Below, one piece after another: positions 1-64,000 of a DNA stretch of 64,000 bases. The stretch is taken from positions 1 through 64,000 of the forward strand of contig NZ_QXXA01000005.1 of assembly GCF_009911265.1 (NCBI RefSeq). Direction: 5' to 3'. Position numbers and translations under genes: made by a program. Source of the DNA: Senegalia massiliensis (GTDB taxonomy: Bacteria > Bacillota > Clostridia > Tissierellales > SIT17). Position 1 is the stretch's first letter. Each line of letters opens with the position of its first letter. The notes beneath the pieces are model-generated. The model did no database searches, had not been told where the DNA came from, and worked only from the letters and a program-made list of their open reading frames with translations.

Positions 1-681
1 CCTGCTGCTCAATCTGCAAAACAAGTAACTAGTGATATTCCAGTTTTATTTAGTGCTGTTACTGATCCTGTAAAATCACAGATAGTAAATACATGGGAAG
101 ATGTTGGTGGTAATGTAACTGGTACTAGTGATAAAGCTCCTATAGAGTCCCAATTAAAAATGTTCAAACAAATTGATGACAGTATTAAAACAATTGGTAT
201 TTTATATAGCACTAGTGAAGCTAACTCAGAAATTCAAATAGATGAAGTAAAGAAACTTGCACCAAATGAAGATTTAGATGTAGTTACTGTTGGAGTAAAT
301 AATGTAAATGAAATACCTCAAGCAATAGATTCATTATTATCAAAAGTAGATGCTGTATATATTGTAAGTGACAATTTAATAGCTTCTTCAATAGAATTAG
401 TTTCTACAAAACTTATTGAAAAACAAATGATTTCTGTATCTGCAGAGGAATCTCAAGTAGGTGGCGGAATATTAATTACAAATGGTTTAAGCTATTATGA
501 ATTAGGTAAGCAAACAGCTAAAATGGCGAAAGAAATTTTAGTAGATGGTAAATCTCCTTCTGAAATACCTGTAGGAATAGCTGAAAAAACTATTACTACA
601 GTAAATTTAGATACCTTAGAAAAACTAGGTTTAGATAAAAATTTAGATATATTTAAAGATGTTAAAGAAGTAAAAAAATAA
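1..681 (+). CDS. ABC transporter substrate-binding protein, TrpX/YtlA-like (5' partial)
   Basis: The reading frame is open from base 1, so the gene starts before the window and 226 C-terminal residues are visible. They resemble the PF04392 family of substrate-binding proteins (type-I periplasmic-binding fold, TrpX-like), which bind aromatic amino acids or related ligands outside the cell and hand them to a membrane permease. The visible part includes the conserved stretch VLFSAVTDP near its beginning and the closing segment with SEIPVG. The permease starts 27 bases downstream and the ATPase follows, so this is the first gene of a three-gene uptake operon. The ligand cannot be read from this fragment; the assignment to the family is firm, tryptophan or tyrosine specificity is only inference. 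Confidence 0.88.
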   Translation, partial: PAAQSAKQVTSDIPVLFSAVTDPVKSQIVNTWEDVGGNVTGTSDKAPIESQLKMFKQIDDSIKTIGILYSTSEANSEIQIDEVKKLAPNEDLDVVTVGVNNVNEIPQAIDSLLSKVDAVYIVSDNLIASSIELVSTKLIEKQMISVSAEESQVGGGILITNGLSYYELGKQTAKMAKEILVDGKSPSEIPVGIAEKTITTVNLDTLEKLGLDKNLDIFKDVKEVKK

Positions 682-708
682 AAAATTAAGCTTTAGGAGG
701 CAATTAAA

Positions 709-1605
709 ATGAATTCATTAATTATAACTTCTATAGAACAAGGACTTATATTTTCAGTTCTTGCTATGGGAGTATATATAACTTATAAAATATTAGATAT
801 ACCTGATCTTTCTGTAGAGGGAACATTTCCTCTCGGAGCATTTGTTTTTGCAAAATTTATTATGATTGGAATAAATCCTATACTCAGTACATTTTTAGCC
901 TTTTTATCAGGGTTATTAGGTGGATTATTAACAGCAGTATTATTTACTAAATTAAGAATAAAGCCTTTATTATCTGGAATTCTTACTATGACAATGCTTT
1001 ATTCCATAAATCTTAGGATAAATGGAAAATCCAATATACCATTGTTTCAATATGATTCTATATTTGATATAGGTTCTAATTTATTAATACTAATAGGAAT
1101 TGTATTATTAGTTAAAATCATTTTAGATAGATTCTTAAAAACTGAAATAGGATATCTTTTAATAGCAACAGGTGATAATGAATCTTTAGTCAGATCATTA
1201 GGTCAAAATAGTGATAAATACAAAATAATAGGTCTTATGATTGCTAATGGTCTTGTAGCTATGAGTGGTGCTATGATGGCACAAATGCAAGGTTTTGTTG
1301 ATATTACAATGGGAAGTTCTATAATTGTTGTAGCTCTTGCATCTATTATAATTGGTGATACTATTAGAAAAAATTCAGAAAGAATAAGAAATACTACTAG
1401 AGCAATACTCGGCGCTATAAGCTATAAAATTATTGGTGGTATTGCTATTGATTTAGGTCTTGCACCTAGTGATTTAAGAGCTATAAGTGCAATAATTGTT
1501 ATAATTTTCTTATCTTATAATAATTTTATACCAAATATGATTGTTTCTAGAAAAAAAGGAGAGATTAAAAATGTTGAAAATAGAAAATCTATCAAAGAGT
1601 TTTAA
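709..1605 (+). CDS. ABC transporter permease, TrpY-like
   Basis: 298-residue very hydrophobic protein with about eight to nine membrane segments, of the BPD_transp_2 (branched-chain amino acid/ribose-type) permease family. It forms the membrane channel for the binding protein encoded upstream. The N-terminal part has the family-typical GVYITYKILDIPDLSVEG region. The start is preceded by a strong Shine-Dalgarno site (TTAGGAGG). Its last 35 bases overlap the start of the ATPase gene in another frame, which implies translational coupling. Substrate unknown. Confidence 0.88.
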   Translation: MNSLIITSIEQGLIFSVLAMGVYITYKILDIPDLSVEGTFPLGAFVFAKFIMIGINPILSTFLAFLSGLLGGLLTAVLFTKLRIKPLLSGILTMTMLYSINLRINGKSNIPLFQYDSIFDIGSNLLILIGIVLLVKIILDRFLKTEIGYLLIATGDNESLVRSLGQNSDKYKIIGLMIANGLVAMSGAMMAQMQGFVDITMGSSIIVVALASIIIGDTIRKNSERIRNTTRAILGAISYKIIGGIAIDLGLAPSDLRAISAIIVIIFLSYNNFIPNMIVSRKKGEIKNVENRKSIKEF

Positions 1606-2332
1606 TAAAGGTACTGAAAATGAGATAACTGTTTTTAATGGTTTAGATTTAAATATAGAAAAAAATAAATGCACAGCTATAATCGGATCTAATGGCTGTG
1701 GTAAGAGTACTCTTTTAAATATAATTGGTGGAAGTATAAATATTGATAGTGGAGATATTGTTTTAAATAATAATAATATCTCTAAACTAAAAGAGGAAAA
1801 AAGGGCAGTTAATATAGGGAGAGTCTATCAAAATCCTTCTATGGGAGTTTCTCCTTCACTTACTATTCTTGAGAATATGTGCCTTGCTGATAAAAAAGGA
1901 GATAGATTTTCACTTAAAGGATTGATAAAAAGAAATGGAACAAGTAAATATGTTGAGCTTTTAAAAGATTTAGATTTAGGACTAGAGAATAAATTAAATA
2001 CAAAAGTAAAATATCTATCTGGTGGACAAAGACAATCTTTATCTCTCATTATGGCAGCAATGAAATATCCTGATTTATTATTATTAGATGAACACACTGC
2101 TGCTCTTGATCCAAAGACTTCAAATGTAGTTATGGAAAAGACTAGAGAACTTTTAAAAAAATACTCTATAACTACTATTATGATTTCACACAATATGAAA
2201 GATGCAATAGATTATTCTGATAGAATAATAATGCTAGACAAAGGTAAAGTAGTTTTAGATAGAGATAGTAAAAATATTACTGAGTCTGAGCTTATTAATA
2301 TTTACAGAGAAAAGATACAAGTAGTTGCATAA
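1571..2332 (+). CDS. ABC transporter ATP-binding protein, TrpZ-like
   Basis: 253-residue ATPase that powers the uptake system. Walker A GSNGCGKST lies near residue 40, the signature LSGGQ near residue 155, and Walker B LLLLDEHTAALDP just after it. I place the start at the ATG at 1571 because AAGGAG sits eight bases upstream; an in-frame TTG at 1541 lies inside the permease gene without a good ribosome site. The gene runs to within four bases of a convergent gene at 2336. A typical TrpXYZ-type operon carries exactly these three components. Confidence 0.9.
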   Translation: MLKIENLSKSFNKGTENEITVFNGLDLNIEKNKCTAIIGSNGCGKSTLLNIIGGSINIDSGDIVLNNNNISKLKEEKRAVNIGRVYQNPSMGVSPSLTILENMCLADKKGDRFSLKGLIKRNGTSKYVELLKDLDLGLENKLNTKVKYLSGGQRQSLSLIMAAMKYPDLLLLDEHTAALDPKTSNVVMEKTRELLKKYSITTIMISHNMKDAIDYSDRIIMLDKGKVVLDRDSKNITESELINIYREKIQVVA

Positions 2333-2335
2333 AGA

Positions 2336-3268
2336 TTATACTCCTACAATCTTTACTACTAATGATATAAAAATAGGTATTGTAGCAATGCTACATAATG
2401 TTGATAAAAATACTAATTCACTTGCTAATTTGTAATTTGAATTATTTTTTCTAGCAAATATAGCTGCATTTGCTGCAACTGGCATTGACATTGTTATTGC
2501 TATTATACCTATTACTATATTTGGTAATGGTAATAAATTTAATATAAATAATAATGGTAATGGAATTATAATAAGTCTTAAAAACGTTGTTATAATTATT
2601 AATTTATTACTTATTACATCTTTTATATTTGATTCTCCAAGCATTGATCCTATTACTACCATAGCTAAAGGTATTGTTGTATCGCCTAAGCTATCAAGTG
2701 CTTGAAATAATGGAGTTGGTAATTTGATTGAAAATAAAAATAAAACTATCCCAATTGTTATTGCTATTGTGCCAGGATTTATAAGCATTTTAAAGTTTAT
2801 ATTTTTATTTTTATGGGGAGTTGAAAGTATCATTCCAAGTGTCCATAAAAATATATTAAACCATAAATTAAAAAGCCCAGCATAAAATATTCCTATTTCA
2901 CCATAAACTACGGCTACTATAGGAAAACCCATAAATCCACCATTAGGAAATATAGTAGCAAATTGATATATTCCTCTATCAGGATTTTTAATATGCTTTA
3001 TTTTTGTAAAGATATATCCAACTAACATTGCAAAAATATATGCAAATGGACCTATAGCTAGTACTAATAACCCATTACTTAACATTGCTTTAGAAAAATC
3101 GTAATTCATTGAAGTTATAAGAAGTGCTGGTATAGTAGCATATACTATAAAATTAGATAGTCCTTTTCCTAAGCTGTCATTTATTATATTAAACTTTCTA
3201 AGTATAACCCCTATTGTTATAAGAATAAACAATACTAAAACTTGGGATAGTACAGTTGTTAAGTCCAT
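2336..3268 (-). CDS. AEC-family transporter (auxin efflux carrier type)
   Basis: 310-residue membrane protein of the AEC/PIN-like family (PF03547), with about ten membrane segments in two five-helix halves separated by a hydrophilic centre near residue 150. Bacterial members move malate, malonate or other small organic acids, or are uncharacterised; the sequence does not fix the substrate. It is transcribed away from the flagellar genes on the same strand, beginning 20 bases after the flgJ-like gene ends, so it may be read through from that operon. It ends tail-to-tail with the ABC operon. Confidence 0.85.
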   Translation of the reverse strand: MDLTTVLSQVLVLFILITIGVILRKFNIINDSLGKGLSNFIVYATIPALLITSMNYDFSKAMLSNGLLVLAIGPFAYIFAMLVGYIFTKIKHIKNPDRGIYQFATIFPNGGFMGFPIVAVVYGEIGIFYAGLFNLWFNIFLWTLGMILSTPHKNKNINFKMLINPGTIAITIGIVLFLFSIKLPTPLFQALDSLGDTTIPLAMVVIGSMLGESNIKDVISNKLIIITTFLRLIIIPLPLLFILNLLPLPNIVIGIIAITMSMPVAANAAIFARKNNSNYKLASELVFLSTLCSIATIPIFISLVVKIVGV

Positions 3269-3288
3269 TTAAATATCCCTTTCTAATA

Positions 3289-3576
3289 CTATATTCTATT
3301 TTTCATCTGATTGTATAACATTCTAGCTATTCCTATACCATTTTCTCCACTACTAGCTTCATTTGCAAGTTCTTCATGAAACATATCTGTGAATATCTCT
3401 CTACCTCTGCTTTTTTCTGTAAAATTAGATTCCATAACTGTTTTATTCATTTCTTTAAACATAATACCAGTGAATATAGCTTCAAAATCTTTACAAGCTT
3501 CAAGTAATATTTCTTGATCTTTTGTTTTTTGAGTTTCTATTTTTTGTGTATAATTATTTATATTATTTATTTGCAT
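3289..3576 (-). CDS. flgJ: FlgJ-like rod-binding protein (N-terminal domain only)
   Basis: 95-residue protein matching the rod-binding domain of FlgJ (PF10135): the core ACKDFEAIFTGIMFKEM and the region ELANEASSGENGIGIARMLYNQM are recognisable. It lacks the C-terminal muramidase domain of proteobacterial FlgJ, as is common in Firmicutes. It probably helps assemble the flagellar rod outside the membrane. It starts ten bases after flgG ends and is the last gene of the mbl-flgF-flgG-flgJ cluster. Confidence 0.85.
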   Translation of the reverse strand: MQINNINNYTQKIETQKTKDQEILLEACKDFEAIFTGIMFKEMNKTVMESNFTEKSRGREIFTDMFHEELANEASSGENGIGIARMLYNQMKNRI

Positions 3577-3586
3577 AAATTATCAC

Positions 3587-4384
3587 TTACCTTTTAAGAT
3601 TATTAGCTTGTTGCATCATTTCATCTGACGTTTGAATTGACTTAGAACTTACTTCATATGCTCTTTGAGCTGATATCATCTTTACCATTTCATCTATTAC
3701 AGCTACATTTGAACTCTCTAAATACTTTTGAAGTATTGTAGAATCCATATTAAAATTATTTAAAACTCTTGGATTTCCTGATGCCACAGTCTCTTCATAA
3801 AGATTGCTTCCATCATTTAATAACCCTTTAGAGTTTATAAAATTTACTAATTTTAATGTGCCTATGTCTACAGTCTCTCCATTTGCATTTTCAGCAGTTA
3901 TATTTCCTATATTATCTATTTCCAAATCTGATATTCCACTATTTAAGGTTATTCTATTATTATTATTATCTAATATATAATAGCCATCTGATGTTACTAA
4001 ATCAGAAGTTTGACCATTAATACTTAGCTTAAAACTTCCATCTCTTGTATATCTTGTTTCTCCATTAGGAAGCTGTACCTCGAAAAAACCATCTCCAACT
4101 ATTGCTACATCAAGTGGATTTTCAGTTGGTTGTGGACTCCCTTGAGCCATATTTCTATTTGTTGCTGAAACTTTCACCCCATGACCTACTTGAATATTAA
4201 CCGGAGTATTATTATCATCATTTGGATTTGCTCTTTTTAATGCCGTATACATCAAATCTTTAAATTCAGCCCTTTGAGATTTATATCCAACAGTGTTTAC
4301 ATTTGATAAGTTATTTGAAATTGTATCTATATTAAATTGTTGTGTTTTCATACCTGTAGCTGCAGTCCATAATGACCTAATCAT
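3587..4384 (-). CDS. flgG: Flagellar basal-body rod protein FlgG-type (FlhP-like)
   Basis: 265-residue distal-rod/hook-family protein. The N-terminus carries the family signature SNNLSNVNTVGYK around residue 28, the middle has DVAIVGDGFFEVQ, and the C-terminus SNVAVIDEMVKMISAQRAYE, all hallmarks of FlgG/FlgF proteins. It is exported and forms part of the rod. It is the second of two paralogues following mbl, corresponding by position to B. subtilis flhP. Length is normal for FlgG (about 260). Confidence 0.93.
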   Translation of the reverse strand: MIRSLWTAATGMKTQQFNIDTISNNLSNVNTVGYKSQRAEFKDLMYTALKRANPNDDNNTPVNIQVGHGVKVSATNRNMAQGSPQPTENPLDVAIVGDGFFEVQLPNGETRYTRDGSFKLSINGQTSDLVTSDGYYILDNNNNRITLNSGISDLEIDNIGNITAENANGETVDIGTLKLVNFINSKGLLNDGSNLYEETVASGNPRVLNNFNMDSTILQKYLESSNVAVIDEMVKMISAQRAYEVSSKSIQTSDEMMQQANNLKR

Positions 4385-4402
4385 TTATAAATTCCCCCTA
4401 TT

Positions 4403-5473
4403 TTATATTCTTGCTATATCATTTACAGCTTTTTGTAGTATTTCATCATATGACTTAACTACTTTTTGGTTAGATTCATAACCTCTCATAGTAGATATCA
4501 TTTCTACCATTTCTTTTACTGTTTCTACATTGGAACCTTCTAAATAACCAGATAATACTTCACCTGTAAATGCACTTTCTTGTGCTTCTTGATTTTCTTC
4601 TATTCTATATAGATTATCTCCTTCTTTTCTTAGAAATTCTTTATTATCTATATTTACTATATCTAGTCTACTTACAAAAGCTCCATTTAATGATATATTT
4701 CCAAACTGATCTGTATTTACTTCACCATTACCTATGTTTATAGCACCATTATTCCCTAATACTCTATGTCCTTCAGATGTTGTTAAGAAACCTTCTCTAT
4801 CTATTTTAAAGCTCCCATCTCTTGTATACCTAGTACCGTTTTCTGTTTGCACTTTAAAGAATCCATCACCATTTAATGCCATATCTAATGGATTTGATGT
4901 TTGCCTTATATCTCCCTGGGTGAAATTTATAAATACTCTATCAGTACGTATTCCATTTCCTAGAGTTCCTATTACATTCATATGAGGCTTTGTTACAATG
5001 GTATCTATCAAATTACCACCTGAAAATACATTTCCTTGTCCATCTATTTCTATATTATTTCCTGTAATTCTAATTCTTCCATTTTTGCCTAAAAGATAAT
5101 TTTCCCCATCTGATTTTATATTTCTATCATTATCTTGATAATAAGTCTTAAGATATCCATCTTCTGTCACTCTAAACTTAAATTTATCATCATACCCTGT
5201 TCCTGCTGGTGTATCTATTGCAAAATATGCACCTTTAGTCTCAAGTAAATATTCTTCGCCATTTTGTGTTAATTCTACTCCTTGAAAAGGCTTTATTGTA
5301 GATATAGAGTTATCATTTATTCGTCTCAGTAATTGTTCAGGAAATGATTCTGAAAGCACTCCATCTTTTTTATATCCATTTGTATTAGTGTTTGCAAGAT
5401 TATTTGAAATTGTATCCATTCTATGTTGATTATTTATCATTCCAGTGGTCGATATATACATGCCTCTAAACAT
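4403..5473 (-). CDS. flgF: Flagellar basal-body rod protein FlgF/FlgG-type (FlhO-like)
   Basis: 356-residue paralogue of the next gene. It has the same N-terminal signature (SNNLANTNTNGYKK), the central MALNGDGFFKVQ and the C-terminal SNVETVKEMVEMISTMRGYE. It is about 90 residues longer than FlgG because of an enlarged middle part (roughly residues 60-180). It lies directly downstream of mbl, corresponding to B. subtilis flhO. It is a secreted rod component; whether it is the FlgF or the FlgG equivalent cannot be settled here. Confidence 0.9.
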   Translation of the reverse strand: MFRGMYISTTGMINNQHRMDTISNNLANTNTNGYKKDGVLSESFPEQLLRRINDNSISTIKPFQGVELTQNGEEYLLETKGAYFAIDTPAGTGYDDKFKFRVTEDGYLKTYYQDNDRNIKSDGENYLLGKNGRIRITGNNIEIDGQGNVFSGGNLIDTIVTKPHMNVIGTLGNGIRTDRVFINFTQGDIRQTSNPLDMALNGDGFFKVQTENGTRYTRDGSFKIDREGFLTTSEGHRVLGNNGAINIGNGEVNTDQFGNISLNGAFVSRLDIVNIDNKEFLRKEGDNLYRIEENQEAQESAFTGEVLSGYLEGSNVETVKEMVEMISTMRGYESNQKVVKSYDEILQKAVNDIARI

Positions 5474-5539
5474 TTTTTCACCTCAATTTTAATTCTGCTC
5501 GGTACTATTATCGGCAAAAAGTATAATATTCTTTAATAT

Positions 5540-6559
5540 TTAATAACTTTTTGATTCAGTTGTCATTTGTTTTTCTAATATATCCATAGAGTTAAGAGAT
5601 TCACCAGTACCTTTTGCTACACATGAAACAGCATCTTCTGCTATAATTACTTCTATTCCTGTTCTATTTTTTATAAGTTTGTCCATACCATTAAGTAGAC
5701 ACGAGCCACCTGTCATTATCATACCTTTATCACTAATGTCTGCTGCAAGCTCTGGTGGAGTTTGTTCAAGTACTGAATGTACTGCTTCTGCTATGGTAGT
5801 AACTGTCTCTTCTAATGCTATTAACATTTCTTCTGAAGATACTTTTATTGTCTTTGGAAGTCCAGTTACTAAATCTCTACCACGTACATCCATTGAAACT
5901 TGTTTATCTCTTGGATAAGCTGTTCCAATTCTAACTTTCATATCTTCTGCTGTTCTCTCTCCTACTAGAATATTGTGCTTACGTCTCATGTATTTTACTA
6001 TAGCTTCATCCATTTTATCCCCAGCAAGTTTTATTGATGTACTTACTACTATTCCACCAAGTGATATAACTGCTATATCTGTAGTTCCACCACCCATATC
6101 TATTACCATATTTCCATCAGGTTGTGTAATGTCTATTCCTGCACCTACAGCTGCTGCTATAGGTTCTTCTATTAAATATGTCTTTTTTGCTCCTGCCTGC
6201 ATACTTGCTTCTATAACTGCTCTTTTTTCTACCCCTGTTACTCCAGATGGTACACATATTATTATTCTAGGTTTAAAGAAAAATTTCCCCGCTGCTTTTG
6301 TTATAAAATGTTTTATCATTCTTTCTGTTATATCATAGTCAGATATAACACCATCTTTTAAAGGCCTAATTGCTATTATATTCCCTGGTGTTCTACCAAT
6401 CATTCTTCTTGCTTCTTCTCCTACTGCAAGTACTTTATCTGTATTTTTATCTATTGCAACCACTGAAGGTTCTTGTAAAACTATCCCCTTATTCTTTATA
6501 TATACTAATACACTTGCAGTTCCTAAATCTATCCCCATATCTGATCTAAATGTAAACAT
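5540..6559 (-). CDS. mbl: Actin-like cell-shape protein Mbl/MreB
   Basis: 339-residue MreB-family protein. It forms membrane-associated filaments that direct lateral wall synthesis. Phosphate-binding motifs are visible: MGIDLGTASVLVY at the start, DMGGGTTDIAV in the middle and MTGGSCLLNGMD near residue 290. Length and position (between spoIIID and the flgF/flgG pair) match B. subtilis mbl. The upstream region holds a full match to the sigma-H consensus, and spoIIID ends in its own terminator, so mbl probably has an independent promoter and leads the flagellar rod genes. Confidence 0.95.
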   Translation of the reverse strand: MFTFRSDMGIDLGTASVLVYIKNKGIVLQEPSVVAIDKNTDKVLAVGEEARRMIGRTPGNIIAIRPLKDGVISDYDITERMIKHFITKAAGKFFFKPRIIICVPSGVTGVEKRAVIEASMQAGAKKTYLIEEPIAAAVGAGIDITQPDGNMVIDMGGGTTDIAVISLGGIVVSTSIKLAGDKMDEAIVKYMRRKHNILVGERTAEDMKVRIGTAYPRDKQVSMDVRGRDLVTGLPKTIKVSSEEMLIALEETVTTIAEAVHSVLEQTPPELAADISDKGMIMTGGSCLLNGMDKLIKNRTGIEVIIAEDAVSCVAKGTGESLNSMDILEKQMTTESKSY

Positions 6560-6631
6560 TATAAAACCTCACTTTCTACTTTTATCTATAACTAAATTAT
6601 TATATCTGTTTTTTTACATACTTCTTTACTT

Positions 6632-6658
6632 ATTCGATAAAAGTTCCAAAATTCCTGC
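6632..6658 (-). promoter_or_regulatory. Candidate sigma-H promoter of mbl
   Basis: On the minus strand, GCAGGAATT (6650-6658) and ATCGAAT (6632-6638) are separated by 11 bases. This satisfies the B. subtilis sigma-H consensus RNAGGAWWW-N11/12-RNNGAAT at every fixed position. The inferred start lies about 65 bases before the mbl ATG. Inference only; no transcript data. Confidence 0.5.
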
Positions 6659-6690
6659 AAAATTTTAGAAATTTTTTTATTTTTTTTATA

Positions 6691-6717
6691 ATAAAAAAGA
6701 ACCGATAAAATCGGTCC
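6691..6717 (-). terminator. Rho-independent terminator of spoIIID
   Basis: An 8-bp stem (6699-6706 with 6710-6717, one G-U pair in the RNA) with a 3-base loop, followed on the minus strand by six T residues. It begins ten bases after the spoIIID stop and separates it from mbl. Confidence 0.8.
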
Positions 6718-6727
6718 TTTTATAGTT

Positions 6728-6985
6728 TTACTTTACAGTAGCAGTGCTATATTTAATTTTTGTTGCCTTGCCACCTCTAATATGCCTTTCAGCTTTGTTC
6801 TTTTCTAAAACACTCTTTACCTGTTCTGAGATAAGAGGGTTTATCTTGGGAAGGCGTTCAGTTACATCTTTATGAACTGTGCTTTTACTTACCCCAAAAA
6901 CATTTGCTGTCTTTCTTACAGTTGCTTTTTCTTCTATTATATAATTTGCTATTTCAAGAGCCCTTTCCTCTATATAGTCTTTCAA
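6728..6985 (-). CDS. spoIIID: Sporulation transcription factor SpoIIID
   Basis: 85-residue DNA-binding protein that, in B. subtilis, switches mother-cell gene expression from sigma-E to sigma-K. The helix-turn-helix VRKTANVFGVSKSTVHKD and the basic tail HIRGGKATKIKY are diagnostic. I choose the TTG at 6985, because AAAGGGGGTT lies just upstream and the protein then begins KDYIEER, aligning with the B. subtilis start; a GTG at 7009 would add eight residues without a good ribosome site. It lies downstream of spoIIQ and is preceded by a sigma-E-like promoter. Confidence 0.95.
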   Translation of the reverse strand: MKDYIEERALEIANYIIEEKATVRKTANVFGVSKSTVHKDVTERLPKINPLISEQVKSVLEKNKAERHIRGGKATKIKYSTATVK

Positions 6986-7025
6986 TTGCCTAACCCCCTT
7001 TGATGGCACAACCGTCTTTTTTACA

Positions 7026-7055
7026 TTATTATGCTTTTATAATGGTGAATAGAAC
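7026..7055 (-). promoter_or_regulatory. Candidate sigma-E promoter of spoIIID
   Basis: On the minus strand GTTCTATT (7048-7055) and CATAATAA (7026-7033) are 14 bases apart, resembling the sigma-E pattern (GKCATATT, about 14 bases, CATACAMT) at 6/8 and 5/8 positions. It lies between the spoIIQ stop and spoIIID start, giving a leader of about 30 bases. B. subtilis spoIIID is sigma-E dependent, which agrees. Confidence 0.42.
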
Positions 7056-7061
7056 ATTTCT

Positions 7062-7904
7062 TTATTCAAAGTCTGGAATATAATCTTTTGGATCAATATG
7101 TTTTCCATTTTCTAATACTTCAAAATGTAAATGTGGTCCTTGAGATAGTTCATAACCTGCTGGTTCTCCTATAGCTCCTATGGCGTCTCCTTTATTTACA
7201 TTCTGTCCTTTTTTAACTAAAATTTTTTCAGAAAATCCTGCATATTTAGTTATTAATCCTTCTCCATGATCAATAGTAATTACTCTACCTAAATCATCTG
7301 TTTCTTCTATATTCTTTACTACGCCTTTAAGTACTGCCCTAACTGAACTTCCTTTTTTTGCTGTTATATCTAAACCATTATGAGTAGTCCATTGTTCTAA
7401 AGTCTCTGAATATACAAGTTGATCTCCAGCAAAACCCATAGATTGTTTTCCCATTATTGGGACAAGCATTGCTTTTGCACGCCTTGCATTTGCTGAAACT
7501 TCTACTGCTTGTTCTTCATTTTTTGCTTGTTCTTTTGATTCTGGTTTAGGATTTGATTCTTGTTCTTGTTTTTCAGTATTTTCTTCTTTTTGAGGTTCTT
7601 CTTGTGTCTTTTCTTCATTTGGTTCTTCTACTTTTGGTTCTGGATCTGGTTCCTCTATAGCACCTATTTCGGGTTCTTCATTATCAGGATAATAGTCTAA
7701 TATATCATCTTCTAAATCTTCTTCTTTTTCTAGCTCTGATATTTGTTTGAAATTATCTCCTGAAACCCAAACTGCAGTTACTCCTACTATCATTATGCAT
7801 AAAAATAGTACTAGATAAAAACCATCTTTTTGCGTTACTTTTTTCATTTTATCCTTTAAACCATTTTCTTTTTTTTCATTATTATTTTTATCATTGTTAT
7901 CCAT
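7062..7904 (-). CDS. spoIIQ: Forespore peptidase-fold protein SpoIIQ (M23/LytM domain)
   Basis: 280-residue protein with a cytoplasmic head, one membrane segment (about residues 28-47), a long acidic Glu/Pro-rich linker (about 56-135) and a C-terminal M23 domain. Unlike B. subtilis SpoIIQ, the zinc ligands appear complete: H175 and D179 in HNGLDI, and H260 in HLHFE. Clostridial SpoIIQ proteins often keep the metal site. In the spore membrane it would pair with SpoIIIAH and form the channel linking mother cell and forespore. Its place beside spoIIID supports SpoIIQ over a general wall hydrolase. Confidence 0.88.
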   Translation of the reverse strand: MDNNDKNNNEKKENGLKDKMKKVTQKDGFYLVLFLCIMIVGVTAVWVSGDNFKQISELEKEEDLEDDILDYYPDNEEPEIGAIEEPDPEPKVEEPNEEKTQEEPQKEENTEKQEQESNPKPESKEQAKNEEQAVEVSANARRAKAMLVPIMGKQSMGFAGDQLVYSETLEQWTTHNGLDITAKKGSSVRAVLKGVVKNIEETDDLGRVITIDHGEGLITKYAGFSEKILVKKGQNVNKGDAIGAIGEPAGYELSQGPHLHFEVLENGKHIDPKDYIPDFE

Positions 7905-7980
7905 CTCTACACCTCCATATATATGTAAAAACTATTTCAGTTACTATTATTAGCAAAATTATTTTTTTTATACAAAAAAA

Positions 7981-8011
7981 GACCCACTTTAGAAAATTTC
8001 TAAAGTGGGTC
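7981..8011 (-). terminator. Terminator after the YugP-like gene
   Basis: Near-perfect 15-bp inverted repeat (7981-7995 with 7997-8011), flanked by A-rich and T-rich runs on both sides, so it could work in either direction. It lies 14 bases beyond the stop of the metallopeptidase gene. Confidence 0.85.
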
Positions 8012-8024
8012 TTTTATATATTTT

Positions 8025-8699
8025 TTAATCTCTATCTGCAAGCAATATTAATCTTATAAGTTGTGCTATACCTACAAGTGTTGCTGCTACATATGTTAAT
8101 GCTGCTGCATTTAAAACTTTTCTAGTAGGTTTCACATCAACATCTGCTATTATACCATTACTAAGTTGTGACACTGCTCTATTTGATGCATTAAATTCTA
8201 CTGGAAGAGTTATTACTTGAAAAGCCACTACTGCAAGGTATAAGAATATTCCTATATATACTAAGTCACCTATTCCAAGTAAGAAACCTGCAAACACTAA
8301 AATCCATACAAACCTTGCCCCAAAACCTGCTATTGGAGCTATGTTATTTCTCAATAATAATGGAAAATAACCTTCTGCATGTTGTAAAGCATGACCTACC
8401 TCATGAGCAGCTACACCTACTGAAGCTATTGAACTTCTTTGATATACATCTCTTGACAGTCTTAAAACTCTTTTCCTAGGGTCATAGTGATCAGATAACT
8501 TTCCTCTAACCATTTCTATTTCTACATCATGAAGCCCATTTCTATCTAATATAGCACGTGCAACTTGATATCCTGTATATCCCGATGCACTAGCATGCTT
8601 TAAATACTTATTAAATGTACTGGAAACTTTTGATTGAGCATAAGCTGCAAATATTATTGCTGGTATTACCAATAAAAAGCCTACGTCTGCAAAGAACAT
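8025..8699 (-). CDS. Membrane zinc metallopeptidase, YugP family
   Basis: 224-residue integral membrane protein of the Zn_peptidase_2 family (PF04298). It has an N-terminal membrane helix, the zinc-binding motif HEVGH at residues 99-103 within AAHEVGHALQHAEGY, and hydrophobic segments after residue 120. Length is normal for YugP. It probably cleaves or folds membrane proteins; its substrate is not known. It is the last gene of a TetR-YHS-YugP operon and ends in a strong terminator. Confidence 0.88.
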   Translation of the reverse strand: MFFADVGFLLVIPAIIFAAYAQSKVSSTFNKYLKHASASGYTGYQVARAILDRNGLHDVEIEMVRGKLSDHYDPRKRVLRLSRDVYQRSSIASVGVAAHEVGHALQHAEGYFPLLLRNNIAPIAGFGARFVWILVFAGFLLGIGDLVYIGIFLYLAVVAFQVITLPVEFNASNRAVSQLSNGIIADVDVKPTRKVLNAAALTYVAATLVGIAQLIRLILLADRD

Positions 8700-8713
8700 A
8701 ATTATCTTCTCCT

Positions 8714-9037
8714 TTAGTGTTTATTTTGTTTATCTATATATTCTGCCCTGCAATCCCAAGAACAAAAATATTTGTTTTCATCTTCTTCTAATACAATATA
8801 TGCATTGTCTTTATTTACATCTTTATTACATATAGGATCTGTAACATATTCTATTTCTTGTTCTACTATTTTCTGTGTTTTTGATTCATCTATTCCAGCT
8901 TTTTCTTGATCATTTTTTATTTCTTCTAATTTTGCTGCTATTTTCTTTCTATTTACTAATGCATATATTATTCTTATAGTATTAGTAAATATTACATATA
9001 ATAAAAATACTCTAAAAGCTCCTGTTAGAAGTTCCAT
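8714..9037 (-). CDS. Membrane-anchored YHS-like metal-binding small protein
   Basis: 107-residue protein: an N-terminal membrane helix (about residues 5-25), a basic/acidic coiled linker, then a C-terminal cysteine-containing unit DPICNKDV ... YFCSWDCRAEY. This pattern (three Cys, the last two as CxxxC) resembles a YHS/TRASH-type metal-binding domain. No enzyme function can be read. The ribosome site GAGGTGATAAT precedes the start. It sits between a TetR regulator and a zinc metallopeptidase, so metal supply or sensing for that protease is a reasonable but unproven idea. Confidence 0.7.
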   Translation of the reverse strand: MELLTGAFRVFLLYVIFTNTIRIIYALVNRKKIAAKLEEIKNDQEKAGIDESKTQKIVEQEIEYVTDPICNKDVNKDNAYIVLEEDENKYFCSWDCRAEYIDKQNKH

Positions 9038-9048
9038 ATTATCACCTC

Positions 9049-9612
9049 TTAATATTTTTCTATATTTTCATATATAACCCATAGATAATTGGATAAATAA
9101 TCTATATTTTCTTCATATTCCTCTGGATGTTCATTCATCATTGTTATAACTGTTACTAATATTGTTTGTAATAGTCTAATTTGATATTTACATTTTAATT
9201 CTTCATCCTTTTCATCAATTGATATGATTTTCTTTAGTCTTAATAATAATTCTTGTTTTATATTTATTTCTTGATTATTAAATTTAGAAGATCTAATTAA
9301 ATGCTTCCCCATTCCTTTTCTTTCGTAAATTTCATCATATAATATTTGAACAAATTTTTTAATTTTAGTTTGCTTATTTAAGTTTCCATATATTATATTA
9401 TCTAATTTTTTAAATGTATCTATCCAACTTTTATTAAATACATTTAAGAATAATGTTTTTTTATTTGGATAATAATTATATAATGTACCTACTGCTATTC
9501 CAGATTTTTTTGCTATTATTTTCATATCAACATTTTTATACCCATGTTCTGAGAATAGATCAAAAGCAGAAGTAAATATTTTATCTTCAATTCCTTCTAT
9601 TATTTTAGGCAT
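9049..9612 (-). CDS. TetR/AcrR-family transcriptional regulator
   Basis: 187-residue regulator with an N-terminal TetR helix-turn-helix: FDLFSEHGYKNVDMKIIA followed by SGIAVGTLYNYYPNKKTLF. The C-terminal ligand domain is not specific to a known ligand. It is the first gene of the operon with the YHS-like and YugP-like genes (gaps of 11 and 14 bases). A perfect 11-bp inverted repeat overlaps its own -10 box, so it almost certainly represses its own operon. Confidence 0.92.
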   Translation of the reverse strand: MPKIIEGIEDKIFTSAFDLFSEHGYKNVDMKIIAKKSGIAVGTLYNYYPNKKTLFLNVFNKSWIDTFKKLDNIIYGNLNKQTKIKKFVQILYDEIYERKGMGKHLIRSSKFNNQEINIKQELLLRLKKIISIDEKDEELKCKYQIRLLQTILVTVITMMNEHPEEYEENIDYLSNYLWVIYENIEKY

Positions 9613-9637
9613 GTAAAAATCCCCTTTATACTATATA

Positions 9638-9686
9638 ATTATTATGAACCTATATTCATAATAATATATTTTTGATTTTTTGTCAA
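9638..9686 (-). promoter_or_regulatory. sigma-A promoter with overlapping TetR operator
   Basis: Minus strand: TTGACA (9681-9686), 17 bases, TATTAT (9658-9663). A perfect 11-bp inverted repeat with a 6-base spacer (9638-9648 and 9655-9665) covers the -10 box and the expected transcription start. The TetR gene starts 25 bases further on. This is the classic layout for autorepression. Confidence 0.75.
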
Positions 9687-9699
9687 TAGAAAGCAAAGA

Positions 9700-9721
9700 G
9701 ATTCTTCTATATAGAAGAATC
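9700..9721 (-). terminator. Palindromic terminator of spoIID
   Basis: A perfect 22-base palindrome one base beyond the spoIID stop codon. The following T tract on the minus strand is short and interrupted (TCTTTGCTTTC), so termination may be partial. Confidence 0.55.
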
Positions 9722-9722
9722 C

Positions 9723-10775
9723 TTATTTCATCATTGAATTGTTAATTGGCGAAATTTCTACATCTGTATAATAGTGTTTTAATATTTCTTTGTAACTACT
9801 ACCTTTTTCTGCCATTCCATTTGCTCCCCATTGACTCATTCCTACTCCATGTCCGTTTCCAAGTGTTTCTATAGTGACTTCACTTTTTTCTTTATTTATT
9901 GTTATAGTAAAGTTTGTAGAATTAAATCCAAATAATTCTCTGAGCTCACGACCTGTCATTGTTATTGTACCTATTTTTAATTTATCTACTCTACCTGTAG
10001 ATGTTCTTTCTAATAGTTCAATTCTTTTTTCTATATTTTCTTTTGTAATATTTATATTAGAATATTTATCCTTTAGCTTCTTTACAAAATCATCTATTGA
10101 AACTTTAAAATTATCCTTTACGCTAGGTGAATCTGTTTCATAAGGACTTTCTACTGGTCTTAAATATGGTTCTGCTGATGCAAATACTTCTTCAGATGCT
10201 TCTGTCATTCCACCACTTGATGAATGAAATAATGGTTCTGATATAATCTGACCATCATATGAAATAATTTCTCCTTTTGTATCATCTACTGCTTGTTCTA
10301 TTTTAGGAAAAAGTTTATCCATCCACTCTTTTCCATGAAGCTCTAATAATTTTTCTTGTGAATACCAAACCTGATCATGAATTGTATTACAAAGGGGGGC
10401 TTCTGGATGCTCCTCTGGCCTGTATCCATTGTTATATGCAATTATTTTTGAGATAGCATATGTTCTTGCTGCCACGGATTGTGCTTTTAATGCTTCTTTT
10501 TCAAATTTTGCAGGCATTTCACCAGCTACTACCCCTTTTATATATTCTTCAAGATCCATATTTATTATATTCTTTGTTTTAGTATCATATATATCTACTG
10601 ATACATCTAAGGAGTCCACTATATCATTCTTTTTATTATCTATCTTTATTTTGTCTATCATTCCTTCGTTATTATCTTCATCCCATGTAAATAATATTAT
10701 AATAGGAAATATTATAATCAGAAATATTATAATTCCTACTAATCCTAAAAATGACTTCACTATATTTTCCCCCAT
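9723..10775 (-). CDS. spoIID: Stage II sporulation protein D (SpoIID), lytic transglycosylase
   Basis: 350-residue membrane-anchored peptidoglycan enzyme needed for forespore engulfment. An N-terminal membrane segment (about residues 10-30) is followed by the SpoIID domain with LEEYIKGVVAGEMP, the catalytic-Glu region, QSVAARTYA, SSGGMTEASEEVF and the late GHGVGMSQWGANGMA. Length is normal. It follows murA, as in B. subtilis. A good sigma-E-like promoter lies 50-80 bases upstream, agreeing with mother-cell expression. Confidence 0.95.
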   Translation of the reverse strand: MGENIVKSFLGLVGIIIFLIIIFPIIILFTWDEDNNEGMIDKIKIDNKKNDIVDSLDVSVDIYDTKTKNIINMDLEEYIKGVVAGEMPAKFEKEALKAQSVAARTYAISKIIAYNNGYRPEEHPEAPLCNTIHDQVWYSQEKLLELHGKEWMDKLFPKIEQAVDDTKGEIISYDGQIISEPLFHSSSGGMTEASEEVFASAEPYLRPVESPYETDSPSVKDNFKVSIDDFVKKLKDKYSNINITKENIEKRIELLERTSTGRVDKLKIGTITMTGRELRELFGFNSTNFTITINKEKSEVTIETLGNGHGVGMSQWGANGMAEKGSSYKEILKHYYTDVEISPINNSMMK

Positions 10776-10827
10776 TCCTCTTATGGTTAAATTTTTACCT
10801 ATTCTTCCTATTGATTCTTATTTAATA

Positions 10828-10855
10828 TACTTATGAATAAGAAATAGCAAATATG
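10828..10855 (-). promoter_or_regulatory. Candidate sigma-E promoter of spoIID
   Basis: Minus strand CTCATATT-like -35 (core CATATT at 10850-10855), 14-base spacer, and CATAAGTA (10828-10835). This resembles the sigma-E pattern with the usual spacing. It is about 50 bases before the spoIID start. Confidence 0.45.
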
Positions 10856-10952
10856 AGTAAAAATTTTGAATGATTTTACTGGGGAAATATACGGTATTTC
10901 CCAGGAAATTGTCATGGGAAATAAATTATTGTCGACTTTGTTTTGTTAGGCA

Positions 10953-10982
10953 ATAAAAAAACAGAAGCTATTAAGCTCCTGT
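10953..10982 (-). terminator. Terminator of murA
   Basis: 9-bp stem (10961-10969 with 10974-10982, one G-U pair in the RNA), 4-base loop, followed on the minus strand by seven T residues. The first stem arm includes the last codons of murA. Confidence 0.85.
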
Positions 10983-12251
10983 TTCCATTTCTGTTTCTAC
11001 TCTTTTAATTTTTGCTCCTAAATTAGTAAGTTTTTGTTCTATATTTGAATATCCTCTATCAATATGATGTATTTGATTTACTTCAGTAATACCATCAGAT
11101 ATAAGTCCGGTAAGTATAAGTGCAGCTCCTGCTCTTAAATCTGTTGCATTTACAGGTGCTCCTAAAAGTTGCTCTTGTCCTGTTACTATTGCACTTCTTC
11201 CATCTATTTTGATGTCTGCACCCATTCTCCTAAGTTCATTTACATGCATAAATCGATTTTCAAATATTGTTTCTATTATTACACTTGTACCTTCTGCCAT
11301 ACTCATCATTGCCATAACTTGTGCTTGCATATCTGTTGGAAATCCTGGATAAGGAAGTGTTTTTACATCTACTGCTTTTATAATTTTTGGTGCTACTACT
11401 CTTAAAGTATTATTTCCAACTTCAGTAAATTCTATATTAGATTCTTTAAGTTTAGATATTATAGATTTAACATGATCAAGTTCAATGTTTTCTATTGTAA
11501 TATCTCCACCTGTCATAGCTGCTGCCACCATATATGTTCCAGCTTCTATTCTATCTGGTATTATTGTATGATTGCAATTTTTTAATTCATCTACTCCATT
11601 AATCTTTATTGTATTAGTACCTGCACCTTTAACATCAGCACCTAATTTATTTAAAAAATTAGCTAAATCTACTATTTCTGGCTCTTGAGCTACATTTTCA
11701 AGTATTGTTTCTCCTTCTGCCATTACTGCTGCCATCATTATATTTTCTGTTGCTCCCACACTTGGAAAATCTAAATATATTCTATTTCCTTTTAATCTAT
11801 CTTCTACTTTTGCTTCTACATATCCATGACCTACTTCTATTTCTGCTCCTAATGCTTTAAATCCTTTTAAGTGTAAATCTATAGGTCTTGTTCCTATTGC
11901 ACATCCACCTGGCATGGATATTCTTGCTTTTTTTAATCTTGCAAGAAGTGGACCCATAACCAAAAATGATGCTCTCATCTTAGTCATAAGTTCATATGGT
12001 GCTTCTGAATTATTTAAATTTTTAGCATTTATATTATATGATTCATCACTTGTTTTTTCTACAGTTGCTCCAAGTGAATTTAGTACTTCTTTCATTACGT
12101 TTACATCTCTTAAGTTTGGTACTTCAGTAAGTTCACATTTATCTGTTGATAATAATGTTGCTGCCATAATAGGTAGAGCTGAATTTTTTGCTCCACTTAT
12201 TCTAACTTTCCCCTTTAATGGAGGGCTTTTTTCTACTATGAGTTTTGGCAC
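10971..12251 (-). CDS. murA: UDP-N-acetylglucosamine 1-carboxyvinyltransferase
   Basis: 426-residue enzyme for the first committed step of peptidoglycan synthesis: transfer of enolpyruvate from PEP to UDP-GlcNAc in the cytosol. [17 protein letters not shown] at the N-terminus binds the nucleotide sugar, and the catalytic cysteine is in [15 protein letters not shown], so it should be sensitive to fosfomycin. Length is normal. It lies between ywmB and spoIID, the position of B. subtilis murAA. Confidence 0.97.
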
Positions 12252-12321
12252 CTTTTTTCCTCCTTATTATACTTTTTATCCTTTTGTTCTATAAATGCCC
12301 AAAACACAATTCCAACTTTTG

Positions 12322-13122
12322 CTAATATCCACCGTCAATAATTGGAGTTGCAATGAAGATATAAGTTTTGTCTTCAGTATAATTATGCCTCATAGCGATA
12401 TTTAAATTCATCTTATTCTTACCTGTATATATATGATTATCTATATTTGGTGAATAGGCACTAATACTTAAAATATCTGGATTTTTATATTCTTCAACAA
12501 TTCTTGCATCTACTGTTTTTGTTATATGGGATATTATATTAAATTTTTCTTCAGTTTTTATATTTCCTTCAAATGTTCCTATTACTTTTGAAGTTATATT
12601 TGGTGTTGTATTGTATTCTTCAAATATTTTTTGGACATTACTTTCAATTTTTTTATAATTATTAACATTCTGAGATATTATGTTAACTATTAAATCAGTC
12701 CTATTAAGATTACTATATTTGTCCTTGTATGTCAAAACATTTATTGTGACAAATCTGTTATTTTTATCCACCCCAGAGACTATGATTTTTTTATTATTTT
12801 CACTTTCTATATACTCTAGACTATACAGCTTTTTTGTAGAGTTTAATTGTTTAATATTATTATTGCTTTCAAGCTCACCTATTATATTAAACTTATTTTT
12901 AAAGTCTTGTCCTAATTTTTTAATATCTTTTTCAGACATAAATTCTTCATTTATTGTACCTTGAGCTTTTATGCTTATTTCTATTAAGTTTGCATTTATA
13001 TTATTAAATGCTGTTACAATTGGTTGCTCTAGGTTATTCCTTATACTAGCTGATACTGTATAGTTTGATAAAGCTAAAATAAATATTAATATTATAGTTA
13101 TTATTAACCTTTTACCATCCAT
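12322..13122 (-). CDS. ywmB: YwmB-like secreted protein (DUF1779)
   Basis: 266-residue protein with an N-terminal membrane/signal segment (about residues 3-22) and an exported domain that resembles the YwmB family (two-domain, TATA-box-binding-like fold, function unknown). I use the ATG at 13122 because AGGGAG lies seven bases upstream; a TTG at 13155 has no ribosome site. Its position between atpC and murA matches B. subtilis ywmB, which is the strongest support because the sequence itself is weakly conserved. Confidence 0.72.
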   Translation of the reverse strand: MDGKRLIITIILIFILALSNYTVSASIRNNLEQPIVTAFNNINANLIEISIKAQGTINEEFMSEKDIKKLGQDFKNKFNIIGELESNNNIKQLNSTKKLYSLEYIESENNKKIIVSGVDKNNRFVTINVLTYKDKYSNLNRTDLIVNIISQNVNNYKKIESNVQKIFEEYNTTPNITSKVIGTFEGNIKTEEKFNIISHITKTVDARIVEEYKNPDILSISAYSPNIDNHIYTGKNKMNLNIAMRHNYTEDKTYIFIATPIIDGGY

Positions 13123-13396
13123 AATACCACTCCCTAAAAATATAGGGAAGAGCAAGATATGTGGTAAAAATGTTAAAGGGGGACAAAAACATTTTTACAT
13201 TCTGTGTACTCTTCCCTTTCAATAAATAGTATTGACAATGTAACTTGTCCTTTATACATTTTTTTATTTAAATTTTTAGAGAAAAGTAATGTATTGCTAT
13301 GATGTTCTTACCCAATAAAAAAAATAATTAACATTTAATATCTAGCTATAATATTATATCAATCATATTATTAATTGTCTAATATTTATTAATAAA
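13123..13396. other. Intergenic region between atpC and ywmB
   Basis: About 270 bases without a gene. On the minus strand a good sigma-A promoter (13353-13381) would give ywmB a leader of about 220 bases. I see no recognisable riboswitch or terminator in that leader. The plus strand has TTGACA-17-TACATT at 13232-13260 but no gene follows it. Confidence 0.5.
13353..13381 (-). promoter_or_regulatory. sigma-A promoter of ywmB
   Basis: Minus strand TAGACA (13376-13381), 17 bases, TATAAT (13353-13358). It lies just downstream of the atp operon terminator and is the only clear promoter upstream of ywmB. Confidence 0.55.
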
Positions 13397-13430
13397 TTCA
13401 AAAAAAAGATAGGTAAATTTACCTATCTTT
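13397..13430 (-). terminator. Terminator of the atp operon
   Basis: Perfect 13-bp inverted repeat without spacer (13405-13430), followed on the minus strand by a run of eight T residues. It abuts the atpC stop. Confidence 0.9.
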
Positions 13431-13832
13431 TCATCTTCTTTTCATATTTATTCTATTTATAGCTTTTTTAAGTGCAATCTCTGCTCTCTGTGCATCCATA
13501 TCACTTTCTTTTCTCTTTAATCTTTCTTCTGCACGCTTTTTAGCTAATTCTGCACGATTTAAATCTATTTCTTCTGGCCATTCTGCTGCATCTGTAACTA
13601 TTGTTGTTTTCGTTTTTGTAACATCTAAATAGCCTTCTGCAACTGTTGCCTCACGATATTTACCATTTTGTTTTATCTTTACTCTGCCTATTGCAAGAGG
13701 TGTTACATAAGGAGTGTGATTTTTTAATATTCCCACATCACCTTCTAAACCCCTAACTACTACCATTTCAACTTCATCTTCAAAGAATTTTCTATCTGGA
13801 GTTACTATTTCGAGATCAAATGTAGCTGACAT
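13431..13832 (-). CDS. atpC: F-type ATP synthase epsilon subunit
   Basis: 133-residue central-stalk subunit. The N-terminal beta-barrel begins FDLEIVTPDRKFF and contains LEGDVGILKNHTPYVTPL; the C-terminal helical hairpin (about residues 90-133) is the usual inhibitory domain. It is the last gene of the atp operon, ten bases after atpD, and is followed by a strong terminator. Confidence 0.96.
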   Translation of the reverse strand: MSATFDLEIVTPDRKFFEDEVEMVVVRGLEGDVGILKNHTPYVTPLAIGRVKIKQNGKYREATVAEGYLDVTKTKTTIVTDAAEWPEEIDLNRAELAKKRAEERLKRKESDMDAQRAEIALKKAINRINMKRR

Positions 13833-13842
13833 TTTATCACCT

Positions 13843-16136
<2,294 letters not shown>

Positions 16137-16161
16137 CTAAACACCTCTTTTCTTTAAAAGC

Positions 16162-17676
16162 TTACATAGTTTTTTTAAATTCTTCTTTGAAATCTTCTAT
16201 TCCTTTTCTAAGAATTTTTTCGTCTTCTTCTGAAAGCTTTCCATTATCTATAATTGATTTCCCTATTTCAGGATGATTTGTATCCATATATTTAATAAAT
16301 TCTGATTCAAATTCTTTTACCTTTTCTACTGGTATATCTCTTAAGTATTTTTTAGTTACAGCGAAAAGTATCATTACCTGATGCTCTACATTTACTGGTG
16401 AATATTGAGGTTGTTTTAATACTTCCATTATTCTCTCTCCACGATCAAGAGCAGTTCTAGTTTCTTTATCTAAATCAGAACCAAATTGTGCAAATGATTG
16501 AAGATCTCTGTATTGTGCAAGGTCAATTTTAAGTGTCCCTGAAACTTTTTTCATTGCTTTAATTTGTGCATCTCCACCAACACGAGATACTGAAAGTCCC
16601 GCATTTATAGCAGGTCTTTGTCCTGATGCAAAAAGGTCTGTCTCTAGGAATATCTGTCCATCTGTAATTGATATAACATTTGTTGGAATAAATGCTGAGA
16701 TGTCTCCTGCTTGAGTTTCTATTATTGGAAGTGCTGTCATAGAACCTCCACCATAATCTTCATTTAACCTTGCTGCACGTTCTAAAAGTCTTGAATGAAG
16801 ATAGAATACGTCTCCAGGATAAGCTTCACGTCCTGGTGGTCTTCTAAGAAGTAAACTCATTGTACGATAAGCTACCGCATGTTTAGAAAGATCATCATAT
16901 ATTATAAGTACATCTTTACCATTAAACATAAATTCTTCACCCATTGCAGCTCCTGCATATGGTGCTATATATTGAAGTGGAGCAAGCTCACTTGCTGTTG
17001 CTGAAACTATTATAGTATAGTCCATTGCTCCTCTTTTTTGTAAATTCTCATATATACCTGCAACAGTTGATTTCTTTTGCCCGATTGCAACATATATACA
17101 TATTACATCTTGATCTTTTTGATTTAATATTGTATCTATTGCTATTGCTGTTTTACCTGTTTGTCTATCACCAATGATAAGTTCTCTCTGTCCACGTCCT
17201 ATAGGAATCATAGAGTCAATTGCTTTTATTCCTGTTTGAAGTGGTACAGATACAGATTTTCTTGTTATAACACCAGATGCTTTTTGCTCTACTGGTCTAT
17301 ATTTATCTGATTCTATTGCACCTTTTCCATCTATGGATTGGCCTAGAGCGTTTACTACTCTACCTATCATTTGATCCCCTACTGGAACCTCTACTATTCT
17401 TCCAGTTCTCTTTACAGTATCGCCTTCTTTTATGTTATCATCAGATCCAAGTAACACACAACCTACATTATCTTCTTCTAAGTTTAAAGCCATACCATAT
17501 ATTTCACCAGGGAATTCAAGAAGTTCTCCTGCCATACAATTTTCAAGTCCATATACCCTGGAGATACCATCTCCAACTTCAAGTACACTTCCTACATCTT
17601 CTACGTCTATTCTTTTTTTATAATTTTTAATTTGCTCTTTTATAATTGAGCTAATCTCTTCAGGTCTTAGGTTCAC
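16162..17676 (-). CDS. atpA: F-type ATP synthase alpha subunit
   Basis: 504-residue non-catalytic F1 subunit. The P-loop [15 protein letters not shown], the segment [23 protein letters not shown] and the arginine-finger region [11 protein letters not shown]-like ([19 protein letters not shown]) are present. The gene overlaps the end of atpH by four bases (ATGA-type junction), indicating coupled translation. Confidence 0.98.
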
Positions 17677-18239
17677 TTCATTTCCACCTCTTTCTTAGTT
17701 ACTGTAGCGTTATTTAGTTGTTTTGACATTTCATCTATTGTACCTTTAACGCTTGAATCTATAACCTTGTCGCCTATTTTTACAAGCACTCCACCTAATA
17801 CAGTTGAATCAACTTTATTTTCTAATTTTATTGTCTTATTTAATTTTTTAGATAATTCTTTTTCTAATCTTTCTAATTTTTCTTGTGCCATTTCAATTGC
17901 TGTTATAGCTTTTCCTTCTACTATTCCATATTCTTTATTGAAAAGCACAATATATTCATCTTTTATATCAGAAATATATTTTTCTCTTCCTTTATCTACT
18001 ATGATATATAAGAAGTTTAAAACTTCTTCAGTTATTCTATTTTTAAAAAGATTATTTAGAATATCTTTTTTCTCATCTGTTGAAAGTTTTGGATGCTCAA
18101 ATACAACTTTAAGTTCTTTTTCACTTTCAAATATATCTGATACTCCAATAATTTCTTCTTTAAATTTTTCTAAGTTTTCTTGTTCAAGGGCTACTTCAAA
18201 TAGAGCTTCAGCATATCTTTTAGATACTAATTCTGCCAT
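17673..18239 (-). CDS. atpH: F-type ATP synthase delta subunit
   Basis: 188-residue peripheral-stalk subunit of the OSCP/delta family: N-terminal six-helix domain beginning [13 protein letters not shown] and a C-terminal beta/alpha part with [21 protein letters not shown], which is the family signature. It overlaps atpF upstream by 13 bases and atpA downstream by four. Confidence 0.96.
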
Positions 18240-18739
18240 TTTGATTCCCCTACCTCATCAATAAACTTATCAATCATCCCCGCATGGGCTTCTTTATCTA
18301 AATTTTTATCTATTACTTTGCTTGCAGCAAGCATTGCAAGTTCTACCACTTCATTTTTTAGTTCCATTCTAGCTTGCCTTTGTTCTCTTTCTATTTCTTT
18401 CTTAGCTCTATTTATCATATCATTTGATTCTTTTTTCGCGTTATTTACTATATCTTCTTTTATATCTTCTGCTTTTTTCCTTGAAGACTCTATAATTTCT
18501 TTTCCTTCACCTTTTGCATCTTCAATTTTAGCTTGATACTCTTCTTTTAATTTCATAGCTTCCACTTTTTCTTTTTCTGCTCTATCTAAATCATTTTGGA
18601 CACTTTCTTGTCTTTTATTTAAAGATTCCTTTACTGTATCCCATAAGAAATGTCTAAGCACAAGAAAAAGTACAAGTGTTGCTAATAATTGAAGTGTAAA
18701 ATTGAACGGATCAGGTAACACATGAATTTCAGGTACCAT
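18227..18739 (-). CDS. atpF: F-type ATP synthase b subunit
   Basis: 170-residue peripheral-stalk subunit: one N-terminal membrane helix (about residues 10-30) followed by a long highly charged coiled coil. A single b gene is present, so the stalk is a homodimer. It is separated from atpE by about 100 bases holding an RNA hairpin, and it overlaps atpH. Confidence 0.96.
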   Translation of the reverse strand: MVPEIHVLPDPFNFTLQLLATLVLFLVLRHFLWDTVKESLNKRQESVQNDLDRAEKEKVEAMKLKEEYQAKIEDAKGEGKEIIESSRKKAEDIKEDIVNNAKKESNDMINRAKKEIEREQRQARMELKNEVVELAMLAASKVIDKNLDKEAHAGMIDKFIDEVGESKWQN

Positions 18740-18795
18740 TCATAATCCTCCCTTCAGTAATTACTGACATTTTAATTAGTTTTAGCTACAACAAT

Positions 18796-18825
18796 AAGAG
18801 ATGGGAAGGTGTTCCCCCACCTCTT
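18796..18825 (-). other. Intercistronic RNA hairpin between atpE and atpF
   Basis: On the minus strand a 10-bp stem (18816-18825 with 18796-18805, one G-U pair) closes a 10-base loop. No T tract follows, so it is not a standard terminator. A hairpin 3' of atpE could stabilise the upstream message or slow transcription, helping the excess of c subunit required for the ring. Confidence 0.5.
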
Positions 18826-18840
18826 TAAATTTATTATTTT

Positions 18841-19146
<306 letters not shown>

Positions 19147-19170
19147 TTAATATCTTTTAAAAAATTAATC

Positions 19171-19851
19171 TTAGTCATCCATTGCCATTGATACAAATAC
19201 CATTGTAAGCATAATAAATATAAATGTTTGAATTAATCCTGCAAATAAATCAAAATAAGCATGAAATACAGGAGTTACAACTGGTGCAAAATAACCTACT
19301 GCACTATATAAAAGTCCCATTATAATAACACCGGATAATATATTACCAAACAAACGGAATGATAGTGATATAGGGTTTGCAAGCTCACCTATTACATTTA
19401 TTGGAAATAAAAATGGTATTGGTTCAAAGAATCCTTTGAAATAACCACCTAGTCCTTTGCTCTTGATACCAAAATATTGTGTCAATATAAAGGTAATTAT
19501 AGCTAATGCTAGTGTTACATTATAGTCTGATGTAGGCGGAGCAAATCCAATTAATCCAAATAAATTTGCTACTGCAAGATAAAGTGCAAGTGTTCCAATA
19601 TAGGGAGCAAATTTCATCTTGTCTGGCCCCATAGTATCTTTTACTAGTTTTTCTATTTGCACAACTATTATTTCTACTATATTTACTATACCTGTGGGTT
19701 TCTTAGTAGGATCTGATGCCTTTATTTTCTTACTTACATATATTGCAAATAGGGACAACAATAATACTACTATCCATGAATTAATTACTGTTGAGTGTAT
19801 GTAAATTTCCTTACCCATAAACTCAAATAATATCCCCTTGATATTGTCCAA
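19171..19851 (-). CDS. atpB: F-type ATP synthase a subunit
   Basis: 226-residue membrane stator subunit with five to six membrane helices. The essential arginine is in GELANPISLSFRLFGNILSG. Start is TTG at 19851 with AGGAGG eight bases upstream. It carries ions to and from the c ring. Length is normal for Firmicutes. Confidence 0.96.
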   Translation of the reverse strand: MDNIKGILFEFMGKEIYIHSTVINSWIVVLLLSLFAIYVSKKIKASDPTKKPTGIVNIVEIIVVQIEKLVKDTMGPDKMKFAPYIGTLALYLAVANLFGLIGFAPPTSDYNVTLALAIITFILTQYFGIKSKGLGGYFKGFFEPIPFLFPINVIGELANPISLSFRLFGNILSGVIIMGLLYSAVGYFAPVVTPVFHAYFDLFAGLIQTFIFIMLTMVFVSMAMDD

Positions 19852-19884
19852 ATATATGACCTCCTCTCTTCAGTTTGTAAAGCT

Positions 19885-20268
19885 TTAGCTAGTTCTTTTT
19901 TTAACCATATCATAAAATGTATCAGACATTATGACTATTTTGACCATAAAAAAACCTAGCACTACTGTATAAAAATTTAAATAGTCGGCTAGTGCAGCTA
20001 TAGCAAGCACTATACCATAAATTATATATCTAGCCATATAGCTCCCTACAACATATGGCATAATTTTCGCTTGTGGCATCTTCATTGCTTTGGCTAGAGA
20101 CAAACTCATAAGTCTAAAATTAAGTAAGTTAATTATCGATCCAAAGATAAGACCTAAAATATCATCTTTAGGGTTTGGTATAGCAAGTAGTATTATACCT
20201 ATAATGATAAGCGTAAATATTATTACCCTTCTAAATATTTTGTATTCAGTATTTTTTGTTAAACTCAA
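19885..20268 (-). CDS. atpI: ATP synthase subunit I
   Basis: 127-residue membrane protein with four predicted membrane segments. AtpI proteins act as assembly factors for the c ring and often begin atp operons. The N-terminus (residues 1-15) is polar, then IFTLIIIGIILLAIP starts the first helix; PNPKDDILGLIFGSIINLLNFRLMS is family-typical. The start is TTG, preceded by AGGAAGTGA. It follows the AtpZ-like gene by four bases. Confidence 0.85.
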   Translation of the reverse strand: MSLTKNTEYKIFRRVIIFTLIIIGIILLAIPNPKDDILGLIFGSIINLLNFRLMSLSLAKAMKMPQAKIMPYVVGSYMARYIIYGIVLAIAALADYLNFYTVVLGFFMVKIVIMSDTFYDMVKKRTS

Positions 20269-20272
20269 TAGA

Positions 20273-20497
20273 TCACTTCCTATTACTCATCCTTGAAGTC
20301 ATTTTAAATAATGTCATAAATGCAGCCCCGACACCTAGTATTAAAAACACTATAAGAAAAAGTATATTTGTACCTAATTTTTTATCTAAAAAATTACCCA
20401 AAAATATACTTCCGATTATAGGTACTGCCATAGATATACCTATTTGTGTTATTAATGCTATATTTTCTAAAGCTTTAGAGGTGCTTTTCTTAGACAT
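20273..20497 (-). CDS. atpZ: AtpZ/AtpI-family small membrane protein
   Basis: 74-residue protein with two membrane helices (about residues 15-35 and 42-65) and the family motif GxxLDKKLGTN (GNFLDKKLGTN). It belongs to the AtpZ/AtpI family found at the head of many Firmicute atp operons, with suggested roles in Mg2+ supply or assembly. It is the first gene behind the operon promoter. Confidence 0.85.
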   Translation of the reverse strand: MSKKSTSKALENIALITQIGISMAVPIIGSIFLGNFLDKKLGTNILFLIVFLILGVGAAFMTLFKMTSRMSNRK

Positions 20498-20541
20498 TGA
20501 ACTCCTCCTATATATTTGAATAGTTAGACAATATATATTCT

Positions 20542-20607
20542 ATTATAATCCAAAAAGTTATTAATCTCAAGAAGAGTTTTGATAAAAATTTGATTTTATT
20601 TTGTCAA
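20542..20607 (-). promoter_or_regulatory. sigma-A promoters of the atp operon
   Basis: Minus strand. Proximal: TTGAGA (20565-20570), 17 bases, TATAAT (20542-20547), about 45 bases before atpZ. Distal: TTGACA (20602-20607), 17 bases, TATCAA (20579-20584). The proximal one is a strong match; the distal one is plausible. Confidence 0.7.
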
Positions 20608-20613
20608 TTTCCC

Positions 20614-20640
20614 ACAAAAAAAGCAGAGAGATCTCTGCTT
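20614..20640 (-). terminator. Terminator of the CoA-transferase operon
   Basis: Stem of about 9 bp (20621-20629 with 20632-20640) flanked by A and T runs; seven T residues follow on the minus strand. It begins three bases after the CoA-transferase beta stop. Confidence 0.85.
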
Positions 20641-20642
20641 TT

Positions 20643-21302
20643 TTATATTTCCATAGATTTTAGATTTTCATCTATTATAAGCTCTGCTTCTGTTGCATTT
20701 TTTATTTGTTCTATTGTTGTTTCAGGTCCTATTTCCTTAAGAACTAAACCTTTATCTGTTACTTCCATTACTCCCATTTCTGTTATAATTAAATCTACTT
20801 GAGATTTTGCTGTAAGAGGTAATGAACATTTTTTAAGTATTTTAGGATTTCCTTTTGCAGTATGAGTCATAGCTACTATAACTTTTTTTGCACCTACTAC
20901 AAGATCCATTGCTCCACCCATTCCTGGTACCATTTTACCTGGTATCATCCAATTGGCAAGACTACCTTCTGAGTCCACTTGAAGAGCTCCTAAAACAGTT
21001 GCATCAACATGACCACCTCTGATTATTCCAAAGCTAGATGCACTATCAAAAAATGCTCCACCTTTTTTAATTGTAACATGTTGACCACCTGCATTTGTTA
21101 AGTTATCATCTTCTGAACCTTTTTCTGGAGTTGGTCCAAGTCCTACAAATCCATTTTCAGATTGAAAAATTACATCCATTTCATCTGGAATAAAATTAGC
21201 TACAAGTGTAGGAAGACCTATTCCTAAATTTATTACATCTCCATTTACAAATTCTTTTGCTACTCTTTTTGCTATTATTTCTTTTACTTTATTTTTATCC
21301 AT
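20643..21302 (-). CDS. CoA-transferase beta subunit (acetate/butyrate-acetoacetate type)
   Basis: 219-residue subunit B of a family I CoA-transferase. The catalytic glutamate is in the SENG motif ([15 protein letters not shown]). These enzymes move CoA between acyl-CoAs and free acids, for example acetoacetyl-CoA plus acetate or butyrate. The start overlaps the alpha stop (TAATG), giving coupled synthesis. The nearby short-chain fatty acid transporter suggests use of butyrate or acetoacetate; the exact acid is not determined by sequence. Confidence 0.93.
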
Positions 21303-21958
21303 TACTTTTCACCTCCATCAACAATATAGTCTACAAATAGGCTTGGTGTAATAACATTTTCTGGATCTATTTCGCCTATTTCAACTAAATTATCTGCTTC
21401 TACTATAACAGTATCTGCTGCTGTAGCCATTGTTGGATTGAAATTTCTTGCTGTTTTATCGTAACGGATATTTCCTTTTTTATCTACTGTTTCTCCTTTT
21501 AACAATGCAATATCTGCTTTTAAAGGTGTTTCGAGTAAATAATCTTTACCTTCTACTTCTATTTTCTTTTTACCTTCTTCTACAATTGTATTAACTCCTG
21601 TAGGTGTAAGTACTCCTCCAAGTCCAAATCCTGCTGCTCTTATTCTTTCAACAAATGTTCCTTGAGGCACTAGTTCTACCTCTAATTCATTTTCATTCAT
21701 TTGTCTTCCTGTTTCTTTGTTTGTACCTATGTGACTTACTATAACTTTTTTAACTTGCTTGTTTACTATTAATTTTCCTACTCCTTTATCTATAAAAGCT
21801 GTATCATTTGCTATTAATGTTAAATCTTTTACATTTTTTTCTACTAAAGCATCAACAAGCTTATTAGGTGACCCTACAGCTAAAAATCCACCTACCATTA
21901 TAGTCATTCCATCTTCTATTTTTTCTATAGCTTGTTCGATAGAAATTTGTTTGTTCAT
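21302..21958 (-). CDS. CoA-transferase alpha subunit
   Basis: 218-residue subunit A of the same enzyme. The glycine-rich CoA-binding region is [18 protein letters not shown], and [14 protein letters not shown] and [16 protein letters not shown] are conserved in AtoD/CtfA/ScoA proteins. I choose the ATG at 21958, preceded by GGGGGTG, over a TTG at 21973. It lies 90 bases downstream of the transporter gene and overlaps the beta gene. Confidence 0.93.
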
Positions 21959-22023
21959 TTGTTGCACCCCCAAAATTTATTTGTTTGTTATCAATACTAT
22001 GTTATCACATAAAAAAATCATTT

Positions 22024-22045
22024 TCTAGAAACTATCTAGAAACTA
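22024..22045. repeat. Two tandem copies of an 11-base unit
   Basis: CTAGAAACTAT occurs twice in direct succession between the transporter stop and the CoA-transferase alpha gene. Only two copies; probably a simple slippage duplication. Confidence 0.7.
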
Positions 22046-22047
22046 TA

Positions 22048-23394
22048 CTATAAAAACATTAATCCCAAGGAGATTATTACTCCTGTATATATTAGGTCTA
22101 TTATACAATATCCCATAATATCTCTTGCTCCAAGTCCTGCAATACCCAGTGCTGGTAGCGCCCAGAATGGTTGTATTAAATTGGTCCAAGCATCTCCCCA
22201 AGCTATACTCATTCCTGTTTTTGCAGCCGAAACTCCAAGTTCTGCACTTGCTGGCATCATTATTGGTGCCTGTACTGCCCATTGTCCCCCACCAGAAGGT
22301 ACAAAGAAGTTAACTACTCCTGCACTTAAGAAACTGAAAAACGGAAATGTTGTTTCATTAGAGATACTTACAAATCCATTTGATATAACTATTGCAAGAG
22401 AACTACCTGATGAGCTGAGTCCAGTCATCATACCCATTATTCCTGCATAAAATGGGAATTGTAATATTATCCCTGCAGTTCCTCTTGTTGCAATAATTAT
22501 AGCATCTAAGAATTTTCTAGGTGTACCATGAAGTATTATGCCTAAAAATAGGAATATAAAGTTAACTATATTTAAGTTTAAATCAAATCCATTGTTTATG
22601 AAATAATTAACTATAAATATTAGTCCCATTGCTCCTATTAAGATAGATAATATAGAACTATTTTCCATCTTATCTGCAAATGTTGGATTTTCTACCTCTA
22701 CACTTAAATCTTCATCTACTAATAATTCTGGATCTACAGACACTACATCCTCTGGTTTTGGATGCATCGCTCTGTTTATAAAAGGCATTGTTAATAGTAT
22801 TATTCCAAATATAATTAGATTATATGGTGAAAATATAGTTTCACTTGTTGCTATAGGATTTGTTACTACTCCTGCTGTTGCTTCTGCTAAACCTTCTCCT
22901 GCTGTTGCAAGCTTTAGTGGTATAGATCCAGATATACCTGAATGCCATACTACGAAACCTGAATAAGCTGAAGCTATTAATAATCTATAGTCTACAGTCT
23001 TAATTTGTCTTGCAAGCTCTCTTGCATATAACGCTCCGATTACTAATCCAAATCCCCAGTTAATCCAACAAGCTGCTATTGCAACAAAAGTAACTGCAAG
23101 TATTGCTTGCATAGGAGTCTTTGGTATTGATGCTAATTTTCTTAGCCCTTTCTTTATAATAGGTGCATTTGCTAAAGTATGACCTGTTACTAAAACTAGT
23201 GCCATTTGCATTGAAAATGCTAACAGTCCCCAAAATCCATCTCCCCAATGAACTATCATAGCTAATGGACTTTGATCTGTTACAAAAACACCTGCTAAAA
23301 ATACAATAAAAGTAAGTATTGCAGCAAACAAAAATGGATCTGGTAAATATTTTTGTACTACTGCTACACATGCATTTGTAAATTTTTTAAACAT
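22048..23394 (-). CDS. atoE: Short-chain fatty acid transporter, AtoE family
   Basis: 448-residue protein with about twelve membrane segments. It belongs to the AtoE/short-chain fatty acid transporter family (PF02667); conserved parts include WGDGFWGLLAFSMQMALVL, CWINWGFGLVIGA and FFVPSGGGQWAVQ. It would import or exchange acetate, butyrate or acetoacetate for the CoA-transferase encoded downstream. A perfect sigma-54 promoter lies 40 bases upstream, so transport and activation are likely induced together. Confidence 0.93.
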   Translation of the reverse strand: MFKKFTNACVAVVQKYLPDPFLFAAILTFIVFLAGVFVTDQSPLAMIVHWGDGFWGLLAFSMQMALVLVTGHTLANAPIIKKGLRKLASIPKTPMQAILAVTFVAIAACWINWGFGLVIGALYARELARQIKTVDYRLLIASAYSGFVVWHSGISGSIPLKLATAGEGLAEATAGVVTNPIATSETIFSPYNLIIFGIILLTMPFINRAMHPKPEDVVSVDPELLVDEDLSVEVENPTFADKMENSSILSILIGAMGLIFIVNYFINNGFDLNLNIVNFIFLFLGIILHGTPRKFLDAIIIATRGTAGIILQFPFYAGIMGMMTGLSSSGSSLAIVISNGFVSISNETTFPFFSFLSAGVVNFFVPSGGGQWAVQAPIMMPASAELGVSAAKTGMSIAWGDAWTNLIQPFWALPALGIAGLGARDIMGYCIIDLIYTGVIISLGLMFL

Positions 23395-23433
23395 TATTTC
23401 TCCCCCTTACAATTTATTTATGAAATACAATAA

Positions 23434-23449
23434 TGCAAATACCGTGCCA
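23434..23449 (-). promoter_or_regulatory. sigma-54 (-24/-12) promoter of the atoE operon
   Basis: Minus strand TGGCACG, four bases, TTGCA. This matches the sigma-54 consensus TGGCACG-N4-TTGCW at every position. The atoE start lies 40 bases downstream after AAGGGGGAG. No sigma-A promoter of comparable quality is seen here. Confidence 0.85.
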
Positions 23450-23524
23450 TCTAATTTAAACCTTATAATGAGTATATAGCTTCTTTTGATTATACTCTAT
23501 ATTTAAATCATGTTCATATTTTAA

Positions 23525-23552
23525 TACAGTGTATGAGATATCAGACACTGTA
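23525..23552 (-). promoter_or_regulatory. Candidate enhancer (activator) site for the sigma-54 promoter
   Basis: Perfect 8-bp inverted repeat TACAGTGT ... ACACTGTA with a 12-base spacer, centred about 100 bases upstream of the -12 element, where enhancer-binding proteins usually bind. A second inverted repeat, GAGTATA ... TATACTC (23470-23497), lies between it and the promoter. Function is inferred. Confidence 0.5.
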
Positions 23553-23567
23553 ATGATATAATTAATA

Positions 23568-23601
23568 AAAGCATTGGTGGTATTAAGACCACCAATGCTT
23601 T
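23568..23601 (-). terminator. Terminator of the PTS operon
   Basis: Perfect 14-bp inverted repeat (23568-23581 with 23588-23601), 6-base loop, followed on the minus strand by TTTTATTAATT. It directly follows the stop of the SIS-domain gene. Confidence 0.85.
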
Positions 23602-24342
23602 CTACAGGTAATAAATTGAATCTTTATATTCTTCAAATATTTTATTATTATGTTCTTTTCCACCATCTATATTTGCACTAAAAAGTATTGGTGGTGTTAT
23701 ACCTTTATTCATTAGTTCTTCTGCCACTTGTGCAACTATGGAGTTTACTATAGTACTTCCTACTACAGTAGATGTAGGAGATACTTTTTGCTCTAGACCT
23801 TCTACTTTAATAGTAGCATCACCTTTTTCTCCATGATTATCTATTACTATATCAGCAATATCCATTAATCTTTTCCCTGATGGATGTCTAGATTCTACTT
23901 GAGATGAATAAGATACATTAGTAAGACCTATTATTTTAGCTCCTTTTTCCTTTGCTTTATTTGCAAAATCTATCATTACAGAATTTCTTCCTGAAACTGA
24001 ATGACATAAAATAACATCGTCTTTTTTTATATCTACTTTATCAGCTATTAATTCACCATATCCAACTAAACTTTCCATTTCACTTGTAAATGTGATAGGC
24101 CTTATGTTTAACATTATTGAAGGTTCAAAAATAGGGTTTATTAAAGCAAGTCCACCTGCTCTATAAAATAGTTCTTCTGATATTATTCCAGCATGTGATG
24201 CTCCAAAAGTAAATATACTATTTTTGTTTTCTATAGCTTTAACAAATAAATCTACTACTTTTTCTATATTTTCTTTTTCGTTTTCTTCTACTATTTCTAA
24301 TATTTCTTTAACTTTATTAAAATATCTATTATATGCTTTCAA
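23602..24342 (-). CDS. SIS-domain sugar isomerase-like protein (UPF0309 type)
   Basis: 246-residue cytosolic protein of the SIS_2/UPF0309 family. The N-terminal helix and FTFGASHAGIISEELFYRAGG, then CHSVSGRNSVMIDFANKAKEKGAKIIGLTN, form a sugar-phosphate-binding SIS fold. Members bind phosphosugars, often amino-sugar phosphates. It is the last gene of a PTS operon, so it probably isomerises or processes the imported sugar phosphate. The sugar is unknown. Confidence 0.85.
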   Translation of the reverse strand: MKAYNRYFNKVKEILEIVEENEKENIEKVVDLFVKAIENKNSIFTFGASHAGIISEELFYRAGGLALINPIFEPSIMLNIRPITFTSEMESLVGYGELIADKVDIKKDDVILCHSVSGRNSVMIDFANKAKEKGAKIIGLTNVSYSSQVESRHPSGKRLMDIADIVIDNHGEKGDATIKVEGLEQKVSPTSTVVGSTIVNSIVAQVAEELMNKGITPPILFSANIDGGKEHNNKIFEEYKDSIYYL

Positions 24343-24355
24343 AAACTCACTTCCT

Positions 24356-25609
24356 TTATATTAGAGAAATTAATTTAGCTATATATTGAGAAATTGTACC
24401 CCAAAGCGAAAGATCATTTCCTCCGAAAATTAAAATCCAGTTTTGAATTGTACCAGAGTATATTATAGCTGAAATACCTACTAAACCTACCATAACTATT
24501 GCTGAAAAACTGGTACCGATAATTGCTCCTCTAAGTCCGCCTTGACCTTCTCCTATTACTGCAGCTGCTCCACATTCAAAGAAACTTGTAATAACTAAAG
24601 GTATAAGCATCAAACCAAATACATTAAAACTATTAGCTATTAATATAACTATTGTGGATACTACCATTGCTGTAACAAATCCAATAATTGCTGCGTTTGG
24701 TTTATAGTTAAATAATATTGGAGCATCTAATGCAGGTACTGAATTAGGTATAAGTTTTTCTGATATTCCTTGGAATGCAGGTAATATTTGATTTACTAAC
24801 ATACGTACACCTTGTAGCATTATTACTAGGCCTGCACCAAACATGAATCCTTGATTTATTGCATAAAATACTATTGGTTGTGCTTCTGCTTCAAATGCAC
24901 CGTCTACAGTTAATCCTAAAAATAAGAACATTAAAAATACTACTATACCACCAGTAATAGATACTTCTTTAAAGAATGATAAACTTTCTGGTATCTTTAA
25001 ACTTTCTGTTGATCTTTCTTTGTTTCCAAACTTCTTAGCTATAAATCCTGATATTAAAGCTAAAATTCCTGATGGATGACCTAGTGTAAAGGAATCATCT
25101 CCTGTGACAGCACTAACAAAAGGCTTTAATAACCATGGAACTATAGACCAGTATAATGCTGATAATACTGTTGCAAATATTATTAAAGTAGCTCCACTTA
25201 AATTCCCTTCTACACCTGCAGCTACAAATATAAATGGGAACCACCATAAAAAGTGACCAGTTAAAAATATAGTTTTAATTGGTGTAAATCTAGCTATAAG
25301 AAGATGTAATACTAGTGCGAAAAACATTGTAAGACCAACTTCTCCACCAAACTCTGAAGTAAATGTTATATCGTTAAGTCCTTCTGTTACTTCTCCACCA
25401 GCAATTTCTTGAAATAATCCATTTATTGGTGCTATTGACCCAACTAATATATTAACACCTTGCTGTAATATAAACATTCCAATAGCAGCTAAAAGACCAC
25501 CTTTAATTACATCGCCAATTTTTTTCCCTTGTAAAGCAAGACCTATTATTGCTATTATTCCTAATAATACAGGGGGATTTCTAAAAAGGTTATCAATTAT
25601 AAAACTCAT
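24356..25609 (-). CDS. PTS EIIC component, ascorbate (UlaA/SgaT) type
   Basis: 417-residue membrane permease with about ten segments, of the AG superfamily of PTS permeases (EIIC-GAT/SgaT_UlaA, PF03611). It begins with GIIAIIGLALQGKKIGDVIKG, and the region TPIKTIFLTGHFLWWFP is typical of the family. It transports and, with IIB, phosphorylates its sugar. It sits between IIB and the SIS gene. Ascorbate is only one of several possible substrates; no ulaD/E/F-type catabolic genes are nearby. Confidence 0.88.
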   Translation of the reverse strand: MSFIIDNLFRNPPVLLGIIAIIGLALQGKKIGDVIKGGLLAAIGMFILQQGVNILVGSIAPINGLFQEIAGGEVTEGLNDITFTSEFGGEVGLTMFFALVLHLLIARFTPIKTIFLTGHFLWWFPFIFVAAGVEGNLSGATLIIFATVLSALYWSIVPWLLKPFVSAVTGDDSFTLGHPSGILALISGFIAKKFGNKERSTESLKIPESLSFFKEVSITGGIVVFLMFLFLGLTVDGAFEAEAQPIVFYAINQGFMFGAGLVIMLQGVRMLVNQILPAFQGISEKLIPNSVPALDAPILFNYKPNAAIIGFVTAMVVSTIVILIANSFNVFGLMLIPLVITSFFECGAAAVIGEGQGGLRGAIIGTSFSAIVMVGLVGISAIIYSGTIQNWILIFGGNDLSLWGTISQYIAKLISLI

Positions 25610-25623
25610 TAATATTCCTCCTT

Positions 25624-25905
25624 TTATTTTTTATTTTCATTAATAAATTTTTCTACTGCGCTTTTAACTTCTTGTTTATCCATATATTTTTCCACTTCAT
25701 ATACTGGAGAAGTTGTTGAATTTCTCAAGTCTTTAGCTATTTCCTTAGAAGTGAAAATTGCATCTGGTTTAGCACCTTTAGCTGATGATAGATCCATTGT
25801 TTGAACATTTGCATCTACCCCTAATTCTTTAAATACCTTGTCTAGAGTCATTTTTAAAACCATTGAAGACCCTACTCCAAATCCGCATACCGCTAAAATT
25901 TCCAT
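25624..25905 (-). CDS. PTS EIIB component, lactose/ascorbate type
   Basis: 93-residue phospho-carrier. The active-site cysteine lies in the P-loop AVCGFGVGSSMVLK at residue 6-7, as in UlaB/SgaB proteins. It takes phosphate from an EIIA and passes it to the sugar carried by EIIC. It starts three bases after the regulator stops. No stand-alone EIIA gene is present in the operon; the only EIIA domain is in the regulator. Confidence 0.9.
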   Translation of the reverse strand: MEILAVCGFGVGSSMVLKMTLDKVFKELGVDANVQTMDLSSAKGAKPDAIFTSKEIAKDLRNSTTSPVYEVEKYMDKQEVKSAVEKFINENKK

Positions 25906-25908
25906 TTA

Positions 25909-27843
25909 TTATTCCTCCTCTTCTTTATTTATCATTTTAATTACTTCTTTACTACTGTTACTAGATTTAAGTTTTTCAATATTATCTTTATCTCCCACTA
26001 TTTCAGTTAATGAAGCTAAAGCTTTTATATGAGATGAATTATCTATGGAAGCAAGGACAGTGAAAATATTTACTGGCTTCCCTAATAAATCAACAGGTTC
26101 TTTTAATATTAGCATAGACATGCTCATATCCTTAACGCCACTTTCTGGCCTAGCATGTGGCAATGCAAAATAATCTGTTAATACTATATAAGGTCCATGT
26201 TCCTTAACACTATCTATCATTGCATCTACATATTCATCAGTTATTGTTTTTTGATTTAATAAAGGTTCAGATGCTATTTTTATAGCGTCTTCCCAATTGT
26301 CTAAACTATCTTTTAATACTATTCTATCTTCTGTTAATAATTCTTTTAACATTGGCTGAACAAACTCCTTTTTATTTACCTTATAAAATTTTTGCAATAT
26401 TTCTCTTTCTAAAAGTTTTTCATTGTGCACTGTAGAATATTTTTTGATTACATCTAAAAGAGACTTTATATCTATTCTTATACCTTGAGCATCATATTCC
26501 ATAATTTTTTCATACAAAAGATGTATATCATAATTACTTAATATTGGATTTACCACTATAACATTTTCATATCCCTTTAAAGATACTGTTGAAATTATAT
26601 AGTCAAAATCGCCTTGATAATTATCTATATCTTTTATAGGAGTTGTTGCTACTATATCAATATAAGGAAATTTTTCTTCTATTTGTTTTTCTAATATTTT
26701 AGAAAACACTGCTCCTTTATGACAAACTATAAGAACTTTTTTCATGTTTCTATTCAAGGATTCTGGTTTTTTCTTGAAATATATTCCAAAATACATACTT
26801 ATATAAGCAATTTCTTCTTCTCTTATGCCTGATAACTCTGGAAATCCTTTGATATTTTCAATTATTAATTTTGTAATTTTAAATATATCAGAATACTTTT
26901 CTTTAATTTCTTCTAATAATGGATTTACAATAGGAATCTGAAATCGTATTCTATTATAAGAAGATTTAAAATGACTTTTTAGATTGTTTCTTAGTTTTTC
27001 TTCTTCTTCTATATTTATAGATACTTGATTTTTAAACTGAGAAATTAATTTACTAACTATATCAATTATCTTTTGTTCATCTATTATAGGTTTCAAACTT
27101 GATAATGAACTTATATACGTTGTTATATACGCTCTTTCATAAATATTAATATTTATATCTTTAGCAAATAACTCATGTATATAATCAAAATAAAAAAATT
27201 CTTTTGCTTCATTTACAAAATTATATTTATTAAGAATATATCCCTGTTCAATTCTTGTATGGATAAAATTTATGAGATTTTCTAAATAAAACAAAGAAAT
27301 ATCTGTTAATTCCAGTTGAAATACCTTATCAAAATCTAATATGTGCTTATTTTCCACTATATTAAATTGCTTATTCTCTAAATTTTTAAGAAATAATTCC
27401 CTTATATCTATTTCATTTCCATCTAATATATATTCTCCCTTATAATAAAGAATAATATTTCTCTTTTTTAAAATTTTTTTTATAAAAGAAATATCATTTA
27501 CAATAGTATTTTTACTTACTAAAAACTTTTCTGACATCTCTTCAATAGTAATTTGTGGATTAATAAATATAATATTAAGCAATTCAATCCTTCTCTTACT
27601 AGCATCAAAATAAATTTCATTGGAATATTCAAGTTTCTTTTTTAGTTTCTCAATATCCCCTATAAATATTACTTTTCTATTTATAGTTTTTATTTCTCCA
27701 ATTTCCTTAATAAAATCATTTATTTCACCTATAGAATAATATAAAGTTCTTTTAGATATATTAAAATATTCTAATAAAGAATGTAAAGTATTTTCTTCTT
27801 TATTTAATATTTGATAAAGTATTTTTTCATTTCTTTTTTTCAT
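25909..27843 (-). CDS. PRD-containing PTS-controlled transcriptional regulator (BglG/MtlR-like) with EIIB and EIIA domains
   Basis: 644-residue modular regulator: N-terminal helix-turn-helix domains (about 1-140, including ITIEEMSEKFLVSKNTIVND), two PRDs (about 180-400), an EIIB-like domain (KVLIVCHKGAVFSK) and a C-terminal EIIA domain of the fructose/mannitol type with active histidine in ALPHARPE. PRD2 keeps the first His (KSHFKSSYNRIR) but has Tyr where the second is usual (AYISMYFGIYF). It presumably activates the PTS operon it heads, responding to phosphorylation. The EIIA may also serve as the operon's phosphodonor. Confidence 0.88.
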   Translation of the reverse strand: MKKRNEKILYQILNKEENTLHSLLEYFNISKRTLYYSIGEINDFIKEIGEIKTINRKVIFIGDIEKLKKKLEYSNEIYFDASKRRIELLNIIFINPQITIEEMSEKFLVSKNTIVNDISFIKKILKKRNIILYYKGEYILDGNEIDIRELFLKNLENKQFNIVENKHILDFDKVFQLELTDISLFYLENLINFIHTRIEQGYILNKYNFVNEAKEFFYFDYIHELFAKDININIYERAYITTYISSLSSLKPIIDEQKIIDIVSKLISQFKNQVSINIEEEEKLRNNLKSHFKSSYNRIRFQIPIVNPLLEEIKEKYSDIFKITKLIIENIKGFPELSGIREEEIAYISMYFGIYFKKKPESLNRNMKKVLIVCHKGAVFSKILEKQIEEKFPYIDIVATTPIKDIDNYQGDFDYIISTVSLKGYENVIVVNPILSNYDIHLLYEKIMEYDAQGIRIDIKSLLDVIKKYSTVHNEKLLEREILQKFYKVNKKEFVQPMLKELLTEDRIVLKDSLDNWEDAIKIASEPLLNQKTITDEYVDAMIDSVKEHGPYIVLTDYFALPHARPESGVKDMSMSMLILKEPVDLLGKPVNIFTVLASIDNSSHIKALASLTEIVGDKDNIEKLKSSNSSKEVIKMINKEEEE

Positions 27844-28189
27844 AGCAATCTCCTTAAATAAATAATATCATTTTAATAAAAACATCTAAATACCAAATAA
27901 ATTCACTGATTTTGCACAAGTAGGTTAATTTATATGAATATAATTATATTTCCTTAAATAGACTTCTATATGCATAAATATCCTTACTTGAAAATATAGT
28001 TTAACAGGATTACTGTTGCAACTATCCTTCAGTTATTATAATAGTAATAATATATAATAATAATAGCAATTATAAACTTATTTGTATTTTTAAGCTTGAG
28101 GAAATATTGAATATAAATTTAAAACCCTTTTCAAATATTGCTTTAAAATATATAATAATCTTTATAATATATAAAGGGGATTTGATTTA
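27844..28189. other. Divergent intergenic region, regulator / M50 protease
   Basis: About 345 very AT-rich bases between two divergent genes. Plus strand: TTTTCA (28128-28133), 17 bases, TATAAT (28151-28156), then AAAGGGGA before the M50 start. Minus strand: only a weak TTTAGA-17-TATTAT before the PRD gene. A small inverted repeat AACAG-5-CTGTT lies at 28003-28017. I see no RNA gene, riboswitch or sigma-54 site here. Confidence 0.45.
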
Positions 28190-29362
28190 ATGGATAATGT
28201 AGTAAAAAACAACAAAAGAAAAGGCAAATATTTAGGACCTATTTTATTTATATTAATATGTGCTGGTCTAGGACTTATACTTGGGTTTCTTTCAAATAAT
28301 TATTTAAAGGATTTTTTCCAAAAATACATCAATAATGAAAAAGCATATATTGAACTTTTTAATATCTATATTTTATTATTAATATTTATACTAGGTTATT
28401 TAATACATATTATAATTCATGAAGCTGGACATTTAGTGTTTGGACTACTTTCAGGATATAAATTTGTATCTTTTAGAGTTGCTTCTTTTACAATAATAAA
28501 ATTTCAAGGAAAATTTAAGTTTAAAAGATTTAGTATTGCTGGTACAGCAGGGCAATGTCTAATGATGCCTCCTAATATGATAAATGGAAAATACCCATTT
28601 ACATTATATAATTTAGGTGGAGTAATATTTAATTTAATTATATCCATATTAGTTATATTAATTGCAAAACAATACTCTTCCTACTTAAGTGTTTTCTTTA
28701 TATTAATAAGTCTTGGTGGAATACTTTGTGCCCTAACAAATGGTATACCTATGAAAATTAATGGAGTAGGAAACGATGCATATAATTTATTGTCAATGAT
28801 TAAAGATAAGAATGCAAGAGAATCTTTTCACCTTCAACTTGAAATAAATGGACTTTTAACTGAAGGGAAAAGATTAAAAGATATGCCGTATGAAAAATTT
28901 AAACTAAAAGAAGATGTTAATTATAAAAACTCTTTAAATTTTTCTAAGTTTTTTATAACTTATAACTACTTTTTAGATAATATGGATTTTAAAAGAGCAA
29001 GACAAGTATTAAAATTTGCAGAGTCTTTTACTCAATACACAATTTCATTAAATAGATTAGAATGGGAATCTGAAATGTTGTTTATGGAACTTATAGGCGA
29101 TTGTAACGAAGAAATAATAGAAAAATTATATAATAAAAGCCTTCAAAAATATATAAAAGCTTCAAAATTTATGGTAAGTAAAAAAAGAATTATGATGGCT
29201 TATGAAGGTCTTTACAAAAAAGATAAAGAAAAAAGCTTGAAATATTTAAATGAATTAAAAGATTTAGCTGAAAATTATCCTCTAAAAGGTGAAGCTGAAA
29301 TGGAACTTATGCTAGGAGATTTTTTAAAAGCAAAATTAGATAATAATAACCCACCAATTTAA
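28190..29362 (+). CDS. M50-family membrane metalloprotease with C-terminal helical domain
   Basis: 390-residue protein. A membrane helix near residues 15-38 is followed by the zinc motif HEAGH (residues 77-81) inside another helix, further membrane segments, and NGIPMKINGVGNDAYNL near residue 180-200, where the third ligand (ND) of M50 site-2 proteases is expected. The last 190 residues are soluble and helical, perhaps a repeat-type binding domain. Its substrate is unknown. It stands alone between divergent and convergent neighbours and shares a terminator with the dCMP deaminase gene. Confidence 0.8.
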   Translation: MDNVVKNNKRKGKYLGPILFILICAGLGLILGFLSNNYLKDFFQKYINNEKAYIELFNIYILLLIFILGYLIHIIIHEAGHLVFGLLSGYKFVSFRVASFTIIKFQGKFKFKRFSIAGTAGQCLMMPPNMINGKYPFTLYNLGGVIFNLIISILVILIAKQYSSYLSVFFILISLGGILCALTNGIPMKINGVGNDAYNLLSMIKDKNARESFHLQLEINGLLTEGKRLKDMPYEKFKLKEDVNYKNSLNFSKFFITYNYFLDNMDFKRARQVLKFAESFTQYTISLNRLEWESEMLFMELIGDCNEEIIEKLYNKSLQKYIKASKFMVSKKRIMMAYEGLYKKDKEKSLKYLNELKDLAENYPLKGEAEMELMLGDFLKAKLDNNNPPI

Positions 29363-29378
29363 AATTATTTGGTGGGTT
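29348..29378. terminator. Bidirectional terminator, M50 protease / dCMP deaminase
   Basis: 10-bp stem (29348-29357 with 29369-29378) with AT-rich flanks on both sides, overlapping the ends of two convergent genes. Confidence 0.75.
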
Positions 29379-29790
29379 TATTATTATCTAAATAAACTAC
29401 TTCTATATTTGGTGATTCTTTAAACCAATTTATTGATGGACTATAATCTTTTAAAAATACTACTCTAGTAATTCCCGATGTTATTATAAGTTTTTGACAT
29501 TCTGGACAAGGCTGATGTGTTACATAAATAGTAGCACCTTTTCTTTCATCTGGTGTAGTTTCTAGTAGACAGTTAACTTCTGCATGAATTGTACGAGTAC
29601 AATGATTATTCACTATATGACACCCTACATCTTCGCAATGAGGAAGACCTGCAGGACTCCCATTATATCCTGTCCCTTTTATTCTCTTATCTTTTACTAT
29701 GACAGCTCCTACATGAAGCCTAGGGCATGTACTTCTTTCTGCAACTTTTAAGGCTATATCCATGAAATAATTATCCCAATCTTTTCGCAT
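29365..29790 (-). CDS. dCMP deaminase family protein (ComEB-like)
   Basis: 141-residue cytidine/deoxycytidylate deaminase fold enzyme converting dCMP to dUMP for thymidylate synthesis. Zinc-site motifs HAEVNCLL and PCPECQKLI are intact, and an extra Cys/His cluster (EDVGCHIVNNHCTRTIHAE) is typical of dCMP deaminases. I choose the ATG at 29790 because GAGGAGG lies just upstream; an ATG at 29850 sits within the upstream gene. Length matches ComEB-type proteins of about 140-190. Confidence 0.92.
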   Translation of the reverse strand: MRKDWDNYFMDIALKVAERSTCPRLHVGAVIVKDKRIKGTGYNGSPAGLPHCEDVGCHIVNNHCTRTIHAEVNCLLETTPDERKGATIYVTHQPCPECQKLIITSGITRVVFLKDYSPSINWFKESPNIEVVYLDNNKPTK

Positions 29791-29812
29791 GTTTTTCCTC
29801 CTCTTTTTTATT

Positions 29813-31024
29813 TTAATAATAATCTGAAAAATATGGAGTCTGTTGTTCAATAGAATCCTCTAGCATATCCACTATTTCTGAACTACATTTCAATCGTCCA
29901 ATTTTATGGAGATAATCAGGTCGTTTATATCCTAATAGCATAGTTACCATAGTTTGAATATCTATTCTTGAATCACTTTTCTCCTTTGTAGCAATGATTT
30001 CTCCTTTTCCCTTTATGTCAATTTTAAGGGTGAAAACCCCTTGATTCCACAACAACATTGGATCATCTAGAGTAAAGGTCCATACACGCTCCCTATTATC
30101 AGGTTTAAAATGATACTGATCAATAAACTGCTGAATATCTACAATTCGTGCCATATAGTAAGGTGATATAGTTTCCTTAATATCTGCATCTTCTAGCAAA
30201 AATGCCAATGGTTCATCTGTATGGGTATTTCCTATTACTTTTGAAATCATGGAGAAGTGAGCACTAATAAAATTCCACAAGCCAGTTCTAGCTTCTTCAT
30301 TAATAAAAATCATGTCTTTTATATGAAACACTTCATCGGCAATCCAATACAAAACATAGCCTTCAGGCTCTCTATTTTCATTGTAGTAGATAGCCGCATT
30401 CAAATCATCATAATCCCATAGCCAATATTCATTCCAGGCCAGATCGTTTCTTAACATAGCTCCATGTCGTTGACTGCTAAAACGTCTATAAGCTTCTTTT
30501 ACTTCTTCACTATTTGTATCAACACGTTCAACTTCTCCTGAGACTTGTTTAACTTTGGGTAACTGATAATCATTGACTTCAAATACAATCTTATCAGAAA
30601 TAATTTCCCATCCTTTCCTACGATAATAGGGAATTGAATAAGGATAAAGAAAAGATATAGACTGCTTACGAGTTCTCATATTAAAAAGTGCTTGATATAA
30701 AAGTTTGTGCATTAGCCCAATATTGGAGTACTCAGGAAAAGTTCCTACTCCAGTAAGACCAGCCATATCATATATTCTATTAAATATATTGACCTTAAAA
30801 GGATAGACTGCTACCTGAGAAACCAGTTTATCTCCATCAAACCATCCCAGTACATCAGCCTTCTGTAAAACAGGAGATTTTGCCCGAATCATGTCACGGT
30901 CTTCCCAACCTACCTTACGTAGCTCATTATCAGTAACTTGAAAAACATACCTAAGTAACTGATTATACTGTTCAAGATGTTCTAGTTCAACACGCTTCAT
31001 TTTTAATCTTTTTTCTCTCGCCAT
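29813..31024 (-). CDS. Eis-type GNAT acetyltransferase
   Basis: 403-residue protein with an N-terminal GNAT fold (PF13527), a second GNAT-like part and a C-terminal sterol-carrier-like domain, as in Eis enhanced-intracellular-survival proteins. Recognisable parts are VGTFPEYSNIGLMHKLLYQAL (acetyl-CoA pyrophosphate loop region) and LYPYSIPYYRRKGWEI. Eis relatives acetylate aminoglycosides or other amines; the substrate here is unknown. Its codons and base composition (sampled 43-47 % G+C) differ from its neighbours, suggesting transfer. Confidence 0.85.
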   Translation of the reverse strand: MAREKRLKMKRVELEHLEQYNQLLRYVFQVTDNELRKVGWEDRDMIRAKSPVLQKADVLGWFDGDKLVSQVAVYPFKVNIFNRIYDMAGLTGVGTFPEYSNIGLMHKLLYQALFNMRTRKQSISFLYPYSIPYYRRKGWEIISDKIVFEVNDYQLPKVKQVSGEVERVDTNSEEVKEAYRRFSSQRHGAMLRNDLAWNEYWLWDYDDLNAAIYYNENREPEGYVLYWIADEVFHIKDMIFINEEARTGLWNFISAHFSMISKVIGNTHTDEPLAFLLEDADIKETISPYYMARIVDIQQFIDQYHFKPDNRERVWTFTLDDPMLLWNQGVFTLKIDIKGKGEIIATKEKSDSRIDIQTMVTMLLGYKRPDYLHKIGRLKCSSEIVDMLEDSIEQQTPYFSDYY

Positions 31025-31121
31025 AAAAACCCTCTTTTCTTTTCAAACAGATTGCTTTAGTTTGATGTTAGGCAATAAATTTTCAATCGGATAAATACTA
31101 TTATGTCAAACATTATTAATT

Positions 31122-31150
31122 ATTATAGCATAAAATTTTTCATGGGACAA
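31122..31150 (-). promoter_or_regulatory. Promoter of the Eis-type gene
   Basis: Minus strand TTGTCC (31145-31150), 17 bases, TATAAT (31122-31127), about 100 bases before the start codon. The -35 matches at four of six positions. Confidence 0.45.
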
Positions 31151-31229
31151 TTTGCCTATATGACTAAAAATACTAAGGTTACTGGGTTTAAGTAAATCCC
31201 TAGAGTTTTGATTTAAAATAAATATAAAA

Positions 31230-31265
31230 AAGCAGATTTATTATATTAATATAATAAATCTGCTT
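31230..31265 (-). terminator. Terminator of ppdK (36-base perfect palindrome)
   Basis: A perfect 36-base palindrome, followed on the minus strand by TTTTTTATATTT. It lies 27 bases after the ppdK stop. Confidence 0.88.
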
Positions 31266-31291
31266 AATTTAAACTAAAGTATGGATTACTA

Positions 31292-33916
31292 CTATATATT
31301 TTTCACTACTGCTTGTGCTGCTGCAAGTTTTGCTATTGGTACTCTAAATGGTGAACAGGATACATATTGAAGTCCTAATTCATAGCAGAATTCTACTGAA
31401 GATGGCTCTCCTCCATGTTCCCCACATATTCCAAGTTTTATATTTTCTCTTGTTGATTTACCACCTTCAACTGCTATCTCCATAAGTTTTCCTACACCTT
31501 TTCTATCTATTGCTTGGAATGGATCTCTTTCTAATATTTCTTTGTTTACATATTCATCTAAGAATTTACCTGCATCATCTCTTGAGAATCCAAATCCCAT
31601 TTGTGTAAGGTCATTTGTTCCAAAACTAAAGAATTCTGCCTCAGTAGCTATTTCATCAGCTGTTATTGCAGCTCTTGGTATTTCTATCATTGTTCCTATC
31701 ATATAATCTACTTCTATTTCTTTTTCCTTAAATACTGCTTCTATTTCTTCAATTATTTGTCCCTTTACATATTTTAATTCTTCTATATGTCCTACAAGTG
31801 GTATCATTATTTCAGGTTTGATATCTTTAAATCCATTTTGTTTTACTTCTATTGCAGCTTCTATTATTGCTCTCACTTGCATTTTATATATTTCTGGATA
31901 AGTTACTGCAAGTCTACATCCTCTATGACCAAGCATAGGATTAACTTCATCAAGTTCTTCTATTCTATCCATTATATTTTCATAATCTATATTCATAGCT
32001 TTTGCAAGACTTTCTATATCCTCTTTTTTAGTTGGTAAAAATTCATGTAATGGTGGATCAAGAAGTCTTACTGTAACTGGCTTTTCTTTCATAACTTTAT
32101 ATAATCCTAAAAAGTCTTCTCTTTGGAATGGTAATAATTCTGCAAGTGCATTTTTTCTTTCTTCTTCTGTTGTAGAAAGTATCATCTTCCTTACAGAAGG
32201 TATTCTCTTTTCATCAAAAAACATATGCTCTGTTCTGCAAAGACCTATTCCTTCTGCTCCAAATTCCAATGCTTGATTAGCATCTTTTGGTGTGTCTGCA
32301 TTTGTTCTTACACTCATAGTTCTTATTTCATCTACCCATTCCATAAATTCACCAAAGTTACCACTTAATTTTGGTTGAACTTTGTTTATATTACCTTTAT
32401 AAACATTACCTGTACTTCCATCAAGAGAAATATATTCTCCTTCTTTTAGTACAAAGTCTTTTACCCTTATTTCTTTTTTCTCTTCACTTACTCTTATTTC
32501 ACTACATCCAGCTACACAACATTTTCCCATTCCCCTTGCTACTACTGCAGCATGAGATGTCATTCCTCCTCTAGATGTAAGTATACCTTCTGCTGATACC
32601 ATACCTTCTATATCTTCTGGTGATGTTTCTTGTCTTACTAATATACACATTTCTCCTCTTGCTTTTGCTTCTACTACATCATGAGCATTGAAATAAATTC
32701 TACCTGAAGCTGCACCAGGAGAAGCTGCAAGACCTTTTGAAAGTAATTCTGCATTTTCTAATGCTTTTTGTTCAAATGTAGGGTGAAGAAGTTGATTTAA
32801 TGTATTTGGCTCTATTCTTAATACAGCTTCTTCTTTTTCTATTACTTCTTCTTTTACAAGATCTACTGCTATATTTATTGCAGCTTGTGCTGTTCTTTTT
32901 CCTGTACGTGTTTGTAATATATATAATTTTTTATTTTCTATTGTAAATTCAATATCTTGCATATCCTTATAATGTTCTTCTAGTTTTCTTGTTATATTTT
33001 TAAATTCTTCAAATACATCAGACATACTAACTTCTAAATGAGAGATTTCTTGTGGTGTTCTAATTCCTGCAACAACATCTTCCCCTTGTGCATTTATAAG
33101 ATACTCACCAAATAATTTATTTTCTCCTGTTGCTGGATTTCTTGTAAATGCTACTCCTGTACCTGAAGTTTCTCCCATATTACCAAATACCATTGATTGA
33201 ACATTTACAGCTGTACCTAATTTATGTGATATATTATTTATCTTTCTATATACTCTAGCTCTTGGATTATTCCATGATTTAAATACTGCTTCTATGGCAA
33301 GTTCCAATTGCTTTACAGGTTCTTGTGGGAATTCTTCTCCTATTTCTTCACTGTATACTTCCTTGTACTGTTCTACTAATTTCTTTAAATCTTCTTTAGT
33401 CAAATCTGTATCAAGCTCTGTATTCTTCTTTTCTTTCATATCATCAAGTAAATTATCAAATCTTACTTTTGGTATTTCCATTGCAACATCTGAAAACATT
33501 TGAATAAATCTTCTATAACTATCATATGCAAACCTTTCATTACCTGTAGATTTTGCAAGTCCTTTTACTGATATATCATTTAACCCTAAATTAAGTATAG
33601 TATCCATCATACCAGGCATTGAAGTAACTGCACCTGAACGTACCGATACAAGTAAAGGATTATCTTCATCAGAAAAACTTTTTCCAAGTCTTTGTTCTAA
33701 ATCTTTTAAATGCTTTTTTATTTCCTCGTGTAATTCAACCCATATTTTCTCATTTTCTTCATAAAATCTATTGCATGCTTCTGTTGTTATTGTAAACCCA
33801 GGTGGAACTGGCAAATCTAAATTAGTCATTTCAGCTAAATTAGCTCCTTTTCCGCCAAGTAAAGATTTCATTTCTTTTTTACCTTCATTAAAGTTATATA
33901 CATATTTATTTGTCAT
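31292..33916 (-). CDS. ppdK: Pyruvate, phosphate dikinase
   Basis: 874-residue enzyme interconverting pyruvate + ATP + Pi and PEP + AMP + PPi. The N-terminal ATP-grasp domain starts with KGANLAEMTNLDLPVPPGF; the swivelling phospho-His domain has GGMTSHAAVVARGMGKCC with the catalytic His; the C-terminal TIM barrel has the acid/base Cys in GICGEHGGEPSS. Full length. The regulatory protein gene lies 28 bases upstream, a common pairing. In anaerobes PPDK often replaces or supplements pyruvate kinase. Confidence 0.98.
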   Translation of the reverse strand: MTNKYVYNFNEGKKEMKSLLGGKGANLAEMTNLDLPVPPGFTITTEACNRFYEENEKIWVELHEEIKKHLKDLEQRLGKSFSDEDNPLLVSVRSGAVTSMPGMMDTILNLGLNDISVKGLAKSTGNERFAYDSYRRFIQMFSDVAMEIPKVRFDNLLDDMKEKKNTELDTDLTKEDLKKLVEQYKEVYSEEIGEEFPQEPVKQLELAIEAVFKSWNNPRARVYRKINNISHKLGTAVNVQSMVFGNMGETSGTGVAFTRNPATGENKLFGEYLINAQGEDVVAGIRTPQEISHLEVSMSDVFEEFKNITRKLEEHYKDMQDIEFTIENKKLYILQTRTGKRTAQAAINIAVDLVKEEVIEKEEAVLRIEPNTLNQLLHPTFEQKALENAELLSKGLAASPGAASGRIYFNAHDVVEAKARGEMCILVRQETSPEDIEGMVSAEGILTSRGGMTSHAAVVARGMGKCCVAGCSEIRVSEEKKEIRVKDFVLKEGEYISLDGSTGNVYKGNINKVQPKLSGNFGEFMEWVDEIRTMSVRTNADTPKDANQALEFGAEGIGLCRTEHMFFDEKRIPSVRKMILSTTEEERKNALAELLPFQREDFLGLYKVMKEKPVTVRLLDPPLHEFLPTKKEDIESLAKAMNIDYENIMDRIEELDEVNPMLGHRGCRLAVTYPEIYKMQVRAIIEAAIEVKQNGFKDIKPEIMIPLVGHIEELKYVKGQIIEEIEAVFKEKEIEVDYMIGTMIEIPRAAITADEIATEAEFFSFGTNDLTQMGFGFSRDDAGKFLDEYVNKEILERDPFQAIDRKGVGKLMEIAVEGGKSTRENIKLGICGEHGGEPSSVEFCYELGLQYVSCSPFRVPIAKLAAAQAVVKNI

Positions 33917-33944
33917 TTAAATTCCCCTCTCTGATCTCTAATAT

Positions 33945-34766
33945 TTATTGAAAAGTAATACCATTTTTATTTAATAATGACACTACTATTTCTGCTGTTT
34001 CTTCTATTGCTTTATTTGATACATCAATTATAGGACATCCTATTTTCCTCATTATTTTGTCTGCATATTCTAATTCTTCTAATATCCTAGAAAAACTTGC
34101 ATAACTTGAATTTTCTTTGAGTCCTAAAGACTTAAGTCTTACTTCTCTTATTTCATTTAATTTTTCTGGTGAATTTGTAAGTCCTATTATTCTTTTTTTA
34201 GGTATTTCATATATCTCTTTAGGTGGTTTTATTTCATTTACTAATGGTAAATTTGCAGCTTTTATATTTTTGTTTGCTAAATACATACTTAAAGGTGTTT
34301 TAGAAGTTCTAGATACTCCTAGTAATACTACATCTGCTTCTAAAAACCCCCTTGGATCTTTGCCATCATCATATTTAACTGCAAATTCTATTGCTGCCAC
34401 TCTACTAAAATATGCTTCATCTAATCTCCTTATAGTACCTGATTTTCTAAGTGGTTTATTGTCTAACTTCTCACTTAAGGCATTGATAAGTGGACTTAAC
34501 AAATCAATTGTTGCAATTTGAAACGTTTTTGAGCAATCATCTATAAAACTAACTAGTTCTTTATTAACTAATGTATATAAAACTAAAACATTTTGTTCTA
34601 AAATTACTTTTTTCATTATTGTCTCAAGCTTCATCATATTTGTTATATGAGAATATCTATTTATCTCATAATTATCTGTTTTAAATTGTGCCATTGCAGC
34701 TTTTAATACTGTTTCTCCAGTTTCTCCTAATGAATCTGATATAATATATATTTTTAATTCTTCCAA
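33945..34766 (-). CDS. PPDK regulatory protein (bifunctional kinase/phosphorylase, DUF299)
   Basis: 273-residue PSRP/PDRP protein (PF03618). It begins with IYIISDSLGETGETVLKAA and has a P-loop-like GVSRTSKTPLSMYLA, both diagnostic. In characterised members it inactivates PPDK by ADP-dependent phosphorylation of a Thr beside the catalytic His and reactivates it by phosphorolysis; the target Thr is present in this PPDK (GGMTSH). It is transcribed just ahead of ppdK. Confidence 0.94.
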   Translation of the reverse strand: MEELKIYIISDSLGETGETVLKAAMAQFKTDNYEINRYSHITNMMKLETIMKKVILEQNVLVLYTLVNKELVSFIDDCSKTFQIATIDLLSPLINALSEKLDNKPLRKSGTIRRLDEAYFSRVAAIEFAVKYDDGKDPRGFLEADVVLLGVSRTSKTPLSMYLANKNIKAANLPLVNEIKPPKEIYEIPKKRIIGLTNSPEKLNEIREVRLKSLGLKENSSYASFSRILEELEYADKIMRKIGCPIIDVSNKAIEETAEIVVSLLNKNGITFQ

Positions 34767-34786
34767 TTTGTCACCTCTTTTTATAA

Positions 34787-34844
34787 TGTGATATACTATA
34801 TAACATTATAAATATATAGTATGTCATATTAATTATATTGTCAA
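34787..34844 (-). promoter_or_regulatory. Promoter of the PPDK operon with two CcpN-like boxes
   Basis: Minus strand TTGACA (34839-34844), 17 bases, TACTAT (34816-34821). Two 11-base sites fit the B. subtilis CcpN operator pattern as I recall it, TRTGHYATAYW: TATGTCATATT (34820-34830), overlapping the -10, and TGTGATATACT (34787-34797), just past the expected start. They are 33 bases apart. A 14-bp inverted repeat with one mismatch (34789-34802 and 34813-34826) spans both. Confidence 0.5.
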
Positions 34845-34855
34845 TACTTTTTTAT

Positions 34856-34894
34856 AATAAAAAAAGAAAAGACAACTATTATAGTTATCTTTTC
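34856..34894 (-). terminator. Terminator of upp
   Basis: 13-bp stem with one G-U pair in the RNA (34866-34878 with 34882-34894), 3-base loop, and seven T residues following on the minus strand. Confidence 0.88.
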
Positions 34895-34909
34895 CATTAA
34901 TATACCGTA

Positions 34910-35539
34910 TTATTTTGTACCGTATAATCTATCCCCTGCATCACCAAGTCCTGGTACAATATATGCATGGTCATTTAATTTTTCATCCATTTCACCAAGA
35001 TATATGTCTACATCTGGATGAGCTTCTTGTATTGCTTTTACACCTTCCGGTGCTGCTATTAGGCACATTAATTTAATATCTTTTGCACCTCTTTTTTTAA
35101 TTGCTTCTAGTGCTGATATTGCAGATACACCTGTTGCAAGCATTGGGTCTGTTACTATTAATGTTCTTTCTTCTACATCTTTTGGTAATTTACAATAATA
35201 TTCTACAGCTTGTAAAGTTTCAGGATCCCTATATAAACCAACATGACCAACTTTTGCTGCTGGAAGAAGTGTAAGCATTCCTTCTACCATTCCAAGTCCT
35301 GCTCTAAGTATTGGAACTATTCCTAATTTCTTTCCTGATATAACTTTTGATTTTGTTGTAGTAATTGGTGTTTCTATTTCTATATCTTCAAGTTCTAAAT
35401 TTCTTGTAACCTCATATCCCATAAGCATTGAAACTTCTTTTACAAGTTCTCTAAATTCCTTTGGTCCTGTATTTTTGTCTCTTATAAATGTTATCTTGTG
35501 CTTTATTAATGGGTGGTTCATTACAAATAATTCTCCCAT
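34910..35539 (-). CDS. upp: Uracil phosphoribosyltransferase
   Basis: 209-residue salvage enzyme making UMP from uracil and PRPP. The PRPP loop [12 protein letters not shown] and the uracil-binding C-terminus [17 protein letters not shown] are intact. I choose the ATG at 35539, preceded by AAAGGAG; a TTG at 35557 overlaps that ribosome site. It follows rpiB; in B. subtilis glyA lies between them but is missing here. Confidence 0.96.
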
Positions 35540-35574
35540 GTATGCATCTCCTTTCAATTGTTTATCGCTAAATA

Positions 35575-36021
35575 TTATAACATATTTTCTTCTATATCCA
35601 TAATTTTATTTACTCTTCTTTCGTGTCTACCTGCTTCAAATTCTGATGAAAGAAAAGCTTCTACTATAGCTTGTGCAAGGTCTTGACCAAGTACACGTCC
35701 ACCAAGTGCTATAATATTTGCATTATTATGTTCTGCTGCTTTTTTAGCTGAATAAATATCTGAACATAATGCACATCTTATTCCACGAACTTTATTACAT
35801 GCTATGGAAATACCTATTCCTGTACCACATATTACTATTCCTTTATCATATTCTCCTTTTGCTACTGACTCTGAAACTTTTTTACCAAAATCAGGATAAT
35901 CAACTGAGTCTTCTGAATATGTTCCAAAATCATTATATTCATAACCTGAATCTTCTAAGTACTTGATTATATTTTGTTTTAATCCATATCCTCCATGGTC
36001 ACTTCCTATTGCTATTTTCAT
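35575..36021 (-). CDS. rpiB: Ribose 5-phosphate isomerase B
   Basis: 148-residue RpiB/LacA/LacB-family isomerase of the pentose phosphate pathway. The start [16 protein letters not shown], the catalytic Cys in [15 protein letters not shown], and the C-terminal HERRVNKI are conserved. It follows ywlE by 12 bases in the conserved ywlC-ywlE-rpiB-upp order. Confidence 0.95.
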
Positions 36022-36033
36022 AATTTATTCTCC

Positions 36034-36714
36034 TCACTCTTTTAAATTTTTTACTACTTTTTCTAATGTTTCTTTTATTTCCTCTGCACTTTTTTCATAT
36101 ACAGATGTAGGCTGTCCAAATGGGTCTTTTATATCAAGTGATGGTATTTTACTTTGTAATTTGGTTATTTTAGCTTTTTGATCTTCCAACTCACCTTCTA
36201 TATCTCTTTCCCAGTCTTTTAATTCAATATCAATTCTTTCTATTTCTTTTAATAATTTTCTTTTTCTTTGTTGTAACTTCCTAATTTCACCTTTTCTTTG
36301 TTCCATTAGATGTGCTCTTTTTTGATTTATAGATTTATATATTTCATTTATTTCATCTAATATATCATTTATATTTATATCTTTATTTGCATATTCTTTT
36401 AACGTATATAATTTATTTTTTGCTTCAGGATATAAGTTAAGTACTAAAGATTTATGGTTAGTTGTCATTGTAAGTATTATATCTGCTTTTTCTACATCTT
36501 TTTTTGTAAGAGATTTCGCTTTATGACTTCTCATATCTATTCCCATACTATCCAGTACTCTTATTGCTTGTTTTGATGCATCCGTCCCATCTATTGCAGC
36601 TACTCCTCTTGAATATATATTGAATTCACCGTCATCAGTCATATCCTTTAGCATTGCCTCTGCCATACTACTTCTGCAGGTATTTCCTGTACATACAAAC
36701 AGAATGTTTTTCAT
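36034..36714 (-). CDS. ywlE: Low-molecular-weight protein arginine phosphatase with coiled-coil insertion
   Basis: 226-residue YwlE-type phosphatase. The active-site loop is CTGNTCRSS (Cys8, Arg14), and Thr12 equals the Thr that gives B. subtilis YwlE its phospho-arginine specificity. The general-acid loop DPFGQP lies at 197-202. Usual family length is about 150; the excess is a strongly charged coiled coil at about residues 112-192, inserted just before the general-acid loop. The ATG at 36714 has AGGAG eight bases upstream. Neighbours ywlC and rpiB match B. subtilis. Removal of McsB arginine phosphate marks is the expected role. Confidence 0.92.
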   Translation of the reverse strand: MKNILFVCTGNTCRSSMAEAMLKDMTDDGEFNIYSRGVAAIDGTDASKQAIRVLDSMGIDMRSHKAKSLTKKDVEKADIILTMTTNHKSLVLNLYPEAKNKLYTLKEYANKDININDILDEINEIYKSINQKRAHLMEQRKGEIRKLQQRKRKLLKEIERIDIELKDWERDIEGELEDQKAKITKLQSKIPSLDIKDPFGQPTSVYEKSAEEIKETLEKVVKNLKE

Positions 36715-36725
36715 AATTATCACTC

Positions 36726-37763
36726 CTATACATTTTCTATATTGTATCCTGCTGCTTTTTCCATCCTATTCATTATAGCACTTCCTATACCTTTTTCTTC
36801 TATAGCTTCTGCAATTATTATATCTACATCTAATTTATCAAATTCTCTTAACATTAAAAATAAGTTAGAAGCTATAGTACTTGGGTCTCTTCTTGAACCC
36901 AATACAAATAAATTTTTATTTTCATATCTTCCTTTTGTTTCCTCTGTTGCTAATATACCCACTTTTAATCCTTCTTCTCCATAATATCTATCTAAAATAT
37001 TTATTCTTTTTATTATTTTTTCTAAATCTCCTCTAATTATCTTCATATTTGCCTTAGGCGAATAGTGTTTATATTTTTGTCCTGGGGATTTAGGTACAAT
37101 ATCTTTATCTTTTAATGATTTATCTTGTTCAACTTCATCAAATACTTCAAGTAAGTCTTCTCTAGTTACATCTCCTGGTCTAAGTATCATTGGAGTTTTA
37201 CCAGTTACATCTAATACAGTAGATTCTAGACCTACATCTGTTTTTCCGCCATCTATTATCATATCTACTTTTCCAAACAAGTCTTCTTTAACATGATTTA
37301 TATATGTTGGACTTGGTCTTCCTGATATATTAGCACTAGGTGCTGCAACAGGAATATCAGCTAATTCTATTATTTTTCTAGCTATATTATTTTTAGGCAT
37401 ACGTATAGCAACTGTATCAAGTCCTCCTGTAATTATATCTGGTATAATATCTTTTTTCTTCATTATTAAAGTTAAAGGTCCTGGCCAAAACTTTTCTATT
37501 GCTAATTTAGCAGAATCTGTTATGTCTCTTACTAAATAATTTAATTGATTTATATTTGATATATGAACAATTAATGGATTATCCTGTGGCCTTCCCTTTG
37601 CTTTGAATATTTTTTTTACTGCTTCAGTATTTAGTGCATTTGCTCCTAATCCATATACTGTTTCTGTAGGTATAACAACTAACCCACCATTCCTCAAAAT
37701 ACTAGCTGCTAATTCAAGTGCATTTTCTTCATCTGATTTTTTTATGATTGTTTTTTTATTCAT
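36726..37763 (-). CDS. ywlC: L-threonylcarbamoyladenylate synthase (Sua5 type)
   Basis: 345-residue two-domain enzyme making threonylcarbamoyl-AMP for the t6A37 modification of tRNA. The YrdC domain (about 1-205) has KGRPQDNPLIVH and PSANISGRPSPT; a Sua5 C-terminal domain (about 235-345) follows, with PGQKYKHYSPKA as linker signature. It starts the ywlC-ywlE-rpiB-upp gene group, divergent from the ZIP transporter. Confidence 0.95.
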   Translation of the reverse strand: MNKKTIIKKSDEENALELAASILRNGGLVVIPTETVYGLGANALNTEAVKKIFKAKGRPQDNPLIVHISNINQLNYLVRDITDSAKLAIEKFWPGPLTLIMKKKDIIPDIITGGLDTVAIRMPKNNIARKIIELADIPVAAPSANISGRPSPTYINHVKEDLFGKVDMIIDGGKTDVGLESTVLDVTGKTPMILRPGDVTREDLLEVFDEVEQDKSLKDKDIVPKSPGQKYKHYSPKANMKIIRGDLEKIIKRINILDRYYGEEGLKVGILATEETKGRYENKNLFVLGSRRDPSTIASNLFLMLREFDKLDVDIIIAEAIEEKGIGSAIMNRMEKAAGYNIENV

Positions 37764-37888
37764 ATTATCCCTCTAATACATATTTTCTTTTTAATATTAT
37801 ATATTATTTTTATCATTATATACAACACGTATATTTATAATCCTATTTGAATAAAATTATATATCTTAAACTTTATGGGGTGCATTAA

Positions 37889-38617
37889 ATGCAATTAATT
37901 AATAATACTTTAATAGGTTTCATTGTAGGAATATTAGGCACCAGTTTAGGTGCAATAATTGCTTTACTTTTTGTCCATGATAATAAAAAGATACTTTCAC
38001 TGATACTTAGCTTTACTGCAGGTATTATGCTTTCTATTGTAACTTTTGATCTTATTTATGAAGCAATAGAATTATCAAATATAAAAATGACTTCCTTTGG
38101 CATATTTGTTGGAACAATTATAGTAGTATTTATGGAAAATATATTATATAAATTACAGATTAATAAAAATCATAATAAATTCATTAAATCTGGATTATTA
38201 ATGGCCATTGCAATTGCTATACACAATATTCCTGAAGGTCTTGCTATAGGTTCTGGTTTCATGTTTACATCTGATATGGGTTTTAAACTTGCTATTATAA
38301 TATCTCTCCACAATTTACCTGAAGGTATAGCTATGGCAACTCCTTTAAAAATAAGTGGATTTAAAGGAGTAAAAATAATAATTTATTCAATACTTGCAGG
38401 AATTCCTACAGGTATTGGTGCTTTTTTTGGAACCATCTTAGGAGGTATTTCAAATTCATTTATAGGTTTATGTTTTGCTATTGCTGCAGGGACTATGCTC
38501 TATATTACATGTGGAGAACTTATCCCAAACTCTAAAGATATCCACAATAATAGACTTGCACCTGTGACTTTGTGTCTAGGTTTTATTATTGGTATTATTA
38601 TAATAAATATATTATAA
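37889..38617 (+). CDS. ZIP-family divalent metal transporter (GufA-like)
   Basis: 242-residue membrane protein with about eight segments. The paired metal-site helices AIHNIPEGLAIG and SLHNLPEGIAMA are the ZIP signature. It probably imports zinc or related metals. It stands alone on the plus strand within a minus-strand gene group; an orphan zinc-binding lipoprotein is encoded 4 kb away. There is no clear Zur or AdcR box upstream. Confidence 0.92.
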   Translation: MQLINNTLIGFIVGILGTSLGAIIALLFVHDNKKILSLILSFTAGIMLSIVTFDLIYEAIELSNIKMTSFGIFVGTIIVVFMENILYKLQINKNHNKFIKSGLLMAIAIAIHNIPEGLAIGSGFMFTSDMGFKLAIIISLHNLPEGIAMATPLKISGFKGVKIIIYSILAGIPTGIGAFFGTILGGISNSFIGLCFAIAAGTMLYITCGELIPNSKDIHNNRLAPVTLCLGFIIGIIIINIL

Positions 38618-38618
38618 A

Positions 38619-38640
38619 AGCGAACTCAAAAAAGTTCGCT
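38619..38640. terminator. Terminator between ZIP gene and prfA
   Basis: 8-bp stem (38619-38626 with 38633-38640) lying between two convergent genes; the minus strand continues TTTTATAATATA, so it probably ends prfA transcripts. Confidence 0.7.
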
Positions 38641-38642
38641 AA

Positions 38643-39713
38643 TTATTTTTCTATAGTTTTAAGTTTTTCTGCTTGATCTGTTGTGATAAGAGCATCTACC
38701 ATTTCTTCTATATCCCCATCTAGAAAATTATCCAATTTATATACTGTCATATTTATTCTATGGTCTGTTATTCTACCTTGAGGATAATTATATGTTCTAA
38801 TTCTCTCTGATCTGTCTCCTGTACCTACTTGTGATTTTCTAGCTTCTGCTATTTCTTTATTTTGCTCTGAAAGTTGTTTTTCATAAAGTCTTGCTTTTAA
38901 TACTTTAAATGCCTTATCTTTATTTTTGAGCTGTGATTTTTCATCCTGCATAGCTACTACTATTCCTGTAGGAACATGAGTAAGTCTTACTGCTGAATCA
39001 GTTGTATTAACACTTTGGCCTCCATTACCTGATGAACGGTATACATCAACTCTTACATCATTCATATTTATTTCTACTTCTACATCATCTACTTCAGGAA
39101 GTACTGCAACTGTAGATGTTGAAGTATGAATTCTTCCACCAGATTCTGTTTCTGGTACTCTTTGTACTCTATGAACTCCTGATTCATATTTTAGTCTAGA
39201 ATAGGCACCTTTACCTTTTATCATAAATACTATTTCTTTAAATCCACCTACTCCTTGTGAACTTGTACTCATAATATCTACTTTGAAACCTTGTCTTTCA
39301 GCATATCTTGAATACATACGGAACAAATCTCCTGCAAATATACCTGCTTCGTCTCCTCCAGCTCCTGCACGAATTTCTACTATAACATTTTTCTCATCAT
39401 TAGGATCTTTTGGTATGAGTAAGAATTTAATTTCTTCTTGCAATTCTTCTTGATTTTTTTGTAATTCGTTTAATTCTTCTTTTACCATTTCTTTGAAATC
39501 GTCTTCTAACTTTTCATTCAACATTTCTTTTGATTCTTCTATTTGTTCTGTTACTTCTTTATATTCTCTATATTTCATTACAATGGGCTCTACTTCAGCA
39601 TGTTCTTTTACATACTTTTGCCATTCATTTATATTGTTTATTATATCTGGATCACTTATCTTTCCGTTTAAATCTTTATACTTTTCTTCAAGAAAATCTA
39701 ACTTTTCTAGCAT
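38643..39713 (-). CDS. prfA: Peptide chain release factor 1
   Basis: 356-residue release factor for UAA/UAG. The GGQ motif is in [17 protein letters not shown], and RNA/peptide-anticodon and domain-1 coiled coil are of normal length. PrmC, which methylates the GGQ glutamine, is encoded upstream, separated here by two chromate-type transporter genes. Confidence 0.97.
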
Positions 39714-39776
39714 TTATTTCACCTCATTCCCTTTCGCCAATAATATATTATATCAAAAATTTATTTAAAAGTCGAA

Positions 39777-40295
39777 TTAATATATCAAAATTCCAGTTAT
39801 TCCTGCCCCAATTATCCCTACTATAGGACTTATTTTTTTTATTCCTACCAAATAAAATATTGCTATTGCAATAATAGCTCCCTTTATATCTAATATAGAT
39901 TCTTTTCCTACTAAATATAATGCAGATGCTATAAGCGATAATACTATAGGTCTAATTCCAGAAAAAATCCATTCTACATATTTAGAATTTTTAAATCGTT
40001 CTAGAAAGTGAGCTATTGTTATAAGTATTAAAAATGAAGGAAGTATCACTGAAATTGTTGCAATTGCTGAACCTAATACTCCATTTATATTAAAACCTAG
40101 AAATGTAGCTGAATTTATTGCAATAGGGCCTGGAGTTACTTGTGATATAGCAAGCATATCTATAAACTCTTTTGGATTTATCCAACCTCTATTTTTTATC
40201 AATTCTTCTTGTATAAATGGAAGCATAGCAAGCCCTCCACCGAAACTAAATAAACCTATTTTAAAAAATGATAAAAACAATTTTGGTGATATCAT
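39777..40295 (-). CDS. Chromate transporter family protein, half-size (subunit 2)
   Basis: 172-residue membrane protein of the CHR family (PF02417). The N-terminal motif FKIGLFSFGGGLAMLPFIQEE and PGPIAINSATFLGF are typical. Half-size CHR proteins work as pairs; this one overlaps its partner by one base at 40295. Substrate is uncertain: chromate or sulfate-like anions are known for relatives. Confidence 0.88.
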   Translation of the reverse strand: MISPKLFLSFFKIGLFSFGGGLAMLPFIQEELIKNRGWINPKEFIDMLAISQVTPGPIAINSATFLGFNINGVLGSAIATISVILPSFLILITIAHFLERFKNSKYVEWIFSGIRPIVLSLIASALYLVGKESILDIKGAIIAIAIFYLVGIKKISPIVGIIGAGITGILIY

Positions 40296-40840
40296 TATTC
40301 TTTCCTTTCTTCCCTTAATTTATTATATGCTATAGATACAAATGCAGCAGTTAACAATACATATACAGGACTAATCCCAAATATTATAAGAAAAACAGCA
40401 GCTAATATTGATATAATGATTAATATAGGTTTTAATTTAGCAGATATATATAAATTCCATAATGATGCCCCAATAAGTCCTACTACTGCAGGTGTAAGAC
40501 CTTTGAATACTTTTTCTACTATAATATTATCCCTAAATCCGTATACAAATTTAACTACAAATAATATGATTAAAAAGGAAGGAGTTGATACTCCTATTGC
40601 ACAAAAAATAGCACCTTTTATCTTATTTAACTTATAGCCTATAAGTATAGAAGTATTTATAGCAATTGCACCAGGTGATGATTGTGCAACGGCAAGTATA
40701 TCTAAAAATTCTTTTTCAGTTAGCCACCTATTATTATCTACTACTTCTCTTTGTATTAAAGGTAACATAGCATATCCACCACCTATTGTAAATATACCAA
40801 TTTTAAAAAAGGTGATAAAAAACTTAAAAAGATCTTTCAA
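40295..40840 (-). CDS. Chromate transporter family protein, half-size (subunit 1)
   Basis: 181-residue partner of the next gene, with FKIGIFTIGGGYAMLPLIQRE and AQSSPGAIAINTSILIGY. Two short CHR proteins of opposite predicted membrane topology are common in Firmicutes. It starts one base after the prmC stop, so it is co-transcribed with prmC and probably prfA, which is an unusual insertion in an otherwise conserved translation gene pair. Confidence 0.88.
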   Translation of the reverse strand: MKDLFKFFITFFKIGIFTIGGGYAMLPLIQREVVDNNRWLTEKEFLDILAVAQSSPGAIAINTSILIGYKLNKIKGAIFCAIGVSTPSFLIILFVVKFVYGFRDNIIVEKVFKGLTPAVVGLIGASLWNLYISAKLKPILIIISILAAVFLIIFGISPVYVLLTAAFVSIAYNKLREERKE

Positions 40841-40841
40841 G

Positions 40842-41705
40842 CTAGCCCATCCTTCCTATAACTGCTCTATCCCTACCTTGTAGGTCTTTTAATATTAATA
40901 TATCTTTATATCCGTTATCTTTCATTATATTTTTAACACTTTCACCCTGATCATATCCTATTTCATAACATAAAAGTCCATTATATATAAGTTTTTCTTT
41001 TGCTTTTTCTGTTATATATCTATAAAATACTAACCCATCATCTCCACCGTCTAATGCAAGTCTTGGTTCATATTTTGATACTTCTATTTGAAGACTATCA
41101 ATATCTCTTGAAGGAATATAGGGAGGATTTGATACTACTATATCCATTTTTTCGTCTATCTCTGGAAATCCCTCTAAAATATCTTTAGTTATTAACTGTA
41201 CTCTGTCCTCAAGGTTCATTTTCTTTTTATTTTTACGTGCTATTTTTATTGCTTTTTCACTTATATCTACAGAATAAATATATGAATTTTCTATATAGTA
41301 AGCAAGACTAAGTGATATAGCACCACTTCCTGTTCCTATATCTAATATTTTTAATTTTTCTTTGTCATTTTTTCTAGCAAATTTTATTATATATTCAATT
41401 AATATTTCAGTGTCAGGTCTTGGTACGAGTACTCCCTCTGTTACATGGAAATCCAAACCCATAAATTCTTGATTTTTCAGTATATATTGTATCGGGTAAC
41501 CTTGTTTTCTCTTTTCAACTAATTCTTCAAATTTATCTATAATTTCTTTATTTACTATACGATTTGGATGAGTGTAAAGATAGGCTTTATCAACATCTAA
41601 TAAATGCATTACTATAAGCTCTGATTCTAATCTTGGACTTTTTCTTTCTGTTTTTGATAAGGATTTGAAACCTTTTTCCAAAAGGTTTCTTACAGTTGTA
41701 CTCAC
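40842..41705 (-). CDS. prmC: Release factor glutamine N5-methyltransferase
   Basis: 287-residue SAM-dependent methyltransferase that modifies the GGQ glutamine of RF1/RF2. The SAM-binding DIGTGSGAISLSLAY and the catalytic VSNPPYIPS motif are clear. The start is GTG at 41705 with AAAGGGGA upstream. Length is normal. Confidence 0.95.
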   Translation of the reverse strand: MSTTVRNLLEKGFKSLSKTERKSPRLESELIVMHLLDVDKAYLYTHPNRIVNKEIIDKFEELVEKRKQGYPIQYILKNQEFMGLDFHVTEGVLVPRPDTEILIEYIIKFARKNDKEKLKILDIGTGSGAISLSLAYYIENSYIYSVDISEKAIKIARKNKKKMNLEDRVQLITKDILEGFPEIDEKMDIVVSNPPYIPSRDIDSLQIEVSKYEPRLALDGGDDGLVFYRYITEKAKEKLIYNGLLCYEIGYDQGESVKNIMKDNGYKDILILKDLQGRDRAVIGRMG

Positions 41706-41755
41706 TTGAAATGTCCCCTTTCAAAATATTCTATTTAAAATTATAACATAAGCTG

Positions 41756-41791
41756 AAAATCTCTACCAATATTTATTATAGTAGAGATTTT
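41756..41791 (-). terminator. Terminator of the zinc-binding lipoprotein gene
   Basis: 11-bp stem (41756-41766 with 41781-41791), 14-base loop, followed on the minus strand by TTTTCAGC. The T tract is short. Confidence 0.6.
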
Positions 41792-41796
41792 TAATC

Positions 41797-42708
41797 TTAA
41801 TTTAATACTTCACTAAACTTCTCTGAAATATTTTTCATATTGTCAATATAATTTTCTGATAGTGGATCGACCTTTATTGCTTCCCCACCAATTTCCTCTG
41901 CTATAGTTTCTGCTTGTGAACTGCTAAATTCTTGCTGATAAAAAACAAATTTTATATTATTTTCTTTAGCAAAATCTATTACTTCAGTTATTCTTTTAGC
42001 ACTTGCTTCCTTACCTGATTCCTCTATTGCTACCATATTGAGACCATAATCATCAGCAAAATATCCAAATGAAGGATGATAAATTATAAATGACTGACTT
42101 TTTACTCCTTCTAGACTTTGTTTTATACTTTCATCTATTTGATTTAATTCTGCTTTATATTTTTCACTATTTTCAGTGTAAAATTCCTCATTTTCAGAAT
42201 CTAATTCTATCAACTTATCTGTTATAATATCTACTATAGCAATAACTCTTTTAGGTGATAACCATATATGTGGATCTCTACCTTCTTCATGGCTATGCTC
42301 TTCATCTTCTTCATGGCTATGCTCTTCATCTTCCTCAAAATATCTATTGGGAAAATCCTGTTCTATATTATTTGCTAAATGGATTATTTCCATATCTTCA
42401 TTTAAATCTTTTGCCTTTGGAATAATATTTGATTCTTCTGCTGGTACTCCCATAGCAAAATATACTTTAGAGTCACTAAATTTTTGTAACTCTTTTGGTG
42501 AAGGCTGATAATTTGTAGGACTGTTTCCCGGTGGTATCATAGTAACCACTTCTATTTTCTCTTTTGCAATAGAATTTATAAATCCTTTTATTGGTGGTAT
42601 TCCAGCAGCTACAGTTAGCTTGTCACTTTTTTGTGCTTCATTGTTATTATCGGTACAACCTGTTAATACAACTAATAATATTGTTAAAACAATAAATATT
42701 TTCTTCAT
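41797..42708 (-). CDS. Zinc/manganese ABC substrate-binding lipoprotein (ZnuA-like)
   Basis: 303-residue protein with a lipoprotein signal (cleavage before Cys in VVLTGC, about residue 18) and the ZnuA/TroA fold (PF01297). It has the typical acidic His-rich loop, here two copies of EEDEEHSH, followed by DPHIWLSPKR; a further HPSFGYF supplies a ligand. I use the ATG at 42708, preceded by AAGGAGGG. No permease or ATPase is nearby, so it must share a distant transporter or act as a metal chaperone. Confidence 0.92.
   Translation of the reverse strand: MKKIFIVLTILLVVLTGCTDNNNEAQKSDKLTVAAGIPPIKGFINSIAKEKIEVVTMIPPGNSPTNYQPSPKELQKFSDSKVYFAMGVPAEESNIIPKAKDLNEDMEIIHLANNIEQDFPNRYFEEDEEHSHEEDEEHSHEEGRDPHIWLSPKRVIAIVDIITDKLIELDSENEEFYTENSEKYKAELNQIDESIKQSLEGVKSQSFIIYHPSFGYFADDYGLNMVAIEESGKEASAKRITEVIDFAKENNIKFVFYQQEFSSSQAETIAEEIGGEAIKVDPLSENYIDNMKNISEKFSEVLN
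42286..42333. repeat. Perfect 24-base tandem repeat encoding the His-rich loop
   Basis: Two identical 24-base copies in tandem (42286-42309, 42310-42333) inside the zinc-binding lipoprotein gene, each encoding an eight-residue acidic/His unit. Confidence 0.9.
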
Positions 42709-42832
42709 AATTCCCTCCTTAAAACACATACGATTTTACATTTATACTTCTAGTATAACCTTTTGTATTATTTCTAACAGCATTATAAAATTTAATACCC
42801 TTTATAATAGACAGTAATCATAAAGAATAAAC

Positions 42833-42876
42833 TTAAAATAAGATAGATAAATGTACATTTATCTATCTTATTTTAA
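42833..42876 (-). terminator. 44-base perfect palindrome after tdk
   Basis: A perfect 44-base palindrome with no unpaired centre, 20 bases beyond the tdk stop. The outer arms supply A-rich and T-rich tracts, so it should act as an intrinsic terminator, perhaps in both directions. Confidence 0.75.
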
Positions 42877-42895
42877 ATATAGTAAAATTTGAACC

Positions 42896-43474
42896 TTACC
42901 CACGTTTTACTTCATGATGGAGTCTACATCTTGCTTCATAACTTTCTTTTGCTCCTACAAGTATTGTCGGTTCATCATATCTTGCAGGTTTCCCATCTAT
43001 TAATCTTTGAGTTCTTGTTGCAGGATTTCCACAAACCATACATACTGCTGTAAGTTTGTCCACAAATTCTGATATAGCTAATATTTCTGGTGTAGGCCCA
43101 AATGGTTCCCCTCTAAAATCCATATCAAGTCCTGCAACTATTACTCTAAGTCCTCTATTTGCAAGTGTTCTACAAATATGTACTATTCCTCTATCTAAAA
43201 ATTGAATTTCATCTATTCCTACTACTTCTGTATCATCTTCTAATAATTCTAATATCTCTTCAGAATTTGATATACAAATTCCTTCTATTTTATCTCCATT
43301 ATGGGATACTACATCAACTTTTGAATATCTATTATCTATTGCGGGTTTAAATACTTGTACTTTTTGTTTTGCTATCTTTGCTCTTCTAAGCCTTCTTATA
43401 AGTTCTTCACTTTTTCCACTATACATAGGTCCTATTGCAGCTTCTATATATCCATGATCGTTTGGTCCATACAT
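42896..43474 (-). CDS. tdk: Thymidine kinase
   Basis: 192-residue type II thymidine kinase of the nucleotide salvage pathway. The P-loop [11 protein letters not shown], the Walker-B-like GIDEIQFLD, and the zinc-binding Cys pair AVCMVCG plus ARCRLH are present. It follows rpmE by about 80 bases, as in B. subtilis. Confidence 0.95.
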
Positions 43475-43514
43475 CTAAATCCCCCATTGTCATTAGTATA
43501 TTTTGAAAAAATAA

Positions 43515-43542
43515 AGGTTAGAAGAATTTTCCCTTCTAACCT
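43515..43542 (-). terminator. Terminator of rpmE
   Basis: 10-bp stem (43515-43524 with 43533-43542), 8-base loop, followed on the minus strand by TTTATTTTTTC. Confidence 0.85.
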
Positions 43543-43552
43543 ATAGCTTCTA

Positions 43553-43750
43553 TTACATTCCATATTTTTTCTTGAATTTATCAACACGTCCGCCTTTATC
43601 AATAAACTTTTGACGTCCTGTGAAGAATGGATGACATTCTGAACAAATTTCAACTTTTATATCTTCTTTTGTAGAACCAGTTTCAAATTCATTTCCACAT
43701 GCGCAACGCACTTTAACCGTATTATATTCTGGATGGATTCCTTCTTTCAC
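43553..43750 (-). CDS. rpmE: 50S ribosomal protein L31 (zinc-binding form)
   Basis: 65-residue ribosomal protein. It starts [21 protein letters not shown] and has the second Cys pair in [14 protein letters not shown], so this is the C+ (zinc-ribbon) form. I place the start at the GTG at 43750, which gives the family-typical N-terminus and has AGAGGTG upstream; longer readings from a TTG at 43774 overlap that site. Confidence 0.94.
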
Positions 43751-43858
43751 TAAAATCACCTCTTTCCGATGCAACTTATAAATTTATGATTTTCATATTT
43801 GTCAGTTTTCAACTAATACATTATAGCACAGAAAAAAAACTTTTGCAAACAACTAAAT

Positions 43859-45451
43859 TTAAATTTTTATCCACAAAATCATTACTACTATAAAGGTTAT
43901 TAACATTATATTTGTAGTAGAAAATGATAAATTCACATGTCTTAATTTCTTTATTATTTTGTAGTCTTTTTCTATTATAAGTTTAAATATTATATATCCT
44001 AAAAATACATTTAATATATAATCAATTATATAACCCATGTCAAATATATTTAAATAAGATACTTCTATTCCAAATAAATTTAACATTATACTTTTTGAAA
44101 ATAATCCTAGAGACAAACAAGTTATAGCTAATATGCCAATAGAAGTTTCACTTGTTCTATGGTGTAATTTGTTTACATTAGAATGACCAAAAAATATCTG
44201 AGAAAATTTTACAAATGAAATTATAGTGCCTAAATTAAGCAAGTTTAACATATTTATTTTTAAACTACTTCCATAAAGTCCATGCTTTATTATTGTTTTA
44301 CTTACATATCCATTAAATAAAGGTGCCCCTGTTATAGATAATATACCAATTATCATAAATATAGAGATAATTGGTGAATCCCTAAAAACGCCTCTTATTT
44401 CTGTAACGCGTCTTGAACCATATCTATTTATAAGTATTCCTGCTGCTAAAAATAGTAATGTCTTAAATATTGCATGATTAAATACATGTAGTGTTCCACC
44501 AATCAAAAGTTCTCCTTCCATAGCACTTATTCCCATAAGCATAATACCTATTTGAGATATTGTATGAAAAGCTAAAATTTGCTTTATATCTTTTTGAGTT
44601 AATGCAAACAAGACACCTAAAAATCCAGTTGCAAAACCTAATAAAAAGAAAAAATCATTTAATAGATCTATATTAAACATCTGATTCATCCGAATAAATG
44701 CATATAATCCACTTTTTACGAGCAGTCCTGAAAGTAAAGCTGATACTCCAGATGGTGCAGCACTATGGGCTCTTGGAAGCCAATTGTATACTGGAAAAAG
44801 TGCTGATTTTACTCCTACTGCTGCCATTATAAATACATAGGATAATTTAACTATATTTGTATCTCTAAAAAATTCTATTTTAACTTTTATTGTGTCCATA
44901 TTAAGTGTACCTGTAAATGAATATAATAAAATTAATCCTAATAGATAAAATAATATGCCTACTGAATTAAAAGCAAGATAATAAAGCCCTGCTCTCACTG
45001 AAAAACCATCTTTTTTATATATTATAAGTATTGTTGAAAGTATTGTTATTATATCTAATACAACAAAAATGTTAAAAAGGTCATTACTAAATAAAAGTGC
45101 TATAAATGCTCCTTCTAGAAATAATAAAAAGAATAAAAACTTATATTCATGTTCTCTTTTATTCCAGCTATATAGTATTATTAAAGTCCAAATAAATATT
45201 GTAAGTGCTACAAAAACCATACTAAGATTATCAATTAGAAATGTAATTCCAATTGCTTTATTCCATGGTCCTAATGTGAATATATGTTTTCTTCCTATAG
45301 TTATAAAATACTTTGAATAAAGTATGTATAAAATTATATTTGTAATCTGGGTTACAAATGCCAAGTAATTTATTCTTCTATCATGTACTAAGTATATTAT
45401 CATTGCTGAAAAAATTGGTATAAATATTAAAAATATCGGTATAAATTTCAT
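43859..45451 (-). CDS. mrpD: Mrp/Mbh antiporter subunit D (NuoL/M-like, MrpD/MbhH)
   Basis: 530-residue proton/cation-translocating membrane subunit with about fourteen segments. Conserved parts are LLFLEGAFIALLFSNDLFN with the TM5 Glu, the helix GVKSALFPVYNWLPRAHSAAPSGVSALLSGLLVKSGLYA with the Lys, and HVFNHAIFKTLLFLAAG. It belongs to the complex I antiporter-like family. It is the last gene of the operon. A collapsed second copy lies directly upstream. Confidence 0.92.
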   Translation of the reverse strand: MKFIPIFLIFIPIFSAMIIYLVHDRRINYLAFVTQITNIILYILYSKYFITIGRKHIFTLGPWNKAIGITFLIDNLSMVFVALTIFIWTLIILYSWNKREHEYKFLFFLLFLEGAFIALLFSNDLFNIFVVLDIITILSTILIIYKKDGFSVRAGLYYLAFNSVGILFYLLGLILLYSFTGTLNMDTIKVKIEFFRDTNIVKLSYVFIMAAVGVKSALFPVYNWLPRAHSAAPSGVSALLSGLLVKSGLYAFIRMNQMFNIDLLNDFFFLLGFATGFLGVLFALTQKDIKQILAFHTISQIGIMLMGISAMEGELLIGGTLHVFNHAIFKTLLFLAAGILINRYGSRRVTEIRGVFRDSPIISIFMIIGILSITGAPLFNGYVSKTIIKHGLYGSSLKINMLNLLNLGTIISFVKFSQIFFGHSNVNKLHHRTSETSIGILAITCLSLGLFSKSIMLNLFGIEVSYLNIFDMGYIIDYILNVFLGYIIFKLIIEKDYKIIKKLRHVNLSFSTTNIMLITFIVVMILWIKI

Positions 45452-45462
45452 AAATTACCTCC

Positions 45463-45629
45463 CTAAAAAACCCAAACCCATATGATCATAAATACGACAG
45501 TAACTAATGAAATCGCATTTGTATTTTCAAAGGATAGATTATAATTTCTTATTTTAATGTGAAAAACTCTATATAATTTAAATCAACTCTAAATATAGCT
45601 ATAAGGATTAGAATAGGTGCAAAATCTAT
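45463..45629 (-). pseudogene. Remnant of a second mrpD-like gene (internal deletion)
   Basis: Between mrpC and mrpD, 167 bases read as a collapsed gene. After GGGAGGG, ATA (where ATG is expected) opens a frame starting IDFAPILILIAIF, like the N-terminus of MrpD proteins. It soon stops, and another frame then reads FKLYRVFHIKIRNYNLSFEN, followed by a hydrophobic helix and a stop 11 bases before mrpD. That tail parallels the MrpD C-terminus (NLSF ... T-N ... MILW). About 440 codons appear to be lost. Alternative: chance similarity in a short spacer, which I think unlikely. Confidence 0.7.
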
Positions 45630-45631
45630 AA

Positions 45632-45967
45632 TTATCCCTCCCTATCAAAAAGCTCCTTCCAACTAAGGGTACCATAATAATGAAATACTTTTATAGCTAA
45701 CATGAGAGATAATGCAGTGATACTTGCTCCTATTACTATTGTTGTTATCATAAGAGCTTGTGGAATAGGATCTACTATTTTTTCCGCTATTCCATTTAAA
45801 ATAGGTATTTCTCCTCCTTCTGTTGCTCCAATACTTAAAAACAATAATATTATTGCTGCTTGAGTTATATTTAAGGAAATAATTGTTTTGATTATCCCTT
45901 TACTAGTTGAAAGTCCGAAAAGTCCTATAAGTACTATTACAAATGAAAGTAATATTTCTAATTTCAC
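45632..45967 (-). CDS. mrpC: Mrp/Mbh antiporter subunit C (NuoK-like)
   Basis: 111-residue NuoK-like subunit with three membrane helices. The region LNITQAAIILLFLSIGATEGGEIP and DPIPQALMITTIVIGASITAL is characteristic of MrpC/MnhC/MbhG. It follows mrpB with no gap and precedes the mrpD remnant. Confidence 0.92.
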   Translation of the reverse strand: MKLEILLSFVIVLIGLFGLSTSKGIIKTIISLNITQAAIILLFLSIGATEGGEIPILNGIAEKIVDPIPQALMITTIVIGASITALSLMLAIKVFHYYGTLSWKELFDREG

Positions 45968-46372
45968 CTATTCACCCTCTTCCATAAATGTAGTCAATAT
46001 TGTTATAAGGCCTGTTGAAACCTTAATACCTATTAGAAAATTTAAGATTAATAAAAATATAGTTTTTACTCCCATACTCATATGTTCTGGAACAAAATTA
46101 GTAAAAAAGCTACCTCTAGTAAATATACTGGTCATTGCTACTAATATAATTATAAAAAAACTATATTTTTCTATTTTAACTAATATTACTATATCTTCTA
46201 ATATTGGTACTTCCACTATATATGTTATTAGTATAGCTGTTGCAAGTATTGCTCCTCCTTGAAATCCACCACCTGGAGATAAATGTCCATTGATTATAAC
46301 ATAAAACCCATATATCAGTATAAATGGAAATAAAATTCTACAAATACATGTTAAAATTTCGGATTTTTTCAT
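45968..46372 (-). CDS. mrpB: Mrp/Mbh antiporter subunit B (MrpB/MbhF)
   Basis: 134-residue membrane protein with the MnhB motif NGHLSPGGGFQGGAILATA, which is the family signature. Four membrane segments. It overlaps the small MbhE-like gene upstream by four bases and abuts mrpC. Confidence 0.92.
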   Translation of the reverse strand: MKKSEILTCICRILFPFILIYGFYVIINGHLSPGGGFQGGAILATAILITYIVEVPILEDIVILVKIEKYSFFIIILVAMTSIFTRGSFFTNFVPEHMSMGVKTIFLLILNFLIGIKVSTGLITILTTFMEEGE

Positions 46373-46629
46373 ATTACATCATCATCCCTTTTAGAAATAA
46401 AAATAATACCTGAAACTGTCACAAGAAGAAGTCCTGCTTCAAATAGTGAATCATATAATCTATAGTCTAAATATATTGCTGTTATAAGATTTTTAGAGCC
46501 TGTTTCTTCTAATCCATTATTAAACAAGTAATTTTTAGCGTAATTATCTACATCCAAATCTATCAAAATAGAAGAAAAACTTAAAAATATTATTACTAGA
46601 AGAATTATAGTTATAATTTTTTTAATCAT
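46369..46629 (-). CDS. MbhE-like small antiporter subunit
   Basis: 86-residue protein with two membrane helices and the central motif NLITAIYLDYRLYDSLFEAGLLL, which is typical of MbhE and of the extreme C-terminal part of MrpA proteins. I use the ATG at 46629, nine bases after AGGAGG; an ATG two codons earlier would be too close to it. It overlaps the preceding MbhD-like gene. Confidence 0.85.
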   Translation of the reverse strand: MIKKIITIILLVIIFLSFSSILIDLDVDNYAKNYLFNNGLEETGSKNLITAIYLDYRLYDSLFEAGLLLVTVSGIIFISKRDDDVI

Positions 46630-47158
46630 AAACATGTTCCTCCTCTACAAATTTCACCTTTACATCTTTATAGTCTCCACAAATTTTACTTAGTCTATTA
46701 GTAATAGTAGATGCTGGATTTCCTTTAAAGACATAATGTTTATCTTCTTTATATATAAATAAGTCCACATTTCTAACTCTAAATACTTCAAATGATATAT
46801 CATTTTTATCTTTTAAAAATACTAGTTTAAGTTGATAATAATCAGTTAATTCTTCTAATATTTTGTATCCTATTCCAGACTTACTTTCTATATCTAGAAA
46901 GCTATCTTCTACACTTCCTAATACTACAATAAACTCCTTTTGCTTAGATATAGCTATTATAAATATAAGGGGTATTATTGCACTTCCTATTGCAGCTTCA
47001 GCAAGTGCCAAGTCTGGTGCCCTATAAAAATAATAAAGAAGAGCTGAAATAAGAGAAAATACTGAAAAGAAAATAACTGATTTTAAATTATTTTTTAATG
47101 TTATTACCGTAATAGATATTATTATTAAAAAAACTTGAAGTAAAATTATTATATTCAT
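46622..47158 (-). CDS. MbhD-like antiporter subunit (DUF4040) with soluble C-terminal extension
   Basis: 178-residue protein. The first 75 residues form three membrane helices with YFYRAPDLALAEAAIGSAIIPLIF, the DUF4040/MbhD motif also found in the C-terminal part of MrpA. The last 100 residues are soluble and charged, containing FEVFRVRNVDLFIYKEDKHYVF, with no match I recognise. Standard MbhD subunits are about 90-100 residues, so the tail is extra. It overlaps mrpG by four bases. Confidence 0.82.
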   Translation of the reverse strand: MNIIILLQVFLIIISITVITLKNNLKSVIFFSVFSLISALLYYFYRAPDLALAEAAIGSAIIPLIFIIAISKQKEFIVVLGSVEDSFLDIESKSGIGYKILEELTDYYQLKLVFLKDKNDISFEVFRVRNVDLFIYKEDKHYVFKGNPASTITNRLSKICGDYKDVKVKFVEEEHVYD

Positions 47159-47463
47159 AATCTCTCCTTATCTGGTTTTGAAGGTATACCATTTAAATAT
47201 GCACTTCTTGCTATGATATGATTACTAACTGGACCTGTAAGTAGCATAAATACTAGTATTATAATAAGTCTTATTGATAATGTGTTTATTCCAACTTTAA
47301 ATATTAGAGCAAATATTATTGTAATAAAAGCCACTGTATCTATATTGCTACTAGTAAGTAATCTAGCATAAATATTTTTGAATCTATATATACCCAAAAC
47401 TCCAAAAAATATAAATATCCATGAAAGAAAAATTAAAATTATCGAAATAATATCAAATATCAT
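47155..47463 (-). CDS. mrpG: Mrp/Mbh antiporter subunit G
   Basis: 102-residue subunit with three membrane helices. The segments GVLGIYRFKNIYARLLTSSNIDTVAF and LTGPVSNHIIARSAYLNGI are family signatures. It overlaps mrpF by four bases. Confidence 0.92.
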   Translation of the reverse strand: MIFDIISIILIFLSWIFIFFGVLGIYRFKNIYARLLTSSNIDTVAFITIIFALIFKVGINTLSIRLIIILVFMLLTGPVSNHIIARSAYLNGIPSKPDKERL

Positions 47464-47720
47464 TTTTGTCTTCCTCCTCTAAGTAAAAATCTTGAAAGAA
47501 GCGTTATAGTCAAAAATCCTATGATCCCATAAGATATTGCAATATCTAAAAGCATTGAACTTTCTTTATATATTCCATATATTGTTATAAGAAGTATTGT
47601 ATGTGCTGAAATTAAATTAAGGCACATTAGCCTGTCCCAAAGAGTAGGCCCTTTTACCATTTTTATTAAAACAAAAAACATTGCAATTATCAAAACAACC
47701 ATAGTTATGATTAAAAACAT
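47460..47720 (-). CDS. mrpF: Mrp/Mbh antiporter subunit F
   Basis: 86-residue subunit with three membrane helices, including KGPTLWDRLMCLNLISAHTILL and YGIIGFLTITLLSRFLLRG, both typical for MrpF/MnhF. Located between mrpE and mrpG. Confidence 0.92.
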   Translation of the reverse strand: MFLIITMVVLIIAMFFVLIKMVKGPTLWDRLMCLNLISAHTILLITIYGIYKESSMLLDIAISYGIIGFLTITLLSRFLLRGGRQK

Positions 47721-47723
47721 ATA

Positions 47724-48209
47724 TCAATTCTCCTTTTTAATAAAGAGTTTTTCAAATTTCTCTTTGATATTTTTTTCTGCGTCTCCATTTTCATCTTGCC
47801 TTATATATAATACGATTAATTTGTTGTCTTTTTTATCTACAGTAATTGTCCCTGGTGTAAGTGTTATTGAATTAGCTACAAGTGTAATCAAAAAAGAATC
47901 TTTTAAATCTAGCTCTATCTCCAATATAGAAGGATCATATTCATCTTTTATTATGCTTTTCATCAGATCTATAGAAGATATATAAATTTCTGAAATAAGA
48001 ATAAATATGTACTTTATCCATGTATAAATACTAGGAAACGAAAATAAAAATCCGTTTTCAGTATATAGTAATCCATAAGACAAATAGGTTACTATAAAAG
48101 AAACTATAATCCCTCCTATTATATTTAAAATCTCTAAATTAAGAGTAAGTAACATCCAAAATATAAATAGAATAATAAACATCTTAGGGTGAAATTTCTT
48201 TACTTTCAT
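47724..48209 (-). CDS. mrpE: Mrp/Mbh antiporter subunit E
   Basis: 161-residue protein with two to three N-terminal membrane segments and a soluble C-terminus with LVANSITLTPGTITVDKKDN, the MnhE signature. The start overlaps the stop of the preceding gene by one base. It begins the EFG part of the operon. Confidence 0.92.
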   Translation of the reverse strand: MKVKKFHPKMFIILFIFWMLLTLNLEILNIIGGIIVSFIVTYLSYGLLYTENGFLFSFPSIYTWIKYIFILISEIYISSIDLMKSIIKDEYDPSILEIELDLKDSFLITLVANSITLTPGTITVDKKDNKLIVLYIRQDENGDAEKNIKEKFEKLFIKKEN

Positions 48210-48574
48210 TATTCCTCCTCTTTAAGCCCATTTTTTTCTTTTACGAGTATTATTTCTATATTTTCTCCATCATAATTAACATATGATTTATCTATAAGAC
48301 TTGCAATAAGGTATATATTTTCTTCTTCTATATCATCATATAATCCTTCATATAATAATAAAGTTATATCATAATCTTCATCTTTTTCAAGATACTCTCT
48401 TAATTTATCAACATTCTCTTTCTTTAAATTTTTTATATTACCTACCATTCTTATTCTCATGTATTCTTCATTATTATCTATATTTAAATCAATTTTTTTA
48501 GCATCTTTTTTAAGCATTATGGAAGTAAGAGAACAAACTATATTATAAATATCATGCTTTCCTCTATTTAACAT
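48209..48574 (-). CDS. Conserved-looking soluble protein of unknown function, first gene of the Mrp/Mbh operon
   Basis: 121-residue soluble, acidic protein with no membrane segment, no Cys-rich site and no motif I recognise. It looks like an alpha/beta domain (strands at IDLNID, IRMVGNI, ITLLLYEGL and IEIILVKEK). The ribosome site GGAGAGGTG and the one-base overlap with mrpE show it is a real, co-translated gene. It might be a regulatory or assembly factor for the antiporter; that is inference from position only. Confidence 0.75.
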   Translation of the reverse strand: MLNRGKHDIYNIVCSLTSIMLKKDAKKIDLNIDNNEEYMRIRMVGNIKNLKKENVDKLREYLEKDEDYDITLLLYEGLYDDIEEENIYLIASLIDKSYVNYDGENIEIILVKEKNGLKEEE

Positions 48575-48625
48575 ATTTTCACCTCTCCTTTTTTTATAAT
48601 ACCCTTTTCACATATATATAAAGCA

Positions 48626-48650
48626 AGACTAGAAGAAAATCTTCTAGTCT
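48626..48650 (-). terminator. Terminator of rho
   Basis: 11-bp stem (48626-48636 with 48640-48650), 3-base loop, overlapping the last bases of the rho stop codon. The T tract on the minus strand is weak (TTGCTTTAT), so read-through into the Mrp operon is possible. Confidence 0.65.
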
Positions 48651-49977
48651 ATTTTTTATTCCTCATTATCTCAATGAACTCAAAGTTTGTTTTTGTCTTC
48701 ATTAATTTTTCAAGTATCATTTCTGCTACATCTACAGTAGAAGTATTACCAAGTGCCTTTCTTATATTCCAAATTGTTTCAAGTTCTTTTTGTGATAAAA
48801 GTAAGTCTTCTCTTCTTGTACCAGATTTATTTATATCAATTGCAGGGAATATTCTCTTCTCAGATAATTTTCTATCTAAATGCACTTCCATATTTCCTGT
48901 TCCTTTAAATTCTTCAAATATTACATCATCCATTCTGCTACCTGTATCAATTAAAGCTGTTGCAAGTATAGTAAGACTTCCTCCATTTTCTATTTTTCTT
49001 GCTGCCCCAAAAAAGCTTTTTGGTTTATGTAATGCTCCTGGATCAAGTCCTCCTGAAAGTGTTCTACCTGTTGGTGGTATTATAAGATTATATGCACGAG
49101 CAAGTCTTGTTATGCTATCTAAAAGTATAACTACATCTTTACCATGTTCAACTAATCTTTTGGCACGTTCTAACACCATTTCTGCCACTTTTGTATGATG
49201 ACGTGGAAGCTCATCAAATGTAGAATACGCTACATCTCCTTTAACTGAACGTTGCATATCTGTAACTTCTTCAGGTCTTTCATCTATTAATAATATTATA
49301 ATTTCTACATCAGGATGATTTTTTGCTATACTATTAGCAACTTTTTTAAGAAGTACTGTTTTTCCTGCCTTTGGAGGAGCTACTATCATTCCTCTTTGGC
49401 CTCTTCCTATTGGAGCAATAAGATCTATTATTCTAGTTGAAATTTCAGATGGGTTTGTTTCAAGAGTCATTCTTTCAATAGGATAAATAGGGGTAAGTGT
49501 ATCAAAGTTTGGTCTATTAGTTGCACTCTCAGGATTTAAATCGTTTACCTTCTTAACATATAATAAAGCATTATATTTTTCACCTGTTTTTGCAGGTCTT
49601 GTTATCCCAAATACTTTATCACCTGTTTTAAGATTGAATCTTCTTATTTGTGAAGGAGATATGTATATATCATTATCTCCTGAAAGATAATTTTGACGTC
49701 TTAAAAATCCGTATCCACCATCAGGGTGAAGTTCAAGTATCCCTTCAACATAATTTATTTCTTTGCTTTTATCTATTTCTTCTGATAGTCTGTCTGGCAA
49801 CTCTTTTTTGTGCATTTCTTTTTGATTTAATTTTTCTATTTTTTCTAAATCTCCTGCCTTTAATAAATGATCTATCAATTCGTCTTTTCTAAATTTAGTA
49901 AACCCTTTTAGACCTACATTTTTTGCTATGCTTTTTAACTGGTCTAATTTCATCGACTCTAGGTCCGATCGTTTCAA
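48649..49977 (-). CDS. rho: Transcription termination factor Rho
   Basis: 442-residue hexameric RNA helicase. Rho-N domain (about 1-45), cold-shock-like RNA-binding domain with [21 protein letters not shown], then the ATPase with Walker [13 protein letters not shown], and the secondary RNA-binding Q/R-loops. The start is TTG at 49977, with GGAGGTGG six bases upstream; an ATG eight codons later lacks a ribosome site. A promoter and a folded 5' leader lie upstream. Confidence 0.97.
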
Positions 49978-50098
49978 AATTCCACCTCCGCAAATTTACA
50001 ATTATATATAATTTTATGTATTTTATATGGTATATGAATTTAAATATCATGGAAAAATAATATAAGAAAATAAAAGATAAGCTTATATATAAAGTAAT

Positions 50099-50144
50099 AT
50101 TATCCGCTAGCCATGAGTATTAGAACTCACAGCTTTTGGATAAT
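50099..50144 (-). ncRNA. Structured 5' leader element of the rho mRNA
   Basis: In the minus-strand RNA, a 7-bp outer stem (50138-50144 with 50099-50105) encloses a 10-bp inner stem (50125-50134 with 50109-50118) with a 6-base loop. Two inner pairs are G-U in this strand but C/A mismatches on the other, so the fold belongs to the rho transcript. It lies right at the predicted transcript start and 120 bases before the rho start codon. It matches no riboswitch I know. Confidence 0.55.
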
Positions 50145-50147
50145 TAT

Positions 50148-50176
50148 ATAGTATCATTTGAATATTAACAAGTCAA
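50148..50176 (-). promoter_or_regulatory. sigma-A promoter of rho
   Basis: Minus strand TTGACT (50171-50176), 17 bases, TACTAT (50148-50153). The expected start near 50141 falls at the beginning of the leader hairpin. Confidence 0.6.
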
Positions 50177-50184
50177 TAAGAAAA

Positions 50185-50934
50185 CTATTCTGATTTATAG
50201 CCTTTTTTTCTTATTGAATCACTTACTTTAGGAAAGTAAACATTTTCATATATTTGTGCTACTGTTTGACTCCAATTTCTATCTGATTCTCCATTAGTTC
50301 TTTCTTTCATATAATCACTCATTGTAGAATCATATTCATCTATTAACTTTTTCATGTCTTTTGAATCATATTTTTCTCTATGGAAAACTGCCTTTTTAGG
50401 AAGTCTTGGTTTTTTATTTGACCTATCCATAGGAAATCCTATACATAGTCCTACCATAGGAAATACATATTCAGGTAATTCTAACATCTTAGCTAATTCT
50501 TCGGATTCTTTTCTAACTGCACCAATAGGGACTATTCCAAGACCTAATGATTCTGCAGATACAATAGCTGCTTCTAAAGCAATACCTACATCTACTGAAC
50601 CTACTAATGTTGCCTCTATATTATCAATTATTCCAAATTCTTTTCCTTGCTTTTCAAGTGCTAATTTTGCTTTATAAAAATCTGAACAGAATATAAGCAT
50701 AAGTGGCGCTTGATCTATCCATTCTTGATCTCCTGATAATTGAGAGATTTTCTTTTTCCTAGCTTTATCCTCTATTGCAATGACTGATATTTGTTGTCCA
50801 TTTATGGACGTTGGTGCTGATTGTACTGATTGTATTATATTATCTAAATATTCTTCTGGGACACTATCCTCTTTATACTTTCTAATTGATCTATGATCTT
50901 TCAATAAATCTAAAACATTATTCAAGATATTCAA
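50185..50934 (-). CDS. NADPH-dependent nitroreductase/FMN reductase (NfsA-like)
   Basis: 249-residue flavoenzyme of the nitroreductase superfamily. DHRSIRKYKEDSVPEEYL and SVQSAPTSINGQQISVIAI bind FMN; VDVGIALEAAIVSAESLGLGIVPIGAVR is also conserved. Length and the C-terminal extension after residue 190 suit the NfsA/FRP branch. It lies between glpX and rho, on the same strand as both, with a TATAAT box shortly upstream. Confidence 0.9.
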   Translation of the reverse strand: MNILNNVLDLLKDHRSIRKYKEDSVPEEYLDNIIQSVQSAPTSINGQQISVIAIEDKARKKKISQLSGDQEWIDQAPLMLIFCSDFYKAKLALEKQGKEFGIIDNIEATLVGSVDVGIALEAAIVSAESLGLGIVPIGAVRKESEELAKMLELPEYVFPMVGLCIGFPMDRSNKKPRLPKKAVFHREKYDSKDMKKLIDEYDSTMSDYMKERTNGESDRNWSQTVAQIYENVYFPKVSDSIRKKGYKSE

Positions 50935-50998
50935 CTCCTTTATTTATATACCTAAGTATTATACCCTTATAAATAAAAGATAATCCTTTTGTTCGGTT

Positions 50999-52006
50999 CT
51001 AAGCTTCTCCATGTTTATTCATAAGATTTATAAGAATATCATTTTTATCCAACTTATGAATAGCTTCTACAAAACGTATAGTTCCTGTTTTTGATCTCAT
51101 TACTACAGAATGTGTAGTTGCTACATTATTCCCTTTATATACTACTCCTTTAAGTAAATCTCCATCACTTATTCCTGTTGCAGAAAAGAATGCTTCATCA
51201 CCTTTTACAAGATCATCTAATGAAAGTGTTTTATTTATATCTTCATCTGTTAAATTTAGATCTCTACATCTTTGTAATTCTTCATCAGATCTTACATTTA
51301 GTCTTCCTACCATATCTCCACCCATGGCCTTTATAGCTGCTGCTGTTATTACGCCCTCTGGTGCACCACCTATTCCCATTAGTATATCAATTCCAGTATC
51401 ATCAAAGCCTGTAGCAAGTGCTGCAGCTACATCACCTTCTCCAAATAATTTTATTCTTGCACCTATGCTTCTAATTTCTCTAATTAAATCAAAATGTCTC
51501 GGTCTATCTTGTATTGTAACTGTTAAGTCTGAAATTTCCTTGTTTAATGCTTTTGCAACAGCAGTTAAATTTTCTTCCACTGATGCATCTAATCTAATCT
51601 TCCCTTTAGCTTTAGGTCCTACTACTATTTTTTCCATATAAGTATCTGGTGCATGTAATAAACATCCCTTTGGAGCCATTGCTATTACTGCTATAGCATT
51701 TGGAAGACCCTTTGCAACTAAAGTTGTACCATCTAATGGATCAACTGCTATATCTACTTCTATGGATTCCTCAGTTCCTGCTCCTATTTCTTCTCCTATA
51801 AAAAGCATAGGTGCTTTATCTTTCTCTCCCTCTCCTATAACTACAGTTCCTTTTACTTCTGCTAAATTAAAAGCACTTCTCATTCCATCTACTGCTGCTC
51901 CATCTGCTCCTATTTTGTCTCCTCTACCCATATATTTTGCTGCAGCAAGTGAAGCTATTTCTGTAACTCTAACTAATGAAAGTGCTAAATTCCTATCTAA
52001 ATTCAT
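50999..52006 (-). CDS. glpX: Class II fructose-1,6-bisphosphatase
   Basis: 335-residue gluconeogenic enzyme of the GlpX family. The metal-binding motif DIAVDPLDGTTLVAKG and GEGEKDKAPML are intact, as is the late GIGGAPEGVITAAAIKAMGG. I choose the ATG at 52006, preceded by AGAGGTG; an upstream start would add a lysine-rich, unsupported N-terminus. It corresponds by position to B. subtilis ywjI next to rho. Confidence 0.95.
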   Translation of the reverse strand: MNLDRNLALSLVRVTEIASLAAAKYMGRGDKIGADGAAVDGMRSAFNLAEVKGTVVIGEGEKDKAPMLFIGEEIGAGTEESIEVDIAVDPLDGTTLVAKGLPNAIAVIAMAPKGCLLHAPDTYMEKIVVGPKAKGKIRLDASVEENLTAVAKALNKEISDLTVTIQDRPRHFDLIREIRSIGARIKLFGEGDVAAALATGFDDTGIDILMGIGGAPEGVITAAAIKAMGGDMVGRLNVRSDEELQRCRDLNLTDEDINKTLSLDDLVKGDEAFFSATGISDGDLLKGVVYKGNNVATTHSVVMRSKTGTIRFVEAIHKLDKNDILINLMNKHGEA

Positions 52007-52148
52007 ATTTTTCACCTCTTTTTTTATTCTCTTCTTTTTTATCACTATAAAGTAAAATAGTCAACATTTTTCTTACATTTATTTAATTATTTTTGTTACT
52101 TTATTTAATCACTTTTGCTATACTATAATAGGTAAGGAGGCACAAAAA

Positions 52149-52940
52149 ATGAAAAAAATTATAACTTTATTACTAACTCTTATTTTATCTATAGCTATTA
52201 TTGGATGTGAAAATACAGAAGATAATGATAAAACTGAAATTCAACAACAAAATGATAACAAAAAAGATAATAAAAATAATGAACAAACTCAAGAAAACGA
52301 AAAAGAAGAATCATATTTAGAAAAAACTATAACTACAAATGCTAGTGGCGAACAAGTTGTAACTAACCCAAATGATATACTAGTTCTAACAAATAAAAAT
52401 AGAAATTTACCTAAAGATTATGAACCAGAAGATCTAGTTGATCCTGATATCCCATTTGTATTCAAGGATAGTCCTGTAAGATTTATGAGACAAATAGCAG
52501 CTGAAAATTTAGAAGAATTATTTAAAGCTGGAAGTAAATCAGGTTTTAAGTTCTATGGTAGATCTGGATATAGATCTTATGATATTCAAACATCTTTATT
52601 TAATCAATATGTAGAAGCAAATGGCATAGAAGAAGCAAATAAGTTTAGTGCAAAACCTGGACAAAGCGAACATCAAACAGGACTTGCCATGGATGTTACC
52701 TCTGAAGTTGTCAATAATCAACTTACAGAATCATTTGGTGAAACAGCTGATGGCAAATGGTTGGCTTCCAATGCTCATAAATTTGGATTCATTATAAGAT
52801 TTCCTAAAGGAAAAGAAGATATAACTGGTTACCAGTATGAACCTTGGCATTTAAGATATGTTGGTAAAGATGTTTCAAAAGAAATATATGATTTAAATAT
52901 AACATTAGAAGAATATTTTAAGGACTACTTTTCAAAGTAG
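52149..52940 (+). CDS. D-alanyl-D-alanine carboxypeptidase lipoprotein (VanY/M15)
   Basis: 263-residue lipoprotein: signal with Cys after SIAIIG (about residue 20), an Asn/Lys/Glu-rich linker (21-60) and an M15 (VanY/DacB) peptidase domain. Zinc and catalytic motifs are SEHQTGLAMDVT and EPWHLRYVG. It trims the terminal D-Ala of cell-wall stem peptides outside the membrane. An extended -10 sequence (TGC-TATACT, 52116-52124) and AAGGAGG precede the start. The gene shares a terminator with its convergent neighbour. Confidence 0.92.
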   Translation: MKKIITLLLTLILSIAIIGCENTEDNDKTEIQQQNDNKKDNKNNEQTQENEKEESYLEKTITTNASGEQVVTNPNDILVLTNKNRNLPKDYEPEDLVDPDIPFVFKDSPVRFMRQIAAENLEELFKAGSKSGFKFYGRSGYRSYDIQTSLFNQYVEANGIEEANKFSAKPGQSEHQTGLAMDVTSEVVNNQLTESFGETADGKWLASNAHKFGFIIRFPKGKEDITGYQYEPWHLRYVGKDVSKEIYDLNITLEEYFKDYFSK

Positions 52941-52949
52941 TCCTTAAAA
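52916..52949. terminator. Bidirectional terminator, VanY / CNNM genes
   Basis: Perfect 16-bp inverted repeat with a 2-base centre (52916-52931 with 52934-52949), overlapping the end of the carboxypeptidase gene and abutting the convergent gene. Confidence 0.85.
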
Positions 52950-52950
52950 T

Positions 52951-54240
52951 TTACTTTGTTATTGTCATTTTTACAACTTTTATTCTCTTGCCTTTTATCT
53001 TTTCTACCTTAAATATTATATTATTAAAGTTAATCATAGGATAATCATCTTTATCTGGGATATCATCAAGTAAACTAAGTACAAATCCACCTATAGTATC
53101 TGGGCCATCTAAAGGTAAATCTAACTCTAACTCTTCATTTACTTTTTTTATGCTTTCAAGTCCATCAACTAAATATACACCCTCTTCTAAATATTTTATA
53201 GAGTGTATTTCTTGTTCAAATTCATCAAATATCTCTCCCACTATCTCTTCTAATATATCCTCAAGGGTTACAATTCCTGAAATGGAGCCATATTCATCTA
53301 TTATTATAGCCATATGATTTTGATTTACTTTTAATTCTTTATATAATGTATCTATCTTTTTAGTTTCTGGTACAAAATAAGGTTTCCTAAGTATATTCTT
53401 TATTTCTATTTCCTGTTTTTTTATTCGTTCCATTTCATAAAATAAATCTTTTATATAAAGTATCCCAATTATATCATCACTTTTATCCCTTACAGGTATT
53501 CGAGAAAAACCACTTTTTATTATTCCATCCATCATACCTTTAATATCTGTTTCTATATTGACTGAGAATATTTTATTTTTAGCAGTTTTAATGTCTTTTA
53601 CAAGTTTATCATCGAACTCAAATATCCGTTCAAGCATTTCTGTTTCTGTAGGATTTAATACTCCATGCCTTCTACCTTTCCTTATTGTATTTCTTATTTC
53701 TTCTTCTGTTATTTTTTCTTCTGCTCCTTCTGTATCAGTACCTAATAACTTTGCTACAATATCTGTGGTTTTCGTAAGTATAAATATTACTGGTTTCATA
53801 ATTTTAGATAATAAATTTATTGGTGTTACTGAAAATAATGCTGTACGTTCTGTATTTGCAAGGGCTATTCTTTTTGGTACCAATTCTCCAAATACTAAAG
53901 TAATAAATGAAAGTATTATTGTCCCTATTACTATTGCAATTTGATCACTAAAGTCGGATATTACAGGTAATCCTGTGGCTTCTAATATTTCACCAAAAGG
54001 CTTTGAAATCGTTACTGCTGCAGATGCACTAGCTAAAAAACCAGCAAGTGTTATCCCTACCTGTATTGTAGCTAAAAACCTACTAGGATTTTCAGTTATT
54101 TTTAAAAGACTTTGTACTTTTTTACTAGTGTTATATTTTTCAGATTCATATTTTTCTCTTTCTATTGAAACAAGGGCAAATTCAGCTGCTGCAAAGAATC
54201 CATTTAGTAGTATAAGTATTAGTATCAAAATAAAATCCAT
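52951..54240 (-). CDS. CNNM/CorC-type membrane protein with CBS domains
   Basis: 429-residue protein: N-terminal DUF21/CNNM membrane domain (about 1-190) beginning with ILLNGFFAAAEFALVSIERE, two CBS domains (about 210-340, with FSRIPVRDKSDDIIGILYIKD and YGSISGIVTLEDILEEIVGEI), and a C-terminal CorC_HlyC domain. Such proteins export magnesium or move other divalent ions; 'hemolysin' in old names is misleading. Stand-alone gene. Confidence 0.92.
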   Translation of the reverse strand: MDFILILILILLNGFFAAAEFALVSIEREKYESEKYNTSKKVQSLLKITENPSRFLATIQVGITLAGFLASASAAVTISKPFGEILEATGLPVISDFSDQIAIVIGTIILSFITLVFGELVPKRIALANTERTALFSVTPINLLSKIMKPVIFILTKTTDIVAKLLGTDTEGAEEKITEEEIRNTIRKGRRHGVLNPTETEMLERIFEFDDKLVKDIKTAKNKIFSVNIETDIKGMMDGIIKSGFSRIPVRDKSDDIIGILYIKDLFYEMERIKKQEIEIKNILRKPYFVPETKKIDTLYKELKVNQNHMAIIIDEYGSISGIVTLEDILEEIVGEIFDEFEQEIHSIKYLEEGVYLVDGLESIKKVNEELELDLPLDGPDTIGGFVLSLLDDIPDKDDYPMINFNNIIFKVEKIKGKRIKVVKMTITK

Positions 54241-54296
54241 ATTTTCTCCTCCCTAAAGCATATTATAAATAATATACCCTAAATAGGAAAAATAAA

Positions 54297-55538
54297 TTAA
54301 TACTTCAAAAATGTAATTATAAAACGAGTAAACTCTCCTTTTATACTTTCAGCCTCTATTATGCCATTATGACTCTCAATTATTGATTTAGAAAGTGCAA
54401 GGCCTATTCCTACTGAATCACTATTTTGGGAGACTGTAGATTTATAAAACCTTTTAAAAATATGAGGTAAATCTTTCTTATCAATTCCTTCACCATAATC
54501 CTGTATTTCTATTCTCCTATAAATAGGATTTTCAAATGTAAATATATTTATATCACTTCCTATTTCACTATGATCTATTGCATTCACTATTAAATTGATA
54601 ATGGCTTCTTTAAGCCAATAGAAATCATGATTTAAAAATATCTCATTTGTAGAATCAAAATTTATCTTTATTTTTTTTGCTTTTATTTTTTCATTTAATG
54701 ATTCTACACCTACTTTTATAGTATTATTTACATTTAGTTTTTCTTTATCAAATTTTATAGCTTGTACGTCAAGTCTTGCAAGTTTAAGTAAACTTTTTAC
54801 TAACCATTCTATACGTTCTAACTGTTTTTTATTATTTTCCAAAAATATTAATTGCTTTTCTCTTGGAAGTTCTTTTTCTGTAAGTATGTCATTATATACT
54901 ATCATTGAAGAAAGTGGAGTCTTCAATTGATGAGATATATCAGATAATAAATCTACTAAAAAGTTTTTCTCTTTATCCAATTTTTCTAAATTCCCCTTTA
55001 TAATTCCTACCATAGAATTAAATGATGATATGAGCTTTGGAAAATCACCTTCTTTATCTTTTTCTTCAAACAGCTTAAATTCTCCTTTTACTATATCTTT
55101 TGCTCTATTAGATATTTTTCTAATCTTTCTATAAAAATATCTATGTTCTATAAAATTAAGTATAAATAATACTAATAAAAGTAATATAAAAATCAATATA
55201 AACAACATATTATTCGTCATATAAGTTTCATTAATATTAGGGAAAAGTGAGTTTTCTAAGTCTTCGCTTAAACCATATTCCTTTAGAATAACCCCTGCCC
55301 TTTTACTTTGTTTTATATCCTCTTCTCCTGTTATACTAGGTATTATATCTTTTGCAAGCTCAGGATCACTGTCATTAACTATCATAAGTACATTTCCAAA
55401 GCTATCAATATAATCTCTTTTTAAATTTTTATAGTGTATATTTAAAATTGAAAATGATATAAGTGTAAATAAAACTATGACAGTTAAAAGTATTATAAAA
55501 CTATTTTTCATTCTAGAATTTATCAAGTAACTATCCAT
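54297..55538 (-). CDS. Sensor histidine kinase
   Basis: 413-residue membrane kinase. Two membrane helices (about 13-33 and 107-128) flank an extracellular domain of about 75 residues, followed by a HAMP-like region, the phospho-acceptor His in LLSDISHQLKTPLSSMIV and an ATPase domain with NLIVNAIDH (N box) and SVGIGLALSKSI (G2). It follows its response regulator by four bases. The neighbouring ABC exporter and uppP suggest envelope stress sensing. Confidence 0.93.
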   Translation of the reverse strand: MDSYLINSRMKNSFIILLTVIVLFTLISFSILNIHYKNLKRDYIDSFGNVLMIVNDSDPELAKDIIPSITGEEDIKQSKRAGVILKEYGLSEDLENSLFPNINETYMTNNMLFILIFILLLLVLFILNFIEHRYFYRKIRKISNRAKDIVKGEFKLFEEKDKEGDFPKLISSFNSMVGIIKGNLEKLDKEKNFLVDLLSDISHQLKTPLSSMIVYNDILTEKELPREKQLIFLENNKKQLERIEWLVKSLLKLARLDVQAIKFDKEKLNVNNTIKVGVESLNEKIKAKKIKINFDSTNEIFLNHDFYWLKEAIINLIVNAIDHSEIGSDINIFTFENPIYRRIEIQDYGEGIDKKDLPHIFKRFYKSTVSQNSDSVGIGLALSKSIIESHNGIIEAESIKGEFTRFIITFLKY

Positions 55539-55542
55539 ATCT

Positions 55543-56232
55543 CTACTCCTTTATAACTTCTTTTTCCCAAATATAACCTAGCCCTCTTTTTGTAATTATA
55601 TATTCAGGGTTTTTATGGTCATCTTCTATTTTTTCTCTAAGTCTTTTTATATACACAGATAATGTGTTTTCATCAAAGAAAGCTTCTTCATTTTCTGTTA
55701 GATAAGATAAAATTTCTTCTCTCTTTGATGATTTTTGGGGATGATTAATGAAAAATAATAATAATTTATATTCAAGTGCTGTAAGTTTAATTTCATTACT
55801 TTTCTTTTCTACTTTTACCTTAGATATATTTATTGTTAAATCACCTGATTTATATATGTCTATATCATCTTTTTTAGTTCTGCGAAGTATGGCTCTGATG
55901 CGAGAAGTCAATTCTCCTACTCTAAAAGGTTTTGTAATATAATCATCTCCTCCAATATCAAGTCCTAGAACTATATTTACCTCTTCATCAAGTGCTGTTA
56001 AAAATATTATAGGTACATCACTTTCACTTCTTATATATTTACACAAATCATATCCACTTCCATCTGGTAAATTAATATCTAAAAGTATTAAATCTATTTT
56101 TTCTTCTTCATATATTTTCTTACTTTCTTTTATAGTACTTGTATTAAACACTTCATATCCATTTTCTTTTAAGCTAAATTCTATTCCCATAGCAAGTGCT
56201 TTATCATCTTCTACTAAAAGTATACTTATCAT
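55543..56232 (-). CDS. OmpR-family response regulator
   Basis: 229-residue regulator. The receiver domain has VEDDKALA, the phospho-Asp in DLILLDINLPDGSGYDL and GGDDYITKPF; the C-terminal winged helix has ALEYKLLLFFINHP and RLREKIEDDHKNPEYIITKRGLGYIW. It pairs with the kinase gene downstream. Direct repeats upstream of the ABC ATPase gene are a plausible binding site. Confidence 0.94.
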   Translation of the reverse strand: MISILLVEDDKALAMGIEFSLKENGYEVFNTSTIKESKKIYEEEKIDLILLDINLPDGSGYDLCKYIRSESDVPIIFLTALDEEVNIVLGLDIGGDDYITKPFRVGELTSRIRAILRRTKKDDIDIYKSGDLTINISKVKVEKKSNEIKLTALEYKLLLFFINHPQKSSKREEILSYLTENEEAFFDENTLSVYIKRLREKIEDDHKNPEYIITKRGLGYIWEKEVIKE

Positions 56233-56266
56233 CTTATCACCTCTTTATTACTTTATATTATAACAA

Positions 56267-56292
56267 AAAGAGATGATAAATATCATCTCTTT
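56267..56292 (-). terminator. Terminator after the ABC exporter genes
   Basis: Perfect 12-bp inverted repeat with a 2-base centre (56267-56278 with 56281-56292), followed on the minus strand by TTTTTG. It separates the ABC genes from the two-component genes on the same strand. Confidence 0.8.
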
Positions 56293-58825
56293 AATAGTCA
56301 CCTTTTATTGTTTCAATTAAATTATCACGCTTTATTTTAGATAATGGATATTGTACAGAAAGAAATCCTATTAATACAATGGCAATTGTTGCTATACCTA
56401 TAGTATTCCATGGTATATTCCAAAATTGCATTTCCCTTACACTTCCCATTCCTCTATACATGACAAATGAAAGAATCGAGCCTATTATAGAACCATATAT
56501 TAAACCCATTACTCCATATAATATTCCTTCTAAAACCACCATTTTTTTAAGTCCTTTATGAGTAAGTCCAATAGATCTAAGTGTTGCAAATTCTCTCTTT
56601 CTTAAAAGAATATTTGTTGTAATTGTATTTATTATATTTACACTTCCTATAAGTGAAACTACTACTACAAAACCATATAAGAGTATTTTTACTATTAAAT
56701 TAGATGCTTTTGATTGTCTATTATTTTCTATATGATTTATAACTCTTAAGTTTGGATCATCATTTATTATTTTTTCTAACTCTGTAACTACTGATTTTTC
56801 GCTTGTTTCATCATTTAATACAATATTTAAATTTATAGGTTTTATAGAATCTTTATCTAATAAATCTTGTGCTACCTCTTTTGATGTTATTATTTTTAAT
56901 CCTTCTTCACCACCACTACCTCTAAATCTAAATATATTTCCTTTTGCAACAGCCATTACTTTTAGGTCTTTGTTTATATCATCTATTATTTCTTCTTCAT
57001 TTTTAGCGTCCCAATATATTCTATTTAGTACTTTTATTTCATCTCCTGATTTTATATCTGCTATAGGTCCATAATATGAATTTTCAGTTTCATAGTTATA
57101 AATTCTATTATCTGCTATAAATATTACTCCATTTTTATCGTTTATCTCTTCTATATCTATATCTCCTGATTTTAAATATTTCTTTGATACTTCTAATGCA
57201 TTTTCATCGTATATATTTATATTACCATTTATTTTAATTTTCTGGTGGTTTTCAGATTCATTATAAATCTTCTCTCCACCCACTTTTGCAATTCCTTCAC
57301 TTATTTCTTTAACTTTACCCGTTTGACTATCCTCGTCTATTTCAAATTCAAAAGCATAGTCATTATATGCCTTATATACCGTTTTTACTGAAGGCATATT
57401 TTTTATTTCTTTTATTATATCCTCTTCTATAGACTCTCCATTATCAAATCCTGCTGTATCTCTAACTATAGAGAAATGAACATTATCGGACTCTGTAGGA
57501 CTATCAGTTACATTATCTGCCATATTCACAAATGATGAGAAAGATATGAATAATACTACTGATATTACTATTGAAAATACTGTTACTCTATATCTCTTTT
57601 TATTTCTCTTAATATTTTTATATGCAAGTTCTCCTTCAAAACCTAATATACCTTTAAATAATTTACTTAATATACTCTTTTTTCTTTTAATTTTTTCCTT
57701 CTTAATAGATTTTCTATTACTTATAGCAAGTAAAGGAGATATACGTCCAGCAAATATAGCTGGTAACAATGCTGATATATATATAGATACTATACCAATA
57801 ATACCACTAATTATTAAAACAATTGGTGAAATAGAAAGTTTTATGAAATCTAAGTTTTCGCCACCTATAAGATTAAAAACTAAATCTATACAGTATATTG
57901 CTATTACTCCAAATAATAGTCCTATAGGAACACCTATTGAGGATAGTAATGTAGCTTCTCTAACTATTATTTTCCTTATTTGTTTAGGAGTTGTTCCTAC
58001 TGCACGAAGCAAACCAAATTCTTTTATTCTTTCTACTACAGATATTTGAAATGAATTATATATTACTGCTATAGTTGATATTACTACTATACCTATAATC
58101 ACAGCTAATGCTATATATAATCCTAATAAATCATTTACATCTCCTGCTCCTTGTAATGAAAGTAGATAATTATTTTTCTCTACTTTCATCGGTGCCAAAC
58201 TACTTAATTCATCTACTGCCTTTTTTAAGTTTGCTTTTTCACTAATTTCTACTAATAAAACTTTTTCACTTTGATTTGATATGTCCCCTGTCGTGTATAT
58301 TGAACTATTTAAATTCATTTGATTATACACACTATCTTCTAAAATCCCAACTAATCTATAACTTTCACCATTTATATCAATAATACCACCAATATCAGCA
58401 TCAGGTTCTATATACTTAAGTAACCATCCTTCCAAAGCTACTTCATTTTCTTTTTCTGGATAACTACCCTTTTCAATTTTAGTAGGTAGTAATTCTAATG
58501 CTTCATCTGTAACTAATAATTTCATAATATTTATTTTTTCATCTATCATAAACTCTGACTCTACTGTATATAATCCACTTCTACCTACTTTAGGATTATT
58601 TTCTATTTTGTCTATATCTTCATTATCTGGATTTTCATATAGTAAATGAGCTGACCCCTGAGTACTTTTTGCAACTTCAACTTGTGATTCTTGTAATCCT
58701 TTAAAAAATAATCCTATAGATGAAATTAATGAAACAGAGAGTATTATCCCAACTATTGTAAGTATTGCTCTTTTTTTATTGCTCTTTAAATATCTTTTTG
58801 TAATTCCTTTATAATTTGTAATCAT
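56291..58825 (-). CDS. ABC exporter permease with two FtsX domains
   Basis: 844-residue membrane protein. An N-terminal helix (about 18-40) is followed by an extracellular domain, three helices with a first FtsX unit (about 230-360; EFGLLRAVGTTPKQIRKIIV), a second similar half (from about 400) with a large extracellular domain, and a final FtsX unit (FATLRSIGLTHKGLKKMVVLEG). This is the full-length duplicated FtsX/LolC-type permease used for antimicrobial-peptide and lipid-associated export, not the simple BceB layout. It forms a complex with the ATPase encoded 10 bases upstream. Confidence 0.88.
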   Translation of the reverse strand: MITNYKGITKRYLKSNKKRAILTIVGIILSVSLISSIGLFFKGLQESQVEVAKSTQGSAHLLYENPDNEDIDKIENNPKVGRSGLYTVESEFMIDEKINIMKLLVTDEALELLPTKIEKGSYPEKENEVALEGWLLKYIEPDADIGGIIDINGESYRLVGILEDSVYNQMNLNSSIYTTGDISNQSEKVLLVEISEKANLKKAVDELSSLAPMKVEKNNYLLSLQGAGDVNDLLGLYIALAVIIGIVVISTIAVIYNSFQISVVERIKEFGLLRAVGTTPKQIRKIIVREATLLSSIGVPIGLLFGVIAIYCIDLVFNLIGGENLDFIKLSISPIVLIISGIIGIVSIYISALLPAIFAGRISPLLAISNRKSIKKEKIKRKKSILSKLFKGILGFEGELAYKNIKRNKKRYRVTVFSIVISVVLFISFSSFVNMADNVTDSPTESDNVHFSIVRDTAGFDNGESIEEDIIKEIKNMPSVKTVYKAYNDYAFEFEIDEDSQTGKVKEISEGIAKVGGEKIYNESENHQKIKINGNINIYDENALEVSKKYLKSGDIDIEEINDKNGVIFIADNRIYNYETENSYYGPIADIKSGDEIKVLNRIYWDAKNEEEIIDDINKDLKVMAVAKGNIFRFRGSGGEEGLKIITSKEVAQDLLDKDSIKPINLNIVLNDETSEKSVVTELEKIINDDPNLRVINHIENNRQSKASNLIVKILLYGFVVVVSLIGSVNIINTITTNILLRKREFATLRSIGLTHKGLKKMVVLEGILYGVMGLIYGSIIGSILSFVMYRGMGSVREMQFWNIPWNTIGIATIAIVLIGFLSVQYPLSKIKRDNLIETIKGDY

Positions 58826-58835
58826 TTCATCACCT

Positions 58836-59522
58836 CTATTCTACTTTCAAATATTCATCTGATACTATATCTCCATCTTTAAGTGTTATAACTCTATCTG
58901 CCATTTGTGCAATATTTAATTCATGTGTTATAAGTATCAATGTTTGATTATATTTTTTTGCAGTAAATTTCAATAATTCTATTACTTCTTTTGATGTAAC
59001 ACTATCTAAATTCCCTGTAGGTTCATCTGCAAGTATTATTGAAGGTTTATTAAATAATGCTCTTCCTATAGCTACTCTCTGTTGTTGTCCTCCTGATAGT
59101 TCTGATGGAAGATGATTTCTTCTATCTTTCATTCCAAGCAAAGAAATTAACTCATCTAAATAATCTCTACTTACTTTTTCATTATCTAATAATTCAGGAA
59201 GTGCAATATTTTCCTCTACATTTAATATGGGTATTAGATTAAAGAACTGAAATATAAAGCCTATTTTTCTTCTTCTAAATATAGCTAATTTTTCTTCTTT
59301 ATAATTGTAAATATCTTCTCCATCAATTATTACTTTCCCACTAGTAGGTCTATCTAGTCCTCCTAATAAATGTAATAACGTAGATTTACCTGATCCTGAA
59401 GCACCAACTATTGATACAAATTCTCCTTTATTTATAGATAAATCAATATCTTTTAAAGCTTCCACTTTTGTATCTCCTGTAATATATGTCTTATTTAATT
59501 TTTCTACTTTTAATATCTCCAT
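58836..59522 (-). CDS. ABC exporter ATPase (LolD/MacB/BceA-like)
   Basis: 228-residue ATPase. Walker A GASGSGKSTLLHLLGGLD, the signature LSGGQQQRVAIGRAL and Walker B IILADEPTGNLD are of the LolD/MacB/BceA subfamily that works with FtsX-type permeases. It precedes the permease gene and is transcribed from a region with conspicuous repeats, divergent from uppP. Confidence 0.94.
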   Translation of the reverse strand: MEILKVEKLNKTYITGDTKVEALKDIDLSINKGEFVSIVGASGSGKSTLLHLLGGLDRPTSGKVIIDGEDIYNYKEEKLAIFRRRKIGFIFQFFNLIPILNVEENIALPELLDNEKVSRDYLDELISLLGMKDRRNHLPSELSGGQQQRVAIGRALFNKPSIILADEPTGNLDSVTSKEVIELLKFTAKKYNQTLILITHELNIAQMADRVITLKDGDIVSDEYLKVE

Positions 59523-59558
59523 TAAATTTTCCTCACTTTCTTTTATCTTTCTAAATCC

Positions 59559-59633
59559 ATTATACTTTTAGTTTAAGCATTAAACCATAACTACTAACTT
59601 ACAATAATATTTTTTATCTTACAGTTTTGTAAG
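59559..59633 (-). promoter_or_regulatory. Activator-type promoter of the ABC exporter with OmpR-like direct repeats
   Basis: Minus strand -10 TATAAT (59559-59564) with a poor -35 (TGGTTT, 59582-59587). Upstream, CTTACA (plus-strand sense) occurs at 59598-59603 and 59618-59623, exactly 20 bases apart (two helical turns), with an inverted copy at 59628-59633. A further inverted repeat GTTTAA-3-TTAAAC (59571-59585) overlaps the -35. This layout suits an OmpR-type activator, likely the neighbouring regulator. Confidence 0.5.
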
Positions 59634-59659
59634 TTAAGAAAATATTAGAACTTTTATTC

Positions 59660-59688
59660 TTGCAATAAATAGAAAAGAATATTAATAT
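59660..59688 (+). promoter_or_regulatory. Promoter of uppP
   Basis: TTGCAA (59660-59665), 17 bases, TAATAT (59683-59688), about 35 bases before the uppP start; AGGGGTG follows as ribosome site. Confidence 0.5.
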
Positions 59689-59723
59689 ATAAGAAGTAAT
59701 AAATAATTTATAGGGGTGAAAAA

Positions 59724-60548
59724 ATGTTTTTAATAGAATTATTTAAAACTTTAATTCTTGGAATAGTTGAGGGAATTACTGAATGGCTTCCTGTAAGTAG
59801 TACAGGTCATATGATTTTAGTTGAAGAATTTATAAAATTAAATTACTCTGATGCATTTAAAGAAATGTTTTTTGTAGTAATACAATTAGGTGCTATTATG
59901 GCTGTAGTAATTTTATTTTTCCATAAATTAAATCCTTTTTCTCCTAAAAAGACTAAAAAAGAAAAAATGGATACAATGGCAATATGGTTTAAAGTAGTAG
60001 TTGGAGTTCTTCCTGCAGCAGTTCTTGGACTTCTTTTTGATGATTGGTTAAACGAACATTTATATAATTATCAAACTGTAGCTATAATGTTAATATTCTA
60101 TGGTGTATTATTTATAATAGTTGAAAATATGAATAAAGGAAGAACAGGTAAAATTAGAACATTTAATGACTTAAGTTATTTAACTGCATTTCTAATAGGA
60201 ATGTTTCAAGTTCTAGCCCTTATTCCAGGTACATCTCGGTCAGGTGCTACTATTATAGGTGCAATTATACTTGGAACGTCTAGATATATTGCTGCTGAAT
60301 ATTCATTCTTTTTATCTATTCCAGTAATGTTTGGAGCAAGTGCATTAAAACTTGTTAAATTTGGCTTTGATTTTTCCATGGAAGAATTTATAATACTTAT
60401 ATTTGGTATGGTTGTAGCATTTATTGTTTCAATTATATCTATTAAGTTCTTACTTTCATATATTAAAAACAATGACTTTAAAGCATTTGGTTGGTATAGA
60501 ATAGTACTTGGAATTCTTGTAATTGGATATTTTGTATTTTTTGGATAA
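59724..60548 (+). CDS. uppP: Undecaprenyl-diphosphatase
   Basis: 274-residue membrane enzyme (BacA family) that recycles undecaprenyl diphosphate to the monophosphate carrier lipid for wall synthesis; extra copies give bacitracin resistance. Catalytic motifs [20 protein letters not shown] and [10 protein letters not shown] are intact. Length is normal. It is divergent from the ABC exporter and near the two-component system, a grouping suggestive of defence against wall-targeting peptides. Confidence 0.96.
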
Positions 60549-60587
60549 ATAAAATTGTCAACTCACTCTTGAGTTGACAATTTTATT
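60548..60587. terminator. Bidirectional terminator, uppP / YiiX-like gene
   Basis: Perfect 18-bp inverted repeat with a 4-base loop (60548-60565 with 60570-60587) between two convergent genes, with T-rich continuation on both strands. Confidence 0.9.
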
Positions 60588-61181
60588 TTATGATACTTTC
60601 ATTCCTATTTTATTTTTAATATAATTAAAAGTCATGCTTTTGATACTACGTGATGGATACATTTCCTTTAAGTTTCCTTCATACACTATTTCACTTTCTA
60701 TTTCTAATAAATTTTCAGGTCTTACTAAATTTCTAGATATATTTAAATCCACAATATAACTTTCATTCAATATGTAATATACAAATTCAGAACATAAAAA
60801 TCTATCATCTGACAAAATTTCTTTGTTTAAAAGCATATATAAGAGTCCTTTATAATTATATTTATATACTTCACTATTATATGTGAATTTATGTAATAAT
60901 TTTATTGCATCTTCATATTGCTCTTTTGTTACTTCTATTTCCATTACTCTACCTGGTAGTTCTTTATGAAATTTATAAATTCCTTTATCAAATTTTTCAT
61001 GTTTAAATACTCCAATAAATGGATTATATGCTTTTTTTCTACTAAAGCTATACATGTTGGTTAAATCTTTATCTAATGAAATTGAAGCATGAGTATAATT
61101 ATCATTTTTAAATAGTTTTATTAATTTTGAAATAGCTGTATGAGGACTTGTAAGGACTACATATAAATAATATTTTTGCAT
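60588..61181 (-). CDS. YiiX/NlpC-P60-superfamily-like protein
   Basis: 197-residue soluble protein. It has a His in NYTHASISLD (about residue 30) and a Cys in DRFLCSEFVYYIL (about residue 130), the usual catalytic pair of permuted papain-like (YiiX/YebB) proteins of the NlpC/P60 superfamily. The substrate is unknown; related proteins act on lipids or peptides. I use the ATG at 61181, preceded by AAAGGAG; the upstream reading start at 61226 has no ribosome site. Confidence 0.75.
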   Translation of the reverse strand: MQKYYLYVVLTSPHTAISKLIKLFKNDNYTHASISLDKDLTNMYSFSRKKAYNPFIGVFKHEKFDKGIYKFHKELPGRVMEIEVTKEQYEDAIKLLHKFTYNSEVYKYNYKGLLYMLLNKEILSDDRFLCSEFVYYILNESYIVDLNISRNLVRPENLLEIESEIVYEGNLKEMYPSRSIKSMTFNYIKNKIGMKVS

Positions 61182-61262
61182 AATTTGTGCTCCTTTAACT
61201 TTATTTCTTATATAATTATACACCATAATTTATATGCAATCCATTACAACTTTATATCATTA

Positions 61263-61643
61263 TTATGCTCTTATTACTTCTACATCATATCCATCTGGAT
61301 CTGTTACAAAATAATATTTTGGCTTACTTCCCGGAAGGCCCATAAGCTCTGTTACTTTATAACCCATATCTTTATGTCTTTCTCTAGAAGCTTCTAAATC
61401 AGCTACAGAAACAGCTATATGTGCAAAGCCATTTCCAATTTCATATGGTTTATCTGGATTATAATTATAAGTTAACTCTATCTCATAATTACCTGTTGAG
61501 TCCGTTAAAAACACTAATGTAAATTCATATTCAGGAAAATCCTTTCTTCCAGTTTCTTTAAACCCTAAAGCTTCTTTATAAAACTTTAATGACTTATCTA
61601 AATCCATAACTCTTAAACAAGTGTGTAACATTTTGTAATCCAT
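61263..61643 (-). CDS. gloA: Lactoylglutathione lyase / glyoxalase I
   Basis: 126-residue VOC-fold enzyme. The four metal ligands are visible: His in KMLHTCLRV, Glu in YEIELTYN, His in GFAHIAVSV and Glu in DVEVIRA. The N-terminal segment with LDKSLKFYKEALGF is typical of GloA. It detoxifies methylglyoxal, probably with a non-glutathione thiol in this type of organism. It starts 16 bases after the yyaL region ends. Confidence 0.9.
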   Translation of the reverse strand: MDYKMLHTCLRVMDLDKSLKFYKEALGFKETGRKDFPEYEFTLVFLTDSTGNYEIELTYNYNPDKPYEIGNGFAHIAVSVADLEASRERHKDMGYKVTELMGLPGSKPKYYFVTDPDGYDVEVIRA

Positions 61644-61659
61644 TTACTTTTATCCTCCT

Positions 61660-63682
61660 TTATTTTAATGCCTCTTTAAATTCTTCTAAATTATTTATAG
61701 GCATATTACAACTATAGTTTTCACAAATATAAACTGTTGTTTTATTATCTTTAAGCTCTCTTCTACCTTTAACTACTGTAGTAAAAGGTAGATATCTGCT
61801 GTTTATTTCTCTAATTATATCATCAAATAAATCATCTTCTTTTTCATAAGCTATTACTATATTTTTACCATTTTTTATATAATCCATATAACTAAGTAAA
61901 AAGAATGAATGGGCATGGGGCATATTTTTTATAGTACTACTAAATGACTTTAACATTCGGTTATACTTTTCTTTATAGGACTCGTCTTCTAACATTTTAG
62001 ATAATTTTATCATATTAAAAGCAGCTACTGAATTGCCTGAAGGTATTGCTCCATCATATATTTCTTTTGGTCTTAATACTAATTCTTCTGCATCATGACC
62101 ATTTATGAAAAATCCTCCATTTTTATCATCCCAAAATAATCTAAAAGTATCATCCATTAATTTTTTTGCTCTTTCTAAATAAATATCATCAAATGTTGCC
62201 TCATAAGTTTCAATCAATCCCCAAGTTAAAAATGAATAATCTTCTAAATATCCTTTATATCTTGATTCGCCATCACGGTATCTTGCAAGTAATCTTCCAT
62301 TTTCATCAATTAAATTTTCATATATAAATTCTATACTTTCTTTAGCACGATTTATAAATAGAGGTTTATTTAATATTCTACCACCATATGCAAATGCTGC
62401 TATCATAAGCCCATTCCAAGAGGTAAGTATTTTGTCATCCTTGTGGGGTTTTATTCTATTTTCCCTTGTATAAAATAGCATATCAGCATATGCATGTACT
62501 CGATTTATTAAATCAGGAGATTTTTTCAGAAAATTCAAATCATATTTTATAAGATTTGGTATATTTTTGCCTTCAAAATTTCCTGTGTCTGTTATATCAA
62601 AATAATTACAAACTACTTCACCTTCTTCATCTCCTAAAATATCTTTTATCTCATCTTTAGTCCAAACATAAAACTTACCTTCCACACCTTCACTATCTGC
62701 ATCTTCTGCTGAATAAAATCCACCTTTATTTGAAGTCATATCACGAATTATATAAGTAAATATTTTTTCTGCTACTTCTTTATATAACTCTTTTCCTGTT
62801 GCCTGATAACCTTCTAAATAACAGTATGCTAAAAGTGCATTATCATATAACATCTTTTCAAAATGAGGAACTAACCATTTTCCATCTACTGAATATCTGG
62901 AAAATCCAAATCCTATGTGGTCAAATATACCACCTTTATACATTCCATCTAATGTTTTTTCTATAATTTCCAATGCTTTTTCATCATTATTTTCTTTATA
63001 AAAACGTATCAAAAACATTAAATTATGGGGCATAGGAAACTTAGGAGCACTTCCAAAGCCTCCATATTTAGGATCAAAGTCTTCCTTTCTCTCATTAAAT
63101 ACTTCCTCTAAAACTTCTTTACTCAATTCTTCATTACTTGAACTTTGAATATTATTTAATTTTTCTATTATGTCTTCACTATTTTCTACTATATCATCTC
63201 TTTTTTCTTTCCATGCTTTATTTATATTATATAAGATATCCATAAGTCCTACTCTATCTAATATAGAACGTTTTGGAAAATAAGTCCCTGCATAAATTGG
63301 CTTTTTATCAGGTGTTAAAAATACATTCATAGGCCAACCACCTTGACCTGTGATTGCCTGCGTGATTGTCATATAAATATTATCTAAATCTGGTCTTTCT
63401 TCTCTATCTACTTTTATAGGTATAAAGTAATCATTTAAAAGCTCAGCTACTTCTTCATCTTCAAAACTTTCTCTTTCCATTACATGACACCAATGACATG
63501 TAAACTATTAACCGCAATCATGAATACCCAATCGAAAGGAAGATTGGTTTATCTTCTTTTTTAGCTTTTTCAAAAGCCTCTTGTCCCCATGGATACCAAT
63601 CTACAGGATTGTACGCATGCTGAAGTAAGTATGGACTCTTTTCATTCACTAAACGATTGGGCGTTTCTTTGATTTTAGTCAT
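61660..63682 (-). pseudogene. yyaL: Interrupted YyaL-type thioredoxin-domain/glycosidase-like gene (DUF255)
   Basis: Two pieces of one gene. The 5' piece (63682 down to a TGA at 63518) encodes the YyaL N-terminus: [20 protein letters not shown] and [10 protein letters not shown]. After 19 extra bases (63502-63520) the frame resumes with TCHWCHVMERESF, and continues for over 600 residues to 61660. Normally GYS joins TCHWCH directly, so the gene is split by a stop and a frameshift at its conserved thioredoxin-like motif. An ATG at 63480 could restart a protein without that motif, but no ribosome site precedes it. The 5' piece is richer in G+C than the rest. Confidence 0.88.
63502..63520 (-). 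other. 19-base insertion splitting yyaL
   Basis: Nineteen bases between the Ser and Thr codons of the conserved GYS-TCHWCH motif, starting with an in-frame TGA. No target duplication of more than a few bases is seen. It could be the joint (att site) of an integrated element, an excision scar, or, less likely, an assembly artefact. Confidence 0.7.
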
Positions 63683-63714
63683 TGGGCAACACCTCCTCAT
63701 TGTTTTATTTTTAT

Positions 63715-64000
63715 TTAAAGATATTCTACCTCTAGTGTTATATTATACCCCTCTCTATCGTAATTAATTCTTTTTACAATAGTTTTCAGCAAGTTATTCT
63801 GTTGCTTTGGAGTTGTACATTTTCGCCAATTGTTTTTGAAATATTTAATTCTAGAATTTAATTCTTCCTTTGACATTCTCTTAGTTGAAGCTATCTTTTC
63901 TTCTAATTCTTGCTTCTTTTGTTTTTTATCTTTTATTATATTGTCTATTATCTTTTTTTCTTCCTTAAGTTCTGTTAGAGTGTATATATCCTCTCTATAG
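63715..64000 (-). CDS. Large serine recombinase, C-terminal end (partial)
   Basis: An open frame entering from the window edge ends at 63715. The 95 visible residues have a long Lys/Glu-rich coiled coil ([20 protein letters not shown] region) and the ending [25 protein letters not shown]-like pattern, which is the usual C-terminus of large serine recombinases (TnpX/ICE/phage integrase type, with the coiled-coil and final beta strand). Only 32 bases separate it from the yyaL start. The catalytic and zinc domains lie outside the window. Confidence 0.75.

Follow-up and report, generated by a model that had tools for sequence, protein, structure and literature searches.

Remnant of a second mrpD gene in the mrpC-mrpD spacer of an Mrp operon of Senegalia massiliensis

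What occupies the gap between mrpC and mrpD in the Mrp operon of Senegalia massiliensis? In the stretch of contig NZ_QXXA01000005.1 analyzed here (64,000 nucleotides, hereafter the window), 180 bases (45452-45631) separate the end of mrpC at 45632 from the start of mrpD at 45451, all on the minus strand. After a ribosome-site-like GGGAGGGATAATT, the spacer opens with ATA and continues as IDFAPILILIAIFRVDLN... up to a stop, and another of its frames reads NYNLSFENTNAISLVTVVFMIIWVWVF up to a stop. The adjoining intact mrpD ends in NLSFSTTNIMLITFIVVMILW, and its NLSF, T-N, and MI-W positions recur in that spacer frame. A sequence-only reading had taken these features for a collapsed second mrpD gene, with ATA for ATG, an MrpD-like start, and a frame switch to an MrpD-like tail, left behind by a single internal deletion of ~1.3 kb. 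As a test, it proposed looking in sister genomes for an intact second mrpD-like gene of ~490 codons.

An intact counterpart in a sister genome

We searched 60 genomes (the S. massiliensis genome included) with the window mrpD as query. The closest genome, G001, belongs to the same genus and gave two adjoining matches, which were 97% and 49% identical to the query. Its operon is collinear with that in the window, with 94.9% DNA identity over 3013 columns (reaching slightly into the spacer remnant described below) and 95.4% over 1856 columns beyond the spacer. The second match is an intact gene of 531 codons (L032:11846-13441), here named mrpD1, that starts 2 bp after the end of mrpC (L032:11843) and is followed, 11 bp past its own end, by the orthologue of the window mrpD (mrpD2, starting at 13453). 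The proposed test thus supports the collapse of a second mrpD, with an intact gene in place and flanks that match the window at ~95% DNA identity. Its product is a full-length MrpD (PF00361, E 3.4e-52), and the protein is 48-50% identical to the MrpDs of S. massiliensis and of two other members of the genus (G002 and G003).

When aligned to this gene, all 167 bases from 45463 to 45629 (minus strand) were accounted for, beginning with the altered start codon and finishing with the former stop codon, in four gap-free blocks with 161 of the 167 bases matching and 6 mismatches. The former start codon (45627..45629) is ATA in the window and ATG in G001. It opens block A (45613..45629), which corresponds to the first 17 bp of mrpD1 with 3 mismatches and is followed by an in-frame deletion of 1314 bp with 3 bp (TAT) common at the junction. 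Block B (45599..45612) comprises 14 bp, or 17 exact matches if the shared junction bases are counted, and a second in-frame deletion, of 27 bp with 4 bp (TATA) common at the junction, separates it from the 45 bp of block C (45554..45598; 2 mismatches, one of them at the junction). The third deletion, of 88 bp with 4 bp (TAAA) in common, is a frameshift, and block D (45463..45553) contains the last 91 bp of mrpD1, including the stop codon, with 1 mismatch. In total, 1429 of the 1596 bp of mrpD1 have been deleted, such that the three deletions leave exactly 167 bp. Since the 88-bp deletion breaks the frame, it explains the switch of frame seen in the spacer. The size foreseen for the loss is close to that of the main deletion, but there was more than one deletion. 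The 11 bases between the remnant and the surviving mrpD, a ribosome-site spacer (GGAGGTAATTT, 45452..45462, minus strand), are identical in G001. As the DNA is so A+T-rich, the 3-4 bp shared at the deletion junctions mean little.

Taken together, the loss of ATG, the 1429 missing bp, and the frameshift disable this mrpD reading frame. An intact, collinear gene occupies the same place in G001, and comparison with this one sister genome leaves the collapse all but proven. We therefore consider it very nearly certain that the spacer is a decayed mrpD1 pseudogene, and that the ancestor shared with G001 had a tandem mrpD1-mrpD2 pair in an Mrp operon that lacked mrpA. Each side of the comparison between the species rests on a single genome, that of G001 for the intact mrpD1 and that of S. 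massiliensis for the remnant.

Could the resemblance be fortuitous, the spacer being unrelated short intergenic DNA with a chance or low-complexity likeness to MrpD? The DNA is A+T-rich and translations of membrane proteins resemble each other, which gives this idea some footing, together with the weakest of the three separate DNA matches between the spacer and mrpD1 of G001 (186, 78, and 32 bits). The highest score among 300 dinucleotide shuffles of the spacer was 34.6 bits, and so the 186- and 78-bit matches are significant alone, whereas the 32-bit middle match falls inside the shuffle range and is not significant by bit score. However, when the first 45 spacer bases were shuffled 1000 times, an exact match of 17 bases, as in the middle block, never arose (longest, 14). 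For block A, with its 3 mismatches in 17 bp, identification rests on position beside mrpC. In addition, a six-frame search of the S. massiliensis genome with mrpD1 found the remnant (E 6.6e-12), in a match that has four stops and extends into the end of mrpC. With two matches far above the shuffle maximum and a position collinear with mrpD1 in G001, coincidence is scarcely credible. It is also very improbable that part of an intact mrpD1 was dropped from the contig during sequencing or assembly. The genome is indeed a draft of 53 contigs, but three deletions, the change of ATG to ATA, and further substitutions all fall within 167 bp, and the collapse of a repeat needs a single junction and near-identical repeats, whereas the mrpD1 and mrpD2 proteins are 48% identical.

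Two other candidates were set aside. An RNA element in the spacer was tested by folding only, and the folding energy of the spacer was no better than that of its shuffles (z 0.39). A relocated second mrpD copy elsewhere in the S. massiliensis genome was not found by homology and PF00361 searches.

The remaining operon and its type

The operon runs on the minus strand from 48574 to 43859. At its head lies a gene for a 121-aa protein (48209..48574), followed by mrpE (47724..48209; PF01899), mrpF (47460..47720; PF04066), mrpG (47155..47463; PF03334), an mbhD-like gene (46622..47158; PF13244), an mbhE-like gene (46369..46635), an mrpB-like gene (45968..46372; PF04039), mrpC (45632..45967; PF00420), the spacer, and the surviving mrpD (mrpD2; 43859..45451; 530 aa, PF00361). 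No Pfam family matched the mbhE-like gene, which was named by its position and by weak NCBIfam antiporter A/B matches below the curated cut-offs.

The 121-aa protein had no Pfam or NCBIfam match at E 0.001. Counterparts of 115-133 aa, 23-36% identical, are found ahead of mrpE in 8 genomes besides G001, and 3 of 10 members of this family weakly match HATPase_c (best E 0.04). The protein may act with these operons, either as a regulator or as a cytosolic partner.

In the S. massiliensis genome (3.10 Mb, 53 contigs), the 530-aa MrpD is the single PF00361 match; accordingly, the PF00361 search found neither mrpA nor a complex I antiporter subunit. With subunits E, F, G, B, C, and D together and no mrpA, the operon is, judged by its gene content, an MrpA-less Group 3 Mrp and a predicted Na+/H+ antiporter. 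Group 3 has been described as the MrpA-less stand-alone layout of Pyrococcus furiosus, at times with multiple mrpD copies (PMC8415708); a 2017 review defines it more loosely, by irregular gene order (PMC5703873). The stand-alone mrpEFGBB'CD of P. furiosus resembles the window in its order of subunits, E-F-G-(MbhD, MbhE)-B-C-D, without mrpA and with no redox module seen. The window differs in that one of two mrpD genes is wrecked and a 121-aa gene stands at the head. A tandem mrpD pair after mrpC, as in the G001-type operon, is also known from the mrpCD1D2EFGAB of Aphanothece halophytica (PMC5703873), although this far relative has mrpA and both mrpD genes, and the likeness is one of gene order and not of sequence.

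Comparison with G001 showed that the eight remaining mrp genes are under purifying selection (dN/dS 0.045-0.146; mrpD, 0.055), with values similar to those of seven neighboring genes (0.015 to 0.163), and that the core of the operon continues to be used; evidently, a single MrpD suffices for the complex to work. The strength of constraint varies along the operon, since the 121-aa head gene had a dN/dS of 0.30 on 17 differences, above every other value among the 16 genes compared. Between the remnant and mrpD1, none of the 6 differences is synonymous (they comprise the start codon and residue-changing sites, one at a junction), and these sites are few and not polarized, whereas the 8 mrp genes of the same species pair have 45 non-synonymous and 159 synonymous differences. 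The two sets differ with a Fisher p of 1.6e-4, or 0.003 if the remnant differences are counted as 4 events, on these few, unpolarized sites. The remnant differences fit a loss of coding constraint, although part of the non-synonymous excess could have arisen on the G001 branch.

Key residues of the lost copy

We compared 56 distinct MrpDs at six positions (4 of 60 rows were dropped as the same genes from overlapping loci), with the E/K/K/H/K residues of MBS as a yardstick. The mrpD1 protein of G001 has Ala at the TM8 Lys position, where all other 55 of the 56 MrpDs have Lys, and Asn at the His of the PRAH loop, which is His in 54 of the 56. It retains the TM5 acid, TM7 Lys, TM11 His, and TM12 Lys. 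At columns invariant in the 55 others, mrpD1 alters 2 of 30, including the TM8 Lys, and other rows alter up to 3 of 31; by this measure it is no worse than some other rows and, going by its residues, is not wholly degenerate.

Counted on alignments, residue 250 in both 6u8y_H and 7qru_D stands at the TM8 Lys position; we take these chains to be MbsH and the MrpD of B. pseudofirmus, as their residue numbers match those in the papers. K250 of MbsH is described as belonging to the charged axis of MBS (PMC7684303), and Lys250 of MrpD as a member of a Lys-His-Lys triad along a proposed path for protons (PMC9568556). At two positions that mrpD1 retains, those on TM5 and TM7, the E137A and K219A mutations of MrpD have been reported to abolish activity while the complex is retained (PMC5703873). 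The missing TM8 lysine and a long branch suggest that, as a proton path, mrpD1 had probably been impaired before its loss in the window. Indeed, the mrpD1 branch measured 1.28 to 1.57 changes per column in trees of 33 and 23 rows, against median end branches of 0.31 and 0.22, and 1.45 in a further tree, against a median of 0.14. The mrpD1 of G001 is possibly an accessory, non-pumping MrpD.

The surviving MrpD of the window has its own substitution, Asp for Glu at the TM5 acid, which is present in 5 of the 56 rows, counting itself and its G001 orthologue. E137D of MrpD is listed among the mutants with a raised apparent Km for Na+ (PMC5703873).

We rejected the idea that every pair has one copy without the TM8 Lys, as both copies retain it in pairs other than that of G001. 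These comprise the copies of G043 and those of L061, together with the adjacent pairs in G364 (L081/L094) and G361 (L086/L096). The non-adjacent second copy of G019 also retains the TM8 Lys.

The course of events that we propose starts from a common ancestor with G001 in which mrpD1 would have lain directly after mrpC and ahead of mrpD2. In S. massiliensis, mrpD1 has since lost its ATG and, through three deletions that would have arisen by ordinary slippage or end joining, 1429 bp, and G001 retains both copies. Having presumably become dispensable as an already fast-evolving copy without the TM8 lysine on the proton path, mrpD1 would have left behind a complex that now runs on MrpD2 alone, like those of single-mrpD relatives. 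Ordinary deletion pseudogenes in tandem paralogues share the loss of the start codon, the several deletions, and a remnant in place, and nothing essential differs here. The remnant is mostly ordinary gene decay, with the twist that the intact copy of G001 is already without the TM8 Lys. Our search of the open-licence PMC literature returned no report of an mrpD pseudogene or of a duplicated or second mrpD in Mrp antiporters.

Origin and age of the mrpD pair

How common are such pairs? Across the order, such an MrpD was found (E up to 1e-60) in 21 of 249 genomes, that of S. massiliensis among them. At least 4 of the 21 gave two matches, which lie side by side in G001 and G043. A draw across the class also yielded an MrpD in 21 genomes, here out of 391 (S. 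massiliensis again included), and at least 3 of them carry two, which adjoin in G361 and G364. These copy counts are lower bounds, with up to 5 candidates per genome scored in the order and up to 3 in the class-wide draw. Locus L061 likewise carries an adjacent mrpD pair. Among 14 related operons, 10 have a single mrpD beside mrpC, a second copy is present in 3 (G001, G043, and G046), and 1 is cut by a contig end (G054). Extra mrpD copies thus seem to come and go. With single-mrpD operons in such a majority, the survey does not establish a two-mrpD form, as suggested by the sequence-only reading, as ancestral. Two of the other three members of the genus, G002 and G003, are among the 10 single-mrpD operons, and 1 base separates mrpC from mrpD in both, leaving no room for a remnant.

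A different two-mrpD layout was observed in G046 (L036 9989-15490), where one mrpD is the first gene of the Mrp operon and the second, cut by the contig end, is the last. The same mrpD stands ahead of the small gene and mrpE in G054.

The sequence-only reading had also suggested that the ancestor may have had an operon of the Mbs/Mbx kind. On this view, the tandem pair would represent the H and H' subunits of a respiratory complex whose H' was lost. In MBS, the two antiporter-like subunits MbsH and MbsH' adjoin, as do those of the G001 pair, but MBS also includes a redox arm, and its H' is extended by further C-terminal helices (PMC7684303); there is no sign of either here. A search for PF00146 (NuoH-like) and PF01058 (NuoB-like) proteins found them in none of the 4 genomes of the genus, our own included, whereas 11 of 14 control genomes were positive for each. 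The mrpD1 protein, moreover, gave much stronger matches to MbhH (E 1.8e-47) and an MrpD chain (1.8e-44) than to the 618-aa MBS chain 6u8y_X (1.9e-24), which we take to be MbsH', and at 531 aa it is shorter than that chain. It also grouped with the four other MrpDs of the genus in three trees (support 100/99, 98/99, and 100/99), whose rows did not comprise MbsH' and MrpA. A tree with mrpD1 outside those four did survive the AU test on 33 rows (p 0.25), but with the redox markers absent and the genus grouping recovered each time, we regard an Mbs/Mbx-type origin as very unlikely and the suggested ancestry as unsupported.

As a refinement of the main explanation, the duplication may be older than the genus. 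Followed by differential loss, it would have left G003 with the mrpD1 type, G002 with the mrpD2 type, G001 with both, and S. massiliensis without mrpD1. We give this scenario serious weight while leaning slightly against it. In its favor, mrpD1 paired with the G003 mrpD in the three trees (91/90, 99/94, and 97/90), and joining mrpD1 with mrpD2 was barely rejected by the AU test on 23 rows (p 0.037), a set obtained by removing 10 of the 33 rows (long rows or extra copies); L052, L053, L059, and the distant L065-L073 had been left out of the 33-row tree. However, on 33 rows, the AU test rejected neither mrpD1+mrpD2 (p 0.21) nor G002+G003 (p 0.21) nor mrpD1 outside the other four; the two-two site patterns were almost evenly divided, with 16 for mrpD1+G003, 15 for mrpD1+mrpD2, and 8 for the remaining pairing; mrpD1 sits on a long branch; and the mrpD of G002 and G003 adjoins mrpC, as in outgroups. 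A tree of seven other operon proteins left the placement of G002 versus G003 unresolved. The trees, AU tests, and site patterns allow both a species-level and a genus-level duplication.

A bolder extension, which we think rather unlikely and put forward as speculation, is that the genus had an unequal MrpD pair from its origin, with one copy retaining the whole proton path and mrpD1 drifting toward a lysine-less accessory or structural subunit, and that repeated, partly reciprocal losses followed. If true, the window would show one such loss in mid-decay and, together with G001, would provide a before-and-after pair for the role of a second MrpD without MrpA. One article on these systems says that the driving force of the MrpA-less Mrp of P. 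furiosus remains unknown and that the effects of differing Mrp operon layouts have been little studied (PMC8415708). Apart from what it offers to such comparisons, the decay of mrpD1 is routine. What it does offer is a clean natural comparison: a pair of species that differ by one MrpD copy in an operon that is ~95% identical, the extra copy being without the central lysine.
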